Shown here: in pieces, positions 1 to 64,000 of the stretch | How the letters are laid out: each line of letters starts with the position of its first letter | Position numbering within the stretch: the first letter of the stretch is position 1 | Origin: Candidatus Chloroploca asiatica | GTDB lineage: Bacteria > Chloroflexota > Chloroflexia > Chloroflexales > Chloroflexaceae | NCBI RefSeq assembly: GCF_002532075.1 | Contig: NZ_LYXE01000031.1 | Location: 1-64,000, forward strand | DNA length: 64,000 nt | Direction of reading: 5' to 3' | Notes under the pieces: model-generated | What the model was told of the DNA's origin: nothing | The model's input: only the letters and a program-made list of their open reading frames with translations | Databases searched by the model: none | Made by a program: the position numbers and the translations under genes

Positions 1-77
1 AAGAAGGTCTGCGGTTTGCCATCCGTGAGGGTGGACGTACCGTTGGCTCCGGTGTCGTCACCAAGATCATAGCGTAA
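1..77 (+). CDS. tuf: Elongation factor Tu, C-terminal end (partial)
   Basis: The open frame entering from the left edge ends at the TAA at 75-77 and reads EGLRFAIREGGRTVGSG then VVTKIIA. This is the conserved C-terminus of EF-Tu domain III, where RFAIREGGRTVGAGVV is nearly invariant in bacteria. EF-Tu carries aminoacyl-tRNA to the ribosome as a GTP complex. Only about 24 residues are inside the window. Its place directly upstream of rpsJ is the common junction between the str and S10 operons. The 58-base gap to rpsJ holds the 12-base palindrome GGGTACGTACCC at 79-90. Confidence 0.93.
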   Translation, partial: EGLRFAIREGGRTVGSGVVTKIIA

Positions 78-135
78 AGGGTACGTACCCTGGGTAGGTT
101 ACACTCGCTAGCGTAGTGTTTTATAGAGGAACACC

Positions 136-444
136 ATGGCCAAACAGAAGGTGCGTATTCGCCTCAAGGCATACGACCACAAAATCCTGGATCAGTCGGC
201 ACGCCAGATTGTTGACGCTGCCGAACGGACTGGTGCGTTGGTCGCCGGCCCTGTGCCGTTGCCAACCCGCATCGAGAAGTATAGTGTGATGCGATCACCG
301 TTTATCGATAAAGACTCGCAGGAACAGTTTGAGATTCGTACGCATAAACGCTTAATCGACGTACTCGATCCGAGTCAGCAGACGATTAATGCGTTGATGA
401 AACTCAATCTGCCCGCAGGTGTTGATATCGAGATCAAACTGTAG
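136..444 (+). CDS. rpsJ: 30S ribosomal protein S10
   Basis: The 102-residue product has the usual S10 length and the family pattern [18 protein letters not shown] at the N-terminus, with a conserved [20 protein letters not shown] segment. S10 is a head protein of the small subunit and, as NusE, also binds NusB in antitermination. The ATG follows GAGG at 126-129. It is the first gene of the long ribosomal protein run and probably shares a transcript with tuf, because no clear promoter or terminator lies in the gap. Confidence 0.98.
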
Positions 445-502
445 TTGTAACTGAAAGAAAAGGCAGCCGCTGCGCAACGACGTAAGCTGCGGAGGTAGCA
501 GT

Positions 503-1132
503 ATGGTTCATGGAATGTTGGGTCGCAAGGTGGGGATGATGCAGGTCTTCACCGAAAAAGGGGAGGTTGTCCCTGTTACGGTGATTAACGCTGGACCCTG
601 CGTTGTGACACAGGTACGCGTAGCTGAACGCGATGGCTACGATGCAGTGCAGATTGGCTTTGAAGAAGTCCCAGCTCGTAAGTTGACCAGGCCTCAGCAG
701 GGTCACTTGAAGCCAGCTGGTGTCCTGCTCCGCATTTTGCGTGAATTCAGTGCCGATCACCCACAAGACCATAAGCCTGGCGATGTTATCAAAGCTGATC
801 TCTTCCAGCCCGGTCAGAAGGTTGATATTGCGGGTAATTCCAAGGGTCGCGGTTTTGCCGGTGTTGTCAAACGCCACGGCTTCCGCGGTGGCCCCAAGAC
901 CCACGGACAGAGTGACCGCCATCGTGCCCCAGGTTCGATTGGTGCCGGCACGACCCCTGGTCGGGTCTGGAAGGGGCAGAAGATGGCCGGTCGTATGGGT
1001 GGCAAACGGGTGATGGTTCAGAATCTCGAAGTGGTTGATGTGCTGCCCGAGAAAAACCTCATCCTGGTCAAGGGCTCTGTCCCTGGTGCCCGCAACGGCC
1101 TGTTGCAGATCCGCAAGGCAGTGAAGGGCTAA
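503..1132 (+). CDS. rplC: 50S ribosomal protein L3
   Basis: The 209-residue protein begins [13 protein letters not shown], the usual L3 start after a short extension. It carries the central glycine- and basic-rich loop ([19 protein letters not shown], about residues 140-158) that reaches toward the peptidyl transferase centre. L3 is one of the first proteins to assemble on 23S rRNA. GGAGG at 491-495 precedes the ATG. The rpsJ-rplC gap is 58 bases, and rplD follows after 11. Confidence 0.98.
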
Positions 1133-1143
1133 GGGGGAACAAA

Positions 1144-1812
1144 ATGCAGGCAGAGTTGTATAACCAGTCAGGTGAGCAGATCGGGACGATCGAGCTCAAT
1201 GCGTATATCTTTGGCGTTGAGCCAAATGTGACGTTGATGCATCAGTACGTGGTGATGCAGCAAGCGAATGCTCGCCTTGGGACACATAGTACGCGTGGAC
1301 GTAGTGAGGTCAGAGGCAGTACCCGCAAGCTTTATCGCCAGAAGGGTACCGGTCGTGCGCGCCAGGGTTCGGCACGTGCCCCCCATCGCACCGGTGGTGG
1401 CGTTGCCCACGGTCCGCACCCGCGCTCCTATCGGCTCAATATGCCCCGTAAGATGCGTCGCCTTGCAGTGCGCTCCGCTCTTTCGGTCAAATACGCGGCG
1501 GCTCAGATCCGTTTTATTGACGACTTGAGTTTTGAGCGCCCACGTACCAAAGATACGATTGCGTTTCTCAACGCACACGGACTGGAGGGTAAAACCCTGA
1601 TCGTGCTCGATAGCAAGAGTGAGCAGAATATGGTTGTTCGCCATTCGGCGAGCAATCTTCCCAAAGTTGGAACCCTGCTCGCCAGTTATCTCAATGTGCG
1701 CGATCTTCTGCACTACGATAATATTGTGATGCCGCAAGCCGCGTTGACCGTGGTTGAAAGCATCCTGGGTAATGGCACCGGCGCGGCGGCGGCGGTGAGC
1801 GAGGAGGAGTAG
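1144..1812 (+). CDS. rplD: 50S ribosomal protein L4
   Basis: The 222-residue product has the L4 extended loop with [20 protein letters not shown] and [17 protein letters not shown] (about residues 50-90), which lines the peptide exit tunnel. The C-terminal globular fold ends in a low-complexity Gly-Ala-Glu tail. In E. coli L4 also represses its own operon. No obvious L4 leader target is visible here, so autoregulation is not claimed. rplW starts 2 bases after the stop. Confidence 0.97.
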
Positions 1813-1814
1813 CG

Positions 1815-2099
1815 ATGCCAACGCCGCACGAAATTATTGTGCGCCCTCTCATCACTGAGAAGAATACGGGCCTGATGGAGTATGGCAAGTATTCGTTTGA
1901 GGTGCTCCGTGCTTCTTCGAAACCGGAGATTAAGAACGCGGTCGAGACCATCTTCAATGTCACCGTGCTCAAAGTTCATACCATGGCGGTGCGTGGCAAG
2001 ATGAAGCGCCGCGGTCGTGAGTCTGGCTATACCCGCGATTGGAAAAAAGCAATTGTCACGCTCGCTCCGGGTGATCGTATCGAGATCTTCGAGAGCTAA
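1815..2099 (+). CDS. rplW: 50S ribosomal protein L23
   Basis: The 94-residue protein has the L23 landmarks [13 protein letters not shown] at the start, the [17 protein letters not shown] helix, and [20 protein letters not shown] in the loop. L23 sits at the tunnel exit and docks trigger factor and SRP, whose Ffh subunit is also encoded in this window. The start overlaps nothing, and GAGGAG at 1801-1806 in the end of rplD serves as its ribosome binding site. Confidence 0.97.
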
Positions 2100-2111
2100 C
2101 GGAGGAGATCT

Positions 2112-2948
2112 ATGGGTGTGCGCAAATATAAACCAACTTCGGCAGGTCGCCGGAATATGTCAGTCTCAACCTTTGATGAACTGACGAAGAAGCGACCTGA
2201 ACCGGGTTTGATCGAGCCCCTGCGTAAACGCGCTGGGCGTAATAATCGGGGGCGCATTACGGTGCGCCATCGTGGCGGTGGACACAAGCGCTTTTATCGC
2301 ATTATTGATTTCAAGCGCAATAAGGTTGGTATTCCTGGCAAGGTTCAGGCACTCGAGTACGATCCTAATCGCTCGGCTCGCATTGCCCTGATTGCCTATG
2401 TCGATGGCGAAAAACGCTATATCATCGCTCCAGTTGGCTTGAAGGTCGGCGATCAGGTGATGAGTGGTCCCAGTGCTGATATCCGAGTGGGCAATGCGCT
2501 GCCGCTGAGTGCTATTCCCCTTGGTACGCAGATCCATAATGTCGAACTCGAAATCGGCCGTGGCGGGGTTCTGGTGCGCAGCGCCGGTACGTCGGCTCAG
2601 TTGATGGCAAAAGAGGGCGATTATGCCACGTTGCGGATGCCTTCAGGTGAAATGCGGATGATCCACGTCCGCTGTATGGCGACGATTGGCCAGGTTGGCA
2701 ACCCCGATCACCAGAATGTCCGCATTGGTAAAGCTGGCCGTTCGCGTTGGCTCGGTCGCCGCCCAACCGTCCGCGGTACGGTGATGAACCCCCGTGACCA
2801 TCCCCACGGTGGTGGTGAGGGCCGCGCACCAATTGGAATGAGTACGCCAAAGACTAAATGGGGCAAGCCAGCTCGTGGCGTCAAAACCCGCAATAATAAG
2901 CGCAGTGATCCCTTCATTGTGCGTCGGCGCAAGCCAAATCGTGGCTAA
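2112..2948 (+). CDS. rplB: 50S ribosomal protein L2
   Basis: The 278-residue protein has usual L2 length. Hallmarks are [18 protein letters not shown] near residue 45 and the C-terminal [17 protein letters not shown] segment holding the conserved histidine region close to the peptidyl transferase centre. It is required for subunit joining. GGAGGAG at 2100-2106 precedes the ATG. The order rplW-rplB-rpsS is the universal S10 operon order. Confidence 0.98.
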
Positions 2949-2968
2949 GGTAGTGATGGAGGAGTGTT

Positions 2969-3256
2969 ATGTCCCGTTCGTCCAAGAAGGGGCCGTACGT
3001 AGATATTAAACTGCTTGAGCGGATCGAGGGCATGAACCGCGCGAACGAAAAGCGGGTGTTGCGCACCTGGTCGCGTGACTCGACCGTCTTTCCGCAGATG
3101 ATTGGACACACGATCGCAGTGCATGATGGCCGCCGCCATGTGCCGGTCTATGTCACCGAAAATATGGTTGGCCATAAGCTTGGTGAGTTTGCGCCCACCC
3201 GCCTCTTTCGTGGTCACGGTGGCAAGAAGGCTGATAAGCGCGGTAAGATGAAGTAG
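2969..3256 (+). CDS. rpsS: 30S ribosomal protein S19
   Basis: The 95-residue protein begins [16 protein letters not shown] and includes the S19 signature [18 protein letters not shown] near the C-terminus. S19 lies in the head of the small subunit, pairs with S13 and contacts the A-site region. GGAGGAG at 2957-2963 gives a strong ribosome binding site before the ATG. Confidence 0.98.
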
Positions 3257-3346
3257 GCTAGGCCACAGCAAGCCGTTCGGCTTCCTGTGGTACAATGGAC
3301 GGGTTTGTGCCTCGTGCTGCCCGTGCCTGGAGTACAAACGAGTACA

Positions 3347-3691
3347 ATGATGGAAGTCAAAGCTGTTACCCGTTATGTGCGCATCTCGCCGCTCAAAGTC
3401 CGTCTGGTGATGGATGTCGTGCGTGGGATGCCTGTGGATAAAGCCCTGGCAACGCTCGATTATATGCCCCAGAAGGCGGCACGTGAGGTCGCTCGTACAA
3501 TTAAGTCGGCTGCCGCTAACGCTGAGCATAATTTTGATCTTGATCGCGATACCCTCACGATCAAACAGATTTATGCCGACCAGGGGCCAGTGCTCAAGCG
3601 CTTTATGCCTCGTGCCCGCGGTATGGCAAATCAGATTCGTAAGCCGACGACCCATATTACAGTGATCGTTGATGATGGATCTGAGTACTAA
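3347..3691 (+). CDS. rplV: 50S ribosomal protein L22
   Basis: L22 homology begins [20 protein letters not shown], so I place the start at the ATG-ATG pair at 3347/3350. An upstream in-frame start at 3287 would add 20 residues (MVQWTGLCL and so on) unlike any L22. The product is about 114 residues and ends in the conserved hairpin segment [20 protein letters not shown] that lines the exit tunnel. The 90-base gap after rpsS is unusually long for this operon, and no good Shine-Dalgarno precedes the ATG pair. Confidence 0.95.
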
Positions 3692-3787
3692 GAGCCTTTC
3701 CGGGATCATCGTCTCGGCTAGCCTGGTGGCTCACGACAAGTAGGTGGCCCGGATTGATGCGAAGTACCAGAAGTGAGGAGGTCCTCG

Positions 3788-4534
3788 TTGGGACGTAAAG
3801 TGCATCCGATAGGCTTTCGCCTCGGTTATATCAAAGATTGGCAGTCCAAGTGGTTTGCCGAGGGCGAGATGTATACGGCGCAACTTCACGATGACCTTGC
3901 CCTCCGCAAGTTGATCGCGAAGGAGTTGGCGAATGCCGGAGTTTCACGGATTGAGATTGAACGCTCGGCTAATAAGGTCGAGGTGACAGTCTATACCGCG
4001 AAACCAGGGATTGTGATTGGGAAACGTGGTGCAAATGTTGATCTGCTCAAGAGTACGCTTGAACAGCGCACAGGCAAAAAGATTAAGCTGAATATTCAAG
4101 AAATTCATCAGCCTGAACTGGATGCCCAGCTTGTTGCCGAAAGCATTGCTGAGCAGATTAGCAAGCGTGTCAGTTATAAGCGTGCGATGAAGCAGGCTGT
4201 GCAGCGGGCGATGCGCCTCGGTGCTCAGGGTGTGCGCATCAAGTGCTCGGGTCGCCTCGGCGGTGCCGAGATGTCACGTATCCAGAGTGAGAGTGAAGGT
4301 CGGGTTCCCCGCCATACCCTGCGCGCTGATATTGATTACGCTCAGGTTCATGCCCATACGACCTATGGACGCATCGGCGTCAAGGTCTGGATCTATAAGG
4401 GTGAGGTCTTTCCTGATCAACTCGCGAAGCTTCAGGCTGAACAACAACTTGCAGCCTCGAGCCAACCCGAACGCAGTGAGCGCAGTGAGCGCGGTGAGCG
4501 CCGTCCGAGGAGGGGTGATAATGCTTCTGCCTAA
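3788..4534 (+). CDS. rpsC: 30S ribosomal protein S3
   Basis: The N-terminus [20 protein letters not shown] is canonical for S3 when the TTG at 3788 is read as the initiator. AGGAGG at 3776-3781 lies six bases upstream of it, so the GTG at 3773 inside that site is rejected. The product has about 248 residues. It contains a KH domain with the GKRGANVD loop and the C-terminal domain ([10 protein letters not shown]), and ends in an Arg/Ser/Glu-rich tail. S3 is at the mRNA entry channel. Its last 14 bases overlap rplP. Confidence 0.95.
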
Positions 4535-4964
4535 GCGTACGAAATATCGCAAGATGCAAAAAGGCCGCAGCGAAGGCCTCTCCTATCGTGGCAATAGCGT
4601 TGCGTTTGGTGATTATGGCCTCATGGCGCTTGAACCAGTCTGGATTACCAGTCGTCAGATTGAGGCGGCCCGCCGTGCAATTACTGGTTATGTGAAGCGT
4701 GGCGGTAAGGTCTGGATTCGGATCTTTCCCGATAAGCCTGTTACCCAGAAACCTGCCGAGACCCGTATGGGTGGTGGCAAGGGGAGTGTTGATCACTGGG
4801 TGGCTGTGGTCAAACCAGGACGTGTGATGTTTGAATTGGCGGGTGTCCGCGAAGATATTGCCCTTGAGGCGATGCGCCGCGCCGCCCAGAAATTGCCGAT
4901 CAAGTGCAAAGTTATTACACGTGATGAAGTTGAAGCGGAGGTGAGCAGTGAAGAGAGCGAGTGA
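4521..4964 (+). CDS. rplP: 50S ribosomal protein L16
   Basis: L16 begins [19 protein letters not shown] at the ATG at 4521, preceded by GAGGAGGGG at 4507-4515. The longer open frame from 4221 is the shadow of rpsC. The 147-residue product has the conserved [20 protein letters not shown] segment. L16 organises the A-site tRNA elbow region of the large subunit. It overlaps rpsC by 14 bases and rpmC by 17, suggesting translational coupling. Confidence 0.97.
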
Positions 4965-5148
4965 ACTGCGTAGCCTCGAGGACCCTGAATTGCGCGATCA
5001 ACTCAAGGCGAATCTTGAAGAGTTGTTCAATCTGCGCTTTCAGAAGGTCATGGGGCGAATGACCAATACCGCTCGCCCGCGCCAGGTCAAAAAAGAGATC
5101 GCACGGATCAAGACCATCTTGCGTGAGCGAGAGTTGGAGCAGGAGTAG
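4948..5148 (+). CDS. rpmC: 50S ribosomal protein L29
   Basis: The 66-residue alpha-helical product reads [29 protein letters not shown] split across the usual L29 hairpin, with the signature [20 protein letters not shown]. It starts at a GTG inside the end of rplP, with GGAGG at 4937-4941. L29 stands near the tunnel exit beside L23. Confidence 0.96.
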
Positions 5149-5151
5149 GCG

Positions 5152-5424
5152 ATGAGCGAGTTGGTACAGCAAGGCCCACGCAAAGTCCAGAAGATTGGCC
5201 GGGTCGTGAGCGATAAGATGGAAAAAACAGTGGTGGTGGCCGTCGATTATCTTAAGCCCCATCCCCTCTATCGCAAGATTATTCGGAAAACCAGTAAGTT
5301 TCATGCCCACGATGAAGAAAATGCGTGTAAAGTGGGCGATCTGGTGCGGATTGAAGAGACTCGACCCCTCAGTCGTACGAAACGGTGGATGGTCGTCGAG
5401 ATTATGCAACGTGGCGAGGAGTAA
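5152..5424 (+). CDS. rpsQ: 30S ribosomal protein S17
   Basis: The 90-residue OB-fold protein contains [18 protein letters not shown] and the [15 protein letters not shown] ending typical of S17. S17 binds the 5' domain of 16S rRNA early in assembly. The ATG is 3 bases after the rpmC stop, and the gene is followed at 5 bases by rplN. Confidence 0.97.
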
Positions 5425-5429
5425 CTGCT

Positions 5430-5798
5430 ATGATCCAGCCTCAGTCACGCCTGAAGGTGGCCGATAATACCGGGGCCAAGCAGATTATGTGCATCCGTGT
5501 GCTTGGTGGCTCATGGGTAAAGTATGGGCGCGTTGGCGATGTTATTGTCGCTAGCGTGAAACAGGCTGCACCCGGTGGATCGGTTAAAAAAGGCGAAGTT
5601 GTACGGGCCGTGATTATCCGTACTGCGAAAGAGTTTGGGCGCCCTGATGGTTCGCATATCCGCTTTGATGATAATGCGGCCGTGATTATTGGGAAAGAGA
5701 ATAATCCTCGCGGTACCCGTATTTTTGGCCCGGTGGCGCGTGAACTGCGCGAAAAACAGTTTATGCGCATTATTTCTCTGGCCCCTGAGGTGCTCTGA
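5430..5798 (+). CDS. rplN: 50S ribosomal protein L14
   Basis: Read from the ATG at 5430 this is a 122-residue L14 beginning [20 protein letters not shown], the exact usual length. An upstream frame from 5385 lies inside rpsQ and is discarded. L14 forms intersubunit bridge B8 and contacts L19. GAGGAG at 5416-5421 is the ribosome binding site. Confidence 0.98.
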
Positions 5799-5893
5799 AA
5801 GACGTGTGACCCGCGTCTTGTACCGCCGCTCCAAGCGGCAAGGTGCTGCGCAGTTCCTACGGTAACTGGGCCACCTAACCAGGAGAATGTCTT

Positions 5894-6223
5894 ATGCATG
5901 TCAAGACCGGAGATGAAGTCCTGATCATCACGGGCAAAGATAAGGGCCGCAGCGGTAAGATCAAACGGATGTTTCCGTCTGAGGGCCGTGTGGTGGTTGA
6001 GGGTCTCAATATCGTGAAACGGCATACCAAAGCTCGTGGCCCCGGTAAGCCCGCTGGCATTATTGATATTGAGGCGTCCCTCGATATGTCGAATGTGATG
6101 CTCATTTGCCCTAGCTGCAAGCGTGCTTCACGTACTGGGTACCGCTTTCTCGAAGAGACTGACCATAAAGGTCGGCCCCGTAAGGTTCGTTTCTGTAAGG
6201 CGTGTGACGCGACCATTGATTAG
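5894..6223 (+). CDS. rplX: 50S ribosomal protein L24
   Basis: The 109-residue product has an N-terminal KOW motif ([20 protein letters not shown]) and a C-terminal zinc-ribbon-like part with CPSC at about residues 74-77 and CKAC near the end. L24 is one of two initiator proteins for 50S assembly. AGGAG at 5880-5884 precedes the ATG. The 95-base gap after rplN contains a GCCGCTCCAAGCGGCAAG hairpin (about 5823-5840). Confidence 0.97.
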
Positions 6224-6285
6224 GACGTTTATCAGGGCCGGAGTCGTCTCGTGGTTCGATGCCTCCAAGCCCCTGGAGATGTAGT

Positions 6286-6828
6286 ATGACCGTTCGTTTG
6301 CGCGAGAAGTATCAGCAAGAGGTTGTCCCCGCGCTGATGCAAGAATTTAAGTTTACGTCAGTGATGCAGGCACCCCGGCTCACCAAGATTGTGATCAATA
6401 TTGGTGTCGGTGAGGCGGTGCAAAATTCTAAGGCGCTTGATGCCGCCGTGAATGATCTGACGATCATTACCGCTCAGAAACCCGTGATTACCCGGGCGCG
6501 TAAGTCCGTTGCTTCGTTTAAGCTCCGTGAAGGAATGCCCATTGGGGTGATGGTGACGATTCGCGGGAATCGGATGTATGACTTCTATGATCGTTTGGTT
6601 AATCTGGCCCTGCCCCGCATTCGTGATTTTCGTGGGGTGAGCCGCCGTTCCTTTGATGGCCGTGGTAACTATAGCCTCGGCCTCCGTGAGCAAATCGTGT
6701 TCCCTGATATCGACTACGATAAGATTGATAAGCTCCGTGGCATGGAGGTAGTCATTGTGACGACTGCCCCTGATGATGCTCAGGCCTATGCCTTGCTCAA
6801 GCGCCTCGGAATGCCATTTCGTGATTAG
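6286..6828 (+). CDS. rplE: 50S ribosomal protein L5
   Basis: Read from the ATG at 6286, the 180-residue protein begins [18 protein letters not shown] and includes the signature [20 protein letters not shown] and the closing [13 protein letters not shown]5 binds 5S rRNA and forms a bridge to S13. The longer frame from 6259 would add nine unconserved residues. GGAG at 6274-6277 is nearby. Confidence 0.97.
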
Positions 6829-6879
6829 TCTGGACCAGGAGCAAAGGCTTACCAGTCCAACGGTTTAGGAGGAAATACC

Positions 6880-7065
6880 TTGGCGAAGACGTCCTGGATC
6901 GTTCGTTCAGAACGCCCACAAAAATACAAGGTGCGTGAGTATAACCGCTGTAAGGTATGTGGTCGCTCGCGCGGCTATATGCGTAAGTTCGGCATGTGTC
7001 GCATCTGCTTCCGTGAACATGCGCTCAAGGGCATGATTCCGGGTGTGGTCAAGTCGAGCTGGTAA
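6880..7065 (+). CDS. rpsZ: 30S ribosomal protein S14, zinc-binding type Z
   Basis: The 61-residue protein starts at TTG (6880) with AGGAGG at 6867-6872. It has the short type-Z length, and CKVC near residue 24 and CRIC near residue 40 form the zinc ribbon. The rest ([29 protein letters not shown]) is standard S14. S14 sits in the head of the small subunit next to S3 and S10. The spc location between rplE and rpsH is normal. Confidence 0.97.
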
Positions 7066-7088
7066 TAGCATCTGTGAGGAGGCTCGCT

Positions 7089-7487
7089 GTGAGCGTGAAC
7101 GATCCCATTGGTGATATGCTGACTCGTATCCGTAATGCCTGTATGGCCCGCAAGACGGTCGTTGATGTTCCGGCATCAAAGATGAAAATTGCGATTGCGG
7201 ATATTCTTAAGCATGAGGGTTTTATCAAAGATTACACCGTGATCGAGGGGACTCCGTATCATACGATCTCGATTACGCTGAAGTATATGCCGGATCGGCG
7301 CCCGGCTATTACTGGCCTGCGCCGGGTGAGTAAGCCGGGTTTGCGGATCTATACCGGTCGTGATGAAATTCCGCGTGTCCGCGGTGGCCTGGGTCTCAGT
7401 ATTCTCTCGACACCCAAGGGGGTGCTCGCTGGTCACGACGCCTGGCGCGAGCGCGTGGGCGGTGAGGTGCTCTGCTATATCTGGTAG
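7089..7487 (+). CDS. rpsH: 30S ribosomal protein S8
   Basis: With the GTG at 7089 the protein begins [20 protein letters not shown], the normal S8 start. GAGGAGG at 7077-7083 is spaced correctly for it and makes the GTG at 7074 unlikely. The product has about 132 residues and ends GGEVLCYIW as expected (S8 usually ends in a WxYIW-like motif). S8 is a primary binder of the 16S central domain and the repressor of the spc operon in E. coli. Confidence 0.95.
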
Positions 7488-7506
7488 AGCCTACAGGGAG
7501 GCTACA

Positions 7507-8070
7507 ATGTCGCGAATTGGAAAAAAACCAGTCACCCTCCCCAAGGGTGTAGACGTGCAGATTGCTGAGGGGAATTTGGTGACGGTGAAGGGTTCGAAAG
7601 GAACCCTCACCCAGCAATTGCATCCCGATATGATTATTGTGCAGGAAAATGGTGAGTTGACAGTGCAACGGCCCTCTGATACTAAGTTGCACAAGTCGCT
7701 CCACGGTTTGACGCGTACGCTGATCGCGAATATGGTGGTCGGTGTAACTGATGGCTGGCAGCGTGCTCTCGAGATTAATGGCGTTGGCTATCGGGCGGTG
7801 CTCGAGGGCCAGACGCTGGTGCTCAGCCTGGGCTTTTCACACCAGGTGCGCCGTGAGCCGCCACCAAATGTGCAGTATATCGTTGGTGAGCGTAAGAGCG
7901 CGAATGAGCCGCTCGGGTTGATCGTCCGAGGAATCGATAAGCAGGTTGTTGGGGAAGAGGCGTCCCGTATTCGAGCGCTCCGTCCACCTGAACCCTATAA
8001 GGGTAAGGGTGTGAAGTATGCCGAAGAGAAGGTGCGTCGTAAGGCTGGTAAGGCTGGTAAAGCACGGTAG
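7507..8070 (+). CDS. rplF: 50S ribosomal protein L6
   Basis: The real start is the ATG at 7507 (MSRIGKKPVTLPKGVDVQI), preceded by GGGAGG at 7496-7501. The 187-residue protein ends with the L6 signature PEPYKGKGVKYAEEKVRRK followed by a basic tail. L6 lies near the factor-binding site of the large subunit. The long frame that starts at 7360 is antiphase to rpsH for its first third and is discarded. Confidence 0.97.
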   Translation: MSRIGKKPVTLPKGVDVQIAEGNLVTVKGSKGTLTQQLHPDMIIVQENGELTVQRPSDTKLHKSLHGLTRTLIANMVVGVTDGWQRALEINGVGYRAVLEGQTLVLSLGFSHQVRREPPPNVQYIVGERKSANEPLGLIVRGIDKQVVGEEASRIRALRPPEPYKGKGVKYAEEKVRRKAGKAGKAR

Positions 8071-8088
8071 TGCAAGGAAGATAGACGT

Positions 8089-8448
8089 ATGGCAAGGCGA
8101 TCTCCCCGTGAGTTGCGTGTCCGGCGCCACTTTCGCCTGCGAAAGCGGGTCAGTGGTACTCCGGAACGCCCACGGCTCAATGTTTTTCGCAGTAATGCCC
8201 ATATCTATGCCCAGGTGATTGATGATGTCGTTGGCCAGACCTTGGCTGCTGCATCATCGAATGAAAAGGGTTGGGCAGGCGAAGTAGGAACCAAGACCGA
8301 TGAGGCCGCTGTGGTGGGCCGGCTTGTTGCCGAACGCGCCATCGCAGCTGGGGTCTCGAAGGTGGTCTTTGACCGCGGTGGCTATAAATATCACGGTCGT
8401 GTGAAGGCGCTCGCTGAGGCGGCGCGTGAAGCTGGCCTGAACTTCTAA
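8089..8448 (+). CDS. rplR: 50S ribosomal protein L18
   Basis: The 119-residue L18 contains [20 protein letters not shown] and the C-terminal [20 protein letters not shown]. It binds 5S rRNA in the central protuberance with L5. The stop codon at 8446-8448 overlaps a possible ATG for the next gene. Confidence 0.98.
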
Positions 8449-8480
8449 TGGCCCCCAAGGGCCACACGTGCGGAGGCAAT

Positions 8481-9035
8481 GTGAGACGAGAACGTATTAA
8501 CGCCGATGCCCTTGAGCTCGAAGAGCGGGTTGTCCAGATCAATCGTGTTTCCAAAGTGGTCAAGGGCGGTCGCCGCTTTAGCTTTAGCACCGTGGTGGTG
8601 GTGGGCGATGGCAAGGGCCACGTGGGCGTCGGTATGGGTAAGGCCTCTGAGGTTCCTGAAGCTATTCGCAAGGGAACTGAGGCCGCCAAGAAGAATCTGA
8701 TCCGTGTGCCACTTGTGGGGAGTACGGTGCCCCATGATGTGCAGACGAAGTATGCCGCAACCAAGGTGATGATCCGCCCGGCTGCCCCCGGTACCGGGGT
8801 GATCGCCGGACGTGGGGTTCGCCCGGTTGTTGAGGCCGCCGGAATCAAGGATGTGCTCTCCAAAGTCTATGGCAGCAATAATCCGGTGAATGTGGTCAAG
8901 GCTGCGTTCCAGGCCCTCAGTGAGCTCAGTTCGCTCAGTGATATGGCCCGACGCCGCGATATGACGCCGCAAGAGTTGCTCGCACGCCGTTCTCGCCGGG
9001 AGTCTGCACCAGTCAAAGAGGAGACGTCGGCATGA
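8481..9035 (+). CDS. rpsE: 30S ribosomal protein S5
   Basis: S5 carries the dsRBD-like N-domain ([20 protein letters not shown]) and the C-domain with [20 protein letters not shown] choose the GTG at 8481 because GGAGG (8472-8476) is just upstream. An ATG at 8448 overlapping the rplR stop would add 11 residues without homology. S5 contributes to mRNA helicase activity and decoding fidelity. rpmD overlaps its end by 4 bases. Confidence 0.94.
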
Positions 9036-9229
9036 GTAAGCTGCGTATCACATACCGTAAAAGTATGATTGGTTACGCTAAAGACCAGAAAGAGACGATT
9101 CGTTCGCTTGGTCTGCGGCGTCTTGGCCAGTCAACGATTAAACCCGATAATCCGTCGATCCGGGGCATGATCTTTAAGGTCAGGCACCTTGTGGTCGTTG
9201 AGGAATTACCTGATGAGGTGACAGCATGA
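9032..9229 (+). CDS. rpmD: 50S ribosomal protein L30
   Basis: The 65-residue protein ([19 protein letters not shown], then [20 protein letters not shown]) matches L30 in length and pattern. Both ends overlap neighbours by the ATGA type of junction (rpsE upstream, rplO downstream), so the three are probably translated as a coupled set. Confidence 0.97.
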
Positions 9230-9765
9230 AGCTGCACGATCTGCGTCCCGCCGAGGGCTCACACCGCAAAAGCAAACGTATCGGTCGCGGTCATGGCTCG
9301 GGCAAAGGCAAGACGAGCGGCAAAGGTATGATGGGCCAGAAAGCCCGCCGTGGCCCCGGCCCCTATCGTACCTTTGAGGGTGGGCAAAATCGCCTCGTCA
9401 AGCGAATGCCTTTCCGTCGCGGTTTTACTAATATTTTTGGGATCGAGTACGAAATTGTTAATCTCGAGCGCCTGGCGGCATGGCCCCAGGACGTTGAGGT
9501 GACGCCTGAAGCGCTGCTTGAACAGCGTGTCGTCCGTAAGAAGAATCTTCCGGTCAAGGTGCTTGGTCAGGGTGAGCTTGCATTGCCCTTGACGGTCAAG
9601 GCACATAAATTTTCGGCTAGTGCCAAAGCAAAGATCGAAGCTGCTGGCGGCACCGTGGTTGAGTTGCCATGGGTCGTTGAACGTCACTCGCGCTCACGAG
9701 GGCCAAATCCCTCGATGCGCAATGCCGAGCCGCGTGAGTCTAAACGCACGCGCGAGCAGGCTTGA
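9226..9765 (+). CDS. rplO: 50S ribosomal protein L15
   Basis: L15 begins [20 protein letters not shown] and has the glycine-rich RNA-wrapping stretch ([20 protein letters not shown]). At 179 residues it is longer than the usual 145-150 because of a basic C-terminal tail ([19 protein letters not shown]) after the globular part. The tail may be lineage-specific. secY follows after 28 bases. Confidence 0.96.
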
Positions 9766-9793
9766 TTTCTTCATACTAAGGGATACATAACCA

Positions 9794-11146
9794 ATGCTCC
9801 AGGCTCTTGTTCGCGCCATTCAGTTGCCCGATCTGCGAAGACGTGTTCTCTTTACCCTGGGAATGTTGATCGTCTTTCGCTTTATCGCGCATATCCCGGT
9901 GCCGAATATTAATCCTGACTCGCTCCAGCAGTTGCGTGATGCGCTGGCTTCGAACCAGTTGGCGCAGTTGCTCAATATCTTTGCGGGTGGGGCACTGCAG
10001 AATTTCTCGGTCGCGGCTATGGGAGTCTATCCCTATATTACCGCTACGATTATCATGCAGTTGCTCCAACCGCTCATTCCTGCGCTTCAGGAGTTACAAA
10101 AAGAGGGTGAGCAGGGTCGCCAGCGTTTGACCCGGTATCAGGTTATTTTGACCATTCCACTCGCGTTTTTGCAGGCCTATGGTCAGACCCTGACCCTCGA
10201 ACGAACGATTAATCCGACTGGTGATCCTTTTCAGTCGCTCTTTCGCTCGCCCTTTGATCTGGTCAATAACTTTTTTCCTACCTTTACGATCCTGGTTTCG
10301 ATGGTCGCAGGAACAATGTTGCTGGTCTGGCTCGGTGAGCAGATTAATGAGCGTGGTATCGGGCAGGGCATTTCGGTGATTATCTTCGGTGGCATTGTCT
10401 CTGGTTTGCCAGGCCTCTTGGTGCAGGGTTGGCAGATTAGCTCCACTGGTGATGTGGGGACGATCCTGGGGCTGATTGGGTTCCTAGTGATCGGGTTGCT
10501 GACGATTGTGGGCATTGTGTTGATCCAGGAGGGTCAACGCCGCCTGCCTGTCCAGTATGCGAAACGCGTCCGTGGCAATAAGGTCTACGGTGGGCAGAGT
10601 AGCCATATTCCGCTGAAGGTCAATATGGCTGGGATGATCCCGCTTATCTTTGCCCAGAGCATTATTATCTTCCCTGGGATCGTTGCTTCCTGGTTCTACC
10701 GTGAAGGTGAACCTGGCATTGGCAACGCCATTGCAGGCTTCTTTTATAACACCTTTAACCCGACAGGGGTGGGTGGTGGCTTTGTCTATATTTCGTTGCT
10801 TTTCCTGCTGACAGTGGGTTTTACCTACTTTTATACGATGGTGCTTTTTCAACAGCAGGATATTCCAGATAATCTGCAGCGCAACGGGGGTTTCATTCCG
10901 GGTATTCGCCCAGGAAAAAATACCGAGATCTATCTCAAGCGGGTGTTGAACCGGATCACGCTTGCCGGCGCACTCTTCCTTGGTTTGATTGCTGTCTTGC
11001 CTTTTATTACACAGTCGGTGACCGGGCTACAACTCGGTCTGGGCAGTACAGCACTTCTCATTGTCGTGGGTGTGGCTGTGGATACAATGCGCCAGCTCGA
11101 ATCGCAGTTGATAATGCGTGACTATGAGGGTTTCTTGAGCCGGTAG
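9794..11146 (+). CDS. secY: Preprotein translocase subunit SecY
   Basis: The 450-residue polytopic protein shows ten hydrophobic helices. It begins with a SecY-like N-terminus (IQLPDLRRRVLFTLGMLIVF) and has the plug region FAGGALQNFSVAAMGVYPYI, the GIGQGISVIIFGGI helix, and the conserved cytoplasmic loop QRRLPVQYAKR that contacts SecA and ribosomes. It forms the protein-conducting channel of the inner membrane. Its position between rplO and adk is the standard spc arrangement. Confidence 0.98.
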   Translation: MLQALVRAIQLPDLRRRVLFTLGMLIVFRFIAHIPVPNINPDSLQQLRDALASNQLAQLLNIFAGGALQNFSVAAMGVYPYITATIIMQLLQPLIPALQELQKEGEQGRQRLTRYQVILTIPLAFLQAYGQTLTLERTINPTGDPFQSLFRSPFDLVNNFFPTFTILVSMVAGTMLLVWLGEQINERGIGQGISVIIFGGIVSGLPGLLVQGWQISSTGDVGTILGLIGFLVIGLLTIVGIVLIQEGQRRLPVQYAKRVRGNKVYGGQSSHIPLKVNMAGMIPLIFAQSIIIFPGIVASWFYREGEPGIGNAIAGFFYNTFNPTGVGGGFVYISLLFLLTVGFTYFYTMVLFQQQDIPDNLQRNGGFIPGIRPGKNTEIYLKRVLNRITLAGALFLGLIAVLPFITQSVTGLQLGLGSTALLIVVGVAVDTMRQLESQLIMRDYEGFLSR

Positions 11147-11350
11147 ATGTGGACGGTGGCGCGGGCCATGTTCGCCGCCACCTTCTGCACCTCATTGTAT
11201 CGGAGCAGCTTACAATATGGGAGTATCAGGCCTGATGTCTGGCAATGGTGCCCTGAGATCGACCTGCAACGTAGCCTTCTCAGGCTGAACATCAACCGTA
11301 TGGGTTGCGCCGATGGGTGTTGCAATCTACTGAGCGAAAAGAGAGCTGTT

Positions 11351-12031
11351 ATGACTACCAACGTAATCTTGCTAGGGCCTCCAGGAGCTGGGAAAGGAAC
11401 ACAGGCAAAAACGCTCGCGGAACGTACCTCATTATCTCATGTTGCCAGTGGTGATCTCTTTCGGGCGGCCCTGCGTGAAGGTACCGAGCTCGGCATGCTT
11501 GCCAAATCATATATGGATCGCGGCGAGTTGGTTCCTGATGAGGTGGTCATTAATATGATCCTTGAGCGTATTCAGGCTCCTGATTGTCTGGCCGGGGTCA
11601 TCTTTGATGGCTTTCCTCGTACGCGCGAACAGGCTGTGGCCCTCGGTGAGTCGCTCGCCGCCCACGATGGCAAAATAGATGCTGTACTTTATCTTAGTGT
11701 GCCTAATGAGGTGCTCCTCCGACGGATAGCTGGTCGTCAGACTTGCAAAACCTGTGGGGCTACGTATAATATCTATTACTTCCCGTCCCATCGGCCGGGA
11801 ATTTGTGATGCCTGTGGTGGCAAACTCTATCAGCGGAGCGATGACTCGATGGAGACGGCGCAGCATCGTCTTGATGTCTATTTTGAACAGACGATGCCTT
11901 TGATTGAGTATTATCAGCGCCAGGGTATTTTGCACGAAATTGATGGACAACGTGAAATTACCTGGGTAAATGAAGAAATGCTGAAGGCTTTGAGCCAGTA
12001 TCTGGTCACCTCGCCTCAGCCAGAGGAGTGA
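11351..12031 (+). CDS. adk: Adenylate kinase
   Basis: The 226-residue enzyme starts at ATG 11351 ([20 protein letters not shown]), with the P-loop GPPGAGKGT. It has the long LID with CKTC and CDAC, so it is a zinc-bearing LID like those of Gram-positive relatives. [10 protein letters not shown] is the AMP-binding segment. It interconverts ATP+AMP and 2 ADP. The secY-adk gap (204 bases) holds GGTGGCG/CGCCGCCACC and AGCCT/AGGCT hairpins. The frame open from 11147 across this gap has no homology and is discarded. infA begins 1 base after the stop. Confidence 0.97.
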
Positions 12032-12032
12032 T

Positions 12033-12254
12033 ATGTCGAAAAAGAAGGATGTGATCGAAATGGAGGGCACTATTACGGAGCCGCTGCCCAATGCGATGTT
12101 CCGTGTAGAGCTTGAGAATGGACATGAGGTGCTTGCCCATATTTCGGGCAAAATGCGCATGAACTATATACGTATTTTGAAGGGCGATCGGGTGCTTGTT
12201 GAGCTTTCACCCTATGATCTGACCCGTGGACGTATTACATATCGTTATAAATAA
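12033..12254 (+). CDS. infA: Translation initiation factor IF-1
   Basis: The 73-residue S1-type OB-fold protein includes [39 protein letters not shown] and [14 protein letters not shown], all diagnostic of IF-1. It blocks the ribosomal A-site during initiation. It follows adk directly, with no methionine aminopeptidase gene between them as seen in many other bacteria. Confidence 0.98.
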
Positions 12255-12350
12255 GGTGCGAGCGATGGTATGGTTTTCGGGAGATCGACTGCCGGAACCC
12301 ATATCGACGTGGAAAAATCGCTCGGGAGAGATGCGAACAAGGAGGCTGTT

Positions 12351-12467
12351 GTGAAAGTGCGCGCTTCAGTAAAGCCTCGCTGTGAATATTGCAAGGTCAT
12401 CAAGCGTAAGGGTGTGATCCGTGTGATCTGCTCACGTACGCCCAAGCATAAACAGCGTCAGGGCTAA
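12351..12467 (+). CDS. rpmJ: 50S ribosomal protein L36
   Basis: From the GTG at 12351 the product is the classic 38-residue L36, [20 protein letters not shown] followed by [18 protein letters not shown]. The zinc ligands Cys11, Cys14, Cys27 and His33 are all present, so this is the zinc-containing form. AAGGAGG at 12339-12345 is the ribosome binding site. The in-frame extension upstream to 12270 has no L36 homology. Confidence 0.96.
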
Positions 12468-12597
12468 GGTACACCCATGGAAGGATCGGGCTGGTTGATC
12501 CAGGCCAGCCACGGCTTCGTACACGAGGATAACACGTGGTTTCTCGTATCCGTGCTTGACTAGAAGCCGGGTAAGGTTCCAGGAGGACGAAAAGTTC

Positions 12598-12978
12598 ATG
12601 GCACGAATCGCCGGGGTTGATATCCCCCGCAACAAGAAGGTTGGTATCTCGATTACCTATATCTTTGGGATCGGGCGCTCGAATGGTGCCGATGTTTTGC
12701 GTAAAGCAAATGTCAATCCTGATGCGCGGGTACGCGATCTAACCGAAGAGGAAGTCGGTCGTATCCGTGAAGTGGTTGATCGTGAGTATCGCGTCGAGGG
12801 TGACCTGCGCCGTGAGGTGCAACTCAATATCAAGCGTTTGATGGATATCGGCTGCTATCGTGGCCTCCGTCATCGCCGTGGGATGCCTTTGCGCGGTCAG
12901 CGTACCCGTACCAATGCACGTACGCGCCGTGGTCGTAAGGGCCAGGCCATTGGGATCAAGAAGAAGGTCAAGAAGTAA
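12598..12978 (+). CDS. rpsM: 30S ribosomal protein S13
   Basis: S13 begins [20 protein letters not shown] and has the helix-two-turns-helix ([19 protein letters not shown]) and the C-terminal [17 protein letters not shown]. At 126 residues it is normal. It reaches the P-site tRNA and bridges to L5. AGGAGGA at 12581-12587 is the ribosome binding site. The 130-base leader after rpmJ has no recognised regulatory element. Confidence 0.97.
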
Positions 12979-13088
12979 GCGCGATCCGACAACTTTTGTG
13001 GGCACAGGTTGGTGCAATGCACCTGGCCTGTGTTCGTGTGTGTTGAAAAAGCTCAAGGTAGTCAGTCAGTTAGGTAAGGAGAGCGAAC

Positions 13089-13502
13089 ATGCCCCCAAAG
13101 GGACAGAAGAGTGGAGCAGCAAGTCGGCAGCGCGGCAAGCGTCGTGAACGCAAAAATGTGCCCCGTGGTCAGGCACATGTGCTGAGCACTTTTAATAATA
13201 CGATTGTTACGATCACTGATCCACAGGGTGCAGTGATTTGCTGGGCGAGCGCCGGGCAGTCAGGCTTCAAGGGTTCACGCAAGAGTACCCCCTATGCGGC
13301 CCAGGTGACCGCCGATACTGCAGCCCGCAAGGCGATGGAAAACGGGATGCGTTCACTTGAGGTCTTCGTCAAAGGTCCAGGCTCTGGGCGTGAAGCAGCA
13401 ATCCGGTCGCTCCAATCGGCTGGTTTGCAGGTCTCATCGATTACTGATGTGACGCCGATTCCGCACAATGGGTGCCGTCCACCCAAGCGGCGGCGTGTGT
13501 AG
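13089..13502 (+). CDS. rpsK: 30S ribosomal protein S11
   Basis: The 137-residue protein includes [20 protein letters not shown] and the C-terminal [17 protein letters not shown], diagnostic for S11 of the platform. The 110-base gap after rpsM contains a hairpin at 13003-13032 (CACAGG and GGTGC pairing with GCACC and CCTGTG). Its role is unknown; an rpsM 3' end or an attenuator are both possible. Confidence 0.97.
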
Positions 13503-13677
13503 TGATCGTGGACATTGGTGTGATCCGGCGAGATGTTGTGCGGACGGTACCGCAGGGTTATTGGCCCTGGCGCCCCCCGCGCTGACAGAAAGCGCCCTTC
13601 TCGTCGCACTGGTAGGAATAGTTGCTGTTTTTGGGGCAGCGTTTGGCTGTCTCTGTCTATGGAGGTTGTAAGCAGGT

Positions 13678-14298
13678 ATGGCGCGTTATCATGGACCGGT
13701 CGGCAAGGTTAGCCGACGACTTGGCATTGGTATTACCGAAAAAGGTCAGCGCATTCTGAATAAGCGCCCCTTTCCCCCTGGGCAACACGGCCCGTCGGCT
13801 CGCCGCCGTCAGGTCTCTGACTATGGGTTGCAGTTGCTTGAAAAGCAAAAGGCAAAATATATTTATGGCGTGCTAGAACGACAGTTCCGCCGCACGTTTG
13901 AACAGGCTTCGCGGCGCAGTGGCGTGACAGGTGAGTACCTGCTCAGTTTGCTCGAGCGTCGTCTTGATAATGTGGTCTATCGCCTTGGCTTGGCCACGAC
14001 GCGTGCTCAGGCCCGCCAGCTTGTCGCCCACGGGCATATTATGGTTGATGGCCGGAAGACGAATATTCCCTCGTATACGGTCAAGATTGGGCAAACGATT
14101 TCGATTCGCCCCGAGAGTCGCCGTCGAACCTATTTTAAGAATCTGGTTGATAGTGGTGAACTGAATAAGTATCGGGCTCCTGAATGGCTCCGCCTTGATG
14201 CTCCTGAAATGACGGGAACGATTGTTTCGTTACCCCGCCGTGAAGATGCAGAGGCTGGCATTAATGAGCAGTTGATCGTTGAGTTCTACAGCCGCTAG
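13678..14298 (+). CDS. rpsD: 30S ribosomal protein S4
   Basis: The 206-residue S4 has the N-terminal [20 protein letters not shown] region and an S4 RNA-binding domain ([20 protein letters not shown]), with no N-terminal zinc cysteines. S4 nucleates 30S assembly and, in E. coli, represses the alpha operon. GGAGG at 13661-13665 is the likely ribosome binding site. The 175 bases before it encode only an ORF with a hydrophobic end of doubtful reality (see findings). Confidence 0.97.
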
Positions 14299-14479
14299 AC
14301 CAGCGCGATGGATGTCGGCTGGCGAGACGGTAGCTGTGGGTGCCTTAAGCCAGGATGGTTATGCGTGTTCAGAGAGCGAAGTGTCGCTTGCTGTTGCGGT
14401 GATCTTCTGGTTGTGCCTAATGCTGGTAAGCCGTGTCAACCCTGGCTTCTGTCTGCGACTGCTATAAAGGAGGCGTGAC

Positions 14480-15433
14480 GTGCTTGACATCGCCATGCCC
14501 AAGATCGAGGTTGTGCAGACGGCCGAGAACTACGGGCAGTTTCGAATCGAGCCCCTTGACCCAGGCTATGGTCATACGCTCGGCAATGCATTGCGACGAG
14601 TCTTGCTCTCGTCTATCCCAGGATATGCGATCACCAGAATTAAGCTTGCAGGCGTGTTTCAAGAGTTTGCACGGCTTGAGGGTGTCACAGAAGATGTGAC
14701 CGAGTTTGTCTTGAATGTCAAAGGGGTGCGTCTCCGTGTCCATGGGCATCAGCCGGTCAAGCTTCAGTTGAGTCGCCATGGTGCGGGATATGTGACCGCT
14801 GGCGATTTGATTATTCCTGAAAATGTGGAGGTGATCAACCCTGATCACTATCTCTGCACGCTTGAAACAGATGATGCTCGCTTTGAGGTTGAGATGACGG
14901 TGGAACACGGGCGTGGCTATCTTGCTGCTGATCAGCGTGAGATTGTACCGCTTGGTGAAATACCTGTTGATGCGATCTTTACGCCTGTGCCACGAGTCAT
15001 CTATACGGTAGAGAATACTCGTATCGGGCAGGCAACCGACTTTGATCGTCTGCTGCTTGAAGTTTGGACCGATGGGACGATCAAACCTGGTGATGCCTTA
15101 AGCTATGCGGCCCGCGTCCTAGTGCAGTATAGCCAGACCGTAGCTGATTTTAATCGGCTGGGGGCTGAACCTGAGCCTCAGTTGGCACCGAGTGGGCTCA
15201 CTATTCCGGCGGATGTGTATGATAAAACCATTGAGGAACTGGATCTTTCGACCCGCACCTATAATTGTCTGAAACGTGCCGAAATTACACGGGTTGGCCA
15301 GGTTCTGCAAATGGATGAAAAAGCGCTGCTTTCGGTACGAAATCTCGGCCAGAAATCAATGGAAGAGATTCGCGATCGCTTGATCGAACGTGGGTATATT
15401 CCACGGCTGACGATAGCCCTGGATGGAGTGTAA
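14480..15433 (+). CDS. rpoA: DNA-directed RNA polymerase subunit alpha
   Basis: The 317-residue alpha subunit has the N-terminal dimerisation domain with PLDPGYGHTLGNALRRVLLS and the C-terminal domain (about residues 245-305, LSTRTYNCLKRAEITRVGQV) that binds UP elements and activators. The GTG at 14480 is six bases after AAGGAGG (14467-14473). It sits in the alpha operon between rpsD and rplQ, as is normal. Confidence 0.98.
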   Translation: MLDIAMPKIEVVQTAENYGQFRIEPLDPGYGHTLGNALRRVLLSSIPGYAITRIKLAGVFQEFARLEGVTEDVTEFVLNVKGVRLRVHGHQPVKLQLSRHGAGYVTAGDLIIPENVEVINPDHYLCTLETDDARFEVEMTVEHGRGYLAADQREIVPLGEIPVDAIFTPVPRVIYTVENTRIGQATDFDRLLLEVWTDGTIKPGDALSYAARVLVQYSQTVADFNRLGAEPEPQLAPSGLTIPADVYDKTIEELDLSTRTYNCLKRAEITRVGQVLQMDEKALLSVRNLGQKSMEEIRDRLIERGYIPRLTIALDGV

Positions 15434-15488
15434 GTGCAGGGCAATGAGTGGCCGCAAGGTTGCTGATTGCACTGGTGAGGATATAAGT

Positions 15489-15839
15489 ATGCGACACCGA
15501 CACGCTGGTAAGTTGCTCGGCCGTTCGTATGAGCACCGTAAGGCGCTCTATCGCAATTTAATGATTGCACTGATCGAGCATCGCAAGATTACAACCACCC
15601 TCGCTAAGGCGAAGGCAGTTCAGCCCGAGATGGAAAAATTGATTACGCTGGCCCGTGAGGATACCCCTCATACGCGGCGGATGGCCCTGTCGAAGTTGTC
15701 AAGCAAAGATGCCATGCGTAAGCTCTTTACCTTTGCGCCTCTCGACTATGCGGATCGTAATGGGGGCTATACCCGCATTACCAAGCTCGGCCCTCGCCTT
15801 GGTGATGGGGCACTGATGGCCGTTATCGAGTTGATCTGA
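15489..15839 (+). CDS. rplQ: 50S ribosomal protein L17
   Basis: The start is the ATG at 15489 ([20 protein letters not shown]), giving 116 residues, the usual short L17. An in-frame extension from 15423 lies mostly over the 3' end of rpoA and is rejected. L17 lies at the tunnel exit region of the large subunit. Its stop overlaps the truA ATG (TGATG). Confidence 0.97.
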
Positions 15840-16621
15840 TGCGAAATATTGCGCTACTGCTCGCCTATGATGGCACTGACTTTATTGGCTCGCAGTGGCA
15901 AAATCAGGGCCGCTCGGTACAGGGTGCCCTGGAAGAGGCCTGGGAGGCCCTGACTCAGGAACAGAAACGGATAACTCTTTCAGGCCGCACTGATGCTGGT
16001 GTCCATGCCTATGGTCAGGTGGCAAGTATCCGTAGCACGACCCGTCATCCTCCCTTGACGATTGTCCGTGGTTTGAATGCCAGGTTGCCCGAGGATCTGC
16101 GGGTACAGGATGCTTGTGAGGTTACGCCTGATTTTCATGCTCGTCATAGCGCAATCAGGCGCGACTATCGTTATCTGATTGATGCGAATATGGTGCCTCT
16201 GCCCGCCTTGCGTCATATGGTGTTGCATGTGGAAGGACGTCTTGATCTGGCGCACATGGCCGAGGCGCTGCAGATTCTGGAAGGGACGCACGATTTTGCG
16301 GCCTTTACCGTTCAGTCACCTGACCAGAAACGTACGGTTCGCACGATGCATTGTGCCAAATTGACCGAGATCGAATTGCTGGGCGGCCGTTTGATTGCGC
16401 TTGATGTAGCCGCAAACGCGTTTTTACAGCACATGGTGCGGGTGATCGTCGGTACAGTGCTGTTGGTGGGGCGGGGACGAATGACGGTGAGTGCGTTTCA
16501 GCAGGTGCTCGAAGGCGGCGAACGTAAAGCGGCAGGGCCAACCGCTGCGGCCCACGGGCTCACCTTGATGGCGGTACACTATCCGCCGGGCTTGGTGCGC
16601 TGGGAGAGTAGACAGGCGTGA
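15839..16621 (+). CDS. truA: tRNA pseudouridine(38-40) synthase TruA
   Basis: The 260-residue enzyme begins [20 protein letters not shown] and contains the catalytic loop [14 protein letters not shown], with the nucleophilic Asp at about residue 52. It isomerises uridines 38-40 of the tRNA anticodon arm. The C-terminal [20 protein letters not shown] motif is typical. It overlaps rplQ by one base and precedes rplM, a common gene order in Gram-positive bacteria and Chloroflexota. Confidence 0.97.
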
Positions 16622-16651
16622 GCCTCTCACGAGCAATAAGGATTGGAAACA

Positions 16652-17089
16652 GTGAAAACATATCATCAGAAAGCCTCTGAAATCCAGCGCGATTGGTATG
16701 TCGTTGATGCGACCGACCAGGTGCTGGGGCGTTTCGCAACGCAGATTGCGACGTTGTTGCGTGGCAAGCATAAGCCAACCTATACACCCTCCAATGACGG
16801 TGGGGATTTTGTCGTGGTTGTCAACTGCGAAAAGATCAAAATCATGGGCCGTAAGGCCGACCAGAAGATCTATTATCGTCATACCGGCTATCCTGGGGGG
16901 CTGAAAGCCACCCCCTACCGGATGATGCTGGCCAAGCATCCGGATCGTATTTTGCGTACCGCTGTGAAGGGTATGCTGCCGAAAAATCGTCTGGGTCGTC
17001 GCCTGCTTGGCAAGTTGCGTATCTATGCTGGCCCGAACCATCCGCATACCGCTCAGCAACCCAAGATCTGGACGCCCCGTTATAGCTAA
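16652..17089 (+). CDS. rplM: 50S ribosomal protein L13
   Basis: L13 is recognised by [20 protein letters not shown] at the start and [21 protein letters not shown] prefer the GTG at 16652 (145 residues), with AAGGA at 16637-16641. A TTG at 16643 would add three residues but leaves no room for a ribosome binding site. L13 is an early 50S assembly protein, encoded with rpsI as nearly everywhere. Confidence 0.95.
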
Positions 17090-17103
17090 GGAGAGCTCGC
17101 CCT

Positions 17104-17502
17104 ATGGAGGCTAAACGCTACTATCAAGGAACCGGACGACGTAAGACGTCGGTGGCGCGTGTGCGCCTCTTCCCTGGGAATGGGGAGATCGTAGTCAATA
17201 ATAAGACACCCGAAGACTATTTTGGCCCTCGTGATCTGTTGCAGCACGAGATTCGTTCGCCACTGCAATTGACTGAGATGCTGTCGAGTTTCAATGTTCT
17301 GGTGAAGGTTCATGGTGGTGGTGTCCACAGCCAGGCTGGCGCAATGCGCCACGGGATTGCCCGGGCTTTGCTTGATCATGATCCTGAATTGCGCCCGGTG
17401 TTGAAAAAAGCAGGCTTCCTGACGCGCGATCCGCGTGTGAAAGAGCGCAAGAAACCTGGTCTCAAGCGTGCCCGTAAGGCTCCGCAGTATACCAAGCGGT
17501 AG
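17104..17502 (+). CDS. rpsI: 30S ribosomal protein S9
   Basis: The 132-residue S9 starts [20 protein letters not shown] after a short extension and ends [17 protein letters not shown]. The last residues contact the P-site tRNA anticodon. It follows rplM by 14 bases and ends the ribosomal protein series. A strong hairpin lies immediately downstream. Confidence 0.98.
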
Positions 17503-17515
17503 CAATGTTCCTGTG

Positions 17516-17552
17516 CTGGCAAATAAGAGCGCACAGTGCTCTTGTTTGCCAG
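17516..17552 (+). terminator. Strong hairpin after rpsI
   Basis: The 15-base arms 17516-17530 and 17538-17552 pair throughout with one G-U pair around a seven-base loop (GCACAGT). No uridine run follows, so this is either a factor-dependent terminator, an mRNA 3'-end stabiliser, or an attenuator ahead of rsmD. It begins 14 bases after the rpsI stop. Confidence 0.55.
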
Positions 17553-17570
17553 TACCAGACGAGGAACCTG

Positions 17571-18182
17571 ATGCGAGTAATCACAGGTCGCGCCAAAGGC
17601 CATAAACTCAAAGCCCCGAAAGGTATGGGTACGCGCCCGATGCTTGACCGGGTCAAAGAGTCGCTTTTTTCGGTGCTTGAAGGGTATCGTCCGATGCGTG
17701 GACGGGTCCTTGACCTGTATGCTGGGACCGGATCGCTCGGGATCGAGCTCCTCTCGCGTGGGGCAAGTTTCGCTGACTTCGTCGAACAGAATCCTCATGT
17801 CTGTTCGATTATTCGGAGTAACCTTGTTCATACCCGGCTTGATGCGTTTGCCCGCGTGCATCATATGCCAGTCGAACGGTTTCTTCAGGCCCATCGTGGC
17901 AGTGCAGCCTATGACTATATCGTGATGGATCCACCCTATGCTGACCCGATGATCGAGCAGACCATCGCGACAATTGCGACAGGGGCCTTTGGCCGTCCTG
18001 AGATGCTGCTGATTGTTGGGCATTCGCCACGGGTGGAACTGGCCGAACAATATGCCGACGTGACACGGATCAAATTTCGTCGCCTCGGTGATTCTTGCTT
18101 TTCCATCTATGGGTATGGTGAAGAGGAAGCACAGGCTGAAGAGTTGACAACCGAAGAGGCCGCGTGTCCCACGGTCTCATAG
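17571..18182 (+). CDS. rsmD: 16S rRNA (guanine966-N2)-methyltransferase RsmD
   Basis: The 203-residue product starts MRVITGRAKGHKLKAPKGMG and has the RsmD hallmarks RPMLDRVKESLFSVL, the SAM-binding loop LDLYAGTGSLGIELLSRGA and the catalytic DPPY motif (MDPPYADPM). It methylates G966 of 16S rRNA. The start at ATG 17571 follows GAGGAA at 17560-17565. Pairing with coaD downstream is very common in bacteria and supports both calls. Confidence 0.96.
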   Translation: MRVITGRAKGHKLKAPKGMGTRPMLDRVKESLFSVLEGYRPMRGRVLDLYAGTGSLGIELLSRGASFADFVEQNPHVCSIIRSNLVHTRLDAFARVHHMPVERFLQAHRGSAAYDYIVMDPPYADPMIEQTIATIATGAFGRPEMLLIVGHSPRVELAEQYADVTRIKFRRLGDSCFSIYGYGEEEAQAEELTTEEAACPTVS

Positions 18183-18227
18183 TTACGCATCAGTGGGGTC
18201 GCGTCGCGAAGGAGAGTCAGGCCTGTC

Positions 18228-18713
18228 ATGCGTATTGCAGTCTATCCCGGTAGCTTTGATCCGGTCACGTATGCCCATCTTGAGATTGCTGAGCGTACGT
18301 GCCGTATCTTTGACCGCGTTGTGATGGCGGTCTTTGATCAGCCTAAGAAGAACCTGCTCTTTTCAACCGAAGAGCGCCTGGCCCTCTTGCGCGCATCGCT
18401 GACCGATCTGCCGCAGGTTGAGGCGACCTCTTACACCGGATTGACCGTTGATTTTGCTCGTTCGATCGGGGCGATTGCGCTGGTGCGCGGGTTGCGGACA
18501 GTCAGTGACTTCGAGGTTGAATATAATATGGCGCAATTGAACCAGACACTTGATGCAGAGATCGAAGTGGTGGTTTTGATGGCTAGTCGTCAGTTTGCCC
18601 ATATTAGCTCGAGTGCGGTTCGTGAAATCGCTGGACTCGGGCGAGACCCGGTCGAGTTTGTCCCGCCACATATTATTCCCGTGTTGCGGCAGAAGTTTGC
18701 ACAAAGGGGGTGA
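18228..18713 (+). CDS. coaD: Phosphopantetheine adenylyltransferase
   Basis: The 161-residue nucleotidyltransferase begins [20 protein letters not shown] and contains the [20 protein letters not shown] signature, so CoaD is secure. It makes dephospho-CoA from 4'-phosphopantetheine and ATP. In the active-site T/HxGH motif the glycine is replaced: the sequence is TYAH. The catalytic Thr and His are kept. AAGGAGAG at 18210-18217 precedes the ATG. It overlaps the next gene by 4 bases. Confidence 0.96.
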
Positions 18714-19153
18714 CAGCCATCGAGCTTGATGATTTAATCGACGAGCTAGAGGATGCCCTCGCCGAAGGTCGCCGGGTACCGTTTAGCACACGGCTCCTGG
18801 TTGATGAAGAGCGTATTCTCGATATCATTGATCGTATGCGTGTGGCGATTCCTGAGGAACAGAAGCGGGCGCGCCGGATTGTGCAAGAACAGGAACGCCT
18901 GATTGCCGAGGCGCAGATGCGCGTGCAACAAGTGCTTGAAGAGCGCGGTCTGCTCGAGGCAGTGGAGAGTGAGCGGAGCCGGTTGCTTGAGGCAGCCGAG
19001 TATGAAGCCTCGCTGGTGCGTGCCGGGGCTGATGACTATGCCCGCCAGGTGCTCGAAGAACTTGATGAACGCCTGACGCGTCTGGTGACAAGTGTGCGCA
19101 ATGGCCTCTCGACTCTTGGCACGCGACAAACCGATGCGGATCACGAAGCTTGA
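18710..19153 (+). CDS. Coiled-coil protein (DivIVA/F0-b-like), coaD-linked
   Basis: The 147-residue product is almost wholly helical and charged, with a long heptad-rich coiled coil from about residue 45 to 130 ([20 protein letters not shown]). An N-terminal segment [20 protein letters not shown] precedes it. No membrane helix or catalytic motif is visible. Similar coaD-linked proteins in Chloroflexota and Actinobacteria are often labelled DivIVA-like or ATP synthase b-like, but the function is unproven. The GTG start overlaps the coaD stop (GTGA), so it is probably cotranslated. Confidence 0.85.
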
Positions 19154-19179
19154 CAGGCAAGCCTTCTCTCGCCTATAAT
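19150..19179 (+). promoter_or_regulatory. Consensus promoter for yceD-rpmF-fabHD
   Basis: TTGACA at 19150-19155 and TATAAT at 19174-19179 match the primary sigma consensus perfectly with an 18-base spacer. The -35 overlaps the stop codon of the coiled-coil gene. The predicted start is near 19186, about 38 bases before the YceD ATG. Confidence 0.8.
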
Positions 19180-19223
19180 GCAGTGTTTGTAGCGCTCTGT
19201 TGCATTGCTGCGCTTGTGTTGCC

Positions 19224-19781
19224 ATGACTGACCTGAAATTTAATGTTGCGCAACTGCTCCGTGAAGAGATGGGATCGCGTCGGGATTATACTTTTACCGA
19301 AGCAGCCTTGGCGCTTGATGAGCAGTTGACCTTGCGTGATATCAGTGGCACCGTTCGTTTTACCCGCACGGCGACAGGTGTGTGGGCGAAGGTGCATACC
19401 GAGGGGGTTGTTCAGCTTCTGTGTGTTCGTTCACTGGAAGAGTTTGAATACCCGATCACGGTTGAATTTGCCGATCAATTCCATTCGGTGGTAGATGTCT
19501 TCTCCGGGGGGGGCTTGCCGCCACCGATTGAAGAAGATCCGTTCTTTCTCAATGAGTTGCATATGGCCGATATCGGCGAAGCGCTCCGTGAGTATACCTT
19601 GCTTGCGCTGCCGCTCAATCCGGTCAGTCCAGCCTATCGCGATCGACCTATCCAGTATACGGTGCAGTCTGATGGGCTTGAAACTGATACCGAAGTTGCT
19701 GCGGGTGAGGGTGAAGAGACTGAAGTTTCGCTTGAGGCTTTGAAGGCCTGGGCTGAACGCCATAATCGTAAGAATAAATAG
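19224..19781 (+). CDS. YceD/DUF177 family protein
   Basis: The 185-residue acidic protein starts at ATG 19224 (MTDLKFNVAQLLREEMGSRR). It shows the DUF177 pattern: a beta-rich N-terminal part (LRDISGTVRFTRTATGVWAK), then a C-terminal region rich in Asp/Glu. The classic CxRCL motif appears as LLCVRSLEEFEYPI, with only its first cysteine kept. The family is almost always upstream of rpmF, as here. In plants and E. coli YceD it is tied to 23S rRNA or large-subunit maturation. The start at 19200 adds residues over the promoter region and is rejected. Confidence 0.9.
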   Translation: MTDLKFNVAQLLREEMGSRRDYTFTEAALALDEQLTLRDISGTVRFTRTATGVWAKVHTEGVVQLLCVRSLEEFEYPITVEFADQFHSVVDVFSGGGLPPPIEEDPFFLNELHMADIGEALREYTLLALPLNPVSPAYRDRPIQYTVQSDGLETDTEVAAGEGEETEVSLEALKAWAERHNRKNK

Positions 19782-19793
19782 GAGAGTAGAGAG

Positions 19794-19982
19794 ATGGGTG
19801 CAGTTCCAAAACGAAAAGTGTCGCGCCATCGTCGTGGCAATCGTCGCCAGCATCTGGCCCTGACGCCACCAGTGATGGTGACATGTCCGAATTGTGGCAA
19901 GCCAATGCGCGCTCACTACACCTGCAAAGCCTGTGGTACCTACAAAGGCCGTCAGGTTGTGGTGATGCCCCAGCCAGAATAG
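19794..19982 (+). CDS. rpmF: 50S ribosomal protein L32
   Basis: The 62-residue protein begins MGAVPKRKVSRHRRGNRRQH and has a zinc ribbon with CPNC (about residues 31-34) and CKAC (about 44-47). It is the zinc-containing form. GGAGAG at 19781-19786 precedes the ATG. Linkage to YceD upstream and fabH downstream is the common bacterial order, joining ribosome and fatty acid synthesis genes. Confidence 0.97.
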   Translation: MGAVPKRKVSRHRRGNRRQHLALTPPVMVTCPNCGKPMRAHYTCKACGTYKGRQVVVMPQPE

Positions 19983-19990
19983 GCTGACTG

Positions 19991-21007
19991 GTGACACTCA
20001 CTATGCCACGTTATGCGGCAATTACTGGCTGGGGCCTGGCCGTCCCGCGTCGTGTTGTGACCAATGCTGAGCTTGCTCGGCAGATGGAAACTTCTGATGA
20101 GTGGATTCAGAGCAGGACGGGGATTGCTCAGCGCTATGTTGCCAGTGCTGATGAACCGACTTCAATGTTAGCTGCGGCCGCTGGTCGTCATGCCCTGGCG
20201 CAAGCCGGTGTGTTACCTGCGGACGTTGATACGGTTATTGTCGCGACGTGTACGCCTGATCGTCCTTTTCCCGCTACTGCGTGTAGTGTTCAGCGCCTGC
20301 TTGAGATTCCTCGGGCCGGGGCGTTTGATCTTGCTGCCGCGTGTAGTGGGTTTGTGTATGGCTTGAGTGTTGGTTCCAGCCTCGTGCAGAGTGGGATGAG
20401 CCGGACGCTCTTGCTTATCGGGGCCGATATTTTCACCCACCTGATCAACTGGCAGGATCGTAATACGAGTGTCCTGTTTGGTGATGGGGCCGGGGCTGTG
20501 GTGCTACAGGCGACTGAGCAACCCCTGGGGTTGCTTGCCTCAAACGTAGGGTCGTGGGGTGATGGCGAAACCATGATGGCCGTGGATGCTGGTGGGACGC
20601 TGCTGCCCGCGACCCCCGAACTGCTGGCAGAGGGGCGCCAGTATGTCTATATGAACGGGCGCGAAATCTTCAAGCACGCTGTCCGTGGTATGTGTGAATC
20701 GTCAGAGCGGGCTCTTGCCGATGCTGGTATCACGCTCGATGAGATCGCCCTGGTGGTGCCACATCAGGCCAATGTACGCATTATTGAAGCGGTGGCAAAA
20801 CGGTTGGGCTTGCCAATGGAACGCTGTTTTGTCAATCTGGATCGTTATGGCAATACGTCAGCTGCTTCTGTCCCGATTGCACTCAGTGAGGCGGCCCAGC
20901 AGGGGCGCATTGTTCCAGGTGATCTCGTGTTGCTGACTGCTTTTGGCGGCGGGTTAACATGGGGGTCGGCTGTGATACGCTGGGGTAGCCCGACACACCG
21001 TGGTTGA
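19991..21007 (+). CDS. fabH: Beta-ketoacyl-ACP synthase III
   Basis: The 338-residue thiolase-fold enzyme has the active-site cysteine in DLAAACSGFVYGL (about residue 118), the catalytic His in VVPHQANVRI and Asn in DRYGNTSAASVPI. It condenses acetyl-CoA or branched acyl-CoA with malonyl-ACP to start fatty acid synthesis. The GTG at 19991 has a weak AGG ahead of it, and the ATG at 20003 (MPRYAAITGWG) is an equally possible start. It follows rpmF by 8 bases. Confidence 0.96.
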   Translation: MTLTMPRYAAITGWGLAVPRRVVTNAELARQMETSDEWIQSRTGIAQRYVASADEPTSMLAAAAGRHALAQAGVLPADVDTVIVATCTPDRPFPATACSVQRLLEIPRAGAFDLAAACSGFVYGLSVGSSLVQSGMSRTLLLIGADIFTHLINWQDRNTSVLFGDGAGAVVLQATEQPLGLLASNVGSWGDGETMMAVDAGGTLLPATPELLAEGRQYVYMNGREIFKHAVRGMCESSERALADAGITLDEIALVVPHQANVRIIEAVAKRLGLPMERCFVNLDRYGNTSAASVPIALSEAAQQGRIVPGDLVLLTAFGGGLTWGSAVIRWGSPTHRG

Positions 21008-21152
21008 GGCGGGATTATTCGCAGGCATTGTTTGACGATCCGAAACGCAACGACGCAAAGTTGTCAGTCCAGTGCGCTTACGCCCACGTTCTGAACCTTT
21101 GCGTTTTTGTGTGCGGGTCACCAAAACCTATGAAAGGTGCAGTGGCATCTCT

Positions 21153-22115
21153 ATGACACAGGCATGGATTTTTCCAGGGCAGGGCTCACAAATAGTGGGA
21201 ATGGGACGGGATCTCTATGATCAATCGCCTGCGGCGCGGGCCGTCTTTGATGAGGCTGATGATGTGCTTGGGTTCGCATTGAGTCGTCTCTGTTTCGAAG
21301 GTCCTGAGCATGTCTTAATGGCGACCGAGAATGCACAGCCGGCCCTGCTCACGATGAGCACGGCCGTGTTGCGTTCGCTCGAAGAAGCTCGGGGGATGTC
21401 GCTACCGCCGCCAGCTGCTGTAGCCGGGCATAGTCTTGGGGAATATTCCGCCCTGGTTGCAGGTGGGGCGCTCGATTTTGCCGATGCAGTGCGGCTGGTG
21501 CGGCAGCGCGGCGAACTGATGGCCCAGGCCCGTGATGGGAGTATGGCTGCTGTAATCGGGTTACCCGAAGACGATCTCGACCAGGTTTGCCGGGAAGTGA
21601 GTGCGTCGCTTGCCGATCATCCTGAACCGGTACGCACGATTGTGGTTGCCAACTATAATGCGCCTGACCAGTTGGTGATCAGTGGCAGCACCCTGGCCGT
21701 TGAGCAGGCCTCGATCCTGGCAAAGATTCGTGGGGCCAAGCGCGTATTGCCGCTGCGGGTCAGTGCCGCCTTTCATTCGCCCTTGATGCGTCATGCCGCT
21801 GATGGCATGGCACGGGCAATTCGTTCGGTGGGCGTACGTGATCTGCATATCCCGTTGATTGCCAATGTTACGGCTGAGCCGCTGCTCAAGGCGGACGAGG
21901 TGCGTTACGAAGCCGTTGCTCAGGTGGTGGCCCCGGTACGCTGGATTGCGTCGGTACAGCGCATGGTGCAGGATGGTGTCTCAGCCTTTCTTGAGTTGGG
22001 CCCGGGCAAAGCGCTTACCGGGCTTGTCCGGCGGATCGCTCCCAACACCCGTTTGATCAACCTCAGCACGAGTGATGATGTCCGTGCCTTTGTGCTTGAC
22101 CGCGAGGCGGAGTGA
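21153..22115 (+). CDS. fabD: Malonyl-CoA:ACP transacylase
   Basis: Read from the ATG at 21153 the enzyme has 320 residues and begins MTQAWIFPGQGSQIVGMGRD. The nucleophile motif GHSLGEYSALVAGGAL (Ser about residue 91) and AFHSPLM with the catalytic His are present. It loads malonyl groups on acyl carrier protein for fatty acid elongation. The upstream 145-base gap has distant CGCAAAG/CTTTGCG arms (21054-21060 and 21097-21103) followed by five T, possibly a terminator, so fabD might have its own promoter; none was recognised. Confidence 0.96.
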   Translation: MTQAWIFPGQGSQIVGMGRDLYDQSPAARAVFDEADDVLGFALSRLCFEGPEHVLMATENAQPALLTMSTAVLRSLEEARGMSLPPPAAVAGHSLGEYSALVAGGALDFADAVRLVRQRGELMAQARDGSMAAVIGLPEDDLDQVCREVSASLADHPEPVRTIVVANYNAPDQLVISGSTLAVEQASILAKIRGAKRVLPLRVSAAFHSPLMRHAADGMARAIRSVGVRDLHIPLIANVTAEPLLKADEVRYEAVAQVVAPVRWIASVQRMVQDGVSAFLELGPGKALTGLVRRIAPNTRLINLSTSDDVRAFVLDREAE

Positions 22116-22150
22116 AAGTGCAGCGTCCTTCTTGTTATGGACGTGTGACG

Positions 22151-22182
22151 GCAAAAGCCGGAGGAACTTCCTCCGGCTTTGC
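22151..22182 (+). terminator. Hairpin after fabD
   Basis: The sequence GCAAAAGCCGGAGGAA at 22151-22166 pairs with TTCCTCCGGCTTTGC at 22168-22182 with one bulged A, a stem of about 14 base pairs. No long T run follows. It lies 35 bases after the fabD stop and is the likely end of the + strand run that started at the left edge. Confidence 0.65.
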
Positions 22183-22932
22183 ACTGAATGAACAAGCTTT
22201 GTATTTCACGTAACAACCGATACCAAAAGTTCCAACGTGCGTGCAAGATCCGAGAGACTCCCATGTACGTTCAGTTTACCGAGCTTCCGTCATACGTACA
22301 AGTTCCCCTAGAAATACACCCTTCGTTCAGTTCCCTTCTGATTGCCGACGTGCAAATCCAACCTTATTTGATGCCTCAAGGGTATGTGATCGACCCTTTG
22401 AGTAGCGTAAACTTATCTACTTATCTCTAGCAGACCCTAGGCTGCTCCACCATTTGCAGGAACGACAAACATTCCTACTGGCTAGCTTTTGCTTGCGGGT
22501 ATGGCTCATATCTATGCGTGGGTTTAGTTTCTGTACCACACGGCTTGAGCTTTGCCACGAGAGGCAACCATTGCACGCGCAGAGCATCTGATCACTCAGT
22601 CAGCGATCCAGCGCTTGTCTGTCAGTCTCCCTATGATAACACCCGGTGCCTATCATATTTCCCCTGACGTACGCAACCCCCTCAAAAAACCTTTTTCTTT
22701 ACAACGAGAGGATAGCGCTTGTGCATTTGTTGCACGTTTTCGATTGTTTATGTACTCTGGTTTCGAGCTGTTCCCTTGAGGCTTCATCCAGATCATAGCA
22801 TTCTTACGCCAAATATGCAAGACCTTCATCGCCTCTTAACGATAATAAACTTTTTTTTGCGGCATTACGCGCCTTGTATGCGCCAAAAGACACAAAGAAT
22901 GCACACGGGTTTTTCTTGTAACTGTAAAGCGT
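22183..22932. other. Gene-poor stretch between convergent units
   Basis: About 750 bases with lower G+C than the surroundings. Only short open frames occur (for example a 55-codon frame from ATG 22263 and a 75-codon frame from 22552), without ribosome binding sites, codon bias or recognisable similarity. I looked for tmRNA, RNase P, SRP RNA and tRNA landmarks on both strands and found none. It separates fabD (+) from crtI (-). A run of eight T at 22851-22858 has no clear hairpin before it. Confidence 0.6.
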
Positions 22933-24441
22933 TTATGTGCGAGGATGGGCGTGATCGGCGAGCACGCGTTCGGCCACAGCACGGCCAGAGAGCAGCACCA
23001 GGGGAATGCCGCCACCTGGATGGGTACCACCACCAACAAAATAGAGGTGACGGAGGCCACGTGCGCGCAGGGGAGGGCGGAGGAAGGCCGAGAAACGGTT
23101 ATTCGAGGCAAGGCCATAGATAGCGCCGCCAGCGGCATTGTAGATCGTTGCGATCGTTGCCGGTGTCCAGATCTGCTCGTACACAATCTCGTCCTGCAAG
23201 TTTGTCAGCCCCATCCGTTCCAGCTTGCGCACCACCAGATCGCGGTATGGCTCAGCCTCGCGTTGCCAACAGACACGGTCGTTGACGACAGGGGCATTGA
23301 CGAGGACAAAGAGATTCATGTGGCCGGGAGGGGCGTGGCCGGGATCGGTGAGGCAGGTGGCCGCCACGTAGACCGTCGGGTCAACAGGGGGGACACCTTT
23401 CTCAAAGATGGCTGCAAACTCGCCAGGATAATCAGTGCTAAAGAAAATGTTATGATGCGCCAACTGTTCGTAGATTCGTTTGACACCAAGAAAAAGCACG
23501 AAACCACTACATGATGGTTCGAGGCGGGCCAGTTGACGGGCTATGCGGGTTTGCCCAGGCAAGAGCGCCTGATACGCATAGCGTGGATCGGCATTGACAA
23601 TGACCTGCTGTGCCCAGAGCACCGCGCCATCGGTGAGGCGGACACCCATTGCTGCACCGTCGTGCTCGAGAATCTCGGCGACTGGACTATGGCAGCGTAT
23701 CTCGACGCCCAGTTCTTCGGCGAGGCGTTGCAGGGCAACCGCGAGGGCATACATGCCACCGCGCACATACCAACCGCCCTCGGCCATTTCGATATAAGCA
23801 ATGACATTGAAGGTTGCCGGTGAGAGATAGGGCGAAGAGCCATTGTACGTAGCATAGCGATTGAAGACCTGGCGCAGATACGGGCTACGGAAGAACGAAC
23901 GCACTGCGGCATCGACACTTCGCAGCGCATCAATGCGCGGGCCATCCTGCAGCAGGCGAGGGGTGATCAGTTCACGCAGACCATCGAAGGGTTTGAGTAA
24001 AAAATTATCGGCCACCGCATCATAGATTTGTGACGTATGGGCCAGAAAGCGAAAGAAACCGGTCACATCAGCGGGGGCGAGGTGCTGGATCTCCTGGATC
24101 AACTGAGGCAAGCGTTGCCAGGCATTGAACGACGTACCATCGGGCCACTGATAGCGGCAGGTTGGTTCGATCTGTTCAAGGTGCAGATACGCATCAGCCT
24201 GGCGCCCAGCGGCAGCGAAAAGCTCTTTGATGACCCAGGGCATCGTGAGCAATGAAGGCCCTGTATCAAAAGTATAGCCCTCGTCAGTCACGAGATTGAG
24301 CTTGCCACCGACGCGAGCATTCTTCTCGAGGATCAGCACGCGGTGGCCTTGTGCAGCGAGGCGAATCGCTGCAGCGAGGCCACCGAGTCCTGCGCCAACA
24401 ATAATGATTGGTTTTGTTGTTGCCAGGGATGTACGCACCAT
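22933..24441 (-). CDS. CrtI-family carotenoid (phytoene) desaturase
   Basis: The 502-residue flavoprotein has an N-terminal dinucleotide-binding fold (IIIVGAGLGGLAAAIRLAAQ, then ILEKNARVGGK). It also carries the CrtI-family C-terminal signature (FVGGGTHPGGGIPLVLLSGR). Family members dehydrogenate phytoene or act as later carotenoid desaturases or oxidases in the membrane. Which step this one takes cannot be decided here. The ATG at 24441 overlaps a TTG at 24444. It follows the cpaF-like stop within a few bases, so expression is probably coupled to that operon, an odd partnership. Confidence 0.88.
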   Translation of the reverse strand: MVRTSLATTKPIIIVGAGLGGLAAAIRLAAQGHRVLILEKNARVGGKLNLVTDEGYTFDTGPSLLTMPWVIKELFAAAGRQADAYLHLEQIEPTCRYQWPDGTSFNAWQRLPQLIQEIQHLAPADVTGFFRFLAHTSQIYDAVADNFLLKPFDGLRELITPRLLQDGPRIDALRSVDAAVRSFFRSPYLRQVFNRYATYNGSSPYLSPATFNVIAYIEMAEGGWYVRGGMYALAVALQRLAEELGVEIRCHSPVAEILEHDGAAMGVRLTDGAVLWAQQVIVNADPRYAYQALLPGQTRIARQLARLEPSCSGFVLFLGVKRIYEQLAHHNIFFSTDYPGEFAAIFEKGVPPVDPTVYVAATCLTDPGHAPPGHMNLFVLVNAPVVNDRVCWQREAEPYRDLVVRKLERMGLTNLQDEIVYEQIWTPATIATIYNAAGGAIYGLASNNRFSAFLRPPLRARGLRHLYFVGGGTHPGGGIPLVLLSGRAVAERVLADHAHPRT

Positions 24442-24446
24442 CAAGC

Positions 24447-25931
24447 TTAGCGTCGTTTCTGGCCCGGGATCTGGGCTCCAAAAATACTGGGGGGCAACTT
24501 AAAGCCGTGGGCTTCGAGACGCGGAGTAAAGCGTGGGCGCACCCCGGTCGGACGCATTTCGGTCTCAATTTTGCCTTCGGGCGACTTGCCGAGCATTTCG
24601 AGCTTAAAGATATCCTGGAGGACCACCGTATCGCCTTCCATGCCCTGAACTTCGGTAATGTAGGAAATCTTGCGTTGCCCATCATCGAGGCGTGTCTGCT
24701 GGACAATAATATCAATGGCCGAGGCGATCTGCTCACGGATGACCCTGAGGGGCAGATCCATACCGGCCATCATCGACATCGTCTCCATACGGGCGAGGGC
24801 ATCGCGGGGTGCATTGGCGTGGAGCGTCGTCAGCGAGCCATCGTGGCCAGTATTCATTGCCTGGAGCATATCGAGCGTTTCGCCGCCACGGCACTCACCG
24901 ATGACGACGCGTTCGGGGCGCATACGCAGCGAGTTAATAACCAGGTCGCGGATCTGCACACGACCACTGCCGTCCACTTCAGCGGGCTTGGCCTCGAGGC
25001 GCACGACGTGATCCTGGGCTAGTTGCAACTCGGCGCTATCTTCGATGGTCACAATGCGCTCGTCCTCGGGAATGAAATTTGAGAGCACATTGAGCAGGGT
25101 CGTTTTACCAGAGCCAGTACCACCAGAGACCACAATATTGAGGCGTGACACCACACAGGCACGCAGAAACTCGGCCATCTCGACCGTGAGCGACCCATAG
25201 CGGATCAGGTCATCAATTTTGAGTTTATTCTTGGCAAACTTACGGATCGTGACGGTTGATCCATCAATTGAGCAGGGAGGAATAATCGCATTGACACGCG
25301 AGCCATCAGGCAGACGGGCATCCACCATCGGCCACTTGCGATCCACGCGGCGTCCAAGGGGGCGAATAATACGGTCAATCACTTTCAAAACATGCTCTTC
25401 GCTCGCAAAGTTCACGCTCGTAAGCTTAACCTTGCCCTTCTGTTCAACGTAGACCCGATGGGGCCCATTGACCATAACCTCACTGATGCTATCATCATTA
25501 AGCAACTGTTGGATTGGCCCAAAGCCCATCAGTTCATCACAAACCATCGTAAAGAGATGCTTGACTTGATCGGGCGGGAGACTCACGCCTGACTGCTGAT
25601 AGACACGGGCGAACCGTTCTTGCAGCAATTTTTCGGTTTCAGGTGAATTGTTCAACTCGCTCTGATTACCGAGAGAAGCCTGAATGCGGTCGACACACCA
25701 GAGCGAGAGTTCGAGCATGCGTTGCTGATCATCAGGTTGAACCGCATCCTGCACCACCGGAGTGGAAATAGCGGTGCCACGAGGCGACTCAACCGGTGCA
25801 GCGGGCGGTGGCATGGGGGTTTGCACTGGTGGTGGTGGAGCCACAGTACTCAACGGAGTTGAGCGAGCTGTGACGGGTTCACTTGTTTGTGGAGCGCCAC
25901 TATTGCCACCGAGCCGTTTCAGCAGAGACAT
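24447..25931 (-). CDS. cpaF: CpaF/TadA-type secretion ATPase
   Basis: The 494-residue protein has a Pro/Thr-rich N-terminal 80 residues and then a type II/IV secretion ATPase domain. It shows the Walker A motif [20 protein letters not shown], the Asp-box region [11 protein letters not shown], the CpaF-typical [20 protein letters not shown] and the His-box [19 protein letters not shown]. Such ATPases power Flp/Tad pilus assembly or related secretion. No pilin, prepilin peptidase or TadB/C membrane gene is in the window, so the machinery served is unknown. GGAGG lies just upstream of the ATG (TGC ACGGAGGTGGTGT ATG). Confidence 0.93.
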
Positions 25932-26056
25932 ACACCACCTCCGTTTGCTAGGGCCATGCGAGCCAGGGTCAAGAACAAATCAGTTTGCGGAAAGGAAGAG
26001 ACGCGCAGCGTCAACGTCTTGGCCATAAAATCTACTTAGAGCATAGCATAGCACCA

Positions 26057-27445
26057 TTACCCAAGCTGCACAAAATAGGCTTCGCAGGCGCGATCGATCA
26101 ATTCACGGCTCATATTGGGAGGAATAGCGCGATACTTGGCTTCATCAAGGATCTGGTCGCAGAGATCGCGGGGATGGCAGGCGCGGAGATCACGTCCGAC
26201 CTTCATATAATGTTCTTGCAACAGATGACGCAACCCCTCATCGCTATACGGAATCTTCTTGGACTTGCAAACGAGTTGAAAGATCGCACGAAACTCAGTT
26301 GGCGAGGGATTAGGAACCTCAATTTTATGCCGGATGCGACGGAGGAAAGCATCATCAACGAGGGCTTTCGGATCGAGGTTTGTCGAGAAAATAATCAAGA
26401 CATCGAACGGCACCTGGAGTTTCTTCCCGGTCTGGAGGGCGAGGTAATCGACCTTCTTCTCGAGGGGCACGATCCAGCGATTGAGGAGATCCTGGGGGCG
26501 ACACTTCTGGCGGCCGAAGTCATCGATGAGAAAGAGGCCCCCATTGGCTTTGAGTTGGAACGGAGCCTCATAGACCTTGGAGATCGGGTCATAGATCAAT
26601 TCAAGTTGTTCAAGGATTAATTCGCCACCGACGACCACGCGGGGGCGGCGGCAGACGAGCCAGCGTGCATCGGGGAAACTGGCATTGCTACCGACGGCCT
26701 TGTTGCCAAAGGGTGTCGCAACAACTTCGACATGACCGACTTCATGCTGTTGCACAACCTGATGATTAAGTGGGTCAAAGAGTTTAATAATTTGCCCATC
26801 AATTTCGATCGCATACGGAATCAAAACGTAGCCGGCAAGCATGTTCGAAATACCTTCAGCGATCGTCGTTTTACCATTTCCGGGGGGGCCGTAGAGAAAG
26901 AGTGAACGCGCCGAATTTGCGGCGGGCCCGATGCGATCGAGCATCTTCTCATTGACCACCAGGTGGCTAAAGGCCTGGCGGATCGTCTGCTGATCAATGA
27001 TCATATCACCGATCTGCTGACGCTGGCACATCTCGAGGTACTCATCAAGCGGAACGGGGGCCGCACCGGCATACTGGCTCCGTTCAATCGCCTCGTGGGC
27101 ACGATTACGGCCTTTGGGGGTGATAATATACTGGAAGGAACGTTCGCTAAAGCCGCCTTCAGCCCCGATGATATCGGTAAACTCTTCGAGCTTGAGAAAC
27201 TCAAGCACCTTATCGAGCACACCAAGAAACGGCAACTTGGTCATCTCCTCAAGGCGTTGTCCAGTAATCGAACCGGTAAAATAGATCACCTTGAGGACGT
27301 GATCGGTCAGGAACGCCATCGTGAGACCAGTTTCGGCAATGGACGAAGGTTGGCGCGGCATTGCAGGGAGCGCTGCCGCACCAGACTCACGCGATGTCTG
27401 GATAGGAGACTGGGAGCTAGGAATTTCGTGCAGCCTAATTGGCAT
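26057..27445 (-). CDS. AAA ATPase of MoxR-like character
   Basis: The 462-residue protein has a roughly 60-residue variable N-terminus and a winged-helix-like region (FLTDHVLKVIYFTGSITGQR). Then comes an AAA module with Walker A LYGPPGNGKTTIAEGISN, Walker B GLFLIDDFGRQK, sensor-1 VLIIFSTNLDPKAL and the arginine region DAFLRRIRHKIE. It resembles AAA proteins encoded beside CpaF-type ATPases in Chloroflexota and some deltaproteobacteria. A helper role in pilus or secretion assembly is inference. AAGGAGGCCTC precedes the ATG. Confidence 0.85.
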   Translation of the reverse strand: MPIRLHEIPSSQSPIQTSRESGAAALPAMPRQPSSIAETGLTMAFLTDHVLKVIYFTGSITGQRLEEMTKLPFLGVLDKVLEFLKLEEFTDIIGAEGGFSERSFQYIITPKGRNRAHEAIERSQYAGAAPVPLDEYLEMCQRQQIGDMIIDQQTIRQAFSHLVVNEKMLDRIGPAANSARSLFLYGPPGNGKTTIAEGISNMLAGYVLIPYAIEIDGQIIKLFDPLNHQVVQQHEVGHVEVVATPFGNKAVGSNASFPDARWLVCRRPRVVVGGELILEQLELIYDPISKVYEAPFQLKANGGLFLIDDFGRQKCRPQDLLNRWIVPLEKKVDYLALQTGKKLQVPFDVLIIFSTNLDPKALVDDAFLRRIRHKIEVPNPSPTEFRAIFQLVCKSKKIPYSDEGLRHLLQEHYMKVGRDLRACHPRDLCDQILDEAKYRAIPPNMSRELIDRACEAYFVQLG

Positions 27446-27494
27446 GAGGCCTCCTTACATGACATCGAAGTGAGCCGGCCTTTAGCCGGCGTGA

Positions 27495-28337
27495 TCATTC
27501 TTCAATGCCATCGTCATCGTCACCCATATCTTGTTCAATCTCTTCGAGGCCGATTTCCTCTTCTTCATCGGTAGTGAGATATTCTTCATCAACAACGTCA
27601 ATCTCGTCGGTATGTTCTTCATCATCCAGGAGATCTTCATACTCCTCATAACGAAGACTAGAGACATAGGCAGCTGCCTCACCGAGTTTACCAGGAAACG
27701 AGATACGGTTGCGTTGGGCGGGATCCTGATACGTCTCACGAATCAACAAACGAACGCTTCGCGGGTCACTTTGGGCAATCGCGGCGAGATAGCGATTACC
27801 GCCATTGATCAACTCGGCGAGGCGTTGGCCAAGCTTTGGTTCAAGGCGACCAACCACCGTACCATCGGCATCGATCACATAGACATTGCGTCCTTCGACG
27901 CGAAAAGTCATCTTTTCACCAGTTACGAGCGCATCGACAGCAGGTGAACGAGGCACATCAACGAGGGTTGTGATGGCGGTTCGCCCTGTTTCGGTAATAA
28001 ACATACGCATATCAACTTGCTGGCGTGGTTTCAGATGGACCTGGCCACTCTCGAAGCCGCGGGCAAGAAGGGCATCAAGGCGAGCGACATTTTTGCGAGC
28101 AATGCTATTCGTCGGCGTAATACGCAAGGCCTGTTGATAGGCATCGTGGGCATCACTGTAGCGACCGAGCTCCATCAGGGCCTTGCCAAGGCGATTGAAG
28201 GTATCAACATCTTCGCCGAGGCCAAGGATTTGTTGATTTGTTTCCAGGGCCTCTTCCCAGCGATTCATAGCTGCGAGTTCGACGGCCTTCTCTTGCAATT
28301 TGCGACGAATGCGCTGTTTTTCATCCTGTCTGGCCAA
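27495..28337 (-). CDS. TPR protein with acidic tail
   Basis: The protein has about 280 residues. It starts with two or three TPR-like helical repeats (ELAAMNRWEEALETNQQILG and ALMELGRYSDAHDAYQQALR). A beta-rich middle domain (VYVIDADGTVVGRLEPKLGQ) follows, and the last 50 residues are mostly Asp/Glu. I favour the TTG at 28337 because GGAGGAG ends six bases before it, whereas the GTG at 28352 is inside that site. Function is unknown. The tail suggests binding to a basic partner. It sits between miaB and the AAA gene on one strand. Confidence 0.85.
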   Translation of the reverse strand: MARQDEKQRIRRKLQEKAVELAAMNRWEEALETNQQILGLGEDVDTFNRLGKALMELGRYSDAHDAYQQALRITPTNSIARKNVARLDALLARGFESGQVHLKPRQQVDMRMFITETGRTAITTLVDVPRSPAVDALVTGEKMTFRVEGRNVYVIDADGTVVGRLEPKLGQRLAELINGGNRYLAAIAQSDPRSVRLLIRETYQDPAQRNRISFPGKLGEAAAYVSSLRYEEYEDLLDDEEHTDEIDVVDEEYLTTDEEEEIGLEEIEQDMGDDDDGIEE

Positions 28338-28385
28338 AGCGGGCTCCTCCACTCTCTATTGATGTTTGCACAAAAGACGGCACAT

Positions 28386-29744
28386 TCAGCCAACCCGTCG
28401 CCCCTGCAGGCTCCAGGGGCCAGTATGGGTAATCTGCACCTGTACCACTTGACCAGTAAGGTCATCGGCATGGGTAAAAAAGACTAATTTATTCTGCGGG
28501 TTACGCCCACGCCACTTGCCCCGATTTTCACCCTCAACAAGCACGTCCACCGTCTGGTGAAGATACTGCGTATTGAGTTCGGTAGCAACCCGTTCGTGGA
28601 GTTGTTCGAGGGCGCGGCGGCGGGCCTCTTTTTCTGTTTCGGTGACGGCGAGCGTAGGATCTTGCTCTTGTTCAGCGGCGAGGGTTCCTGGGCGTGCCGA
28701 GAACGCAGCGATATGGATCTTATCAAAGCGGATCGTCGCGCAGAGGGCGAGCGTTTGCGCAAAATCCTCTGCCGTTTCACCGGGATGGCCAACAATAATG
28801 TCGGTTGTCAGGGCGATCTGAGGGATAGTGGCGCGAATTTTAGCAACCAAGGCCTGATAGCGTGCAGTTGTATAGCCGCGCCGCATACGCTTGAGCAGCG
28901 CATCAGAGCCTGCCTGCACAGGCAGATTAAGATCGGGCATACAGCGTGGCAAGCGAGCCATTGTTTCGATCAAGCGATCGGTCATCCAGGCGGGATGGGA
29001 CGTGAGGAAGCGCAAGCGTTGGAGCCCGGGAAGCTCGTGGACGGCCTCGAGCAGATCGGCGAGTTCAGGACGGCCAGGGAGATCGTGGCCCCAAGAGTCT
29101 ACGATCTGACCAAGCAGCGTAATTTCGCGGGCACCACGGTCAACAATGCGACGGCACTCTTCAACCAATTCAGCGAGGGGGCGTGAGCGTTCACGCCCCC
29201 GGCGCAGGGGAATGACGCAATACGAACACGTCATATTGCAGCCATACTGAATAGGCACATGCACCGAGACAGGTGGATGCGCCGTGTTGGCAACAGGGAG
29301 AACGGGCTCATCGAGTGTATAGATAGGATTCGGTGCGAGAGCCACGACCTCATCAACAGCTGAGGGCGAAATGAAATGGTCAACCATGGGCAACTGCTGC
29401 TCAAAGATCGAGCGATTTTCGGGGCCGACCATACATCCCCACAGCACGACACGGGTCTCGGGATGGGCTCGTTTGACCCGCATGAGTTCACCGAGTTTCC
29501 CAAAGATCCGCTCTTCGGCACTGGCGCGCACACTACACGAATTGAGCACAATAAACGAGGCTTCATCGGGATAGCGTGCCGGGCTATAGCCAACCCCCTG
29601 GAGGGCGGCTTCAAGGCGCTCAGAGTCAGACACATTCATCTGACACCCAACTGTCCAGACATAATAACGCCGCTCGCGAGGGGTTGGGTCGCGATCAGGC
29701 TGCTGGCGCAGGGAGAGTTTATCGATAAAGAGAAGATCTTGCAT
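28386..29744 (-). CDS. miaB: tRNA-2-methylthio-N6-dimethylallyladenosine synthase
   Basis: The 452-residue methylthiotransferase has the three N-terminal cluster cysteines (TVGCQMN, LNSCSVR, LWGCMVG). The radical SAM triad is in CNMTCSYCVIPLRRGRERSR, and a C-terminal TRAM domain ends in VQITHTGPWSLQGR. It adds a methylthio group to isopentenyladenosine-37 of tRNAs using two iron-sulfur clusters and SAM. It lies 3 bases after the upstream acidic gene. MiaA is not in the window. Confidence 0.96.
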   Translation of the reverse strand: MQDLLFIDKLSLRQQPDRDPTPRERRYYVWTVGCQMNVSDSERLEAALQGVGYSPARYPDEASFIVLNSCSVRASAEERIFGKLGELMRVKRAHPETRVVLWGCMVGPENRSIFEQQLPMVDHFISPSAVDEVVALAPNPIYTLDEPVLPVANTAHPPVSVHVPIQYGCNMTCSYCVIPLRRGRERSRPLAELVEECRRIVDRGAREITLLGQIVDSWGHDLPGRPELADLLEAVHELPGLQRLRFLTSHPAWMTDRLIETMARLPRCMPDLNLPVQAGSDALLKRMRRGYTTARYQALVAKIRATIPQIALTTDIIVGHPGETAEDFAQTLALCATIRFDKIHIAAFSARPGTLAAEQEQDPTLAVTETEKEARRRALEQLHERVATELNTQYLHQTVDVLVEGENRGKWRGRNPQNKLVFFTHADDLTGQVVQVQITHTGPWSLQGRRVG

Positions 29745-29747
29745 TGG

Positions 29748-30374
29748 TTACCAGACAATAATAGGCAAACCGGCATTCACGCTGGCTGAGGCTGCTGCCT
29801 GGAACAATTCAAGGCAGCGATACGCCTCGGATTGGGGTGAGACACCGGCTTTGATCAGCAGAGGACTCAGTTCGGCGAGTTCCTGTTGCAAACGATGAGA
29901 TGATGCGAAATAGGCGCTATCTTCGTTTCCATCTTCATCTTCAAAAGCGAGCCAGACGGGTTGCGCAAACTCAACGGGCAAGAAATAGCTATTGATTCCT
30001 TGGAGATTGACGAGATGGGCAAACCGGGTCTGGGTTAACTCGTCCCAGATATCAGTCACCATCCGGTCGAGATCATCGTCATAGATCACCGGGCCATCTT
30101 CGATGACGTCAGCGATGTCTTCATCGTGTTCAAGATGGACAGCCATCCGTGAAAGCTGATAGAGCGCCCCCATGTGATGTAACCCGCCCTCCCAGACCTG
30201 AACCCCAGGCATGGCGAGCAGATCAACATCGATCCCCTGTTCACGGAGTTGATCCTGAACAACAGAGACGGTTTCATATTCTTCGTTATATGCTTCGCGA
30301 TCCTCATCGGGTCGCACCGTAATCATTGAACCAACGGCAAGGTCAAGTTCAGCAGGCTGGTCATTCGGAACCAT
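29748..30374 (-). CDS. Acidic protein of unknown function
   Basis: The 208-residue product is rich in Asp/Glu (for example HDEDIADVIEDGPVIYDDDL). It has a conserved-looking C-terminal half (FAQPVWLAFEDEDGNEDSAY) and no membrane helix or known motif. It is probably a real gene: GGAGAAACT precedes its ATG, it starts the six-gene - strand unit and is 3 bases from miaB. I do not recognise the family. Confidence 0.8.
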   Translation of the reverse strand: MVPNDQPAELDLAVGSMITVRPDEDREAYNEEYETVSVVQDQLREQGIDVDLLAMPGVQVWEGGLHHMGALYQLSRMAVHLEHDEDIADVIEDGPVIYDDDLDRMVTDIWDELTQTRFAHLVNLQGINSYFLPVEFAQPVWLAFEDEDGNEDSAYFASSHRLQQELAELSPLLIKAGVSPQSEAYRCLELFQAAASASVNAGLPIIVW

Positions 30375-30410
30375 AGTTTCTCCTCGATGTGTGCATGATA
30401 TGCAGCGTAT

Positions 30411-30419
30411 AGTATACCA
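30411..30419 (-). promoter_or_regulatory. Extended -10 promoter of the - strand unit
   Basis: Read on the - strand the sequence is TGG followed by TATACT, an extended -10 element (TGn plus near-consensus hexamer), with no clear -35. The expected start is about 30 bases before the ATG of the acidic protein. Confidence 0.45.
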
Positions 30420-30596
30420 TAGACATCTCTAAGAATGGAGCTTTACGGATTTGAGGTTGCCGCTGCCACACCTTTCTGCTACACTGTAGACTCTAAGAGC
30501 CATCGGCGAAATAGGTTTTGTGCAACGCCGCACCCCTGTTGTATAGCAATCCTAAACGACTTGTGTTTCAGAAGGATCGGCTTATGGATTTTAAGA

Positions 30597-30675
30597 ATTA
30601 CATCAGGTAGTGCCGACTTCAGTCGGCGGAGCCGGAAGCCGACTGAAGTCAGCACTACGGTATGCCCGATGTAAT
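30597..30675. repeat. Compound inverted repeat (REP-like)
   Basis: Inner arms of 21 bases at 30607-30627 and 30638-30658 (GTAGTGC.GACTTCAGTCGGC type) are complementary with one mismatch around a 10-base spacer. Outer arms ATTACATC at 30597-30604 and GATGTAAT at 30668-30675 extend the symmetry. A further CCGAC-rich half copy (AAAGTCGGCACT) follows near 30694. Such GTAGTGC-CGACTGAAGTC hairpins occur as dispersed repeats in bacterial genomes. The rest of the 386-base gap (30375-30775) holds no gene that I can support. Confidence 0.7.
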
Positions 30676-30775
30676 GCTTGATCTTCATTAGTAAAGTCGG
30701 CACTCCTGGATAGAACCCAAGCAGGACTGCTCTATGCGCGAATAAACGGGCGTCACATCTGTGAAGGGAAGCAGA

Positions 30776-31951
30776 GTGAAGCGATTAGCCGGTCAATGGC
30801 AGAGCCACCTGAGCGACCATGTCGTTTTCTTTAGCTATCGCTGGTTAGCGTGGATTTTTGCTGCCCTGGCACTCACCCTGCCGGGGCGTCCAACCGAGAC
30901 CTTGCCACGTGATGCAGGCCTTTTATTGCTGATTGGCGTGCTCAATGTTGTTGCGACCGCTCTTGCGCAAGGATATGTCCAGTTGGCGCGTCAGCGTCCC
31001 ACCTTGCTTGTGCTTGATCTCATTGTTGGTATCGCGATCCTCTGGTTAAGTGGGAGCACCATGTTGCCGTTCCTCCCCTTTGCCTTGGGGGCGCTGGTCT
31101 TGCCCGCACTGTTATATGGCTCACGAGGAAGCATTGTTGGCGGTTCGGTCTTCATTATCCTGGATCTCTTTGGGCTTGCTGTCATCAACCGTGGAAGTGA
31201 GGTGACGCTTGCCGAAGGAACCATTGTGCTACGGGTCGTGCTACCACTGCTCTTCAGTTTCTTCTGGTGGTGGGTCGCTGCAGTTGTGATGAAGGACCAG
31301 GCGCAGCAGACGAGTGAGGCGGAAGGTGCTCATGGCCCGTTCGCGAGTCCGTTGCTTGGCAGCGCTGATCCTGAGACGGCGCAACGGACGGGCGTACGAA
31401 CCCGGGTGTTGGAGCGTCCACCGAGCGAGGATGCAGTGCGACGGCCTGTTCATCCGGGGGTGACTTCATCGCTTGTCGCGACGCGTTCAACCGAGCAGCG
31501 AGCCGATCCTGCGCGGAAGGTTTTTTATGAACTGATGGCTATCCAGGGCCGTGATCGTGATTTGATGGCGATGCTTGATCAATTAGGCGCGGCCATTGCC
31601 GATCAGGCTGGGATCGAGGTGCGGGTCAGCGTCATTGGTGAGCCGCGGCCTCTGCATCGGGCGATAGAGATGCTCTTGTTGCGGATTGCGCATGAGGCGT
31701 TGCTCAATGTGCAGCATCACGCGCAGGCACACATAGCGTTGGTGGTAGTGCGGTTTGCACCCAATCATGTCATCCTGATGATCCAGGACGACGGGGTTGG
31801 CCTGCTTGACGGTACGTATGAGCGACCGGGCGTGCATGCGTTACGGGTTGTGCGCTACCGTCTCGCCGAATTCGAGGGTGAACTTCACGTCGTTGAGCGT
31901 GAGAGCGGTGGCTTGACGGTTGAAGCCAGGATGCCCACGACTCACATATAA
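30776..31951 (+). CDS. Histidine-kinase-like membrane protein, degenerate
   Basis: The product of about 391 residues has an N-terminal membrane region of five or six helices (about residues 18-170) and a low-complexity linker. Its C-terminal HATPase-like domain includes the N-box HEALLNVQHHAQAHIALVVV and the G1 box DDGVGLLDG. It resembles NarL-partner kinases, but no HisKA_3 phosphoacceptor histidine is seen before the N-box, and the G2 glycines are mostly missing (PGVHALRVVRYRLAEF). It may be a pseudokinase sensor. The GTG at 30776 follows GAAGGGAAG; GTG 30761 is an alternative start. Confidence 0.82.
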   Translation: MKRLAGQWQSHLSDHVVFFSYRWLAWIFAALALTLPGRPTETLPRDAGLLLLIGVLNVVATALAQGYVQLARQRPTLLVLDLIVGIAILWLSGSTMLPFLPFALGALVLPALLYGSRGSIVGGSVFIILDLFGLAVINRGSEVTLAEGTIVLRVVLPLLFSFFWWWVAAVVMKDQAQQTSEAEGAHGPFASPLLGSADPETAQRTGVRTRVLERPPSEDAVRRPVHPGVTSSLVATRSTEQRADPARKVFYELMAIQGRDRDLMAMLDQLGAAIADQAGIEVRVSVIGEPRPLHRAIEMLLLRIAHEALLNVQHHAQAHIALVVVRFAPNHVILMIQDDGVGLLDGTYERPGVHALRVVRYRLAEFEGELHVVERESGGLTVEARMPTTHI

Positions 31952-32008
31952 GCATGTCGCCACTGGCTCACTGCTTGAGCCCTTGAGACAGCTTGCAGAC
32001 AAGGTGTC

Positions 32009-33730
32009 ATGAACATGCGTTCCGGGCTTGCGGTCATCAGTATGATCGGGGCCATTGGGTTGATTACCTATGGTATTTTCCAGCCAGTTGAAGGCGAAGT
32101 GCGCTGGCTGCTCTGTCTCTGGGCATCTGCCCCTCTGTTCGGCTTAGCCGCATATCTAGCGACACGAACGGGTGAGACGAGGAGTCTATCACGTAATCTG
32201 ACGAATCTGGGACTTGTCTTTCTGGTTGGTTTTGGCTTGATCAGCCTGCAACTCTTGCGGCAACAATTTGTGCGTGCATCGGCAATTGCGATGCATGTCG
32301 TGCAGGATGAAGAAGGTCAGGCGATAAGCAATATCCGCCCTGTCCTTGCCTCACAGAAAGTGTTGCGTGGCGAGATCCGTGATATGCGAGGGAGCGTGCT
32401 CGTGCAGAGCGAGCCAGTAGGCAATGCTGCGCGGCGTGTCTATCCGCTGGCTGATCGGTATGATCCGCGTGCCTTCAGCAATATTGTGGGCTTTTTTAGC
32501 ACGCGGTATGGGCAGAGCGGTCTGGAAGCGACCTACAATGCCTATCTGAGTGGTGAGCGTGGCAACGAATGGCAGCGTCTGCGTGATAGCCTGCTGAGTG
32601 AAACTCCGCGTGGCAATCATCTGACCCTGACGTTGAATGCGGATCTACAAGCCGAAGCTGCGGCGGCCTTGGGAGGGCGGACTGGTTCAGTGGTTGTGCT
32701 TGATCCGTCTACTGGTGCAATCCGTGCCCTGGTGAGCAATCCTGGTTTTGATCCACGCGGCTTGAGCTTCAACCCTGGGGTGGCTGATCGCGAAGCAGAG
32801 AATGAGCGCATCACGCAGTATTGGCAAGAAATGCAGGTAGAAAGCGCAGGCCAGCCGCTCTTGAATCGTGCGACGCAAGGGCTGTATCCTCCCGGTTCAG
32901 TGTTTAAGACCGTCACGGCAGTTGGGGTTCTCGAGCACAGTGGGGTAGGTCAGCCAGAGACGATCACCTGTCCCGAGACGTATCTACCCGACCCGAATGC
33001 CCCAGCGATTGTCAATGCGGTAGGTGGTTTGGCGACGCGGACTGGTGATCCATCGGATCTCGAGCGGGTCTATGCTTTTTCGTGCAATACCGCCTTTGCG
33101 CAGTATGCCACACGGTTGGGGGCCGAGCGGATGGTTGAAACGGCAGGTCGCTTTGATATTGGCACCCCGCAGCGTATGACGACGACGTACCGTGGCCTGA
33201 GCGATCTTCTCGCTAATCAGAGCCTGCTCTATCGTGACGCAGGGTTTCTGAATCAGCCACGTGCCTTGGCTGACACGGGCTATGGACAGGGCCAGTTATT
33301 GGTGACGCCTTTGCAGATGGCCATGGTTGCGGCTGCCATTGCCAATGACGGGATCATGATGCAGCCATACCTGGTACAGACAGTGAAACGGCCTGATGGG
33401 GGGCTTATTCTCACCCACAGCCCGCAGCGGATCCGGCGCACGATGAGTTCGGCCACGGCGCAGACAATGTTGAACAATATGAGTGCCGTGGCCCGCTATG
33501 GGTTTGGGCAGAGTATCAGTAGCTTTGTCCCTGGGATCGCGGTGGGGGGCAAATCGGGGACGGCGGAGCACGTGGAGGGTGCTGTGCCGCATGCATGGTT
33601 TATTGCCGTAGCTCCACTCGATGCGCCACGGTATGCCGTTGCCGTGATGGTGGAGCGTGGGGGCGAGGGGAGTAGCGTGGGGGCGGAATTGGCGGGGCGT
33701 GTCCTGGCCGCTGCCTTTGCCACTGAATAG
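32009..33730 (+). CDS. Class B penicillin-binding protein (PbpA-like)
   Basis: The 573-residue protein has three hydrophobic helices in its first 90 residues, a dimerisation-like domain, and an intact transpeptidase domain: Ser297-V-F-Lys300 (YPPGSVFKTV), Ser358-C-Asn360 (FSCNTAF) and Lys515-Ser-Gly (GKSGTAEH). It should cross-link peptidoglycan at the outer face of the membrane. The extra N-terminal helices are unusual, since most class B PBPs have one anchor. A partner FtsW/RodA gene is not adjacent. The upstream degenerate kinase may share its transcript. Confidence 0.93.
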   Translation: MNMRSGLAVISMIGAIGLITYGIFQPVEGEVRWLLCLWASAPLFGLAAYLATRTGETRSLSRNLTNLGLVFLVGFGLISLQLLRQQFVRASAIAMHVVQDEEGQAISNIRPVLASQKVLRGEIRDMRGSVLVQSEPVGNAARRVYPLADRYDPRAFSNIVGFFSTRYGQSGLEATYNAYLSGERGNEWQRLRDSLLSETPRGNHLTLTLNADLQAEAAAALGGRTGSVVVLDPSTGAIRALVSNPGFDPRGLSFNPGVADREAENERITQYWQEMQVESAGQPLLNRATQGLYPPGSVFKTVTAVGVLEHSGVGQPETITCPETYLPDPNAPAIVNAVGGLATRTGDPSDLERVYAFSCNTAFAQYATRLGAERMVETAGRFDIGTPQRMTTTYRGLSDLLANQSLLYRDAGFLNQPRALADTGYGQGQLLVTPLQMAMVAAAIANDGIMMQPYLVQTVKRPDGGLILTHSPQRIRRTMSSATAQTMLNNMSAVARYGFGQSISSFVPGIAVGGKSGTAEHVEGAVPHAWFIAVAPLDAPRYAVAVMVERGGEGSSVGAELAGRVLAAAFATE

Positions 33731-33877
33731 GCTGCTACTATTGTGGTTGGCGGAGGTCTGTGGTTGGGCATCAGCGTGTGGCAGCGCAATCTGGACGTGC
33801 GCTAGGCTCAACGGGATGGTAGGATCAATGGGTTGCATACGTGAAGCTAAAGATCTGCCCATAGGATGGATTGCCTC

Positions 33878-35245
33878 ATGAAAAAGGGCAGGCTGGGTGG
33901 ACTGTTATGGTTGGTGCTCGGACTCGTCATCATCCTGAGTGGATGTTCTGGTGCTGTGCCACCAATGGCGGCATCTAGGCAAGGATGGGCTGCGACGGCA
34001 ACGGTGATCACGACGCGTGAACCTGCCGCACCTACGATCGTATTGCCCACACCAACGGATGTGCCTGTGCCTTCACGTCCACCTGAGCAATCGGTCGCAG
34101 TCGTTGGAACTGCTGTTGCTGAGCTCGCGCCAACGGCGCTATCCCAGGTCACACGGCTCGAGATTTTTACGGAAGTGTGGCGCCTTATACATGAATACTA
34201 TCTCTATGATGATTTTGGTGGTGTTGAATGGCTCATGATCCGAGATGAATTTGAGCCCGTAATTCTTGCGGCGCCGACTGATGCAGCATTTTATGAGGCG
34301 ATCACCCGCATGGTTGCGCGTCTTGGCGATAATCACTCACGTTTTGTGCCTCCACAGGCGGCACGGCGCGAAGACGCGATCACCAGTGGGCGTGAAGAGC
34401 AGGTTGGGATCGGAGTTATCGTTTTGCCGTTGGGTGATGGGTTGATGATTCAGCACATCTTTCCTGACAGCCCTGCCCTGCAGTCTGGGTTGCGTCCACG
34501 CGACCGAATTGTTGCGATTGACGGTGCTTTTTTTTCGCATGGTGATCTCGAAGGGCCTGACGGAAGCCAGGTACGTCTGGCGGTGGTGCGGCCTGGAGAA
34601 GAGAGTCGCGATATTCTTATTACCCGGCGACGGGTAGAGGGGGCCATCACGCCGACGGCACGGCTCTTGCCTGGTGGCATTGCCTATGTGGGTATCACCA
34701 CGCTCTGGGTGAGCAATATGGATCAGCAGGTGACCGCGTTGCTCACCGAGATAGTTGCTGCGCAGGAGTTGCGTGGGGTTATTCTTGATCTACGGAGCAA
34801 TCCCGGTGGATGGCGCACGGTTCTGGCGGGGATCCTGAGCCATTTTGTCAGTGGCGAAGTCGGCTACTTTACGAATCGCCAGGGCGACGTTCCCCTCGTG
34901 ATTGAACCAGGGAGTCTTGACGCCCTGCGCGGGATGCCGCTGATCGTCCTTGTTGATCGCAGTACAGCCTCGTATGCTGAACTGATGGCCGCCATCCTGC
35001 AGAGTCATGCTGGTGCGGTTATCGTTGGCGTACCGACGTCAGGCAACACCGAAACCATCTATTCGTACGAACTGAGTGACGGCTCACGCCTTTGGATTGC
35101 GCAGGAGGGGTTTGAATTGCTCGATGGCACTGATCTAGAGGGTGTTGGCGTACAGCCGGATGTGATCGTCAACGAGGATTGGACGCGTTTTCGAGAGGAA
35201 GATGATCCAGGTATTCTGACCGCGTTACGGTTGTTAAACCCATAG
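33878..35245 (+). CDS. S41-family peptidase-like lipoprotein, lacking the usual lysine
   Basis: The 455-residue product starts at ATG 33878 (AGGATGGA upstream) with a lipoprotein signal ending LSGC, lipid-anchored Cys23. After a Thr/Pro-rich linker comes a PDZ domain (GVIVLPLGDGLMIQHIFPDS) and the S41 protease fold (LDLRSNPGGWRTVLAGILSH). Ser365 (RSTASYAELMA) fits the nucleophile. The position 25 residues later, normally the catalytic Lys of TFGKG, is Asn390 (PTSGNTETI). The protein may use a different mechanism or be inactive. Confidence 0.88.
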   Translation: MKKGRLGGLLWLVLGLVIILSGCSGAVPPMAASRQGWAATATVITTREPAAPTIVLPTPTDVPVPSRPPEQSVAVVGTAVAELAPTALSQVTRLEIFTEVWRLIHEYYLYDDFGGVEWLMIRDEFEPVILAAPTDAAFYEAITRMVARLGDNHSRFVPPQAARREDAITSGREEQVGIGVIVLPLGDGLMIQHIFPDSPALQSGLRPRDRIVAIDGAFFSHGDLEGPDGSQVRLAVVRPGEESRDILITRRRVEGAITPTARLLPGGIAYVGITTLWVSNMDQQVTALLTEIVAAQELRGVILDLRSNPGGWRTVLAGILSHFVSGEVGYFTNRQGDVPLVIEPGSLDALRGMPLIVLVDRSTASYAELMAAILQSHAGAVIVGVPTSGNTETIYSYELSDGSRLWIAQEGFELLDGTDLEGVGVQPDVIVNEDWTRFREEDDPGILTALRLLNP

Positions 35246-35324
35246 GGGGCAGACACCGAGCGGCGTGGAGCGGGAACGTGGGTAGCGGTGGTGATGGCAC
35301 GCCCCCACGTTCAGGATGGAGCGT

Positions 35325-36722
35325 CTACTTGAGCATCCGCATCAATTCGCGAGGGTCAATCCCCCCGGGCCCACCGGGGCCACCACGACCACCGCGACCG
35401 CCGCGGCGACCGCCTTTGCCGCTCCCGCCACCAGTGAGTTGCTTCATCATACGTTGCATCTGCTGAAACTGTTTGATAAGAGCAGAGACATCCTGTTCAG
35501 AGGTACCGCTGCCACGCGCAATGCGGGCGCGGCGGCTCTGCTTGATAATCTCGGGATTGCGTCGTTCGAGGGGAGTCATCGAGAAGATCATCGCCTCGAC
35601 GCGCTTGAGCTGGCTCTCATCGAGCAACTCCTCATTGCGAGCGATCTGGCTCATACCTGGGATCATTGCCAGGATCTGTTGAAGTGGACCGAGCTTACGC
35701 ATCTGTTGCATCGCATTGAGGAAATCCTCGAAGTCGAACTTACCTTTGCGGAGCTTCTTCTCCATCGCTTTGGCCTGGTCGGCATCGTACATCTGCTCAG
35801 CCTTTTCGATAAGGGAGAGCATATCGCCCATGCCGAGGATGCGTGAAGCGAGGCGATCGGGGAAGAAGGGTTCGAGGGTATTGGTATCAATTTTCTCGCC
35901 GGTCGAGAGGAACTTGATCGGCACCCCGGTCACAGCACGCACCGAGAGGGCGGCGCCACCACGAGCGTCACCGTCCATCTTGGACATCACGAGGCCGGTA
36001 ATCTGGACGCGCTGATTGAACGTATCAGCCACACGCACCGCTTCCTGCCCGGTCATAGCATCAACGACGAGCAGGCGCTCGATTGGATCGACCCGGGCAA
36101 TAATCTGGTCAAGCTCGACCATCAGGGTCTCATCAATCTGGAGGCGTCCAGCGGTATCAACAATCAGTACATTGACCTGATCCCGTTTCGCCTGCTCGAG
36201 GGCATTGGCGGCGATATCAGGTGGTTGGCTGCCAGCGGGCTCACTATAGACTGGCACATTCAATTGCTTGCCGAGGGTCTGGAGCTGGGTAATGGCGGCA
36301 GGGCGATAGATGTCACAGGCGGCCATCATCACACGGCGGCCCTTTTTACGTAAATGAAGAGCGAGCTTGGCGGCGAGGGTCGTTTTACCCGTACCTTGGA
36401 GACCAACAAGCATGATCACCGTCGGACCAGGGCGTGACTCCTGGAGGGGGGCCGGATCATTGCCAAGGAGGTTAATCAGTTCTTGATGAACAATTTTGAC
36501 GACCTGCTGATGGGGCGTCAGGCTCTTGGTTACCTCTTCGCCAATCGCCTGCTCAGTCACCTTGGCGACAAAGTCTTTGACGACCTTAAAATTAACATCA
36601 GCCTCAAGGAGCGCGAGGCGAACTTGCTTCATAGCCTCACGGACATCATCCTCATCGAGGCGGCCTTTGCTCCCGAGTTTTTGAAAGACCGTCTGGAGAC
36701 GATCAGAAAGACTTTCAAACAT
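35325..36722 (-). CDS. ffh: Signal recognition particle protein Ffh
   Basis: The 465-residue GTPase has an N domain, the G domain with P-loop GLQGTGKTTLAAKLALHL, DTAGRLQIDE and the TKxD-like SKMDGDARGGAAL. The methionine-rich M domain (about residues 330-430) binds SRP RNA, and the tail is glycine-rich (GGRGGRGGPGGPGG). It targets nascent membrane proteins to SecYEG. The ATG at 36722 lies about 39 bases downstream of a good promoter. Confidence 0.97.
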   Translation of the reverse strand: MFESLSDRLQTVFQKLGSKGRLDEDDVREAMKQVRLALLEADVNFKVVKDFVAKVTEQAIGEEVTKSLTPHQQVVKIVHQELINLLGNDPAPLQESRPGPTVIMLVGLQGTGKTTLAAKLALHLRKKGRRVMMAACDIYRPAAITQLQTLGKQLNVPVYSEPAGSQPPDIAANALEQAKRDQVNVLIVDTAGRLQIDETLMVELDQIIARVDPIERLLVVDAMTGQEAVRVADTFNQRVQITGLVMSKMDGDARGGAALSVRAVTGVPIKFLSTGEKIDTNTLEPFFPDRLASRILGMGDMLSLIEKAEQMYDADQAKAMEKKLRKGKFDFEDFLNAMQQMRKLGPLQQILAMIPGMSQIARNEELLDESQLKRVEAMIFSMTPLERRNPEIIKQSRRARIARGSGTSEQDVSALIKQFQQMQRMMKQLTGGGSGKGGRRGGRGGRGGPGGPGGIDPRELMRMLK

Positions 36723-36761
36723 AGCATGCGCTCGTTTCTCTGCTGCGCGTATACGAAACTA

Positions 36762-37073
36762 TCATTTATTGTAGCCGCTACCATGGGGTTGCGTCAATTG
36801 GCAAGATTCTGAGGCAATTGCAATTGCGTGGGCACGGACGAGGGCGATCGCAGTAGCATGCGAACAGACGAGGCCCTCGATTTCAGCGATCATGGTCAAG
36901 AGGCGGCGATAATTGCGACGTAATTGCTGCTCATCGGCATCATCGAGCATACCGAGACCGGCACGCCAGACATCAAACGACGCATCGGGATCGCCAAGTG
37001 GCCGCAGGCGATCGAGGGTTGCGTAGAGTTGGGCCGCACTATCAGTTAAGAGACGAATGGTATCAATTGCCAT
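36762..37073 (-). CDS. Small protein of unknown function
   Basis: The 103-residue, mostly helical product (TIRLLTDSAAQLYATLDRLR, DEQQLRRNYRRLLTMIAEIE) has no recognised motif. The ATG at 37073 has no clear ribosome binding site. It is upstream of ffh on the same strand, and its end carries the ffh promoter. It could be real, but the codon pattern alone supports it only moderately. Confidence 0.6.
   Translation of the reverse strand: MAIDTIRLLTDSAAQLYATLDRLRPLGDPDASFDVWRAGLGMLDDADEQQLRRNYRRLLTMIAEIEGLVCSHATAIALVRAHAIAIASESCQLTQPHGSGYNK
36768..36797 (-). promoter_or_regulatory. ffh promoter
   Basis: On the - strand TTGACG (36797-36792) and TACAAT (36773-36768) are separated by 18 bases. The predicted start is near 36761, leaving a leader of about 39 bases before ffh. 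The element lies within the 3' end of the upstream small gene. Confidence 0.65.
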
Positions 37074-37182
37074 AAGTGTATCATGAGGCTCATTCCATAT
37101 TGAAAGGTATGGTAGCCTACCGGCACGTTTGTGAGATCAGTCGCAAGTTTTATTTCTGGGGGTAAATCTCTCAGCCTGTGGG

Positions 37183-37212
37183 CTGACGCACGAGGCCTGT
37201 TTCTGGTATAAT
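37183..37212 (+). promoter_or_regulatory. Promoter of the AarF operon
   Basis: CTGACG at 37183-37188 and TATAAT at 37207-37212 are 18 bases apart, with TGG immediately before the -10 (extended -10). The predicted start is near 37219, about 22 bases before the AarF ATG. Confidence 0.65.
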
Positions 37213-37240
37213 CCAATGGGAAGAAGAAGAATATGCAGGT

Positions 37241-39097
37241 ATGACGCAACAAAATACAATCCGGCCTGAAGCCGATACGCCTTTCACCCCAGATCAGACA
37301 GCGGTCCCTCGCCCGAGTGCAGCGCCGGTGTTTCGCCCGCGCCAGCGTTTTTTGCGGGTTTCGCTCTTTTTTCTGAGCGTAGTGATCCATATCTATATCT
37401 GGGACATCTTTCTGGCGCGCTTTACGCTGTTGCGCTGGTATGTGCGACGTTCGGCGGCAGCGCGATGGTCGCGCCTTGCGCGTCGTTTTCGCTTTCTTGC
37501 GCTTGAGCTTGGCGGGATGCAGATCAAGCTTGGGCAGTTTCTCTCATCGCGGGCTGACATTGTGCCCGATATGGTTCGGCGCGAACTTGCCGGCCTCCAG
37601 GATGAAGTTCCTCCTGCTCCGGCTGGGCATGTGCTGGAAGTGATTATTGAGGAACTGGGCGCACCACCGAGCGAGATCTTTCAGCGTTTTGACCAGGAAG
37701 CTGTGGCGGCTGCTTCACTTGGGCAGGTTCACTTTGCCACGCTGCACAATGGCCGTGAAGTCGCCGTCAAGGTGCAGCGGCCTTATATTGAGCGCATTAT
37801 TGAAGTAGATCTGAGCGCCGTTGCCTGGGTCATCCGGCTGATCAAGAATTACCCGCCGATTCGACGGCGGGCCGATCTTGATGCGCTGCTCGCCGAGTTT
37901 GCACGAGTGCTTGTCCAGGAACTGGATTATGTTCAGGAAGTGCAGAGTGCGGCTCGTTTCCGCAAGAATTTCGCGGGAGTCTATGGCGTTCATGTCCCTG
38001 AGCCAATTCCTGAGTATTCGACGCGCCGTGTCCTGGTGATGGAGCGGATCAGCGGGGTCAAGATCAATGATCTGCCTACGCTTGAGGCGCTGGGGGTGAG
38101 TCGGATTGAGTTGGCGTCGCGACTCAACAATTGTTATCTGAAGCAATTTTTTGTTGATGGCTTCTTTCATGCCGATCCGCATCCAGGCAATCTCTTTGTG
38201 CGGATCGATCCAGAGTTACCGACGGTTGCCTATACGAATGGGCAAACCGAACCGATGAAGCAGAGTGACGATTTTAGGAACGGGCTTCTGTCTGATGGGC
38301 ATCTGCTTGATGATGCCGAAGCCCATACGGTTCAACGTGGGCGTCCGTTCACCCTGATCTTTATTGATTTTGGGATGGTTGGTTCCTTGCCGCCACAGAC
38401 GATGGAGGTGATCCGTGGAGGGGTCGTTGGTCTGGCAACCAATGATGCTGAGCGGATTGTCGATACGTTTGAGCGCTTGAATATGCTGTTGCCCGGGGCT
38501 GATCGGCGGCTGATCGTTCATGGGGTCGAGATCATGCTGCGCCATTCGTTTGATCGCACGATGCGCGAGATGACGAATATTGATGTTGATGCCATTTTTG
38601 CCGAGACCAAAGGCATTATCTATGATCTGCCTTTCCAGATTCCGCAGAATCTGCTCTATTTTGGCCGTGCGATGAGCATGGTGGCGGGCCTTTCGACCGA
38701 GCTTTGCCCTGATATCAATCTGTTCCAGGAACTGCGCCCCTTTGCGCGGATGTTGCTTGATCAAGAGCGGCGGAATGGTAATTGGTCTGAGCAGATCCAG
38801 AAGGAATTGCGCGAGCTTGGGCAGATTTTGCTCACCTTGCCGCGTCAGATGGATGCCTACTATCGGGCTGGCAATCGGGGCGAGTTGCAGACACGCTCGG
38901 ATATGAGTCGGCTGGAACGCGGTCTTCGCCGGGTGGAACGGTCAAACGATCGGCTTGCCGGCGGGATGCTGGCAACCGGGCTCTTCTTGGGGGGCGTGCA
39001 ACTGCGCACGCGTGGTTTTGAGAAAGAGGCTGATCGCGCCTGGTGGGCTTCGGTTCTCGCGACGATCTGGATACTCTGGCCCCGTGGTGAACGGTGA
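37241..39097 (+). CDS. AarF/ABC1/UbiB atypical kinase family protein
   Basis: The 618-residue protein has the family signatures KLGQFLSSRADIVPD (KxGQ), the alanine-rich loop AAASLGQVHFA, VAVKVQRP with the ATP lysine, HADPHPGN and DFGMVG. Two hydrophobic stretches close the C-terminus. Between HADPHPGN and DFG is an insertion of roughly 55 residues (RIDPELPTVAYTNGQTEPMK and so on) that is normally very short. Family members support quinone or isoprenoid lipid metabolism by ATPase activity; the target here is unknown. It overlaps the next gene by 14 bases. Confidence 0.93.
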   Translation: MTQQNTIRPEADTPFTPDQTAVPRPSAAPVFRPRQRFLRVSLFFLSVVIHIYIWDIFLARFTLLRWYVRRSAAARWSRLARRFRFLALELGGMQIKLGQFLSSRADIVPDMVRRELAGLQDEVPPAPAGHVLEVIIEELGAPPSEIFQRFDQEAVAAASLGQVHFATLHNGREVAVKVQRPYIERIIEVDLSAVAWVIRLIKNYPPIRRRADLDALLAEFARVLVQELDYVQEVQSAARFRKNFAGVYGVHVPEPIPEYSTRRVLVMERISGVKINDLPTLEALGVSRIELASRLNNCYLKQFFVDGFFHADPHPGNLFVRIDPELPTVAYTNGQTEPMKQSDDFRNGLLSDGHLLDDAEAHTVQRGRPFTLIFIDFGMVGSLPPQTMEVIRGGVVGLATNDAERIVDTFERLNMLLPGADRRLIVHGVEIMLRHSFDRTMREMTNIDVDAIFAETKGIIYDLPFQIPQNLLYFGRAMSMVAGLSTELCPDINLFQELRPFARMLLDQERRNGNWSEQIQKELRELGQILLTLPRQMDAYYRAGNRGELQTRSDMSRLERGLRRVERSNDRLAGGMLATGLFLGGVQLRTRGFEKEADRAWWASVLATIWILWPRGER

Positions 39098-40586
39098 ACA
39101 TCGGGTGATCTGGGGCGGCGCGATCATTTTGCTGGTGATCGCGCTGGTGATGGTGGTGTGGTGGCCCCGGTCTTCTCCAGATCCACTTACGCAGGCTGAT
39201 GCGTTGTTCGCTGCCGGACGTTATTACGAGGCACTTGAGGCGTATCAGGGGCTGGCTGGAGATCATCCGGCGGCATTGTTGCGTGTTGGGATGCTCCGTG
39301 TCATTCGTGGCGAAGCAGTGCTGGCTGAGCGGACACTCAGGTCGGCGATGGTGCGGGGGCTTGCGCCAGGTGACTATCACCTGGCCTTGCTGTATCTGGG
39401 GCAAGCGCTAGTTGACGATGGGCGTGTGGCGCAGGCTGAGCGTACTTGGGCCTTGCTAGAAGATTGTCGGGTTGGCGAGGCATGTGTGTATCGCGGGCCA
39501 GGACGAGTGTTGATTGCCGAGGCCTACCTGAGGCATGGGGCATATGGCGCTGCAGCCGAGGCGTATCGTGACGCACTGACCTTGCCGATGCCATCAGGCT
39601 GGGCCGAACGAGCGCGGTATCAACTGGTGCTGTTGCAGGCGGGCGACGATCCTGGCGAGGCGCTGGCGACCCTGATGGCAACCGACGACGTTGTGACCTC
39701 TGGCGTGCTGGCGAAGCCTCTCTTGTCCAGGCTGGAGGGGGATCGGGCGCACTTGAGGGCGGTACTTCAGGTTGAGGAGGGGTTGCGAGCACAACTGCTT
39801 GGGCAGACCTATCTTGAAGCGGGCCTGTATGATCTGGCGATTACCCAGTTTGCCCTGGTTGACCCTGACAGCCCTGAAGGCTTGAGTGCAGCGGCATACC
39901 TTGCGTATGCGCACTGGCTTGCTGGTCACACGGGCGAAGGGCGTGAAGCGTTGGCAGCAATGGTGGGGTTGCATCCTGATACCCCACAGGCACGAGCTTT
40001 GCTGGCGCTGATTGCGGTGGCGGAGGGAGCGGACGAAGTCGCCTGGCTGGAACTTGATGCGCTTGCGCAGGGGCATCCGCAGACACCCGATCGTCATCTA
40101 GCGCGGGCGAGTTGGTACGCAGCGAAGGGCGAATACGCCCAGGCTAGCCTGGCATATGAGCAGGCGCTGGGAGCGGCACCGTTTGAAGAACAGGGCCGAT
40201 ATGCGCTGCTGGCCGCCCGCTTTCACCTGGCGACGACCTACGAACTTTGTTCTGCCGGTCTGCCACTCACCGAACTCGCGTTAGAGCGGCTTCCAGAGGA
40301 GATTGACGCCCTCGTGCTTGCGGCAGGAGTGCGGTATCAGTGCAGCGATGGGCGTGGAGCGATTGAAGCGGCACAGGCTGCTGAGGCGCGGGAAGCGCGG
40401 GCGGATGCAGCCTTTTACCTGGGGGCAGCCCTGGCGTCAACTGGCGAGTACGAAGCAGCCCGAGCGGCGCTGATACGGGCAAGCGATCTTGCTCCCGCCT
40501 CGCGCTGGCGGGAACGCGCAGAGTTGCTCCTGGCGACGCTGCCACAGCGGCATAACTTGACGCCAACAGCAGATCGGGTAAGATAG
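39084..40586 (+). CDS. Membrane-anchored TPR protein
   Basis: The product of about 500 residues has one N-terminal membrane helix (IWGGAIILLVIALVMVVWW) followed by ten or so tetratricopeptide-like repeats (ALFAAGRYYEALEAYQGLAG, LLGQTYLEAGLYDLAITQFA, YLGAALASTGEYEAARAALI). The start is taken at one of the GTG codons 39084/39087 just before the AarF stop. A start at 38955 would be antiphase to aarF. It is likely a periplasmic or extracytoplasmic scaffold; partners are unknown. Confidence 0.85.
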   Translation: MVNGEHRVIWGGAIILLVIALVMVVWWPRSSPDPLTQADALFAAGRYYEALEAYQGLAGDHPAALLRVGMLRVIRGEAVLAERTLRSAMVRGLAPGDYHLALLYLGQALVDDGRVAQAERTWALLEDCRVGEACVYRGPGRVLIAEAYLRHGAYGAAAEAYRDALTLPMPSGWAERARYQLVLLQAGDDPGEALATLMATDDVVTSGVLAKPLLSRLEGDRAHLRAVLQVEEGLRAQLLGQTYLEAGLYDLAITQFALVDPDSPEGLSAAAYLAYAHWLAGHTGEGREALAAMVGLHPDTPQARALLALIAVAEGADEVAWLELDALAQGHPQTPDRHLARASWYAAKGEYAQASLAYEQALGAAPFEEQGRYALLAARFHLATTYELCSAGLPLTELALERLPEEIDALVLAAGVRYQCSDGRGAIEAAQAAEAREARADAAFYLGAALASTGEYEAARAALIRASDLAPASRWRERAELLLATLPQRHNLTPTADRVR

Positions 40587-40593
40587 ACGCGCT

Positions 40594-41052
40594 ATGCAAG
40601 AAAATTTCTTTGTCTACCAACGGCGTGCGTTACGTCCACTTCTGGTATGGGGCATTGGGAGCAGTGTGCTCGGCGCACTGATGCTACCTTTTGCCGGTTT
40701 CTGGCGGCATTTTGGCCTTCAGGCCGTGGCCTGGGGTGTCATTGATGTGTTGCTGGCGATGATTGGACGGCGGAGTGCGCTGCTCAAGGCTGAGCGGATG
40801 GCTACGGGTGAGCTGGAAGAGCGTGATGCGCTGCGTGAAGCCGAGCAATTCCGCAAGATACTCACCGTTAATGCGGGCCTTGATGTTGGGTACATTCTCG
40901 TCGGGCTAGCGGTGGCTCTGCGTTATGCCGAGCGCCCTGATCGTCAGGGTCTCGGGTATGGTATTGCGACGCAGGGAGCCTTTTTGCTGGTCTTTGATGC
41001 ACTGCTGGCACGCCAGGTAGGCCAGCGCATGGACGCCGATGATCACGAATGA
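40594..41052 (+). CDS. Small integral membrane protein
   Basis: The 152-residue protein has four hydrophobic helices (LLVWGIGSSVLGALMLPFAG, AVAWGVIDVLLAMIG, VGYILVGLAVAL, GAFLLVFDALLA) with a charged cytoplasmic loop in the middle. It resembles small four-helix proteins of unknown function seen in bacteroidetes and chloroflexi. It lies 7 bases after the TPR gene and overlaps the next by 14 bases. Confidence 0.82.
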   Translation: MQENFFVYQRRALRPLLVWGIGSSVLGALMLPFAGFWRHFGLQAVAWGVIDVLLAMIGRRSALLKAERMATGELEERDALREAEQFRKILTVNAGLDVGYILVGLAVALRYAERPDRQGLGYGIATQGAFLLVFDALLARQVGQRMDADDHE

Positions 41053-42151
41053 ACTCTATGGACTATTGCAGTGCCCGACATGCCACTCACGGGCATTGTA
41101 TGTACTTGACGACGGAGTGCATTGTGCTTCGTGTGCCACGATTTATCCGTTGCGTGAAGGCTATCTTGATCTGATGCCACGGGGGACACACTACGACTAT
41201 GTGTCGAAGTATGTCACCGATGAGACCGAACTGGCAGAAGAGTTGGACTATCGTGAGTTGGCCCCACCGTTGCTCGCTGCCGGGGTGCGTGACCGAGCGT
41301 TGCGGCGTTTGCTGCGGTTTCGCCCGACTGATGTTGTGCTCGACAACGGATGTGGCACAGCCAAGCACGCAGTCTGGAATGCCGACCAGGTTCACCTGAT
41401 GGTTGGCAGTGACCCGGCTACGCTCTTTGCTGACCGAGCGGTGGCCGAGGTTGCCCTGGCCCAGGCCGACTCGCGGAGCCTGCCTTTCGCCGAGGGGACT
41501 TTTGATAAAGCCTTTGCGATTGATATTCTCGAACACTTCCCGCTTGAGGTGATTGACGCGTATCTGGCGGAAACGGCGCGGGTTTTGCGCCCTGGTGGGC
41601 GGATGCTCGCCTTCTCGAACACCCGCGAGATGTCGCCCATCCAGCCGATCATCAATCTCAGTCGCCGCCTTGGGCGGCTCTTTGTGCGGGCAGGGTTGTA
41701 TGATTTTTCGCGAGAGGCGCGGCGGAAATCCGACCATATCAAAGCACTTGAGACCTGGGAAGATGTCGTTGCGGCCTTTGAGCGGGCCGGTCTGCGCCCG
41801 GTCAAAGTCGTCTTCTGGAATAGCCTCTTTACCACCTTTGTTGAGCATGTGGTGATGAAGCTCGGCGAGGCTGTGCTAGGGCGCACGGCGAAGAAACCAT
41901 CGCAGCCACAGCCTAACGTGGCTGAAGAGGCGGGTCTTGATCCGTACCTCTCGTCCCTTGCTACGCAGACGACACCCGAAGGAACGGCTCGCGAAATTCG
42001 GGCACGCCAGCGGGTGCGTTCACACCTGCGCCCTGGTAGCCTGGTCTATCGTGCCTTACTGGTGATCACCCTGGTGATGGAACTCGATCTCTGGTTGTTT
42101 GGCTGGATGCGTTGTGGTAGTTACTTTATTGTTGTGGAGAAACCGCGATGA
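41039..42151 (+). CDS. SAM-dependent methyltransferase with Trm112-like zinc ribbon
   Basis: The 370-residue protein begins with a zinc ribbon (Cys12, Cys15, Cys29, Cys32) of the Trm112/YcaR type. A class I methyltransferase domain follows, with motif I VVLDNGCGTAKHAVW near residue 100, DSRSLPFAEGTFDKAFA and ARVLRPGGRMLAF. A C-terminal extension contains a hydrophobic helix near residue 345. The substrate is unknown; lipid or quinone-type substrates would fit the AarF neighbour, but this is inference. It overlaps the next gene in ATGA. Confidence 0.88.
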   Translation: MITNELYGLLQCPTCHSRALYVLDDGVHCASCATIYPLREGYLDLMPRGTHYDYVSKYVTDETELAEELDYRELAPPLLAAGVRDRALRRLLRFRPTDVVLDNGCGTAKHAVWNADQVHLMVGSDPATLFADRAVAEVALAQADSRSLPFAEGTFDKAFAIDILEHFPLEVIDAYLAETARVLRPGGRMLAFSNTREMSPIQPIINLSRRLGRLFVRAGLYDFSREARRKSDHIKALETWEDVVAAFERAGLRPVKVVFWNSLFTTFVEHVVMKLGEAVLGRTAKKPSQPQPNVAEEAGLDPYLSSLATQTTPEGTAREIRARQRVRSHLRPGSLVYRALLVITLVMELDLWLFGWMRCGSYFIVVEKPR

Positions 42152-43329
42152 TCGAGTATCGGCCATTCACCCCTGATGACCGTGACCGCTGTCTGGCGCT
42201 CGAGAGCTATGCCTTTCAGGTGAACCCGGAACTGGTACCGCTTGATGCCGAGGAACTGGCTCAGTTCCGGGGGCTATTTGTTGACGGGCAACTCGTGGCC
42301 CAGTTGCAACTGCACGATCTACAGGTTCAGCTTGGGGCAGGGGTACAGGCTGCGGTTGGCGGTATCGGTGCGGTCGCCAGTACCCCCGAGTTGCGGCGAC
42401 GTGGCTATATCGGAGCCTTGCTGCGGCACGCGGTTGACGAACTACGCTCCTCTGGGGTGGCATTGGCGATGCTCTACCCCTTCAAGGTCTCATTTTACAG
42501 TCGCTACGGCTGGGCGACCTGCATGGAGCAGAAGATCTACAGTGGGGAGCCAGCCCTCTTTCACTCGTTTCGTCGGGCACCGGGGCGCTGGATTGCTGTT
42601 GGCGAAGACGAAGTTGACGAGCTTGATGCGATCTACCGTGAGGCGCTGCGTGGGCGTTTTGGCCCGGTTGTTCGTACACCGGCCTGGTGGCGCAACCGCA
42701 TCATGCGGGACTGGCAGCAGCGCCCCTACTATGGTTACATTTGGCGCGATGAGCAGGGCAAGGGGCGTTCGTATACGATCTTTCGTTTTGAGCGTGAAGC
42801 CCGCGGTGATGTGATGCATTGCCGTGAAATGGTCGCGGTTGATCCGATTGCGCGCGCCCAACTCTTTGTCTTTCTTGCGGGGCATGAAGGCCAGGTTGCC
42901 AGGGTGGAATTTCGGGCGCCTGCGGATGCACCGGTCAATTTACTCTTTCCTGATCCATTGGAATGCCGCGTCCAGCCCTATTTTATGTTGCGCCTCCTGG
43001 ATATTGCCGCCGCGTTTGAGGCGCATCGTTATCCAAAAGATTTGCAGGGCCAGGTAACGATCGCTGTGACCGACGACTGGCTTGTCGAGAACCAACAGAT
43101 CTTTGCGCTGGAATTTGCGGCAGGTGCCTGTCAGGTACGCCAGATGCCACTTGGAACATTGCCTGATATCCAGTGTGACAGCCGCATTTTGGCGCAGATC
43201 TATAGTCGTTACCTGCGACCACGGACAGCGGCGACCTTTGGCACGCTCGAGGTCTATAATCGGGATGCTCTGGCTCTCTTTGATCGGGCGTTTATGGGCC
43301 TGGTGCCATTTAGCGTAGATATGTTTTGA
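42148..43329 (+). CDS. Eis-like GNAT acetyltransferase
   Basis: The 393-residue protein has the Eis three-part fold. A GNAT domain with the acetyl-CoA loop VASTPELRRRGYIGALL (about 77-92) is followed by a second GNAT-like domain and an SCP2-like C-domain. Tyr120 (YSRYGW) matches the general acid, and the protein ends in Phe with its free carboxylate, as in Eis where the C-terminus is the general base. Eis enzymes acetylate amines such as aminoglycosides or protein lysines. It closes the operon before a strong terminator. Confidence 0.9.
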   Translation: MIEYRPFTPDDRDRCLALESYAFQVNPELVPLDAEELAQFRGLFVDGQLVAQLQLHDLQVQLGAGVQAAVGGIGAVASTPELRRRGYIGALLRHAVDELRSSGVALAMLYPFKVSFYSRYGWATCMEQKIYSGEPALFHSFRRAPGRWIAVGEDEVDELDAIYREALRGRFGPVVRTPAWWRNRIMRDWQQRPYYGYIWRDEQGKGRSYTIFRFEREARGDVMHCREMVAVDPIARAQLFVFLAGHEGQVARVEFRAPADAPVNLLFPDPLECRVQPYFMLRLLDIAAAFEAHRYPKDLQGQVTIAVTDDWLVENQQIFALEFAAGACQVRQMPLGTLPDIQCDSRILAQIYSRYLRPRTAATFGTLEVYNRDALALFDRAFMGLVPFSVDMF

Positions 43330-43371
43330 GCGCCTGCTGACAAGGTTGCTCAGCCTGCTGATGGGTAGATA

Positions 43372-43428
43372 AGGTTTCTTCTGGCGAAAGAGGCCAGCAA
43401 AGCCGGCCTCTTTCGTCAGAAGAAACCT
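43372..43428 (+). terminator. Long hairpin terminator after the Eis-like gene
   Basis: The arms 43372-43395 and 43405-43428 are complementary over 24 bases with one G-T pair and a nine-base loop. CTTTTGTT follows a few bases downstream. It is placed 42 bases after the stop and should end the AarF-Eis operon. Confidence 0.75.
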
Positions 43429-43455
43429 AGCTTTTGTTGGTCAAGGTGGAGGTTG

Positions 43456-44493
43456 ATGGTGCGACCGCTCTATATTTCACCACTCGGGCGTGGAGGGGTG
43501 GATTTTGGCATTCAGAACATTGTGCGCTCGGTGCGTGCGGCAGGGTTACAGCCAGAGTTGTTGCGGTTGCCCGAGATCTACAACTTTCTGCCTTTTCTGA
43601 TTCGTCGTGCCTTGCCTGAAGGGTGGTGGCGCGGGTTTGATCTGATGCAGGGGCGGTCGCGGGTCGCCTTTAGCTTCAAAGCAACTGGTTTGCCGGTGGT
43701 GACGACGGTGCATCACTTGACGACAGACCCTGATTTGCAGCCCTACAGTTCATTTGCCCAACGTCTCTTTTATCGCCTAGTCGAGTCGCGTTACGACGGC
43801 CTTTCGGTCGCGTATGCTGATGCGGTCGTGTGCGTCAGCCGTTTCACGCAGCGCCAGGTCGAGCAGACGTATGGGCGTGCCGATAGTATCATCATTTACG
43901 ATGGTATTGACACAGATGTCTTTGTGCCAACACCTGATTTTGCACGTCGGGACGATGGCCTGCCCCCGGCGGACGGGCGGATCAGGTTGCTCTTTGTGGG
44001 CAACCGAACGCGGCGCAAAGGGTTTGATCTCTTGCCAAAGATCATGGAACAACTGCCGTCTGACTATCGGCTCTACTATACGGGTGGTTTTCAGGGGAAC
44101 GAAACGGCACCGCCGCACCCCCAAATGACGCCGCTTGGTTCACCTGATCGGGCCGGGCTCGTTGCCGCCTACCAGAGCTGTGACATCCTACTCTTCCCAT
44201 CGCGGTTAGAGGGCTTTGGCATTGCACCGGCGGAAGCGCTGGCGTGTGGGCGTCCGGTGGTAACCACACGGGCGGGTGCGTTGCCTGAAGTTGTGGATCA
44301 AGGGCTCAACGGTTTTCTCGTTGCGCGGGATGATATTGCCGGTTATGCCGAAAAAGTCCGGATCCTTGGTGAAGACGCCGCGATGCGTCGGAGCTTTGGC
44401 GACCATGGGCGTCACAAAGTTGCCAGCAACTTTGGGTACGACCAACTGGGCAACCGCTTTCGGAGGTTATACGAACGGCTACTGGGGCGTTGA
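43456..44493 (+). CDS. GT4-family glycosyltransferase
   Basis: The product of 345 residues is a GT-B glycosyltransferase. It has an N-terminal glycine-rich acceptor-domain loop (LYISPLGRGGVDFGIQNIV), the central VCVSRFTQRQVEQTYG and YDGIDTDVF, and the donor-site motif FPSRLEGFGIAPAEALACGR with the E-x7-E pattern. It uses a nucleotide sugar at the cytoplasmic side. GGAGG at 43448-43452 serves the ATG at 43456 or GTG at 43459. No polysaccharide cluster surrounds it. Confidence 0.92.
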   Translation: MVRPLYISPLGRGGVDFGIQNIVRSVRAAGLQPELLRLPEIYNFLPFLIRRALPEGWWRGFDLMQGRSRVAFSFKATGLPVVTTVHHLTTDPDLQPYSSFAQRLFYRLVESRYDGLSVAYADAVVCVSRFTQRQVEQTYGRADSIIIYDGIDTDVFVPTPDFARRDDGLPPADGRIRLLFVGNRTRRKGFDLLPKIMEQLPSDYRLYYTGGFQGNETAPPHPQMTPLGSPDRAGLVAAYQSCDILLFPSRLEGFGIAPAEALACGRPVVTTRAGALPEVVDQGLNGFLVARDDIAGYAEKVRILGEDAAMRRSFGDHGRHKVASNFGYDQLGNRFRRLYERLLGR

Positions 44494-44567
44494 AGGCGCT
44501 GTGGTGAGGCCTCAGGTAGAGTGTTTTTGACTGGCGACGCCCGTTCCTCCACGCGGGGGAGGGGGCA

Positions 44568-44784
44568 TCAAAGGGGTTCACCAGCCCTCCGCAAGGCTGC
44601 CTGATGCAGCCCTCACCGCAGCGGTGCGGGCCACGACATGGTTGGCGCAGGACGGCCCCCAGACCTGGGTTCCCGCGCACGCGGGAACCCAGGTCTGGGC
44701 CGTCCCACCGGTCATGCCCGCGTCATCCCCATATCATGCCCGCGCAGGCGGGCATCCAGCGGGCCATGGTGGTGAAACCCTTTG
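44568..44784. mobile_element. REP/MITE-like element with terminal inverted repeats
   Basis: Sixteen-base ends at 44568-44583 and 44769-44784 are complementary with one mismatch. Inside lie a large hairpin (44650-44677 against 44681-44705, about 25 base pairs) and a second, ATGCCCGC-GCGGGCAT at 44736-44755. The latter belongs to the widespread repeat that translates as PAQAGIQ. No transposase is present. It fills most of the 311-base gap between the glycosyltransferase and the ANTAR regulator. Confidence 0.6.
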
Positions 44785-44804
44785 AGGGGGAGGGTAAAGG
44801 AGGC

Positions 44805-45389
44805 TTATGACCCGAGCAATTCTTCGGCCTCGATGATAGCCTGGGCGATATCCTTCATCTTGGCACGCTTATCGCGGGCGCGTTGACGGAGGCGCTCGTA
44901 GGCATCGCGTTCATTGAGCCCAAGGCGTTGCATCAAAATCCCCTTGGCGCGCTCGATCAACTTGCGTGCCTCGAGTGACTCTTCGAGTTCATCAACCTGG
45001 TTCCGCAGCGTTTGCATCTCCTTGAAGCGTGCGAGGGCGATATTGATCGCCGGGGGTAGTTCGATCTCATTGATCGGCTTGACGAGATAGGCAAGCGCAC
45101 CAGCAGCCTCGGCTTTGCGCACCGTATCTTTATCAGCGTAGGCCGTGAGCATAATGATGGGCACGGGAAACTGGTCACGGATGCGTGCGGCAGCCTCGGT
45201 ACCTTCCATTTCAGGCATTCTGATATCCATCATAATCAGATCGGGCTTGAGGCGACCGGCCAGGTTCACCGCCTCAACGCCTGAGCGTGCGATCCCGATG
45301 ACATCGTAGCCGAGCCCTTTGAGTTGTTCTTCGAGTGTTAGTGAGACAAGGTCATTGTCTTCGGCAATCAGAATGCGGATAGCGCTCAC
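44805..45389 (-). CDS. ANTAR-domain response regulator
   Basis: The 194-residue protein has a receiver domain (ILIAEDNDLVSLTLEEQLKG, phosphoacceptor Asp in LIMMDIRMPEMEG, Lys in LVKPINEIE). A coiled linker and an RNA-binding ANTAR domain (LIERAKGILMQRLGLNERDA) follow. Such proteins bind dual-hairpin leaders and prevent transcription termination. No partner kinase is adjacent. The hairpins in the neighbouring element are perfect DNA palindromes without the paired hexaloops expected for an ANTAR target. The start is GTG at 45389 with AAGGAAAAA upstream. Confidence 0.94.
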   Translation of the reverse strand: MSAIRILIAEDNDLVSLTLEEQLKGLGYDVIGIARSGVEAVNLAGRLKPDLIMMDIRMPEMEGTEAAARIRDQFPVPIIMLTAYADKDTVRKAEAAGALAYLVKPINEIELPPAINIALARFKEMQTLRNQVDELEESLEARKLIERAKGILMQRLGLNERDAYERLRQRARDKRAKMKDIAQAIIEAEELLGS

Positions 45390-45448
45390 GGTTTTTCCTT
45401 TTGCACAACGTGCCTCATATGTCTGTCAATGCTATGTTCTGACATGCG

Positions 45449-45518
45449 CGCAGCCTTGTCATGCTGAGCGGTTTGTAACCTGAGTTTTCTGACGTTCCTG
45501 GGCTCGCAGCCTTGTCAT
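45449..45518. repeat. Direct repeat of 14 bases
   Basis: CGCAGCCTTGTCAT occurs at 45449-45462 and again at 45505-45518, 56 bases apart. The first copy continues GCTGAGCG, giving the TTGTCATGCTGAGCG core of a widespread bacterial repeat. The segment lies in the spacer between the ANTAR gene and the DUF697 gene. Confidence 0.6.
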
Positions 45519-45593
45519 CACTCGCGGTGTCACTGGCCCGTGGATTATGCTAATGATACCACACCAGCGGCCCGACAAGGACGAAAAGGTCTA

Positions 45594-45602
45594 TGCTATA
45601 AT
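45594..45602 (+). promoter_or_regulatory. Extended -10 promoter of the DUF697 gene
   Basis: TGC followed by TATAAT (45597-45602) makes an extended -10 element. CCGACA at 45572-45577 is a possible -35 at 19 bases. The predicted start is near 45609, 26 bases before the GTG. Confidence 0.55.
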
Positions 45603-45634
45603 CGAGACAGTGCTTGTGGCAAGGGAGGGATGGC

Positions 45635-46675
45635 GTGTTGAATTGGAATAATTTCGGATCGGCGTTCAATACACTACGTGAGCTAGATGTCACGGCGATT
45701 CGTGAAGAGAGCGAAGTTGTTGTACGGATTGCTGGTCTTGGCTCGCGGCCACTGTTTCAGCGGGTGGTCGAGATCCTGCGCATGAGTGGCAGTCATCATT
45801 TTGGACCACATGGGCCAGATCCATTTTCGTATCAACCTCTGCCGTATGGTGAACCTGAGCCTGGCTTGCGCGAGGCCGACCTCTTGTTGGTGACGGTGGA
45901 TGGACGTGCGCCGCTCACTGCTCGTGATGCCGAGGCCATCGGGCGTCTGGCGCTGCTCGCCTTGCCAACAGTGATCATCATTGCTGGCGTTGCGGCCCCG
46001 GATGAGACAGAGCCTGTGCGACCCGAGTTTGCCCATGCGCGTATTCTTGTGCTACCTGAGCTTGGCGCTTCTGACGTTGCCGAGCAGATCGCGACGGCCA
46101 TACTTGATCGGTTGCCGAAAGACCGGCAGCTCGCGGCGGCGCGGGCGGTCACCGGGCTGCGTTCGGTGTATGCCCGTACCCTGGTCAACTCAATTTCGAA
46201 TACCAACGCCACCTATGTTTTGCTCTCATCGATTCCGATGCAAATACCGATCTTATCGGTGCCAATCGCCACAGCAGACATGCTGGTTCTGACAAAAAAC
46301 CAGGCCTTGATGGTCTATCGGCTGGCGCTAGCGCACGGGGCTGCACCTGATTTCCAGGCGCGGATGCGCGAGATTTTGCCGGTGGTAGGCGGGGCGTTTG
46401 CGTGGCGTCAGCTTGCACGAACCCTGATTGGCCTGATTCCCTTCTGGGGGATCTTGCCGAGGGTCGCTGTATCGTATGCGGGCACATATGCAACAGGGAT
46501 GGCAGCGTGGCGCTGGTTTGCTGAAGGTGAGCTCGTCTCGCGTGAACGGATGAAGGCAATTGCTGAGGATGCATTGCGGATCGGGCGTGAGCAGGGTGCG
46601 GTGTTGATTGCCACGATGCGTGCCCAGGGCAACAAACCTGGTTTGAGTCTATTCAGGCGCAGGCATAAAGAGTGA
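45635..46675 (+). CDS. DUF697 (YcjF-like) membrane-associated protein
   Basis: The product of 346 residues has an N-terminal domain that looks like a degraded GTPase fold (VVVRIAGLGSRPLFQRVVEI, LLLVTVDGRAPLT, PTVIIIAGVA) without a P-loop. Its C-terminal DUF697 region has two hydrophobic hairpins (IPMQIPILSVPIATADMLVL and LIPFWGILPRVAVSYAGTYA). The family role is not established. AAGGGAGGG at 45621-45629 selects the GTG at 45635 over an in-frame TTG at 45614. Confidence 0.85.
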   Translation: MLNWNNFGSAFNTLRELDVTAIREESEVVVRIAGLGSRPLFQRVVEILRMSGSHHFGPHGPDPFSYQPLPYGEPEPGLREADLLLVTVDGRAPLTARDAEAIGRLALLALPTVIIIAGVAAPDETEPVRPEFAHARILVLPELGASDVAEQIATAILDRLPKDRQLAAARAVTGLRSVYARTLVNSISNTNATYVLLSSIPMQIPILSVPIATADMLVLTKNQALMVYRLALAHGAAPDFQARMREILPVVGGAFAWRQLARTLIGLIPFWGILPRVAVSYAGTYATGMAAWRWFAEGELVSRERMKAIAEDALRIGREQGAVLIATMRAQGNKPGLSLFRRRHKE

Positions 46676-46692
46676 GGCCCCGGCCCACTTTT

Positions 46693-46737
46693 TCGTATGC
46701 TAACAACGCCAGCTTAGCTGGCGTTGTTAGCATACGA
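46693..46737. terminator. Perfect bidirectional hairpin
   Basis: Arms of 21 bases at 46693-46713 and 46717-46737 are perfectly complementary around TTA. It sits between the stops of two convergent genes (46675 and 46743) and can terminate both, although no T run follows on either strand. Confidence 0.75.
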
Positions 46738-46742
46738 AGAGA

Positions 46743-47180
46743 CTACTTATCTTCGGGATCGAGGCGAGTTGTCTCACCGGTGACGGGCCCACTTGCTGGT
46801 GGGTCTTGCTCGTTACGAATCCGGGTCACAAAAGCGGCAAGCTGATCATTGAGTTGGGCAATGCCACGAGCGAGGGTTTCCTGGAAATCCTGGGTCACCT
46901 TGCTTTGCTGGGCCTGATTCACGGCCTGCTCACTCTTTTCGACCAGTTCCTGGATGCGAGGATTCTCTTTGAGTGACTCGACGGCAGACTGAAGCTGGGT
47001 GCCAATCTCGCGCAGGCCTGAGGAAAGATCCTTTTGGATCTGTTTGGCCTTATCGTTTTCCATGGCATTGCGGACGGCATTTTCGAGTTGCTGGCCCAAT
47101 TCACGCAATTCGCTGGCGAGATCGCTCTGAGGCTGATCTGATGGATCCGACGGATTCGGCTGATCGTCTGGCTGACTCAT
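46743..47180 (-). CDS. Coiled-coil protein of unknown function
   Basis: From ATG 47180 (AGAAGGAGAAGTCAG upstream) the product has 145 residues. It has a Pro/Asp/Ser-rich start and a long helical region (ASELRELGQQLENAVRNAME, REIGTQLQSAVESLKENPRI, SKVTQDFQETLARGIAQLND) without membrane segments or catalytic motifs. It resembles small hypothetical proteins annotated near envelope genes in Chloroflexota. It lies 27 bases after the GT2 gene on the same strand. Confidence 0.75.
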   Translation of the reverse strand: MSQPDDQPNPSDPSDQPQSDLASELRELGQQLENAVRNAMENDKAKQIQKDLSSGLREIGTQLQSAVESLKENPRIQELVEKSEQAVNQAQQSKVTQDFQETLARGIAQLNDQLAAFVTRIRNEQDPPASGPVTGETTRLDPEDK

Positions 47181-47207
47181 CTGACTTCTCCTTCTAATGA
47201 TTTGCAC

Positions 47208-47945
47208 TTAGAAACGGCGGCGCCAGCGGCGGAGCACCCACCATCCACTGGCAAAAGCAAAGATTCCGGCACGGAGGGCTGCGCGTTGGTGCGTCTGGCC
47301 GGGAGCATTGGGGGCGGATGACTGAAAGGATGGGCGAAGCGAGGCCTGAGCTTGTACGGCGAGGCCAGGCAGCGCTACCTGCGTGACAGGCAACCTATGC
47401 TGACGGGCTGCCGCATAGATTTCGGCATGGACAAAAAGGTCAGAGCCGGTTGGTTGACAATATTGACGCAGATCACTGCGCAGAAGAGCGAGCCCAAGGG
47501 CCGGGTCACGCAAGGTCGCATCGTGGCGACGGCCAAGCAGGGCCAGCAGGCGATCGCGCAGCGTGTGTGCTGGAGGTTCGCGATAGGGCATGACTGCAGC
47601 GTATCCCGGGGCACTTGCAAGAAGGCGTGGAAGCGAGGAAGGCAGCACTGGCCTGCTGAGATCGAGCGTGATCAGATACGTTCCGCGTGCGGCACTCCAG
47701 GCATCATAGAGCGCAGACCGGTAACCACGGCGTCGCGGATAGCGCATCAGAACAATCGGAGCGTGGAGGGCCGCAAAACGGTCGATCTGTTGGGCCAGAT
47801 CGCGGGAACAGCCATCATCAACGAGGATAATCTCGGTCTCGGCTAGCCGCCCAGCCACACATGCAAGGCATTCGGCCACCGTTGCAGCAAGCCCCGTTGA
47901 CCGATGACTGACTACCAAGACAATGGAAAGAGGGAACTGTTCCAT
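47208..47945 (-). CDS. GT2-family glycosyltransferase
   Basis: The 245-residue product starts at ATG 47945 (MEQFPLSIVLVVSHRSTGL). It has the GT-A fold with EIILVDDGCSRDLAQQID (the DDG nucleotide-binding motif) and a DxD-like LDLSRP, like polyprenyl-phosphate sugar transferases. A hydrophobic, arginine-rich C-terminus may associate with the membrane. The N-terminal extension to 48122 overlaps tdk out of frame and is dropped. It is shorter than typical DPM synthases, and the acceptor is unknown. Confidence 0.83.
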   Translation of the reverse strand: MEQFPLSIVLVVSHRSTGLAATVAECLACVAGRLAETEIILVDDGCSRDLAQQIDRFAALHAPIVLMRYPRRRGYRSALYDAWSAARGTYLITLDLSRPVLPSSLPRLLASAPGYAAVMPYREPPAHTLRDRLLALLGRRHDATLRDPALGLALLRSDLRQYCQPTGSDLFVHAEIYAAARQHRLPVTQVALPGLAVQAQASLRPSFQSSAPNAPGQTHQRAALRAGIFAFASGWWVLRRWRRRF

Positions 47946-47988
47946 ACGACAGCAACTACTCCACTTATGGTACAAACCTCGCGTAACT

Positions 47989-47997
47989 AGTATAGCA
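47989..47997 (-). promoter_or_regulatory. Extended -10 promoter of the GT2 gene
   Basis: On the - strand TGC followed by TATACT forms an extended -10, with a predicted start near 47982, about 37 bases before the ATG. No consensus -35 is seen. Confidence 0.5.
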
Positions 47998-48017
47998 TGC
48001 CTTGCGGCAGCGTTTTT

Positions 48018-48082
48018 TGACGCAGAGGTGCAGAGGCGCAAAGGCGTAACATTAGAAGATTGATTTTTTGAAGCAAAGGCGC
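48018..48082. repeat. GCAGAGGCGCAAAGG-type repeat
   Basis: The stretch contains tandem GCAGAGG/GCAAAGG variants (GACGCAGAGGTGCAGAGGCG, then AAGCAAAGGCGCAAC about 40 bases on). This family of dispersed short repeats is common in Chloroflexota genomes; a similar piece, ACGACGCAAAG with CCTTTGCG, lies before fabD. Confidence 0.4.
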
Positions 48083-48100
48083 AACATGTCTGACGTGTGC

Positions 48101-48682
48101 CTACGGTGCTTGCTGGTAGCACTGGCGACAGCGTGCCTCATAGAGATCGAGCCCGCCGACAACGAGGGTTTCAGCTTCGCGGGGGGCCGGGTCCCCATTG
48201 ATAAGCCGTTGCGAGCGTGTGGCATAGGCCCCGCAGCGTACGCAGATAGCATAGAGCTTGTCAACCTGTTCGGCAACCGCCATGAGTTGCATCATCCCCG
48301 GGAAGGGCTCGGCCCGATAGTTTTGATCGAGCCCAGCCACAATCACCCTGAGCCCCTGGTCGGCCAGAAACTGACAGGCATCGAGAATCGCCTGTGGCGA
48401 GTCTTCGAGGAAATGGATCTCATCGAGGGCGACAACCTGAACATCCTCGGCGGCGGCAAGAACCTGTTTGACCGAGGTGATCGGCACAGCCTCGAGTTGT
48501 GAGCCGGTGTGGCTGGCGATATGGGCGGCACTATAGCGCGTATCCATCCGAGGGGTAAAGATACGGCAAGGCTGACGGGCGATCATCACCTGTCGCATGC
48601 GCCGAATTAACTCCTCAGTCTTGCCACTATACATACATCCACAAATGACTTCGATTCTTCCACCGGAACCAGGTCGAGTCAT
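48101..48682 (-). CDS. tdk: Thymidine kinase
   Basis: The 193-residue type II thymidine kinase has the P-loop [20 protein letters not shown], the DEIHFLED catalytic segment, the lasso [15 protein letters not shown] and the zinc ligands CVRCGAYA and CRQC. It salvages thymidine to dTMP. The ATG at 48682 follows AAGGATTATTTTT. The extension to 48790 would reach into the promoter and is rejected. Confidence 0.95.
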
Positions 48683-48721
48683 AAAAATAATCCTTGAAGA
48701 TAGGCAGATTTCATTCTGGTC

Positions 48722-48750
48722 AATATACGTACATCTGTACAATGTGTCAA
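48722..48750 (-). promoter_or_regulatory. tdk promoter
   Basis: On the - strand TTGACA (48750-48745) and TATATT (48727-48722) are 17 bases apart. The predicted start is near 48715, 33 bases before the ATG. The spacer has a GTACATCTGTAC inverted motif on the + strand (48729-48740), a possible operator. Confidence 0.78.
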
Positions 48751-48832
48751 GTTGTTGGGCAGTGCCAGGGCCGCAGGCCCCTGGCACCACCCGTGCCGAG
48801 CTCGTGCTCTACACCCAGTTCTTCTTTGGGGG

Positions 48833-48866
48833 TTGACAGCCAGTATACCGAGTGGTATACTGGCTG
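48833..48866 (+). promoter_or_regulatory. TetR promoter with overlapping palindromic operator
   Basis: TTGACA at 48833-48838 and TATACT at 48856-48861 are exactly 17 bases apart. A perfect inverted repeat, CAGCCAGTATACC at 48837-48849 and GGTATACTGGCTG at 48854-48866, covers the spacer and -10. The geometry fits autorepression by the TetR protein. The expected start, near 48868, is next to the ATG at 48869. Confidence 0.85.
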
Positions 48867-48868
48867 AT

Positions 48869-49435
48869 ATGGATAACCGTCAAGCAATTTTAGCGCACGC
48901 ACTCGACCTTTTTGCTTCTCGTGGCTATGATGCGGTTGGGGTACAAGCGATCTGCACGGCTGCGGGGATCACGAAACCAACCCTCTACCATTATTTTGGG
49001 AGTAAGCAGGGTCTGCTTGCGGCGCTCGTCGAAGAGCGTATCGCGCCTTTATTGGCCCAACTCGCTGAAGTGACGACCTACAGGGGCGATCTTCCGCACA
49101 CACTGACGCAGCTTGTACATATCTATTTTGGCTTTGCGCGCACAGAACCTGTCGTCTATCGGTTGATGTTAGGCCTCTGGTTTGGGCCTACGACGGGGGA
49201 GGCGTTCCAGATCATTGTGGCATGTATTCAGGAGCAACATCGCCTGGTTGAGGAGCTTTTTGCATGGGCTACCGCTGATCATGGCAACATGCGTGGACGG
49301 CAGCGTATTTATGCCGCCACCTTGCTTGGCACAATCAATATCCGGGTAACGATGGCGCTCAACGGATTTGGTGACCTTGATGACACTGTTGTCTACCAGA
49401 CAGTTCACCAGTTTTCGCATGGTATCTATTCATAA
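48869..49435 (+). CDS. TetR-family transcriptional repressor
   Basis: The 188-residue protein has an N-terminal helix-turn-helix (FASRGYDAVGVQAICTAAGI then TKPTLYHYFGSKQGLLAALV) and a ligand domain with no assigned inducer. The ATG at 48869 has no ribosome binding site and lies at the predicted transcription start, so the mRNA is probably leaderless. It likely binds the palindrome on its own promoter. The GH13 gene begins 16 bases downstream and would be controlled with it. A longer frame from 48752 covers the promoter and is rejected. Confidence 0.93.
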   Translation: MDNRQAILAHALDLFASRGYDAVGVQAICTAAGITKPTLYHYFGSKQGLLAALVEERIAPLLAQLAEVTTYRGDLPHTLTQLVHIYFGFARTEPVVYRLMLGLWFGPTTGEAFQIIVACIQEQHRLVEELFAWATADHGNMRGRQRIYAATLLGTINIRVTMALNGFGDLDDTVVYQTVHQFSHGIYS

Positions 49436-49451
49436 TTTAAGGATCTACATA

Positions 49452-50816
49452 ATGACTCACTGGTCACATGACGCCATCTTTTACCATATCTACCCGTTGG
49501 GCCTGTGTGGTGCGCCGCATACGAACCCTTTTGATGGGAGTGTTGCGCCACGGTTGCGCGAGCTCCACGACTGGATTGAACCGATGCGCACGCTTGGCGT
49601 GAACGCACTCTATCTAGGGCCTTTGTTTGAGTCAACCAGTCACGGATATGACACCGTTGACTACTATACCCTCGATCGGCGCCTTGGTACGAACGCGATG
49701 CTGGCAGAGCTTGCCAATGAACTGCATCGCAATGGGATCAGACTGATCCTTGACGGTGTGTTTCACCATGTTGGGCGTGATTTCTGGGCGTTTCGCGATC
49801 TCTTGACGCACCAGGAGGCTTCGGCCTACCGGGATTGGTTTGTGGAGATTGATTTTAGTCAACGGAGCCCTTACGGTGATCCTTTCAGTTATGCGAGTTG
49901 GGATGGATACTTTAATCTGGTGAAACTTAACCTGCGCAATGCAGAGGTGCGGGCGCATCTATTTGGGGCGGTGCAGAACTGGATCGAGCAATTTGACCTT
50001 GATGGTTTGCGGCTTGATGTGGCCGAACTGCTTGACCTGGAGTTTCTGCGTGAGTTGCGCCAGGTTTGCAAAGCACGCAAACCTGATTTCTGGTTGATGG
50101 GTGAGCAGGTCCATGGTGATTATCGGCGTATCGCCAACCCCGACATGCTTGATGCAACAACAAACTACGAAGTCTACAAGGGTCTCTACTCAAGCCACAA
50201 TGATCACAACTACTTTGAAATTGCCCATTCGCTCAAGCGGCAATATGGGTCAGAGGGTGTCTACCGGGGGCTGCCGCTCTACAATTTTGTTGATAATCAT
50301 GATGTACCGCGTGTGGCCTCGATCTTGGCTGAGCCAGCGCATCTCGCCCCAATCTATGCGTTGCTCTTGACGATACCTGGGGTGCCAGCGATCTACTATG
50401 GGAGTGAGTGGGGGTATGGTGGCGTGAAGAGCGATGATGACGCGCTCCTCCGCCCGCAGTTACGTCTGCCAGAAGCACGGGTGCAGGCGCCGTACCCTGA
50501 ACTAGCCGACACCCTGGCGCTTCTGGCTGATTGCCGCCATCGTTTGCCAGCCCTTCGTTATGGCGACTACACCCAGGTGCATGTTGCTGCCGAGCAACTC
50601 GCTTTTGTCCGCCGCTACCACGAGCAGTTTGCGCTGGTTGCGGTCAATGCAGCTGCTTCACCAGTGGATCTCGTGCTGCCGATGGAGCTACCCAACGGAA
50701 CCGTGCTGATGGACTGGCTGAACCAGGGTAGCGACCTGATCGTCAACGAAGGTCGGGTCACCCTTCACGTGCCCGCTCGGTGGGCGAGTCTGCTCACAAG
50801 GGCCTCAGCGACCTAA
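49452..50816 (+). CDS. GH13 alpha-amylase-family glycosidase
   Basis: The 454-residue protein is a (beta/alpha)8 GH13 enzyme with LILDGVFHHVG (region I), the nucleophile Asp189 in FDLDGLRLDVAEL, the acid/base Glu218 in LMGEQVHGDY, and Asp284 in FVDNHDVPRVAS. There is a small C-terminal beta domain. No signal peptide is seen, so it is cytoplasmic, acting on maltodextrin-like or sugar-nucleotide-independent alpha-glucosides. It is short compared with extracellular amylases. Likely co-transcribed with the TetR gene, AAGGA upstream. Confidence 0.9.
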   Translation: MTHWSHDAIFYHIYPLGLCGAPHTNPFDGSVAPRLRELHDWIEPMRTLGVNALYLGPLFESTSHGYDTVDYYTLDRRLGTNAMLAELANELHRNGIRLILDGVFHHVGRDFWAFRDLLTHQEASAYRDWFVEIDFSQRSPYGDPFSYASWDGYFNLVKLNLRNAEVRAHLFGAVQNWIEQFDLDGLRLDVAELLDLEFLRELRQVCKARKPDFWLMGEQVHGDYRRIANPDMLDATTNYEVYKGLYSSHNDHNYFEIAHSLKRQYGSEGVYRGLPLYNFVDNHDVPRVASILAEPAHLAPIYALLLTIPGVPAIYYGSEWGYGGVKSDDDALLRPQLRLPEARVQAPYPELADTLALLADCRHRLPALRYGDYTQVHVAAEQLAFVRRYHEQFALVAVNAAASPVDLVLPMELPNGTVLMDWLNQGSDLIVNEGRVTLHVPARWASLLTRASAT

Positions 50817-50871
50817 CCATCTGGCATATAATGAAGCAGACAACCGCACACACATCGCTGAAGGATTGGGT

Positions 50872-52050
50872 ATGTCTGCTTCAAAACCCCGTCGGCGCTC
50901 GCCGTCTTCGTCATTCTGGGCTCTGTTGCTTGTGGTGGGACTGGTTACCCTCGGCTACTTGTTTAGCCAGGGTGTTTTCAATCCGCTGTTGCGTCGGGTG
51001 GGGCTTGATCCGGCCTGGTTTGGCCTGGAGCATACTGCGCAGCCAGCGGCCATCATTGCGACTGATGCTGGCTCGCTCGAGGTCTTTTTTACCACCCCCG
51101 AACTCGTCTATCCTGATGTGCCACGGAACCGACTTGCCCCGGCGCATGAACGGGCGTTGCTGGCTGATCTTCGGTCGGCGACGCAGAGCATTGACTTTGC
51201 CAGCTTTGAGTACAATCTGACGAGTCTTGCCGACGCACTGGTCGCGGCTCGGCAACGGGGAGTGAAGGTGCGCCTGGCGCTTGACCGTGGCAACCTCGAA
51301 AATCCAGTGATGGCGAAATGGGCCGGAATTGTGGAGGATGCAGGGATTCCGATCAGTTGGGAAGAGAGTAGTAATTTTCTGCACAGCAAATTTGTTGTGA
51401 TTGATGAGCGCATTGTCTGGACTGGTTCGTGGAATCCGACGATCAATGATACCTACCGGAACAACAATAATATTCTGCGTAGCACCATCCCCGTGCTCGT
51501 GGCCAACTATCGTGCCGAGTTCGAGCGGATGGCTGACGGAGATTTTGGGAAACGCAAGAGGGGCGCTACGCCTTATCCAACGATCCAGATGGGCGATGTG
51601 TTGATCGAGAATTATTTTTCGCCAACTGAACCGGTGCGTGACCGCATTGTGGCGTATCTGGCTGAAGCTGAACGTAGTGTTGATGTGATGGCCTTTTCGT
51701 TCACGGCTGATGAGATCGGTGAGGCGATGGTTGAACGCCATCAGGCAGGTGTTCCCGTACGAGTTGTCTTTGAAAATCGCAATGCCGCTGGAATTGGATC
51801 GGAATTTGATCGCTTGTTTGATGCTGGTATTGATGTGCTCAAAGACGGCAATTGTTATACCATGCACCACAAGGTGATCATCATTGATCAGCGGATTGTC
51901 ATCACCGGCTCGTACAACTTCACGGCACGGGCCGAGAATGTGAATGACGAGAATCTTTTGATCATCAATGATGCGGCGCTTGCGGCGGGGTATCAAGAAG
52001 AATTTGCGCGAGTCTATACGCAGGCGCGCAATCCGCTACGTTGCAATTAG
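50872..52050 (+). CDS. Phospholipase D-like protein with two HKD motifs
   Basis: The 392-residue product has an N-terminal membrane helix (FWALLLVVGLVTLGYLF) and two PLDc modules: LHSKFVVIDERIVWTGSWNP (His-Lys-Asp with GSxN) and MHHKVIIIDQRIVITGSYNF. Both catalytic sets are complete, so a phosphodiesterase acting on lipid or nucleic acid is possible. The outside location is inferred from the signal-anchor. The start is ATG 50872, six bases after AAGGA at 50861-50865; the frame extends to TTG 50866 without support. Confidence 0.9.
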   Translation: MSASKPRRRSPSSSFWALLLVVGLVTLGYLFSQGVFNPLLRRVGLDPAWFGLEHTAQPAAIIATDAGSLEVFFTTPELVYPDVPRNRLAPAHERALLADLRSATQSIDFASFEYNLTSLADALVAARQRGVKVRLALDRGNLENPVMAKWAGIVEDAGIPISWEESSNFLHSKFVVIDERIVWTGSWNPTINDTYRNNNNILRSTIPVLVANYRAEFERMADGDFGKRKRGATPYPTIQMGDVLIENYFSPTEPVRDRIVAYLAEAERSVDVMAFSFTADEIGEAMVERHQAGVPVRVVFENRNAAGIGSEFDRLFDAGIDVLKDGNCYTMHHKVIIIDQRIVITGSYNFTARAENVNDENLLIINDAALAAGYQEEFARVYTQARNPLRCN

Positions 52051-52100
52051 GTTGCGGGGTCACGGCAGCGCCGTGCCCCAACCGGACATATGCTTAAAAC

Positions 52101-52109
52101 TGGTATAAT
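52101..52109 (+). promoter_or_regulatory. Extended -10 promoter of the signalling locus
   Basis: TGG followed by TATAAT (52104-52109) is a full extended -10 element. No convincing -35 at 17 bases. The predicted start is near 52116, 47 bases before the first ATG. Confidence 0.6.
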
Positions 52110-52162
52110 CGAGCAGAGCATCATGCTGATATTGACAGTGCTTCTGATCTGGTGAGCGTGCC

Positions 52163-54085
52163 ATGATCGCAATTCTTGAGCAACTCAATCTGCTCCTCGC
52201 GGCAGTAGTTCTTATTGTTACCTTCTCGCTTCTGGCCTATATCGCCATGCAGAACTGGCGCAATGATATTGCCCGGGCGCTCGTGGTTCTGCTGGCGGGG
52301 GTGGTCATTGTCTATGGCGGCGATCTGTTGCTGGCGCGGGCAACCCGTGCGGCCACAATGGATGTCCTTGGCCGAGCCCAGTGGCTTGGCATTGCGATGG
52401 TTCCTGCCGCCTATATTCATCTTGCCAACGGGCTCTTTGCGATCAGCGAGTCTCAGGCACTGGCCTTGCGCAGCCGCCGCCTCGTTTATCTGGCCTATCT
52501 TGGGAGTCTGATCTTCTTTTTGCTGGTTGCCCTCGGGACCGATCTGGTGGTGCAGGGTGGCTTGCCAAGTGGCCCGATTGCTCAGTTTCGCCCGGGGCCG
52601 CTCTTCTGGTCATATGCGCTCTTTTTCGTGATCGGTGCTGTCGTGGCATTTGTTGCGATTGTGCAGTCGCAGCGGAGTGCCTTGACCGCCAATCAACGCC
52701 GCCGCCTGATGTATCTTGGGGCCAGCTTTGCGGCCCCGGGGATCGGGGTCTTTCCGTTTCTCGTCGTTGGGATGCCGGCCGCAGTTCCGATCAGTGTTGT
52801 GCTCTTTCTGCAAGCGATTGCCAGTGTCATCGTGACGGTGATGATCACGATCATGACTTATAGCATCGCGTTTCAAGGCGTGCTTTTGCCTGATCGCCTG
52901 ATCAAGCAAGATTTTCTGCGCTGGTGGCTCTATGGACCCTTTATTGGCATTTCGATTGTCCTGTTTATTCAAGTTGTGCCCCTCTTTGAGCGCCTGCTCG
53001 GCTTTCCGCAGAATACGCTGCTGACCTTTGGCGTGATGTTGATGACAGTGTTGATGCCGCTCTTTGTGAGCCGCGTCAAGCCCTACCTGGATACGCTGGT
53101 CTATATGCAAGACCAGGACGAGATTGATTATCTGCGTAAATTGCCGCGCAGTACCTTTACCCGCGCAGATCTGCGCGCCTTGCTTGAGAATTCGCTGGTG
53201 GCGATCTGTGGGGCGTTACGGGTCGAAACAGGGTTTGTGCTGGTGCCCGACGCGAACGAGTATAGTATCCGAGCCGTCTGTGGCTCGCGTCGTGAGGTCA
53301 AGCGGTTTCTTGGTGACTGTCCGTTGCCCGATCTTTTGCCCCAGTTGCAACAGTTGCCACCGCGTGGCCGCGGGTTGTTGCCGCCGACTGATGCCTTTGT
53401 GGCCTGTGGCGGTTTTTGCCTGCTGCCCCTCCATAGCCCCGATGGGCTTTTTCTTGGTGCCGTCGCGGTCGCGTATCAGCCCGAAACGTTGCAAAGCGAG
53501 ACTAGTTTGATGCCCGAGACGCGCCAGTTGATCAGTGTGTTGACCCATCAGATGGAACTGGCCCTTTCGACCGTGCAGATGCAGCAGCGCATCTTTGATG
53601 CCCTGCGCGGCCTTGCGCCCGAGATGGAGTCGTTGCAACATGTGGTGAGTCAACTCGAACAGGGTACAGCCCCCGATCTGGCCGCCACCGATGGCGAGAT
53701 GGTGCTCAGCCCCGATTTCCCTCAATTGGTGAAAGATGCGTTGACCCAGTTCTGGGGTGGCCCCAAACTTGCCGATAGCCCTCTGATGGGCCTGCGTACG
53801 GTCAAACGGGTGATCCAGGATCAAGGAGGCAGCCCCACCCGCGCTTTGCAGGTTGTGCTCCGTCAGGCGATCAGCAATCTGCGCCCCGATGAACAACTTG
53901 CCCCTTCCGGTCAAGAGTGGCTGCTCTATAATTTACTTGAAGGGCGCTTTCTCCAACGCAAAACGGTTCGTGATGTCGCCAATCGCCTGGCGATGAGTGA
54001 GTCGGATTTTTATCGCAAGCAACGGATTGCCATCGAAGAGGTTGCCCGCCAACTGGCCTTGATGGAAGAAGATGTCCGTTCATAA
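52163..54085 (+). CDS. Membrane sensor with GAF and C-terminal HTH
   Basis: The 640-residue protein has eight or so hydrophobic helices in the first 300 residues, like the 7TM sensory region of some histidine kinases. A GAF-like domain follows (about 320-465, AICGALRVETGFVLVPDANE). The last 100 residues contain a sigma-4-like helix-turn-helix (KTVRDVANRLAMSESDFYRK then QRIAIEEVARQL) and no HisKA or ATPase motifs. It looks like a membrane-bound transcription regulator. It precedes a lone receiver and a hybrid kinase on the same strand. Confidence 0.85.
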   Translation: MIAILEQLNLLLAAVVLIVTFSLLAYIAMQNWRNDIARALVVLLAGVVIVYGGDLLLARATRAATMDVLGRAQWLGIAMVPAAYIHLANGLFAISESQALALRSRRLVYLAYLGSLIFFLLVALGTDLVVQGGLPSGPIAQFRPGPLFWSYALFFVIGAVVAFVAIVQSQRSALTANQRRRLMYLGASFAAPGIGVFPFLVVGMPAAVPISVVLFLQAIASVIVTVMITIMTYSIAFQGVLLPDRLIKQDFLRWWLYGPFIGISIVLFIQVVPLFERLLGFPQNTLLTFGVMLMTVLMPLFVSRVKPYLDTLVYMQDQDEIDYLRKLPRSTFTRADLRALLENSLVAICGALRVETGFVLVPDANEYSIRAVCGSRREVKRFLGDCPLPDLLPQLQQLPPRGRGLLPPTDAFVACGGFCLLPLHSPDGLFLGAVAVAYQPETLQSETSLMPETRQLISVLTHQMELALSTVQMQQRIFDALRGLAPEMESLQHVVSQLEQGTAPDLAATDGEMVLSPDFPQLVKDALTQFWGGPKLADSPLMGLRTVKRVIQDQGGSPTRALQVVLRQAISNLRPDEQLAPSGQEWLLYNLLEGRFLQRKTVRDVANRLAMSESDFYRKQRIAIEEVARQLALMEEDVRS

Positions 54086-54130
54086 GGTGTGTACCAATGG
54101 CGGTATGACCTTGACCGAAGAGGAAGCACC

Positions 54131-54502
54131 ATGAAGGTGTTGCTCGCCGAAGATGAACCAGATATTCGCTTGATCACGCGCCTCGCCCTCGAAGATGCTG
54201 GCTGTACCGTGGTCGCGGTCGCTGATGGACAGGCTGCCGTAGAGGCTGCCATGCGCGAGAGGTTTGATGTTGCGTTGCTTGATGTGATGATGCCCCGTAT
54301 GGATGGCTTCGCTACATGTACGGCGCTCCGTAGCGATGCAGCGACTAGGGCGCTGCCAATTATTTTTCTCACGGCACGTTCGCAAGAGCCTGAAGTGCAA
54401 CACGGGTTGGCTCTCGGTGCCGCTGGCTATATCGTCAAACCATTTGATGTCTTTAGCCTGGTTGAGTTGATGACCTATATTCTTGAGCAGCAACAGCAGT
54501 AG
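54131..54502 (+). CDS. Single-domain response regulator
   Basis: The 123-residue protein is a receiver domain only: MKVLLAEDEPDIRLITRLAL, phosphoacceptor Asp in VALLDVMMPRMDG, Thr in PIIFLTARS and Lys in YIVKPFD. It has no output domain, so it probably relays phosphate or acts by protein contact. AGAGGAAGC precedes the ATG at 54131. It lies 9 bases before the hybrid kinase, its likely partner. Confidence 0.94.
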   Translation: MKVLLAEDEPDIRLITRLALEDAGCTVVAVADGQAAVEAAMRERFDVALLDVMMPRMDGFATCTALRSDAATRALPIIFLTARSQEPEVQHGLALGAAGYIVKPFDVFSLVELMTYILEQQQQ

Positions 54503-54511
54503 ATAGAGCTT

Positions 54512-56590
54512 ATGGATGCACCTGCTACCAGTCTGTCGGATTTGACCCCTCAGATGCTGCACGCTCTCTATCAGGTGAGCCGCCAGCTTGCCCGGAGTCA
54601 GAGCGTGACTCAGATCGAGCGGACGCTTGTCACGGGTCTGTGCGAGGTAGTGCATTGTACCGGAGTTATCTGGTATACGCTGGTCGAGACCGAGGCGGGC
54701 GGTTATCTGGCCTACGGTGATAGCCTCGGGGCACCTGACGTCTTGATGCGCGATCAGCACATCTGGCACGATCAGATCGTGCCTTGGCGTGTGCCGCTGG
54801 TGGAAGATGCGCGGGTGCTATCAGTAGCGACCCTGCTCAATCTCTATCAGGATCAGTGCGCCGCATTTGAAGGGTGTGGGGCGCTCATCACCGGCGAAAA
54901 AAAGGCCTATGCACTTGTCGTCGTGCTCTGGTCAACGCACATACAGCGCCCCACAGGTTGGCAGCAGGCGTTAGTAAGTCTGGCCGAAGATTGTGGTTAT
55001 GGGTTGGATCGCCTCAACGTCAAGCTTGGTCTTGCCACATTTATGCTTGATCAGATGCATCACTTTACGACGATCCGCGCCGAGCAAGAGCGGACACGCG
55101 CCGTGATTGATGCGACGAACGATGCGATCCTGATGATTGACGAATATCGGCGTCCAATCTTGATCAATCGACGGGCGCGCTTCTTTTTCGGGGTCAAAGA
55201 ACGTGAACTGATTGGCAAGAGTTTTGAACAGTTGAGCCGTTTTCTTGCCCAGATTTTTGAACAGAGTACGACTTTCAATGACTGGTTGCTACAATTACTT
55301 GGCTCACAGACAGCCCGCGATGTGCGCGAGTTTGCGCTCCACAGCCCCGAACGACGCTTGCTCCAGTGTTTTTCAGCCCCGGTCACCGATGTCCATGATC
55401 GTTACCGTGGACGCATTTTGATCTTCCGCGACATCACACGGGAACGTGAAGTTGAGCGCATGAAGAACGATTTTGTTTCGACGGTGAGCCACGAGTTGCG
55501 CACCCCGTTGACGAGCATTCAGGGATCGCTTCAGCTTGTCCTCGGCAAACCAGGCAGTCCACGGTCAACTTCGGCTGGCGAACTCTCGCCAAGGAACCTC
55601 GAGTTGCTCACTATTTCCTTGGCGAATACCGAACGCCTGATTCGTCTGATCAATGATATCCTTGATCTTGCCAAAATTGAACAGGGCCGGATTCAACTCA
55701 GGCGTGAACCAATCAGGTCTGAAGAACTTTGCCAGAGTGCGGTGCGTGATATGCATGCGCTGGCGTCAGCAAAGCAGATCAGGCTTGAAGTCGAGGCCAC
55801 GTCAGTGCTGCCGGCAGTGATGGCCGACCGTGATCGCTCGTTGCAGGTCTTGATCAACCTGCTGTCGAATGCGATCAAATTTTCACCCGTTGGAGGCCGG
55901 GTGCTTTTGCGGGTGCAGCGTCATGAGAACGTGGTCTGTTTTGCTGTGCAGGATTGGGGGCGGGGTATTCCACCCGAACACCACGAGCGGGTCTTTCAGC
56001 GTTTTCAACAACTCGACAGCTCAAGTACACGTGAATTCAGCGGCACCGGGTTGGGCTTGGCGATCAGTAAAACCCTGGTGGAAGAACAGGGTGGCAACAT
56101 TTGGCTTGAAAGTGTGGCGGGGCAGGGCACGACGTTTCATTTCACCTTACCGATTGTCCCTGGGAGTGAGGGTCTCGCTTTTTCTAGCGGTGAACCGGTC
56201 CAGGCGCGGCGTTCTCACATCCTGGTTGTTGAAGACGATCCGTATGTCCGTCCGGTCCTGATCCGTCTGCTGCAACGCTACGGTTTGCAAGTCACCCACG
56301 CCAACGATGGGTTTGAGGCCCTGGCGGCGATCAACTTGTTGCAACCCGATCTTGTACTGCTTGATATCAAGATGCCAGGCATTGATGGGCTTGAAGTGCT
56401 CTATCGTATGCATCAGCATCCCGAAATGGCGCACATTCCCGTTATTATTTTGACAGCCGATGATCTCAACGAGCATACCCGCACCCGTGGTATGGCACTT
56501 GGCGCTCGTGCGTATCTCGAGAAGCCCGTTGGCTCGGAACGACTGATTAACACGATCAATCGGGTACTCGCAGCAGAGGAACAGGGATGA
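54512..56590 (+). CDS. Hybrid histidine kinase (GAF-PAS-HisKA-HATPase-REC)
   Basis: The 692-residue soluble kinase has a GAF-like N-domain (about 15-190) and a PAS domain (about 205-315, VIDATNDAILMIDEYRRPIL). The phosphoacceptor is His327 in STVSHELRTPLTS. The HATPase has the N-box LINLLSNAIKFSPVGG, DWGRGIP and GTGLGLAI. A C-terminal receiver carries Asp618 (LLDIKMPGIDG). It should autophosphorylate and pass phosphate His to Asp internally or to neighbouring receivers. It lacks a membrane helix, so it senses in the cytoplasm. The last 4 bases overlap the next gene (ATGA). Confidence 0.94.
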   Translation: MDAPATSLSDLTPQMLHALYQVSRQLARSQSVTQIERTLVTGLCEVVHCTGVIWYTLVETEAGGYLAYGDSLGAPDVLMRDQHIWHDQIVPWRVPLVEDARVLSVATLLNLYQDQCAAFEGCGALITGEKKAYALVVVLWSTHIQRPTGWQQALVSLAEDCGYGLDRLNVKLGLATFMLDQMHHFTTIRAEQERTRAVIDATNDAILMIDEYRRPILINRRARFFFGVKERELIGKSFEQLSRFLAQIFEQSTTFNDWLLQLLGSQTARDVREFALHSPERRLLQCFSAPVTDVHDRYRGRILIFRDITREREVERMKNDFVSTVSHELRTPLTSIQGSLQLVLGKPGSPRSTSAGELSPRNLELLTISLANTERLIRLINDILDLAKIEQGRIQLRREPIRSEELCQSAVRDMHALASAKQIRLEVEATSVLPAVMADRDRSLQVLINLLSNAIKFSPVGGRVLLRVQRHENVVCFAVQDWGRGIPPEHHERVFQRFQQLDSSSTREFSGTGLGLAISKTLVEEQGGNIWLESVAGQGTTFHFTLPIVPGSEGLAFSSGEPVQARRSHILVVEDDPYVRPVLIRLLQRYGLQVTHANDGFEALAAINLLQPDLVLLDIKMPGIDGLEVLYRMHQHPEMAHIPVIILTADDLNEHTRTRGMALGARAYLEKPVGSERLINTINRVLAAEEQG

Positions 56591-58218
56591 AGGCTACGCC
56601 ACCGGAACTTGACCGTCTGACGCATGCGCTGATGTCGCCCCTGACGACCCTGCAAGGGACAGTGCAGTTGTTGCAGCGACGGCTCAGCAATGGGCCTGAT
56701 GAGCAGCAAGCGTTGCTGCTTGCCGCGCTGGAGCGCAATGTGCAGCGCCTGCGAACCGTATGCGACCTCCTTTTGCAACGAGCCTCGTTTGATGGCACGC
56801 ACCTTCAGATGCGCGTGCTCCCAGACGACCTGGCCCATCATAGTGCGGCCAGCACCACAACAACCTACCAGGATCTGCCTGTTGCCCCTGCGCAAGCGGT
56901 ACAACCACCTGTCGAAACAGTCACGTCCAGGGGTGGTCATCAGTGCGTTCTCGTGATTGCAGCCGCGACGAGCCCTGCTGCCATGCTTCTTCCGTTGCTG
57001 CACGAGCGTGGTTTTACCGTCGAACTGATCGAAGCGTCGACCAGCGGCATTGACCGTGTCCGTGAAGTTCGCCCGTCCCTTGTTCTCGTCGATCCGCATG
57101 TCGATCACGAGGCTGAAATAGCGCTCCAGATCCTGAGTGAAGACCCCGAAACCAAAGGGATTGTGCTCGCTGTGCTGAGCAACGAGTTCCACTGGACAGG
57201 AACACGCCATCCTTTCCTCATTGACCCGATGCTCGCGCCCGAGCAAGCCGTTCACTTACTCACCCAGCACCTGAGCCCCAGCGATAACCCGCTTCACTCG
57301 CGCCAACGCATTTTGATTGTTGATGACGAACCTGACATTGCCATGATGATCGCTGCCCAGTTTGAACGTGACGGCTTCCAGACGACGCAGGTTCATAGTG
57401 GCACCGAGGTGTTGCAGATCGTCCGCGAGCAACGCTTTGATCTTATTCTGCTTGACGTCATGCTGCCTGACATTGATGGCTTCACCGCCCTCGGGGGGTT
57501 GCGTGCCCAGGCCGAAACGCAATTGATCCCGATTATCCTGCTTTCGGCGATCAATTCACCCATGGAAAAGGTGCGCGGGCTAGAATTAGGGGCTGATGAT
57601 TATATCACCAAGCCTTTCAGTGCTGCGGAACTGAGTGCGCGGGTGCAGGCTGCGATGCGGCGGAGTGAACGCGAAGGCGGCGCGAATCCTTCCACCCGTC
57701 TCCCTGGCAATATTGCCATTGAGCGGGCGATCAGCCAGCGCATCGACCAGGGTCTACCCTTTGCTGTGGGCTATTGCGATCTTGATAACTTCAAAGCCTA
57801 CAACGACCGTTATGGCTTTCTCAAAGGTGACGCCGTCATTCTGCGCACAGCACAGATCTTGCTCGATGCGATTCGTACGATGGGCAACCCTGATGATTTT
57901 GTTGGCCACATTGGTGGGGATGATTTCGTGGTCATCAGCACGCCCGACCGCATCGAGGCCATCTGCAGCACGGCAGTCGCTCGTTTTGATGCAACTGCGC
58001 CCTTCTTCTACGATCCAGCAACGCGTCAACGAGGTTTTATCAGTGGGGTTGATCGCCAGGATCGGCCTACCAGGTTTCCCCTAGCCAGCATCACCATCAC
58101 CGTCATCAGCAGCGCACGACATACGTTTCGTCATCCCGGCGAAGTCGCGCAGCGGGCTGCTGAAGGCAAAAAACGGGGCAAACAGATCCCTGGTAGCCTT
58201 TACCTGTTGCAAGAATAA
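56587..58218 (+). CDS. HisKA-like, receiver and GGDEF protein
   Basis: The 543-residue protein starts with a HisKA-like helical pair (LTHALMSPLTTLQGTVQLLQ, His13; then RNVQRLRTVCDLLLQRASFD) but has no ATPase domain. A degenerate receiver (about 118-225, LVLVDPHVD) and a full receiver with Asp290 (LLDVMLPDIDG) follow. The diguanylate cyclase domain has GGDDF at 443-447 and DNFKAYNDRYG. The inhibitory RxxD is replaced by NPDD. It probably makes cyclic-di-GMP when phosphorylated. No EAL gene is near. Confidence 0.88.
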   Translation: MKATPPELDRLTHALMSPLTTLQGTVQLLQRRLSNGPDEQQALLLAALERNVQRLRTVCDLLLQRASFDGTHLQMRVLPDDLAHHSAASTTTTYQDLPVAPAQAVQPPVETVTSRGGHQCVLVIAAATSPAAMLLPLLHERGFTVELIEASTSGIDRVREVRPSLVLVDPHVDHEAEIALQILSEDPETKGIVLAVLSNEFHWTGTRHPFLIDPMLAPEQAVHLLTQHLSPSDNPLHSRQRILIVDDEPDIAMMIAAQFERDGFQTTQVHSGTEVLQIVREQRFDLILLDVMLPDIDGFTALGGLRAQAETQLIPIILLSAINSPMEKVRGLELGADDYITKPFSAAELSARVQAAMRRSEREGGANPSTRLPGNIAIERAISQRIDQGLPFAVGYCDLDNFKAYNDRYGFLKGDAVILRTAQILLDAIRTMGNPDDFVGHIGGDDFVVISTPDRIEAICSTAVARFDATAPFFYDPATRQRGFISGVDRQDRPTRFPLASITITVISSARHTFRHPGEVAQRAAEGKKRGKQIPGSLYLLQE

Positions 58219-58226
58219 CCTTGGTA

Positions 58227-58556
58227 TTAGGCCACCGAGCGTGCCGGAGTTGGCTCTTCTGAAGGTGGACTACAGACGGCGCAGACTCGGAAGGGTATGC
58301 CTGTCCCAGTTACCGTGCGAATATGCTCACGGCTGCCGCAATAGCGGCATACCGAGAGATTCTCGATATCCTCGGCACGCCAAAGTTGAGGGGCCATGGT
58401 TATCTCCATTGGCTCCTCAATCGAGAGCATGCCAACCTTGACACACACGGCAGCAGGGAAGATATCGGCAACACGGGCGAAGATCTTATGTGGATGCGAG
58501 TAGACCTCATCACCAATGAGGATCCCTGTCATCCGGGGATGTGACCGAATTTTCAT
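58227..58556 (-). CDS. Zinc-ribbon protein of unknown function
   Basis: The 109-residue product has an N-terminal beta-rich half (MTGILIGDEVYSHPHKIFAR) and a C-terminal zinc ribbon with CRYC and CAVC about 20 residues apart. No similarity is recognised. It begins in ATGA overlap with the gene upstream, so the two are translated together. A shorter start at the internal Met9 is possible. Confidence 0.75.
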   Translation of the reverse strand: MKIRSHPRMTGILIGDEVYSHPHKIFARVADIFPAAVCVKVGMLSIEEPMEITMAPQLWRAEDIENLSVCRYCGSREHIRTVTGTGIPFRVCAVCSPPSEEPTPARSVA

Positions 58557-58795
58557 AACTCGTCAAGCCGGGCGACAAGCCGTTGGAGATCAGTGTCGTC
58601 CAGCGCGAAACCTGGAGAGTCAGCGAACATCAGATCATCAAGGATTGTACGAAACAGAGGCAGATCATGTTCGTCAACCGTCAAGGCACCTTGTTCAAGC
58701 GCGTAAAAGCGATCAACGGCCCAATTGGCCAGTTGCTCAGCACTGATACGATGCGCAAGGCGCGCCTGAAGTTGAGTACGTATGTCACGACGCAT
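58553..58795 (-). CDS. Small helical protein of unknown function
   Basis: From ATG 58795 the product has 80 residues, mostly helical and acidic at its end (LANWAVDRFYALEQGALTVD, RTILDDLMFADSPGFALDDT). The frame can be extended to 58873, but those residues lie over the terminator hairpin. A TATGAT -10-like hexamer preceded by TGC (58800-58807, - strand) lies so close that the mRNA would start at or near the ATG. Family not recognised. Confidence 0.7.
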   Translation of the reverse strand: MRRDIRTQLQARLAHRISAEQLANWAVDRFYALEQGALTVDEHDLPLFRTILDDLMFADSPGFALDDTDLQRLVARLDEL

Positions 58796-58842
58796 TAGTA
58801 TCATAGCATAAGATTCTTGTTTTTGCATTCCCCGAAAAACTT

Positions 58843-58885
58843 TTTTGTTCCGTTTTGGCAGCGAAGCCGCCAAAACGGAACAAAA
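58843..58885 (-). terminator. Intrinsic terminator of the pyrH-Cas4-like run
   Basis: The arms 58843-58859 and 58869-58885 are perfectly complementary over 17 bases with a nine-base loop. On the - strand it is followed by AAGTTTTTC, a short uridine run. It ends transcription coming from the Cas4-like genes. Confidence 0.8.
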
Positions 58886-58915
58886 GAACAGGCTTGACTG
58901 CCTGCGCCAAAGGCG

Positions 58916-59434
58916 CTAGGCAAGGGCATCCTCACACAACTCACGAAACCCACAGCCCGCACACCGTCGAGCTTCGTCGTGGCTCCGCCCAACCTCGGCT
59001 TGATCGAGCAGATCGCGCATCACGGCAAGCGTGGCAAGCAGTTCGTCGCGCACTGCCGGCGTATACGCAAGGCGAAAGGTCGTTTGTGCATAACGGAGCA
59101 GACCATAGGGTGGGGCCTGTCCGGTGGTGGCTTCCACGAGCAGACAATAGGCGGCCAGTTGCATTAGATCAGAGTCATAGGGTGTGCTGGCCTGGCGACC
59201 TGGTTTGACCTCAACCGGAATCGTATATCCACCTCGTTCAAGCAGGTAATCGGGCTTGCCCGTCAGCCCATATGCTGCTGCAAAGAGGGGGCGTTGCAGG
59301 CGACGGCCTTCGCCGACATCATCGGCCACCACCCGACCCCAGGGTAACCCAGTACGCCGACGCAGGAGCACAGCGCTTGCCAGGACGAGCAAGGCCAACC
59401 CGATCAAACCAGCAGCGAGGGTCTCTATTGCCAC
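58916..59434 (-). CDS. Cas4-like nuclease, catalytic half with membrane anchor
   Basis: Starting at the GTG at 59434 the product has 172 residues. A membrane helix (about 4-24, LAAGLIGLALLVLASAVLL) is followed by a PD-(D/E)xK domain: Asp62 (GKPDYLLE), Glu75 and Lys77 (IPVEVKPGR), and Gln92-x3-Tyr96. A cysteine set at Cys158, Cys161, Cys167 (CAGCGFRELC) matches three of the four iron-sulfur ligands of Cas4. The fourth cysteine is missing here but occurs in the upstream gene, which it overlaps by 10 bases. No cas genes or CRISPR array are near. Confidence 0.85.
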   Translation of the reverse strand: MAIETLAAGLIGLALLVLASAVLLRRRTGLPWGRVVADDVGEGRRLQRPLFAAAYGLTGKPDYLLERGGYTIPVEVKPGRQASTPYDSDLMQLAAYCLLVEATTGQAPPYGLLRYAQTTFRLAYTPAVRDELLATLAVMRDLLDQAEVGRSHDEARRCAGCGFRELCEDALA

Positions 59435-59652
59435 GCTACCACCAGCAGCAGCACTCCGCCGATCAGCAGAGCAACACCAAGCCACCATGCGCCCTGACTG
59501 AGGGCGACCGCCCGTCCGTGGCGAGCGTGGCGCACCATACCGGCGGCCCGGCGCTCGTGCCCAGCAGGTTCCTGACCGGCGACCCGTCGGAGCCACCAGG
59601 CACGAGCGCAAAAGACAAACTCACCTACTTCACTCGCACGAATAACCGACAT
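59425..59652 (-). CDS. Cas4-like nuclease, N-terminal half with membrane anchor
   Basis: The 75-residue product reads RASEVGEFVFCARAWWLRRV, like the N-terminal end of Cas4 with its single first cysteine (Cys15). GMVRHARHG (His42) follows, which resembles motif I (G-x3-H), then a membrane helix at about 55-74 (WWLGVALLIGGVLLLVVAW). It ends with a stop just inside the next gene. Together the two halves carry all ligands and catalytic residues of a Cas4/RecB-type nuclease. It starts 19 bases after the rseP stop, so it is in the envelope operon. Confidence 0.82.
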   Translation of the reverse strand: MSVIRASEVGEFVFCARAWWLRRVAGQEPAGHERRAAGMVRHARHGRAVALSQGAWWLGVALLIGGVLLLVVAWQ

Positions 59653-59671
59653 ACGTCACCCTATCCCACGG

Positions 59672-60856
59672 CTACGAACCACCGAGGATCGGATTGCCTC
59701 GGATCGCATTCATAACATCATTGACCGTAATCAACAACATCAGGCCCATCAGCGCGACAAACCCAATTGCATGGACAAGGGCTTCCTTTTCGGGGGGGAC
59801 TTTCTTGCCACCACGGAGCAACTCGATCACCGAGAAGACAATATGGCTGCCGTCGAGCGCGGGGATGGGCAACAGATTGAGCAAGAAGAGATTCAGGCTC
59901 AACACGGCGGTCAGATTCCAGAACGCAATGAAGCCACCGGGTTGCTGGATCACCTCACCCGTCGCACGTGCAATGCCAACCGGTCCAATTGGTTCACCAT
60001 CGGGTGATGGTGTTGACGAGATAATGCCAAAGATTGCGCCAGGCAAGCCTGCCAGGGCATTAAGCATCCGTCCGAGCAAATCGAGGCTATGGGTCACCCC
60101 CGTCCAGGCTGCCTGGATGGGGCCTGCCTCAACCATCTCGATATCCTGCCCATAACTAAAACCAAAGCCCGACTCAATCTGGGCCCCACTCGGTGATGTC
60201 CAGGGGCCAGGGGTAACGATCAGCGTCACCTCGCGGTCATCACGGAGGACGACGGCCTCGACCGACTGGCCGAGATTATTGCGTCCGACGTCACCGATGA
60301 CCGTCGCGTCGATGGCTGGGCGACCATCGAGGCTTACCAGTTCATCACCGGCCTGAAACCCAGCGACGGCTGCGGGGGTAGCATCAAAGACCTCACCAAT
60401 CAACTGGCGCCCGGTAGGGGTTGGTACCCCCATAAAGAAAAAGAGCACCGCAAAGATGAGCATAGCCAGCAGAAGATTCATCAACGGGCCAGCGACCATC
60501 ACCGCGATTTTGCGCAGTGGTGGTGCAGCCGCAAGGGTGCCTGACCCACCACTATAGATATTATCTTCGGCGCCTTCGTGGCCAGCAAAGCGCACAAAGC
60601 CACCAATAGGCAGCCAGTTCAGCGTATACTTCACGCCATTGCGTTCAAAGAGCACCATAGCCCTGGGGGGGAAGCCGACGCCAAATTCTTCGACTTTAAT
60701 GCCCATCCAGATAGCCGTCAGAAAATGACCAAGCTCGTGGACAACCACCAGCAAACCAAGCATCAGCAAAAAAGCAACAATCGCCACAATCGGATTGCTG
60801 CTTGCTTGCTCGACTGCCTGTTGAAGCGGGGCTGCCGCCGCAGTAAGTAACTCCAT
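59672..60856 (-). CDS. rseP: Site-2 membrane metalloprotease RseP
   Basis: The 394-residue M50 protease has the zinc motif HELGH (VVHELGHFLTAIW), the PDZ domain in the middle (GFQAGDELVSLDGRPAID), and the C-terminal NLLPIPALDG site with the third ligand. It cleaves membrane-anchored regulators such as anti-sigma factors. It follows cdsA by 80 bases and has its own promoter. No dxr lies between cdsA and rseP, although the two often flank it. Confidence 0.95.
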   Translation of the reverse strand: MELLTAAAAPLQQAVEQASSNPIVAIVAFLLMLGLLVVVHELGHFLTAIWMGIKVEEFGVGFPPRAMVLFERNGVKYTLNWLPIGGFVRFAGHEGAEDNIYSGGSGTLAAAPPLRKIAVMVAGPLMNLLLAMLIFAVLFFFMGVPTPTGRQLIGEVFDATPAAVAGFQAGDELVSLDGRPAIDATVIGDVGRNNLGQSVEAVVLRDDREVTLIVTPGPWTSPSGAQIESGFGFSYGQDIEMVEAGPIQAAWTGVTHSLDLLGRMLNALAGLPGAIFGIISSTPSPDGEPIGPVGIARATGEVIQQPGGFIAFWNLTAVLSLNLFLLNLLPIPALDGSHIVFSVIELLRGGKKVPPEKEALVHAIGFVALMGLMLLITVNDVMNAIRGNPILGGS

Positions 60857-60911
60857 CTTCTTGCTCCCTCGGGGTACCTATCACTCCACATAAGATCGAT
60901 GTACTCAAAGT

Positions 60912-60940
60912 AGTGTAGCGAGTCTGAGGGGCAGCGTCAA
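60912..60940 (-). promoter_or_regulatory. rseP promoter
   Basis: On the - strand TTGACG (60940-60935) and TACACT (60917-60912) are 17 bases apart. The -35 overlaps the cdsA stop codon. The predicted start is near 60905, giving a leader of about 50 bases, and it would allow rseP and the Cas4-like genes to be made apart from pyrH-cdsA. Confidence 0.65.
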
Positions 60941-61845
60941 GACGAAGTGAAAGCCATCGCCAACACCACACCATAATAGACCACTGGCCCGGTAAAGAGC
61001 AGGCTATCCATCCGGTCAAGGATGCCCCCATGACCAGGTATCAACGTACCGGAGTCTTTGACGCCAATCTGGCGTTTGATCAAAGACTCACAGAGGTCAC
61101 CAAGTGGACCGGCGATCCCGGTTGCAAAGCCAATCAAGACAGCCCCGGCATATGAGATCGGCAAACCCATCAAATAGACAGCGACAAGAGCGGTAAGGAT
61201 CGAAGCGACCATCCCCCCGGCAAAGCCTTCCCATGACTTTTTCGGACTGAGCACGGGGGCCATTTTATGCCGACCGATTGATCGACCAACAAAAAAAGCG
61301 GCACTATCTTGAATCCAAGTAATCGCCAGCACAAGAAAGAGCCAGGCCGTCCCAGGAGGAATCCCGAGGCCAGCGAGAGGAGCGGGGCGCAAAGGGGTCG
61401 AGAGTTGGGTCAGCAGAATAAACGCGCTGAGCAACCAGCCAATATAGATGGCCCCTGCGAGGGTCAGCGCCCAATTTTGAATGCTATTGGTACGATCACC
61501 GGGCAACAACTCATAGATCAGGGTCAGGCTCACAGCGAGGGCGAGGAACAAGCCGGTGACATCAAAGGGGGTCAAAGGGCGCACAGCGGCGGCGAGGCAG
61601 AAGGCGAGGCCGACAGCGATGCCTGGGCCAGAGCGGGGCGCGAAGCCGCCCTGGCGAAAGATCGCAAACAACTCACGGATCGCGAGCACCACACACACAC
61701 CAACGACCAGGATCGTAGCGAGGGGCCACCAGCCTGCTGCCACAATCAGGGGGATGAGAATTGCCACACTGACCAGTCGTCGTGTCAGCGAGCCAGCCTT
61801 ACTCGGAGAGTCCGCCGAAGCGGCGTTCGCGCCGTCCATATTCAC
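60937..61845 (-). CDS. cdsA: Phosphatidate cytidylyltransferase
   Basis: The 302-residue polytopic membrane enzyme shows the CDP-alcohol signatures LSPKKSWEGFAGGM and GDLCESLIKRQIGVKDSGTL followed by PGHGGILDRMDS. It makes CDP-diacylglycerol from phosphatidate and CTP. About eight hydrophobic helices are visible. A GTG at 61845 or ATG at 61839 starts it within the uppS gene, an unusually long overlap of about 45 bases. Confidence 0.95.
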   Translation of the reverse strand: MNMDGANAASADSPSKAGSLTRRLVSVAILIPLIVAAGWWPLATILVVGVCVVLAIRELFAIFRQGGFAPRSGPGIAVGLAFCLAAAVRPLTPFDVTGLFLALAVSLTLIYELLPGDRTNSIQNWALTLAGAIYIGWLLSAFILLTQLSTPLRPAPLAGLGIPPGTAWLFLVLAITWIQDSAAFFVGRSIGRHKMAPVLSPKKSWEGFAGGMVASILTALVAVYLMGLPISYAGAVLIGFATGIAGPLGDLCESLIKRQIGVKDSGTLIPGHGGILDRMDSLLFTGPVVYYGVVLAMAFTSS

Positions 61846-62509
61846 TAACTGCCTGATGAAGATGTTCTGGGCGAAAATCGGGCCAGAACACCGGCGTTAC
61901 CCAGTACTCACTATAAGCGGCCTGCCAGATCAAAAAATTCGAAATCCGGCGTTCACCGCTGGTACGAATCACCAGATCGGGATCAGGCATACCGGCGGTC
62001 GAGAGCCGCGCACTGATGGCCTCTTCGGTAATCTGGTCAGCCCCAACGCCCTGCGCAACGAGGTCACGCACAGCATCCACAATATCAAGGCGTCCGCCAT
62101 AATTGAAGGCGATCGCCAGGGTCAACCCTGTATTTTCACCGGTCAGGTCAACGGCCTGTTGCACCTTGCGTGCAAGCAATGGAGTCAAGCCCTGGAGTCG
62201 TCCAAGGTGGCGCAAGCGCACATTCTGCCGGTGCAAATTTTGTGTTTCGCGATCAATAAAATCGCTCAAGATCTGCATCAACCCCTGCACTTCAAGTGAG
62301 GGCCGATTCCAATTTTCGGTTGAAAACGCATACAGGGTCAGAAAGCGCACCCCGATCTGATGGGCTTCGTTGACAATCGCACGAATATTCTCTGTTCCGG
62401 CGCGATGACCAGCAAGGCGCGGCAAACCACGCTGGCGTGCCCATCGCCCATTGCCGTCCATAATCACCGCGATATGGTTCGGGATGCGTCCGCCGTCTGG
62501 GGTGGTCAT
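61799..62509 (-). CDS. uppS: Undecaprenyl diphosphate synthase
   Basis: The product of about 236 residues begins near RIPNHIAVIMDGNGRWARQR, the substrate-binding motif of cis-prenyltransferases, with RLAGHRAGTENI and the C-terminal RTSGERRISNFLIWQAAYSE. It makes the C55 lipid carrier for cell wall synthesis. I choose ATG 62509. An ATG at 62578, two bases after the frr stop, would add 23 residues and cannot be excluded. Confidence 0.94.
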   Translation of the reverse strand: MTTPDGGRIPNHIAVIMDGNGRWARQRGLPRLAGHRAGTENIRAIVNEAHQIGVRFLTLYAFSTENWNRPSLEVQGLMQILSDFIDRETQNLHRQNVRLRHLGRLQGLTPLLARKVQQAVDLTGENTGLTLAIAFNYGGRLDIVDAVRDLVAQGVGADQITEEAISARLSTAGMPDPDLVIRTSGERRISNFLIWQAAYSEYWVTPVFWPDFRPEHLHQAVSEYGRRERRFGGLSE

Positions 62510-62580
62510 ACAGGACGCCTCTTTGTTAGCGAGGGGAACCGGAGATCCAGCCCCGGCGCTCCTGAGAACCTGGGTCATCT

Positions 62581-63138
62581 TCAGACCGCCAGAACCTCAG
62601 CCTCTTTCTCTTTGCCAATGTGTTCCAGTTCAGCGATGCACTTATCGGTCAACTGCTGGATACGCTCCTGGCCGCGGTGCAAATCGTCCTCGCTAATCAT
62701 CTTCTCGTGTTCAAACTCTTTGAGTTGATCAATTGCATCACGACGCTGATTGCGTACCGAGACCTTCACCTCTTCGACGCGATGGCGCACACCTTTGACC
62801 AGTTCGCGGCGACGTTCTTCGGTCAACTGAGGCACAGCGAGTCGAATAACGCGCCCATCATTACTGGGATTAATGCCAAGATCAGAATTTTGAATAGCCT
62901 TCTCGATCGTTTTAATCATACCATTATCAAACGGTTGAATCACGATCAAACGGGCTTCGGGGACAACAATCGTGGCAATCTGATTCAGCGGCATCGGTGC
63001 GCCATAGGCCTCGACGGGCATATGCTCGACCAGAGCAGACGAAGCACGCCCGGTTCTGACGGTTGCCAGTTGATGGCGCAAGGCTTCAAGTGCTTTCTTC
63101 AGTTGGCCTTCATACTCACTGGTGACGTCATTGACCAT
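62581..63138 (-). CDS. frr: Ribosome recycling factor
   Basis: The 185-residue protein has the frr pattern [40 protein letters not shown] and the C-terminal three-helix bundle. With EF-G it splits the post-termination ribosome. The ATG at 63138 follows GAGGAGG. It lies between pyrH (48 bases upstream) and uppS, the usual bacterial order. Confidence 0.97.
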
Positions 63139-63189
63139 CACACCCTCCTCACACTACCAGAACTCGATACGCACAAATTTCGCCGACCG

Positions 63190-63921
63190 TCAGCGTTCAG
63201 TTGCCTGACTGCTAACCAGGGTGCCTACCCGTTCACCGAGTACAATGCGTTCAATCATCCCTGCTTCCAGGGCATTGAACACAATGATCGGAATATTATT
63301 ATCCATACAGAAGGTCAGGGCCGTTGAGTCCATCACAGCGAGACCACGGTTCAGGGCATCCATATAGGTCACGTGATCAAGTTTGACGGCATCGCGATGG
63401 CGGCGCGGATCAGCCGTATAGATCCCGTCCACACCATTTTTTGCCATCAAGATGACATCAGCGTGGAGTTCAGCGGCGCGCAGGGCTGCGGCCGAGTCAG
63501 TGGTAAAGTAGGGATTACCGGTGCCACCGGCGAGGATGACCACCCGGCCTTTCGCCATATGGCGGGTTGCCCGTCGCCTGATATATGGCTCAGCGACCTC
63601 ATTCATCTGGATGGCCGTCATCGCTCGCGTATCGAGCCCATGCCGTTCCAGGGCATCCTGGAGGGCCAGGGAATTGATGATCGTACCGAGCATGCCCATA
63701 TAATGCGACTGGGCAGCGTCCATCCCACGGGCAATTGACTGATTGCCGCGCCAGATATTGCCCCCACCAATCACAACGGCTACATCTACCTTGTACTGAT
63801 GCAGCGCGCCGATTTCACGCGCCAGGTAGTCAAGCATATCATAGCTTACCACCTCATCTGTCCCTTTGATCTGCTCACCACTGAGCTTAATCAAGACCCG
63901 GCGATACTTTGGCTGTTGCAT
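63190..63921 (-). CDS. pyrH: Uridylate kinase
   Basis: The 243-residue UMP kinase has the N-terminal RVLIKLSGEQIKG, VAVVIGGGNIWRG for phosphate binding and GGTGNPYFTTDSAAALRAAE. It converts UMP to UDP with ATP. The ATG at 63921 is after AGAGGCTCT. It begins the - strand block; tsf and rpsB would usually lie just upstream but are outside the window. Confidence 0.97.
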   Translation of the reverse strand: MQQPKYRRVLIKLSGEQIKGTDEVVSYDMLDYLAREIGALHQYKVDVAVVIGGGNIWRGNQSIARGMDAAQSHYMGMLGTIINSLALQDALERHGLDTRAMTAIQMNEVAEPYIRRRATRHMAKGRVVILAGGTGNPYFTTDSAAALRAAELHADVILMAKNGVDGIYTADPRRHRDAVKLDHVTYMDALNRGLAVMDSTALTFCMDNNIPIIVFNALEAGMIERIVLGERVGTLVSSQATER

Positions 63922-63944
63922 AGAGCCTCTATCCCAACGGGATA

Positions 63945-63993
63945 TGAAACCCAGGTGCAGGACTGGGGATACCTGTCGTCCACCTGGGTTTCA
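63945..63993 (-). terminator. Hairpin upstream of pyrH
   Basis: The 13-base arms TGAAACCCAGGTG at 63945-63957 and CACCTGGGTTTCA at 63981-63993 are perfectly complementary with a 23-base spacer. It most likely ends the transcript of the gene beyond the window edge, or attenuates pyrH. A smaller ATCCC-GTT-GGGAT hairpin (63931-63943) lies between it and the pyrH start. Confidence 0.55.
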
Positions 63994-64000
63994 CGGCCCT

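Follow-up and report, generated by a model that had tools for sequence, protein, structure and literature searches.

The tetR-amylase locus

The first 64,000 nucleotides of contig NZ_LYXE01000031.1 of Candidatus Chloroploca asiatica (hereafter the window) contain a gene for a TetR family repressor followed by a gene of the GH13 amylase family (Table 1). The repressor possesses an N-terminal TetR_N HTH domain (PF00440, E 1.6e-18; 66.7 bits, cut-off 24), and its AlphaFold model (pLDDT 92.9, nine helices) has the all-helical two-domain fold of TetR proteins, with 469 matches in the PDB at E <= 0.001, the best of which are the TetR regulators FasR, FadR and BkaR. It scores 28.1 bits against the NCBIfam AcuR model NF051457, for which the cut-off is 247; judged by its sequence, the protein is not an AcuR. 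The second gene product contains a GH13 catalytic (alpha-amylase) domain (PF00128, E 4.2e-45; 155 bits, cut-off 22), and the nearest solved chains are those of maltogenic amylase and neopullulanase; its scores against the NCBIfam models of maltodextrin glucosidase (188 bits, cut-off 568) and cyclomaltodextrinase (173 bits, cut-off 540) fall below the cut-offs. An apparent lead to osmotolerance through Deinococcus DogH (TetR with cyclomaltodextrinase) proved false, the string 'tetr' standing for tetrahydropyrimidine.

Table 1. Features of the tetR-amylase locus in the window
Feature	Position	Strand	Basis
-35 element of the tetR-amylase promoter, TTGACA	48833..48838	+	sequence and promoter scan
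Operator 1 with outer arms, perfect palindrome CAGCCAGTATACC-GAGT-GGTATACTGGCTG	48837..48866	.	repeat and pattern searches
Operator core TATACC-N4-GGTATA, conserved	48844..48859	.	comparison of loci
-10 element TATACT, 17-nt spacer	48856..48861	+	sequence and promoter scan
Expected transcription start, 0-2 nt leader	48867..48869	+	inferred from -10 position
tetR, TetR-family repressor, 188 aa, no SD	48869..49435	+	Pfam PF00440, structure model, fold matches
SD of the amylase gene, AAGGA, 8 nt upstream of the ATG	49439..49443	+	read by eye
GH13 amylase-family gene, 454 aa	49452..50816	+	Pfam PF00128, nearest solved chains

A sequence-only reading of this DNA had placed a promoter TTGACA-17-TATACT before a tetR start codon at 48869 that lacks an SD, and had noted a perfect 13+4+13 palindrome over the promoter. 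The letters and coordinates of the former are right, and the palindrome (48837-48866) is indeed perfect, its 13-nt arms (48837-48849 and 48854-48866) being 100% complementary and 4 nt apart. It runs past the -10 element, as had been described, ending 5 nt beyond it, but includes only the last two bases of the -35 element rather than all of it. With up to 3 mismatches allowed, the 30-nt palindrome pattern matches once in the window and 0 times in 100 dinucleotide shuffles. A promoter scan of 48000-52500 returned 6 promoter-like sites compared with 2.6 in shuffles; the tetR promoter, with 11 of 12 consensus bases, is the better of 2 sites on the plus strand, and no other plus-strand site was found between 48000 and 48833. 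The end of TATACT is 7 nt from the tetR ATG (48869-48871), and none of AAGG, AGGA, GGAG or GAGG is present 3-12 nt before this codon. Leaderless genes have been defined as lacking an SD and having a TA-like -10 element about 10 bp upstream of the start codon (PMC3160421), and tetR of the window has both this placement of the -10 element and no SD. From the position of the -10 element, RNA would be expected to start anywhere within 48867-48869 rather than at one exact base.

Conservation of the gene pair and operator 1

We compared 49 orthologous loci: a first set of 36 distinct loci (the window's family contributed 11, the window among them; named genomes 21, after removal of two repeats; and a pattern search of the phylum 4) and a later set of 13 loci, fetched once the main patterns had been seen. 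Left out were L015 and L016 (same genomes as L005 and L006), the paralogues L002-L004, the partial or distant matches L038-L094 (57 of the 80 named-genome loci), L098-L101 and L112 (no tetR-amylase pair, except that L098 is the window again), and L106-L111, L143, L145, L154 and L155, which repeat counted loci. Counts over 34 loci refer to the first-set loci with an operator core within 140 nt of tetR. Among named relatives, Candidatus Chloroploca Khr17 (94%) and C. mongolica (92%) are the closest. The pair occurs in Chloroflexota, Spirochaetota and Bacillota, and also in single MAGs under the labels Syntrophaceae and Myxococcota. An amylase relative lies behind tetR in 36/36 first-set and 13/13 later loci. 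The description of the switch as 'self-contained' is unsupported because the amylase gene, which in the window has its own SD and starts 16 nt after the tetR stop, follows tetR in 49/49 orthologous loci.

Upstream of tetR, at least 11 of the 12 bases of the operator core are kept in 36/36 first-set loci and at least 10 of 12 in 13/13 later loci; in L028 and L033 the core lies at -254 and -169 from tetR. TTGAC precedes operator 1 in 32 of the 34 loci, and the four innermost core pairs are invariant in all 34. Outer-arm symmetry is present at 113 of 238 pairs, compared with a mean of 85.4 and a largest value of 110 when partners were shuffled between loci (2000 shuffles). According to these alignments, conservation does not extend to the perfect 13-nt arms; the near-invariant part is the 6-nt core arms only. 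The last T of the -10 element is kept in 33/34 loci, whereas its mirror A in the left arm is kept in 20/34; it is therefore the promoter, rather than symmetry, that keeps this base. Among 400 Chloroflexota genomes, TTGAC-N4..6-core yielded 11 matches (control, 0), 10 of them before a tetR-amylase pair. A search for further regulon sites in the window's genome gave no excess over the control, either for the core (9 places, control 9) or for a longer pattern (3, control 3).

A literature search, largely of papers available without subscription, returned no match to the operator sequence, no paper on a TetR and GH13 alpha-amylase operator in Chloroflexi, and none on leaderless transcription start sites in Chloroflexus; all three results are weak evidence of absence. 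In six loci of one genus (L146-L151), the palindrome at operator 1 extends much further, its arms covering the leader and SD; this long palindrome could also act at the RNA level.

Leaderless geometry of tetR

The start codon lies 6-9 nt after the nominal -10 element in 25 of the 34 first-set loci, further away in 8, and at an unclear distance in one (L019); in L028 and L033, with their distant operators, tetR is leadered too. When an SD was scored within 3-12 nt of the start (first-set start codons were picked by the author from the in-frame list), it was present in 0/25 loci of short geometry versus 7/8 leadered loci of the first set (Fisher p 1.9e-6, uncorrected for kinship). The short geometry recurs in 3/13 later loci, with an SD in 0/3 and, in one of the three, no TTGAC; the other 10, six of which come from one genus, have an SD in 8/10. 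Leaderlessness is not required for the module, because only 3/13 later loci show the geometry. On the tetR tree, leader state changes about 5-6 times, of which well supported branches force only 1-2. Read from geometry and SD content, tetR of the window is very probably leaderless, and leaderlessness comes and goes within the tetR-amylase family.

The comparison of loci supports the earlier suggestion that the promoter of tetR carries the operator and that the start codon has a geometry implying a leader of 0-2 nt. The further suggestion of a 'leaderless translation switch' is unsupported because an absent leader would be a fixed property; no sign of switched translation was seen.

Proposed control of the operon

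The two genes probably form an autorepressed operon with a leaderless tetR and a TetR protein that is released by a ligand. The layout, conservation, gene pair and absent SD are taken from the sequence; we infer the binding, repression, start site, low yield and ligand. A TetR dimer on TATACC-N4-GGTATA, between and over the -35 and -10 elements, would block RNA polymerase; because TetR on the promoter core would exclude the polymerase, it would repress both tetR and the amylase family gene. A ligand, perhaps a sugar or a compound formed by the enzyme, would free TetR from the operator. On firing, the promoter would give an RNA that starts at the tetR ATG or no more than 2 nt from it. Translation of tetR would then be leaderless and probably of low yield, and that of the amylase gene would start from its own SD.

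The promoter and operator could be real and the main transcript could nevertheless come from further upstream, giving a leadered tetR translated independently of an SD, for example through S1 or an unstructured leader. Leadered orthologues (8/34 in the first set, 10/13 in the later set) indicate that the module works with a leader, but the interval 48000-48833 contains no other promoter-like site on the plus strand, the -35 element, spacer and -10 element are conserved together, and loci of short geometry are without an SD (0/25 and 0/3), all of which makes an upstream start rather improbable. We give hardly any credence to the palindrome as an RNA hairpin or terminator of upstream transcription instead of an operator: a perfect 13-nt stem could fold if it were transcribed, but with a start at the ATG it would not be, no T-run follows it, and its core is invariant in sequence (34/34 for the four innermost pairs), which a stem does not need, concerted variation being found in the outer arms only. 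Binding of the palindrome by a different regulator, or additional control of the thymidine kinase gene tdk (48101-48682, minus strand), which is divergent from tetR, is very unlikely, given that tdk has its own promoter-like site (48750-48722) and that the operator remains beside tetR-amylase in genomes where tdk lies elsewhere. Apart from L006/L016, tdk adjoins in the three Chloroploca loci with a long enough upstream flank, and it is beside the operator in none of the other fetched loci (flanks of 1.5-4 kb, some shorter).

A second operator and T-run in relatives

A second copy of the core lies between tetR and the amylase gene in 35/49 loci (23/36 first-set, 12/13 later), and is absent from the three Chloroploca loci, L007, three Spirochaetota, four Lachnospiraceae, L102, L105 and L156. 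In L140 and L141, which belong to one genus, both operators of the locus have become TGTACC-N4-GGTACA, as expected if one protein reads both sites. The gap of L007 has a different perfect palindrome, GTGCGGTTCGAACCGCAC, in place of the second operator.

In 28/35 loci a run of at least six T precedes the second operator and ends 8-11 nt from it; the other 7/35 are without such a run. Such runs are present in 16/23 first-set loci (shuffles: mean 0.29, largest 3; A-runs, 1/23) and in 12/12 later loci of about six lineages, which were fetched after the T-run pattern had been noticed (shuffles: mean 0.26, largest 3). Within 45 nt upstream of operator 1, a T-run is found in 0/34 loci. The tetR-amylase gap of the first set contains a T-run in 17/23 loci with a second operator versus 0/13 without; L156, a later locus that has no second operator, possesses a six-T run within 110 nt downstream of the tetR stop. 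The T-run and the operator keep a steady spacing, whereas the distances to the tetR stop codon and the amylase ATG differ between loci.

In 16/22 loci (L017, with a misassigned amylase start, is excluded from this count) the amylase SD comes after the second operator and before the ATG. In the other 6/22, all of one clade (L024, L025, L031, L034, L035 and L036), it comes just before the operator and is at least 26 nt from the ATG. In the three of these six that were folded, an RNA hairpin of the second operator has about -6 kcal/mol, and such a hairpin may bring the amylase SD and ATG together.

Two other explanations of the second site were set aside. The 40 nt before the T-run fold with 0 to -19.4 kcal/mol, mostly weakly, and a classical intrinsic terminator is therefore not the general answer; looping or helical phasing between the operators finds no support in their distances of 604-724 bp, which share no single phase.

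Our tentative proposal is that the second operator and T-run constitute a ligand-controlled repressor roadblock terminator, with the Chloroploca operon as a reduced derivative from which this element would have been lost. TetR at the second operator would stop the elongating polymerase with the RNA 3' end inside the T-run, where the weak rU:dA hybrid would let the stalled complex fall apart, giving expression of the regulator gene without the enzyme. The probability assigned to this proposal is low because the comparable terminator of yeast needs a hairpin, and most loci have no strong hairpin before the T-run, and because 7/35 second operators are without a T-run and kinship inflates all counts. 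The second operator might instead be a second, repressible promoter serving the amylase gene, in which case the T-run would act as an AT-rich upstream element. Four of 23 second operators keep the last T of a -10-like element (L018, L021, L031 and L035) and four of 23 have TTGA nearby; at operator 1 this last T is kept in 22/23, and TTGAC, present at operator 1 in 22/23, is found at the second operator in 0/23 first-set and 0/12 later loci. By its letters the second operator is not a promoter, and we regard this alternative as doubtful.

Comparison with known systems

The design predicted for the window's operon is known already from the leaderless acuR operon (acuR-acuI-dddL) of Rhodobacter sphaeroides. 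There the acuR transcript starts exactly at the AUG by 5' RACE and lacks an SD, operator mutants are constitutive, and translation of acuR is below that of the neighbouring genes (PMC3017554). Like the window's operon, it has a TetR family gene first, enzyme genes downstream and an inverted-repeat operator overlapping the promoter, a layout that is reported in other taxa; unlike it, it encodes another enzyme, responds to acrylate as ligand, and has an operator, TAATAGAC-N6-GTCTATTA, of different sequence and spacing, and no second intergenic operator is seen in the available text (PMC3017554). The leaderless repressor mRNAs of tetR from transposon Tn1721 and of lambda cI (as cited in PMC3017554) match the leaderless state predicted for tetR of the window, but in what is cited there they do not head an enzyme operon of such kind.

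The second operator resembles the yeast Pol I terminator, in which Reb1 halts the polymerase 15 bp before the Reb1 site, within a T-rich stretch (PMC12366685); in the loci compared here the T-rich stretch ends 8-11 nt before the protein site. The yeast Reb1/Nsi1 terminator differs in being eukaryotic and constitutive, and a roadblock with a T-rich stretch releases no RNA there without an upstream hairpin (PMC12366685). In bacteria, LacI, PurR, GalR, ArsR, CcpA and CodY form roadblocks to elongating RNA polymerase, with Mfd as a releasing factor (PMC10310618). These are like the proposed second site in that a repressor is bound in the transcribed region, but the available text of that source mentions no T-rich release element, its one use of 'T-rich' concerning Cas12a (PMC10310618).

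The window locus is predicted to add a clean and compact example to the leaderless autorepressed TetR operons, few of which are described for the phylum in the literature searched. The operator, gene pair and start geometry can be traced across phyla, and leader loss or gain and SD presence change together; the family is therefore a natural test of shifts between leaderless and SD-led translation. The unexpected part is the combination of second operator and T-run, outside the window's genus, which looks like a new repressor-dependent stop signal. If that is true, it would be a bacterial repressor-dependent terminator with a layout comparable to that of eukaryotic rDNA terminators, and would provide a simple genetic part.

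Other leaderless-like starts and the tdk flank

TA-led genes have been reported in 4 of 12 Chloroflexi genomes, where they account for 4.7% of genes on average (PMC3160421). In the window's genome, 12 matches have 5-8 nt between the -10 element and ATG versus 9 with 12-15 nt (control, 1 each), and frames of at least 100 aa are opened by 5/12 versus 2/9, so that genome-wide enrichment of the leaderless geometry is not convincing at 12 versus 9 matches. Leaderless-like promoter-to-ATG spacings are found there at two copies of an IS200-like transposase (L122 and L129, the latter scored as Y1_Tnp), and the corresponding distance at a folK-like gene (HPPK, L124) suggests a leaderless mRNA.

Between tdk and tetR lies an imperfect inverted repeat (48757-48792; 14-nt arms, 86%), with a diverged counterpart in Khr17. 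At 7 nt beyond the promoter-like site of tdk, TTGACA-17-TATATT (48750-48722, minus strand), an ATG at 48714 opens a frame of 11 codons, and the stop of this frame overlaps the ATG of tdk; positions 48679-48750 are identical in Khr17 as printed. This frame could be a coupled leader peptide or could be due to chance.

Follow-up and report, generated by a model that had tools for sequence, protein, structure and literature searches.

Two overlapping genes match complementary parts of a Cas4 profile

The window analyzed here is a 64,000-nucleotide stretch of the Candidatus Chloroploca asiatica genome (contig NZ_LYXE01000031.1). On its reverse strand, downstream of a gene for an RseP-like M50 protease, lie two short open reading frames, which we call A and B (Table 1). 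A preliminary description, made from the sequence alone, had proposed that they are a Cas4-like nuclease split into two genes with a 10-base overlap, and both the reading frames and the complementary Cas4 profile positions that they match agree with that proposal. As first described, the 75 residues of A hold Cys15 and a G-x3-H motif ahead of a hydrophobic helix, while B has its own helix followed by the D/E-x-K core, Q-x3-Y, and C-x2-C-x5-C.

Table 1. Features of the A/B locus, with positions in the window
Feature	Position	Strand	Remarks
Subunit A, 75 aa	59425..59652	-	ORF; N-terminal half of Cas4-like nuclease plus C-terminal membrane helix
Cys15 codon of A	59608..59610	-	Predicted [4Fe-4S] ligand 1
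G38-x3-H42 of A	59527..59541	-	RecB/Cas4 motif I
Hydrophobic helix of A, about residues 56-74	59431..59487	-	Predicted from hydropathy
A/B overlap	59425..59434		10 bases
Subunit B, 172 aa	58916..59434	-	GTG start; catalytic and Fe-S region preceded by an N-terminal membrane helix
Hydrophobic helix of B, about residues 5-24	59363..59422	-	Predicted from hydropathy
Asp62 of B	59249..59251	-	Motif II; kept in 125/129
E75-x-K77 of B	59204..59212	-	Motif III; kept in 125/129 and 126/129
Q92-x3-Y96 of B	59147..59161	-	Kept in 128/129 and 121/129
C158-x2-C161-x5-C167 of B	58934..58963	-	Predicted [4Fe-4S] ligands 2-4
RseP-like M50 protease	59672..60856	-	Upstream neighbor; Peptidase_M50, 171.8 bits; recurs in Chloroflexales loci

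The two proteins differ in how readily they are recognized. B passes the cut-off of the Pfam Cas_Cas4 model (PF01930; 38.7 bits against 22.7) and, narrowly, that of TIGR00372 cas4 (66.0 bits against 65), where it covers profile positions 64 to 179. A matches TIGR00372 weakly (15.1 bits), yet aligns to profile positions 2 to 45. Profile-profile comparison with ordinary Cas4 proteins gives a probability of 99.5% for B and, with those of the same phylum, 7.6% for A. Because its similarity by itself is weak, the case for A is built from complementarity, conservation, co-occurrence, and co-folding. The same evidence bears on whether A is instead a separate small membrane protein, such as a regulator or anchor, whose cysteine and G-x3-H are merely Cas4-like. 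The very weak resemblance of A to Cas4 would suit that reading, but B is without the N-terminal cysteine and motif I that Cas4 requires, A supplies both at the right profile positions, and the near-absolute co-occurrence and confident co-fold described below make it quite unlikely.

The motifs are nearly invariant among 122 A and 129 B sequences collected from the phylum. Of the 122 A sequences, 120 retain Cys15, and the two exceptions are one cut at a contig end and one broken second copy; the glycine and His42 of motif I are kept in 121 and 120. In B, the three cysteines are retained almost throughout (C158 and C161 in 128/129, C167 in 127/129), as are the catalytic residues (Table 1). Most departures come from copies that are truncated, broken, or highly diverged, and a few Ktedonobacteria-like copies (L187, L198, and L199) are missing a single motif residue. 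The predicted ligand set of four cysteines is thus divided, one in A and three in B, as the preliminary description had it, and the PD-(D/E)XK motifs, including the motif I histidine and Q-x3-Y, are likewise complete only across both chains. Within Candidatus Chloroploca, omega is 0.13 to 0.23 for A and 0.06 to 0.10 for B.

Some loci carry variant forms. At L185-L187 and L195-L198 (family f30 and G233, mostly large genomes), A takes a long form of roughly 130 to 160 residues, in which an additional acidic stretch separates the cysteine motif from the G-x3-H and membrane helix; some of these copies are without one motif residue. At L193 (G166:C61), a B-like protein with no A nearby has kept the C-terminal cysteines without D, E-x-K, or Q-x3-Y, and is possibly an inactive derivative.

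A and B co-occur across Chloroflexota but need not be linked

B-like sequences (E <= 0.001) were found in 58 of the 61 nearest relatives, mostly as strong matches, with A just upstream in most. In a class-level sample of 158 genomes, 76 hold a strong B, and 75 of these also hold an A homologue; in the sole genome that does not, B is cut off at a contig end. In a phylum-level sample of 400 genomes, B reaches E < 1e-40 in 86, every one of which also has A, and five of the six further genomes with A hold a diverged B. Evolutionary distances of A and B correlate with r = 0.87 over 109 loci, a value that includes their shared ancestry.

A scan of a genome collection returned 354 relatives of B. The best 80 of these are Chloroflexota by title, save for two metagenome-assembled genomes (MAGs) and one entry labeled Gracilibacteria, and include Chloroploca, Chloroflexus, Oscillochloris, Roseiflexus, Herpetosiphon, Anaerolineae, Caldilineae, and Thermoflexia. 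The split pair is common to most Chloroflexales and to many other Chloroflexota sampled. The MAG labeled Candidatus Gracilibacteria (L224, JAAUTF010000194.1) gives the same match as G018, a genome of the window's own family, f1, and its label is probably wrong.

The preliminary description had asked whether both genes recur with the same overlap. Both do recur, and the overlap is identical in two other Chloroploca genomes; elsewhere it varies. Among the 74 linked loci of the genome-collection scan, A and B are spaced by anything between -19 and +850 bases, and each of the three frame relations is represented (45, 15, and 14 loci). A and B abut or overlap in most Chloroflexales, and in Roseiflexus they share one frame with one stop between them.

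In several families the halves are not linked at all. In family f5, a single contig of G085 carries them at a distance of about 890 kb, and in G082, G083, G084, and G086 they are on different contigs; in family f35, they are unlinked in seven genomes; and in family f77, they sit at 0.24 and 3.05 Mb of one 3.3-Mb contig in G341 and are also unlinked in G400. The halves are likewise separated in five more genomes (G089, G018, G243, G506, and G507), either by a long distance within a contig or by lying on different contigs. Nearly all of these unlinked copies retain the four cysteines, G-x3-H, D, E-x-K, and Q-x3-Y.

These arrangements decide whether the pair is one ancestral gene that was frameshifted or misread, or that still yields one chain in the cell through a programmed frameshift or stop read-through. 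The abutting or overlapping genes of most Chloroflexales and the single in-frame stop of Roseiflexus are what such an origin would look like. Set against it are the three frame relations, the gaps of up to 850 bases, the low omega of both genes, and the halves that have kept their motifs on different contigs or hundreds of kilobases apart. Moreover, no fused A+B chain was found among any of the loci examined, including the relatives checked for the single uninterrupted gene that would have pointed to an error. The variable frames and the unlinked copies rule out a frameshift, read-through, or sequencing error; as a general explanation the one-chain reading is refuted by the unlinked copies, and it retains next to no probability. 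A and B are two separate genes under purifying selection that obligately co-occur and are separable in the genome.

The two chains are predicted to meet at a membrane hairpin

The hydrophobic helix follows motif I in A and precedes motif II in B. In A, the maximum 19-residue hydropathy has a median of 2.61 and a minimum of 2.11 over 73 homologues; in B, the median is 2.68, with values above 1.6 in 90% of 80 homologues. Lysines and arginines average 3.1 before the A helix and 0.34 after it, and 0.04 in the N-terminal tail of B and 3.6 on the domain side of its helix. Because the positive charges fall on the domain side of both helices, the positive-inside rule predicts that both domains are cytoplasmic. 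The soluble parts of A and B should thus face the cytoplasm, in line with the hairpin first suggested for this locus.

For structure prediction, we used homologues from Roseiflexus and from one Anaerolineae genome in which the genes are in frame, with the stop read as glycine to give a continuous A+B chain. This read-through chain is a folding device that tethers the halves at the tip of the hairpin and carries no biological claim. The models from the two classes reached pLDDT values of 92.9 and 94.2 and pTM values of 0.88 and 0.89, with the A half covered by 11 rows in each folding alignment. In both models, two long helices (in the first, H37-81 from A and H84-111 from B) stand where the membrane hairpin is expected. 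Foldseek matched both models best to type I-C and type I-G Cas4, with Cas4 at an E value of about 1e-6, and also to ACE1 and AdnA, and the first model to Dna2 as well; the Cas4 matches span most of the chain. The co-folds support a predicted meeting of the four cysteines of A and B, the outcome that the preliminary description had proposed to look for by folding the pair together.

The pair differs from known Cas4-family nucleases

Cas4-family nucleases are usually single soluble chains, although this is not strictly defining. The pair departs from that pattern, with two genes, a hydrophobic helix in each product, and loss of linkage in several families; it belongs with Cas4 by the curated profile cut-offs that B exceeds and by the Cas4-like fold of the A+B homologue models. 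CRISPR-associated Cas4 (TIGR00372; type I-C, 8d3l; type I-G Cas4/1, 7mi4; Pcal_0546, 4r5q) has the same fold as that predicted for the pair, the same motif set (G-x3-H, D, E-x-K, and Q-x3-Y), and the same 1+3 cysteines, whereas the pair consists of two chains, each with a membrane helix, and no cas neighbors were seen. The fold class is also common to the AddB/AdnA/Dna2/RecB-type nucleases (with matches to AdnA-AdnB and, for the first model, Dna2), but those are large helicase-nuclease chains, while the pair has membrane helices and no helicase domain. ACE1 (9iab, 9iac), an Argonaute-associated protein, is a non-CRISPR member of the Cas4 family with a fold match to the models of the pair; it was solved as single chains of about 266 to 269 residues, unlike the two chains here, and among the neighbors of the pair no gene was recognized as an Argonaute.

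The pair is not tied to CRISPR loci or to a single neighborhood

The absence of CRISPR genes beside the pair was rightly noted in the preliminary description, but solo Cas4 genes outside CRISPR loci, monophyletic in 'many Chloroflexi,' had already been reported in 2017 (Hudaiberdiev et al., PMC5704561). Neither 'split' nor 'transmembrane' occurs in its main text, and the Chloroflexi solo Cas4 described there quite possibly is B itself or overlaps with B. Among the open-access papers searched, none was found to describe a split or membrane Cas4.

No cas genes recur in the neighborhoods of the pair, so it is not characteristically encoded beside cas1/cas2. Four near-complete genomes (G022, G043, G056, and G058) contain the pair, and a search for Cas1 in them found none. 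The window's own genome has a separate, ordinary single-chain Cas4 (G000:C169:7653-8174) beside Cas1 (6668-7540), and a tree of the common region of 41 split-type B proteins and 20 ordinary Cas4 proteins tentatively parts the two into groups along a branch with support 83. The pair could still be imagined as a membrane-bound Cas4 for CRISPR adaptation that trims prespacers where phage DNA enters, given its Cas4-family fold and the presence of Cas1 in most pair-bearing genomes (and in 51 of the 61 relatives). With cas genes not recurring nearby, the pair kept in genomes in which Cas1 was not found, and a dedicated Cas4 in the window's genome, we regard this as very unlikely.

The position of the pair after rseP, as first described, is correct for this locus, with its RseP-like M50 gene upstream, but this neighborhood is a Chloroflexales feature rather than a general one; there, cdsA, uppS, frr, pyrH, or tsf also lie nearby in many loci. 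In Anaerolineae, NAD kinase, a B-box/membrane protein, and recN often come after the pair. In other classes, a TRAX/translin-family gene often precedes it, in some cases accompanied by ssb and DUF3467. These neighborhoods, which differ between lineages, point loosely to DNA metabolism and do not fix a single pathway.

In about 20 loci of these other classes, the TRAX/translin-family gene (matching AfTrax, 3zc1, E = 1e-18) is close to A or immediately upstream of it; among them are L146, L155, L159, L162, L201, L264, L269, L281, and L283. A specific link was rejected, because TRAX is widespread in the phylum and is found even where the pair is missing. The idea that the pair and AddAB complement each other in their distribution was likewise discarded, as AddA-like genes are present both in genomes that have the pair and in genomes that lack it. 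Two small conserved neighbor genes with no Pfam match lie in the window at 58227-58556(-) and 58553-58873(-); they encode a CxxC-containing, zinc-ribbon-like protein of 109 aa, found in 24 loci, and a 106-aa protein, found in 9.

No relatives were found in the viral contigs and phages searched, and the listed plasmid matches are weak and mostly annotated as ordinary Cas4; a mobile-element origin was rejected. The absence from these phages and viral contigs also weighs against a role outside repair, in which the pair would be an anti-phage or DNA-uptake nuclease that breaks down DNA arriving at the membrane. Its membrane location and the likeness of B to the PADLOC Cas4 and DruK models are compatible with such a role, but the pair is near-universal in Chloroflexales and keeps company with housekeeping neighbors (rseP, NAD kinase, recN, and TRAX-like genes). 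We consider this role possible but unlikely.

A proposed two-chain membrane nuclease

Taken together, these observations lead us to propose, with a probability of roughly 0.8, that A and B form an obligate two-chain, membrane-tethered Cas4/RecB-type PD-(D/E)XK [4Fe-4S] nuclease (exonuclease). The enzyme would be a Cas4/RecB-type nuclease split at a membrane hairpin between motifs I and II, with each chain contributing one transmembrane helix and both soluble parts joined on the cytoplasmic face. The active site would be completed jointly by the histidine of A and the D, E-x-K, and Q-x3-Y of B, and the [4Fe-4S] cluster would be held by one cysteine from A and three from B. So assembled, the chains would bind the cluster and cleave DNA on the cytoplasmic side of the membrane; by likeness to Cas4, Dna2, and AddB, the substrate is most likely single-stranded DNA (ssDNA) or DNA ends. 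The enzyme would act in repair or in the handling of incoming DNA, with CRISPR adaptation not involved.

The architecture is well supported, and processing of DNA ends or ssDNA at the inner membrane face is the role that we infer. We lean toward the broader view that this may be an ancient Chloroflexota-wide two-subunit membrane nuclease, sharing its cluster and active site between the subunits, that serves non-CRISPR DNA-end processing at the inner membrane face.

If correct, the pair would be a natural split enzyme in which the ligands of one iron-sulfur cluster are divided between two membrane proteins across a whole lineage, and its assembly, cluster insertion, and membrane location would be directly testable. 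The B protein, where annotated alone as Cas4, would be only part of an enzyme. Solo Cas4, a group without a known role, would thereby gain a concrete system in the culturable Chloroflexus, Roseiflexus, and Herpetosiphon.
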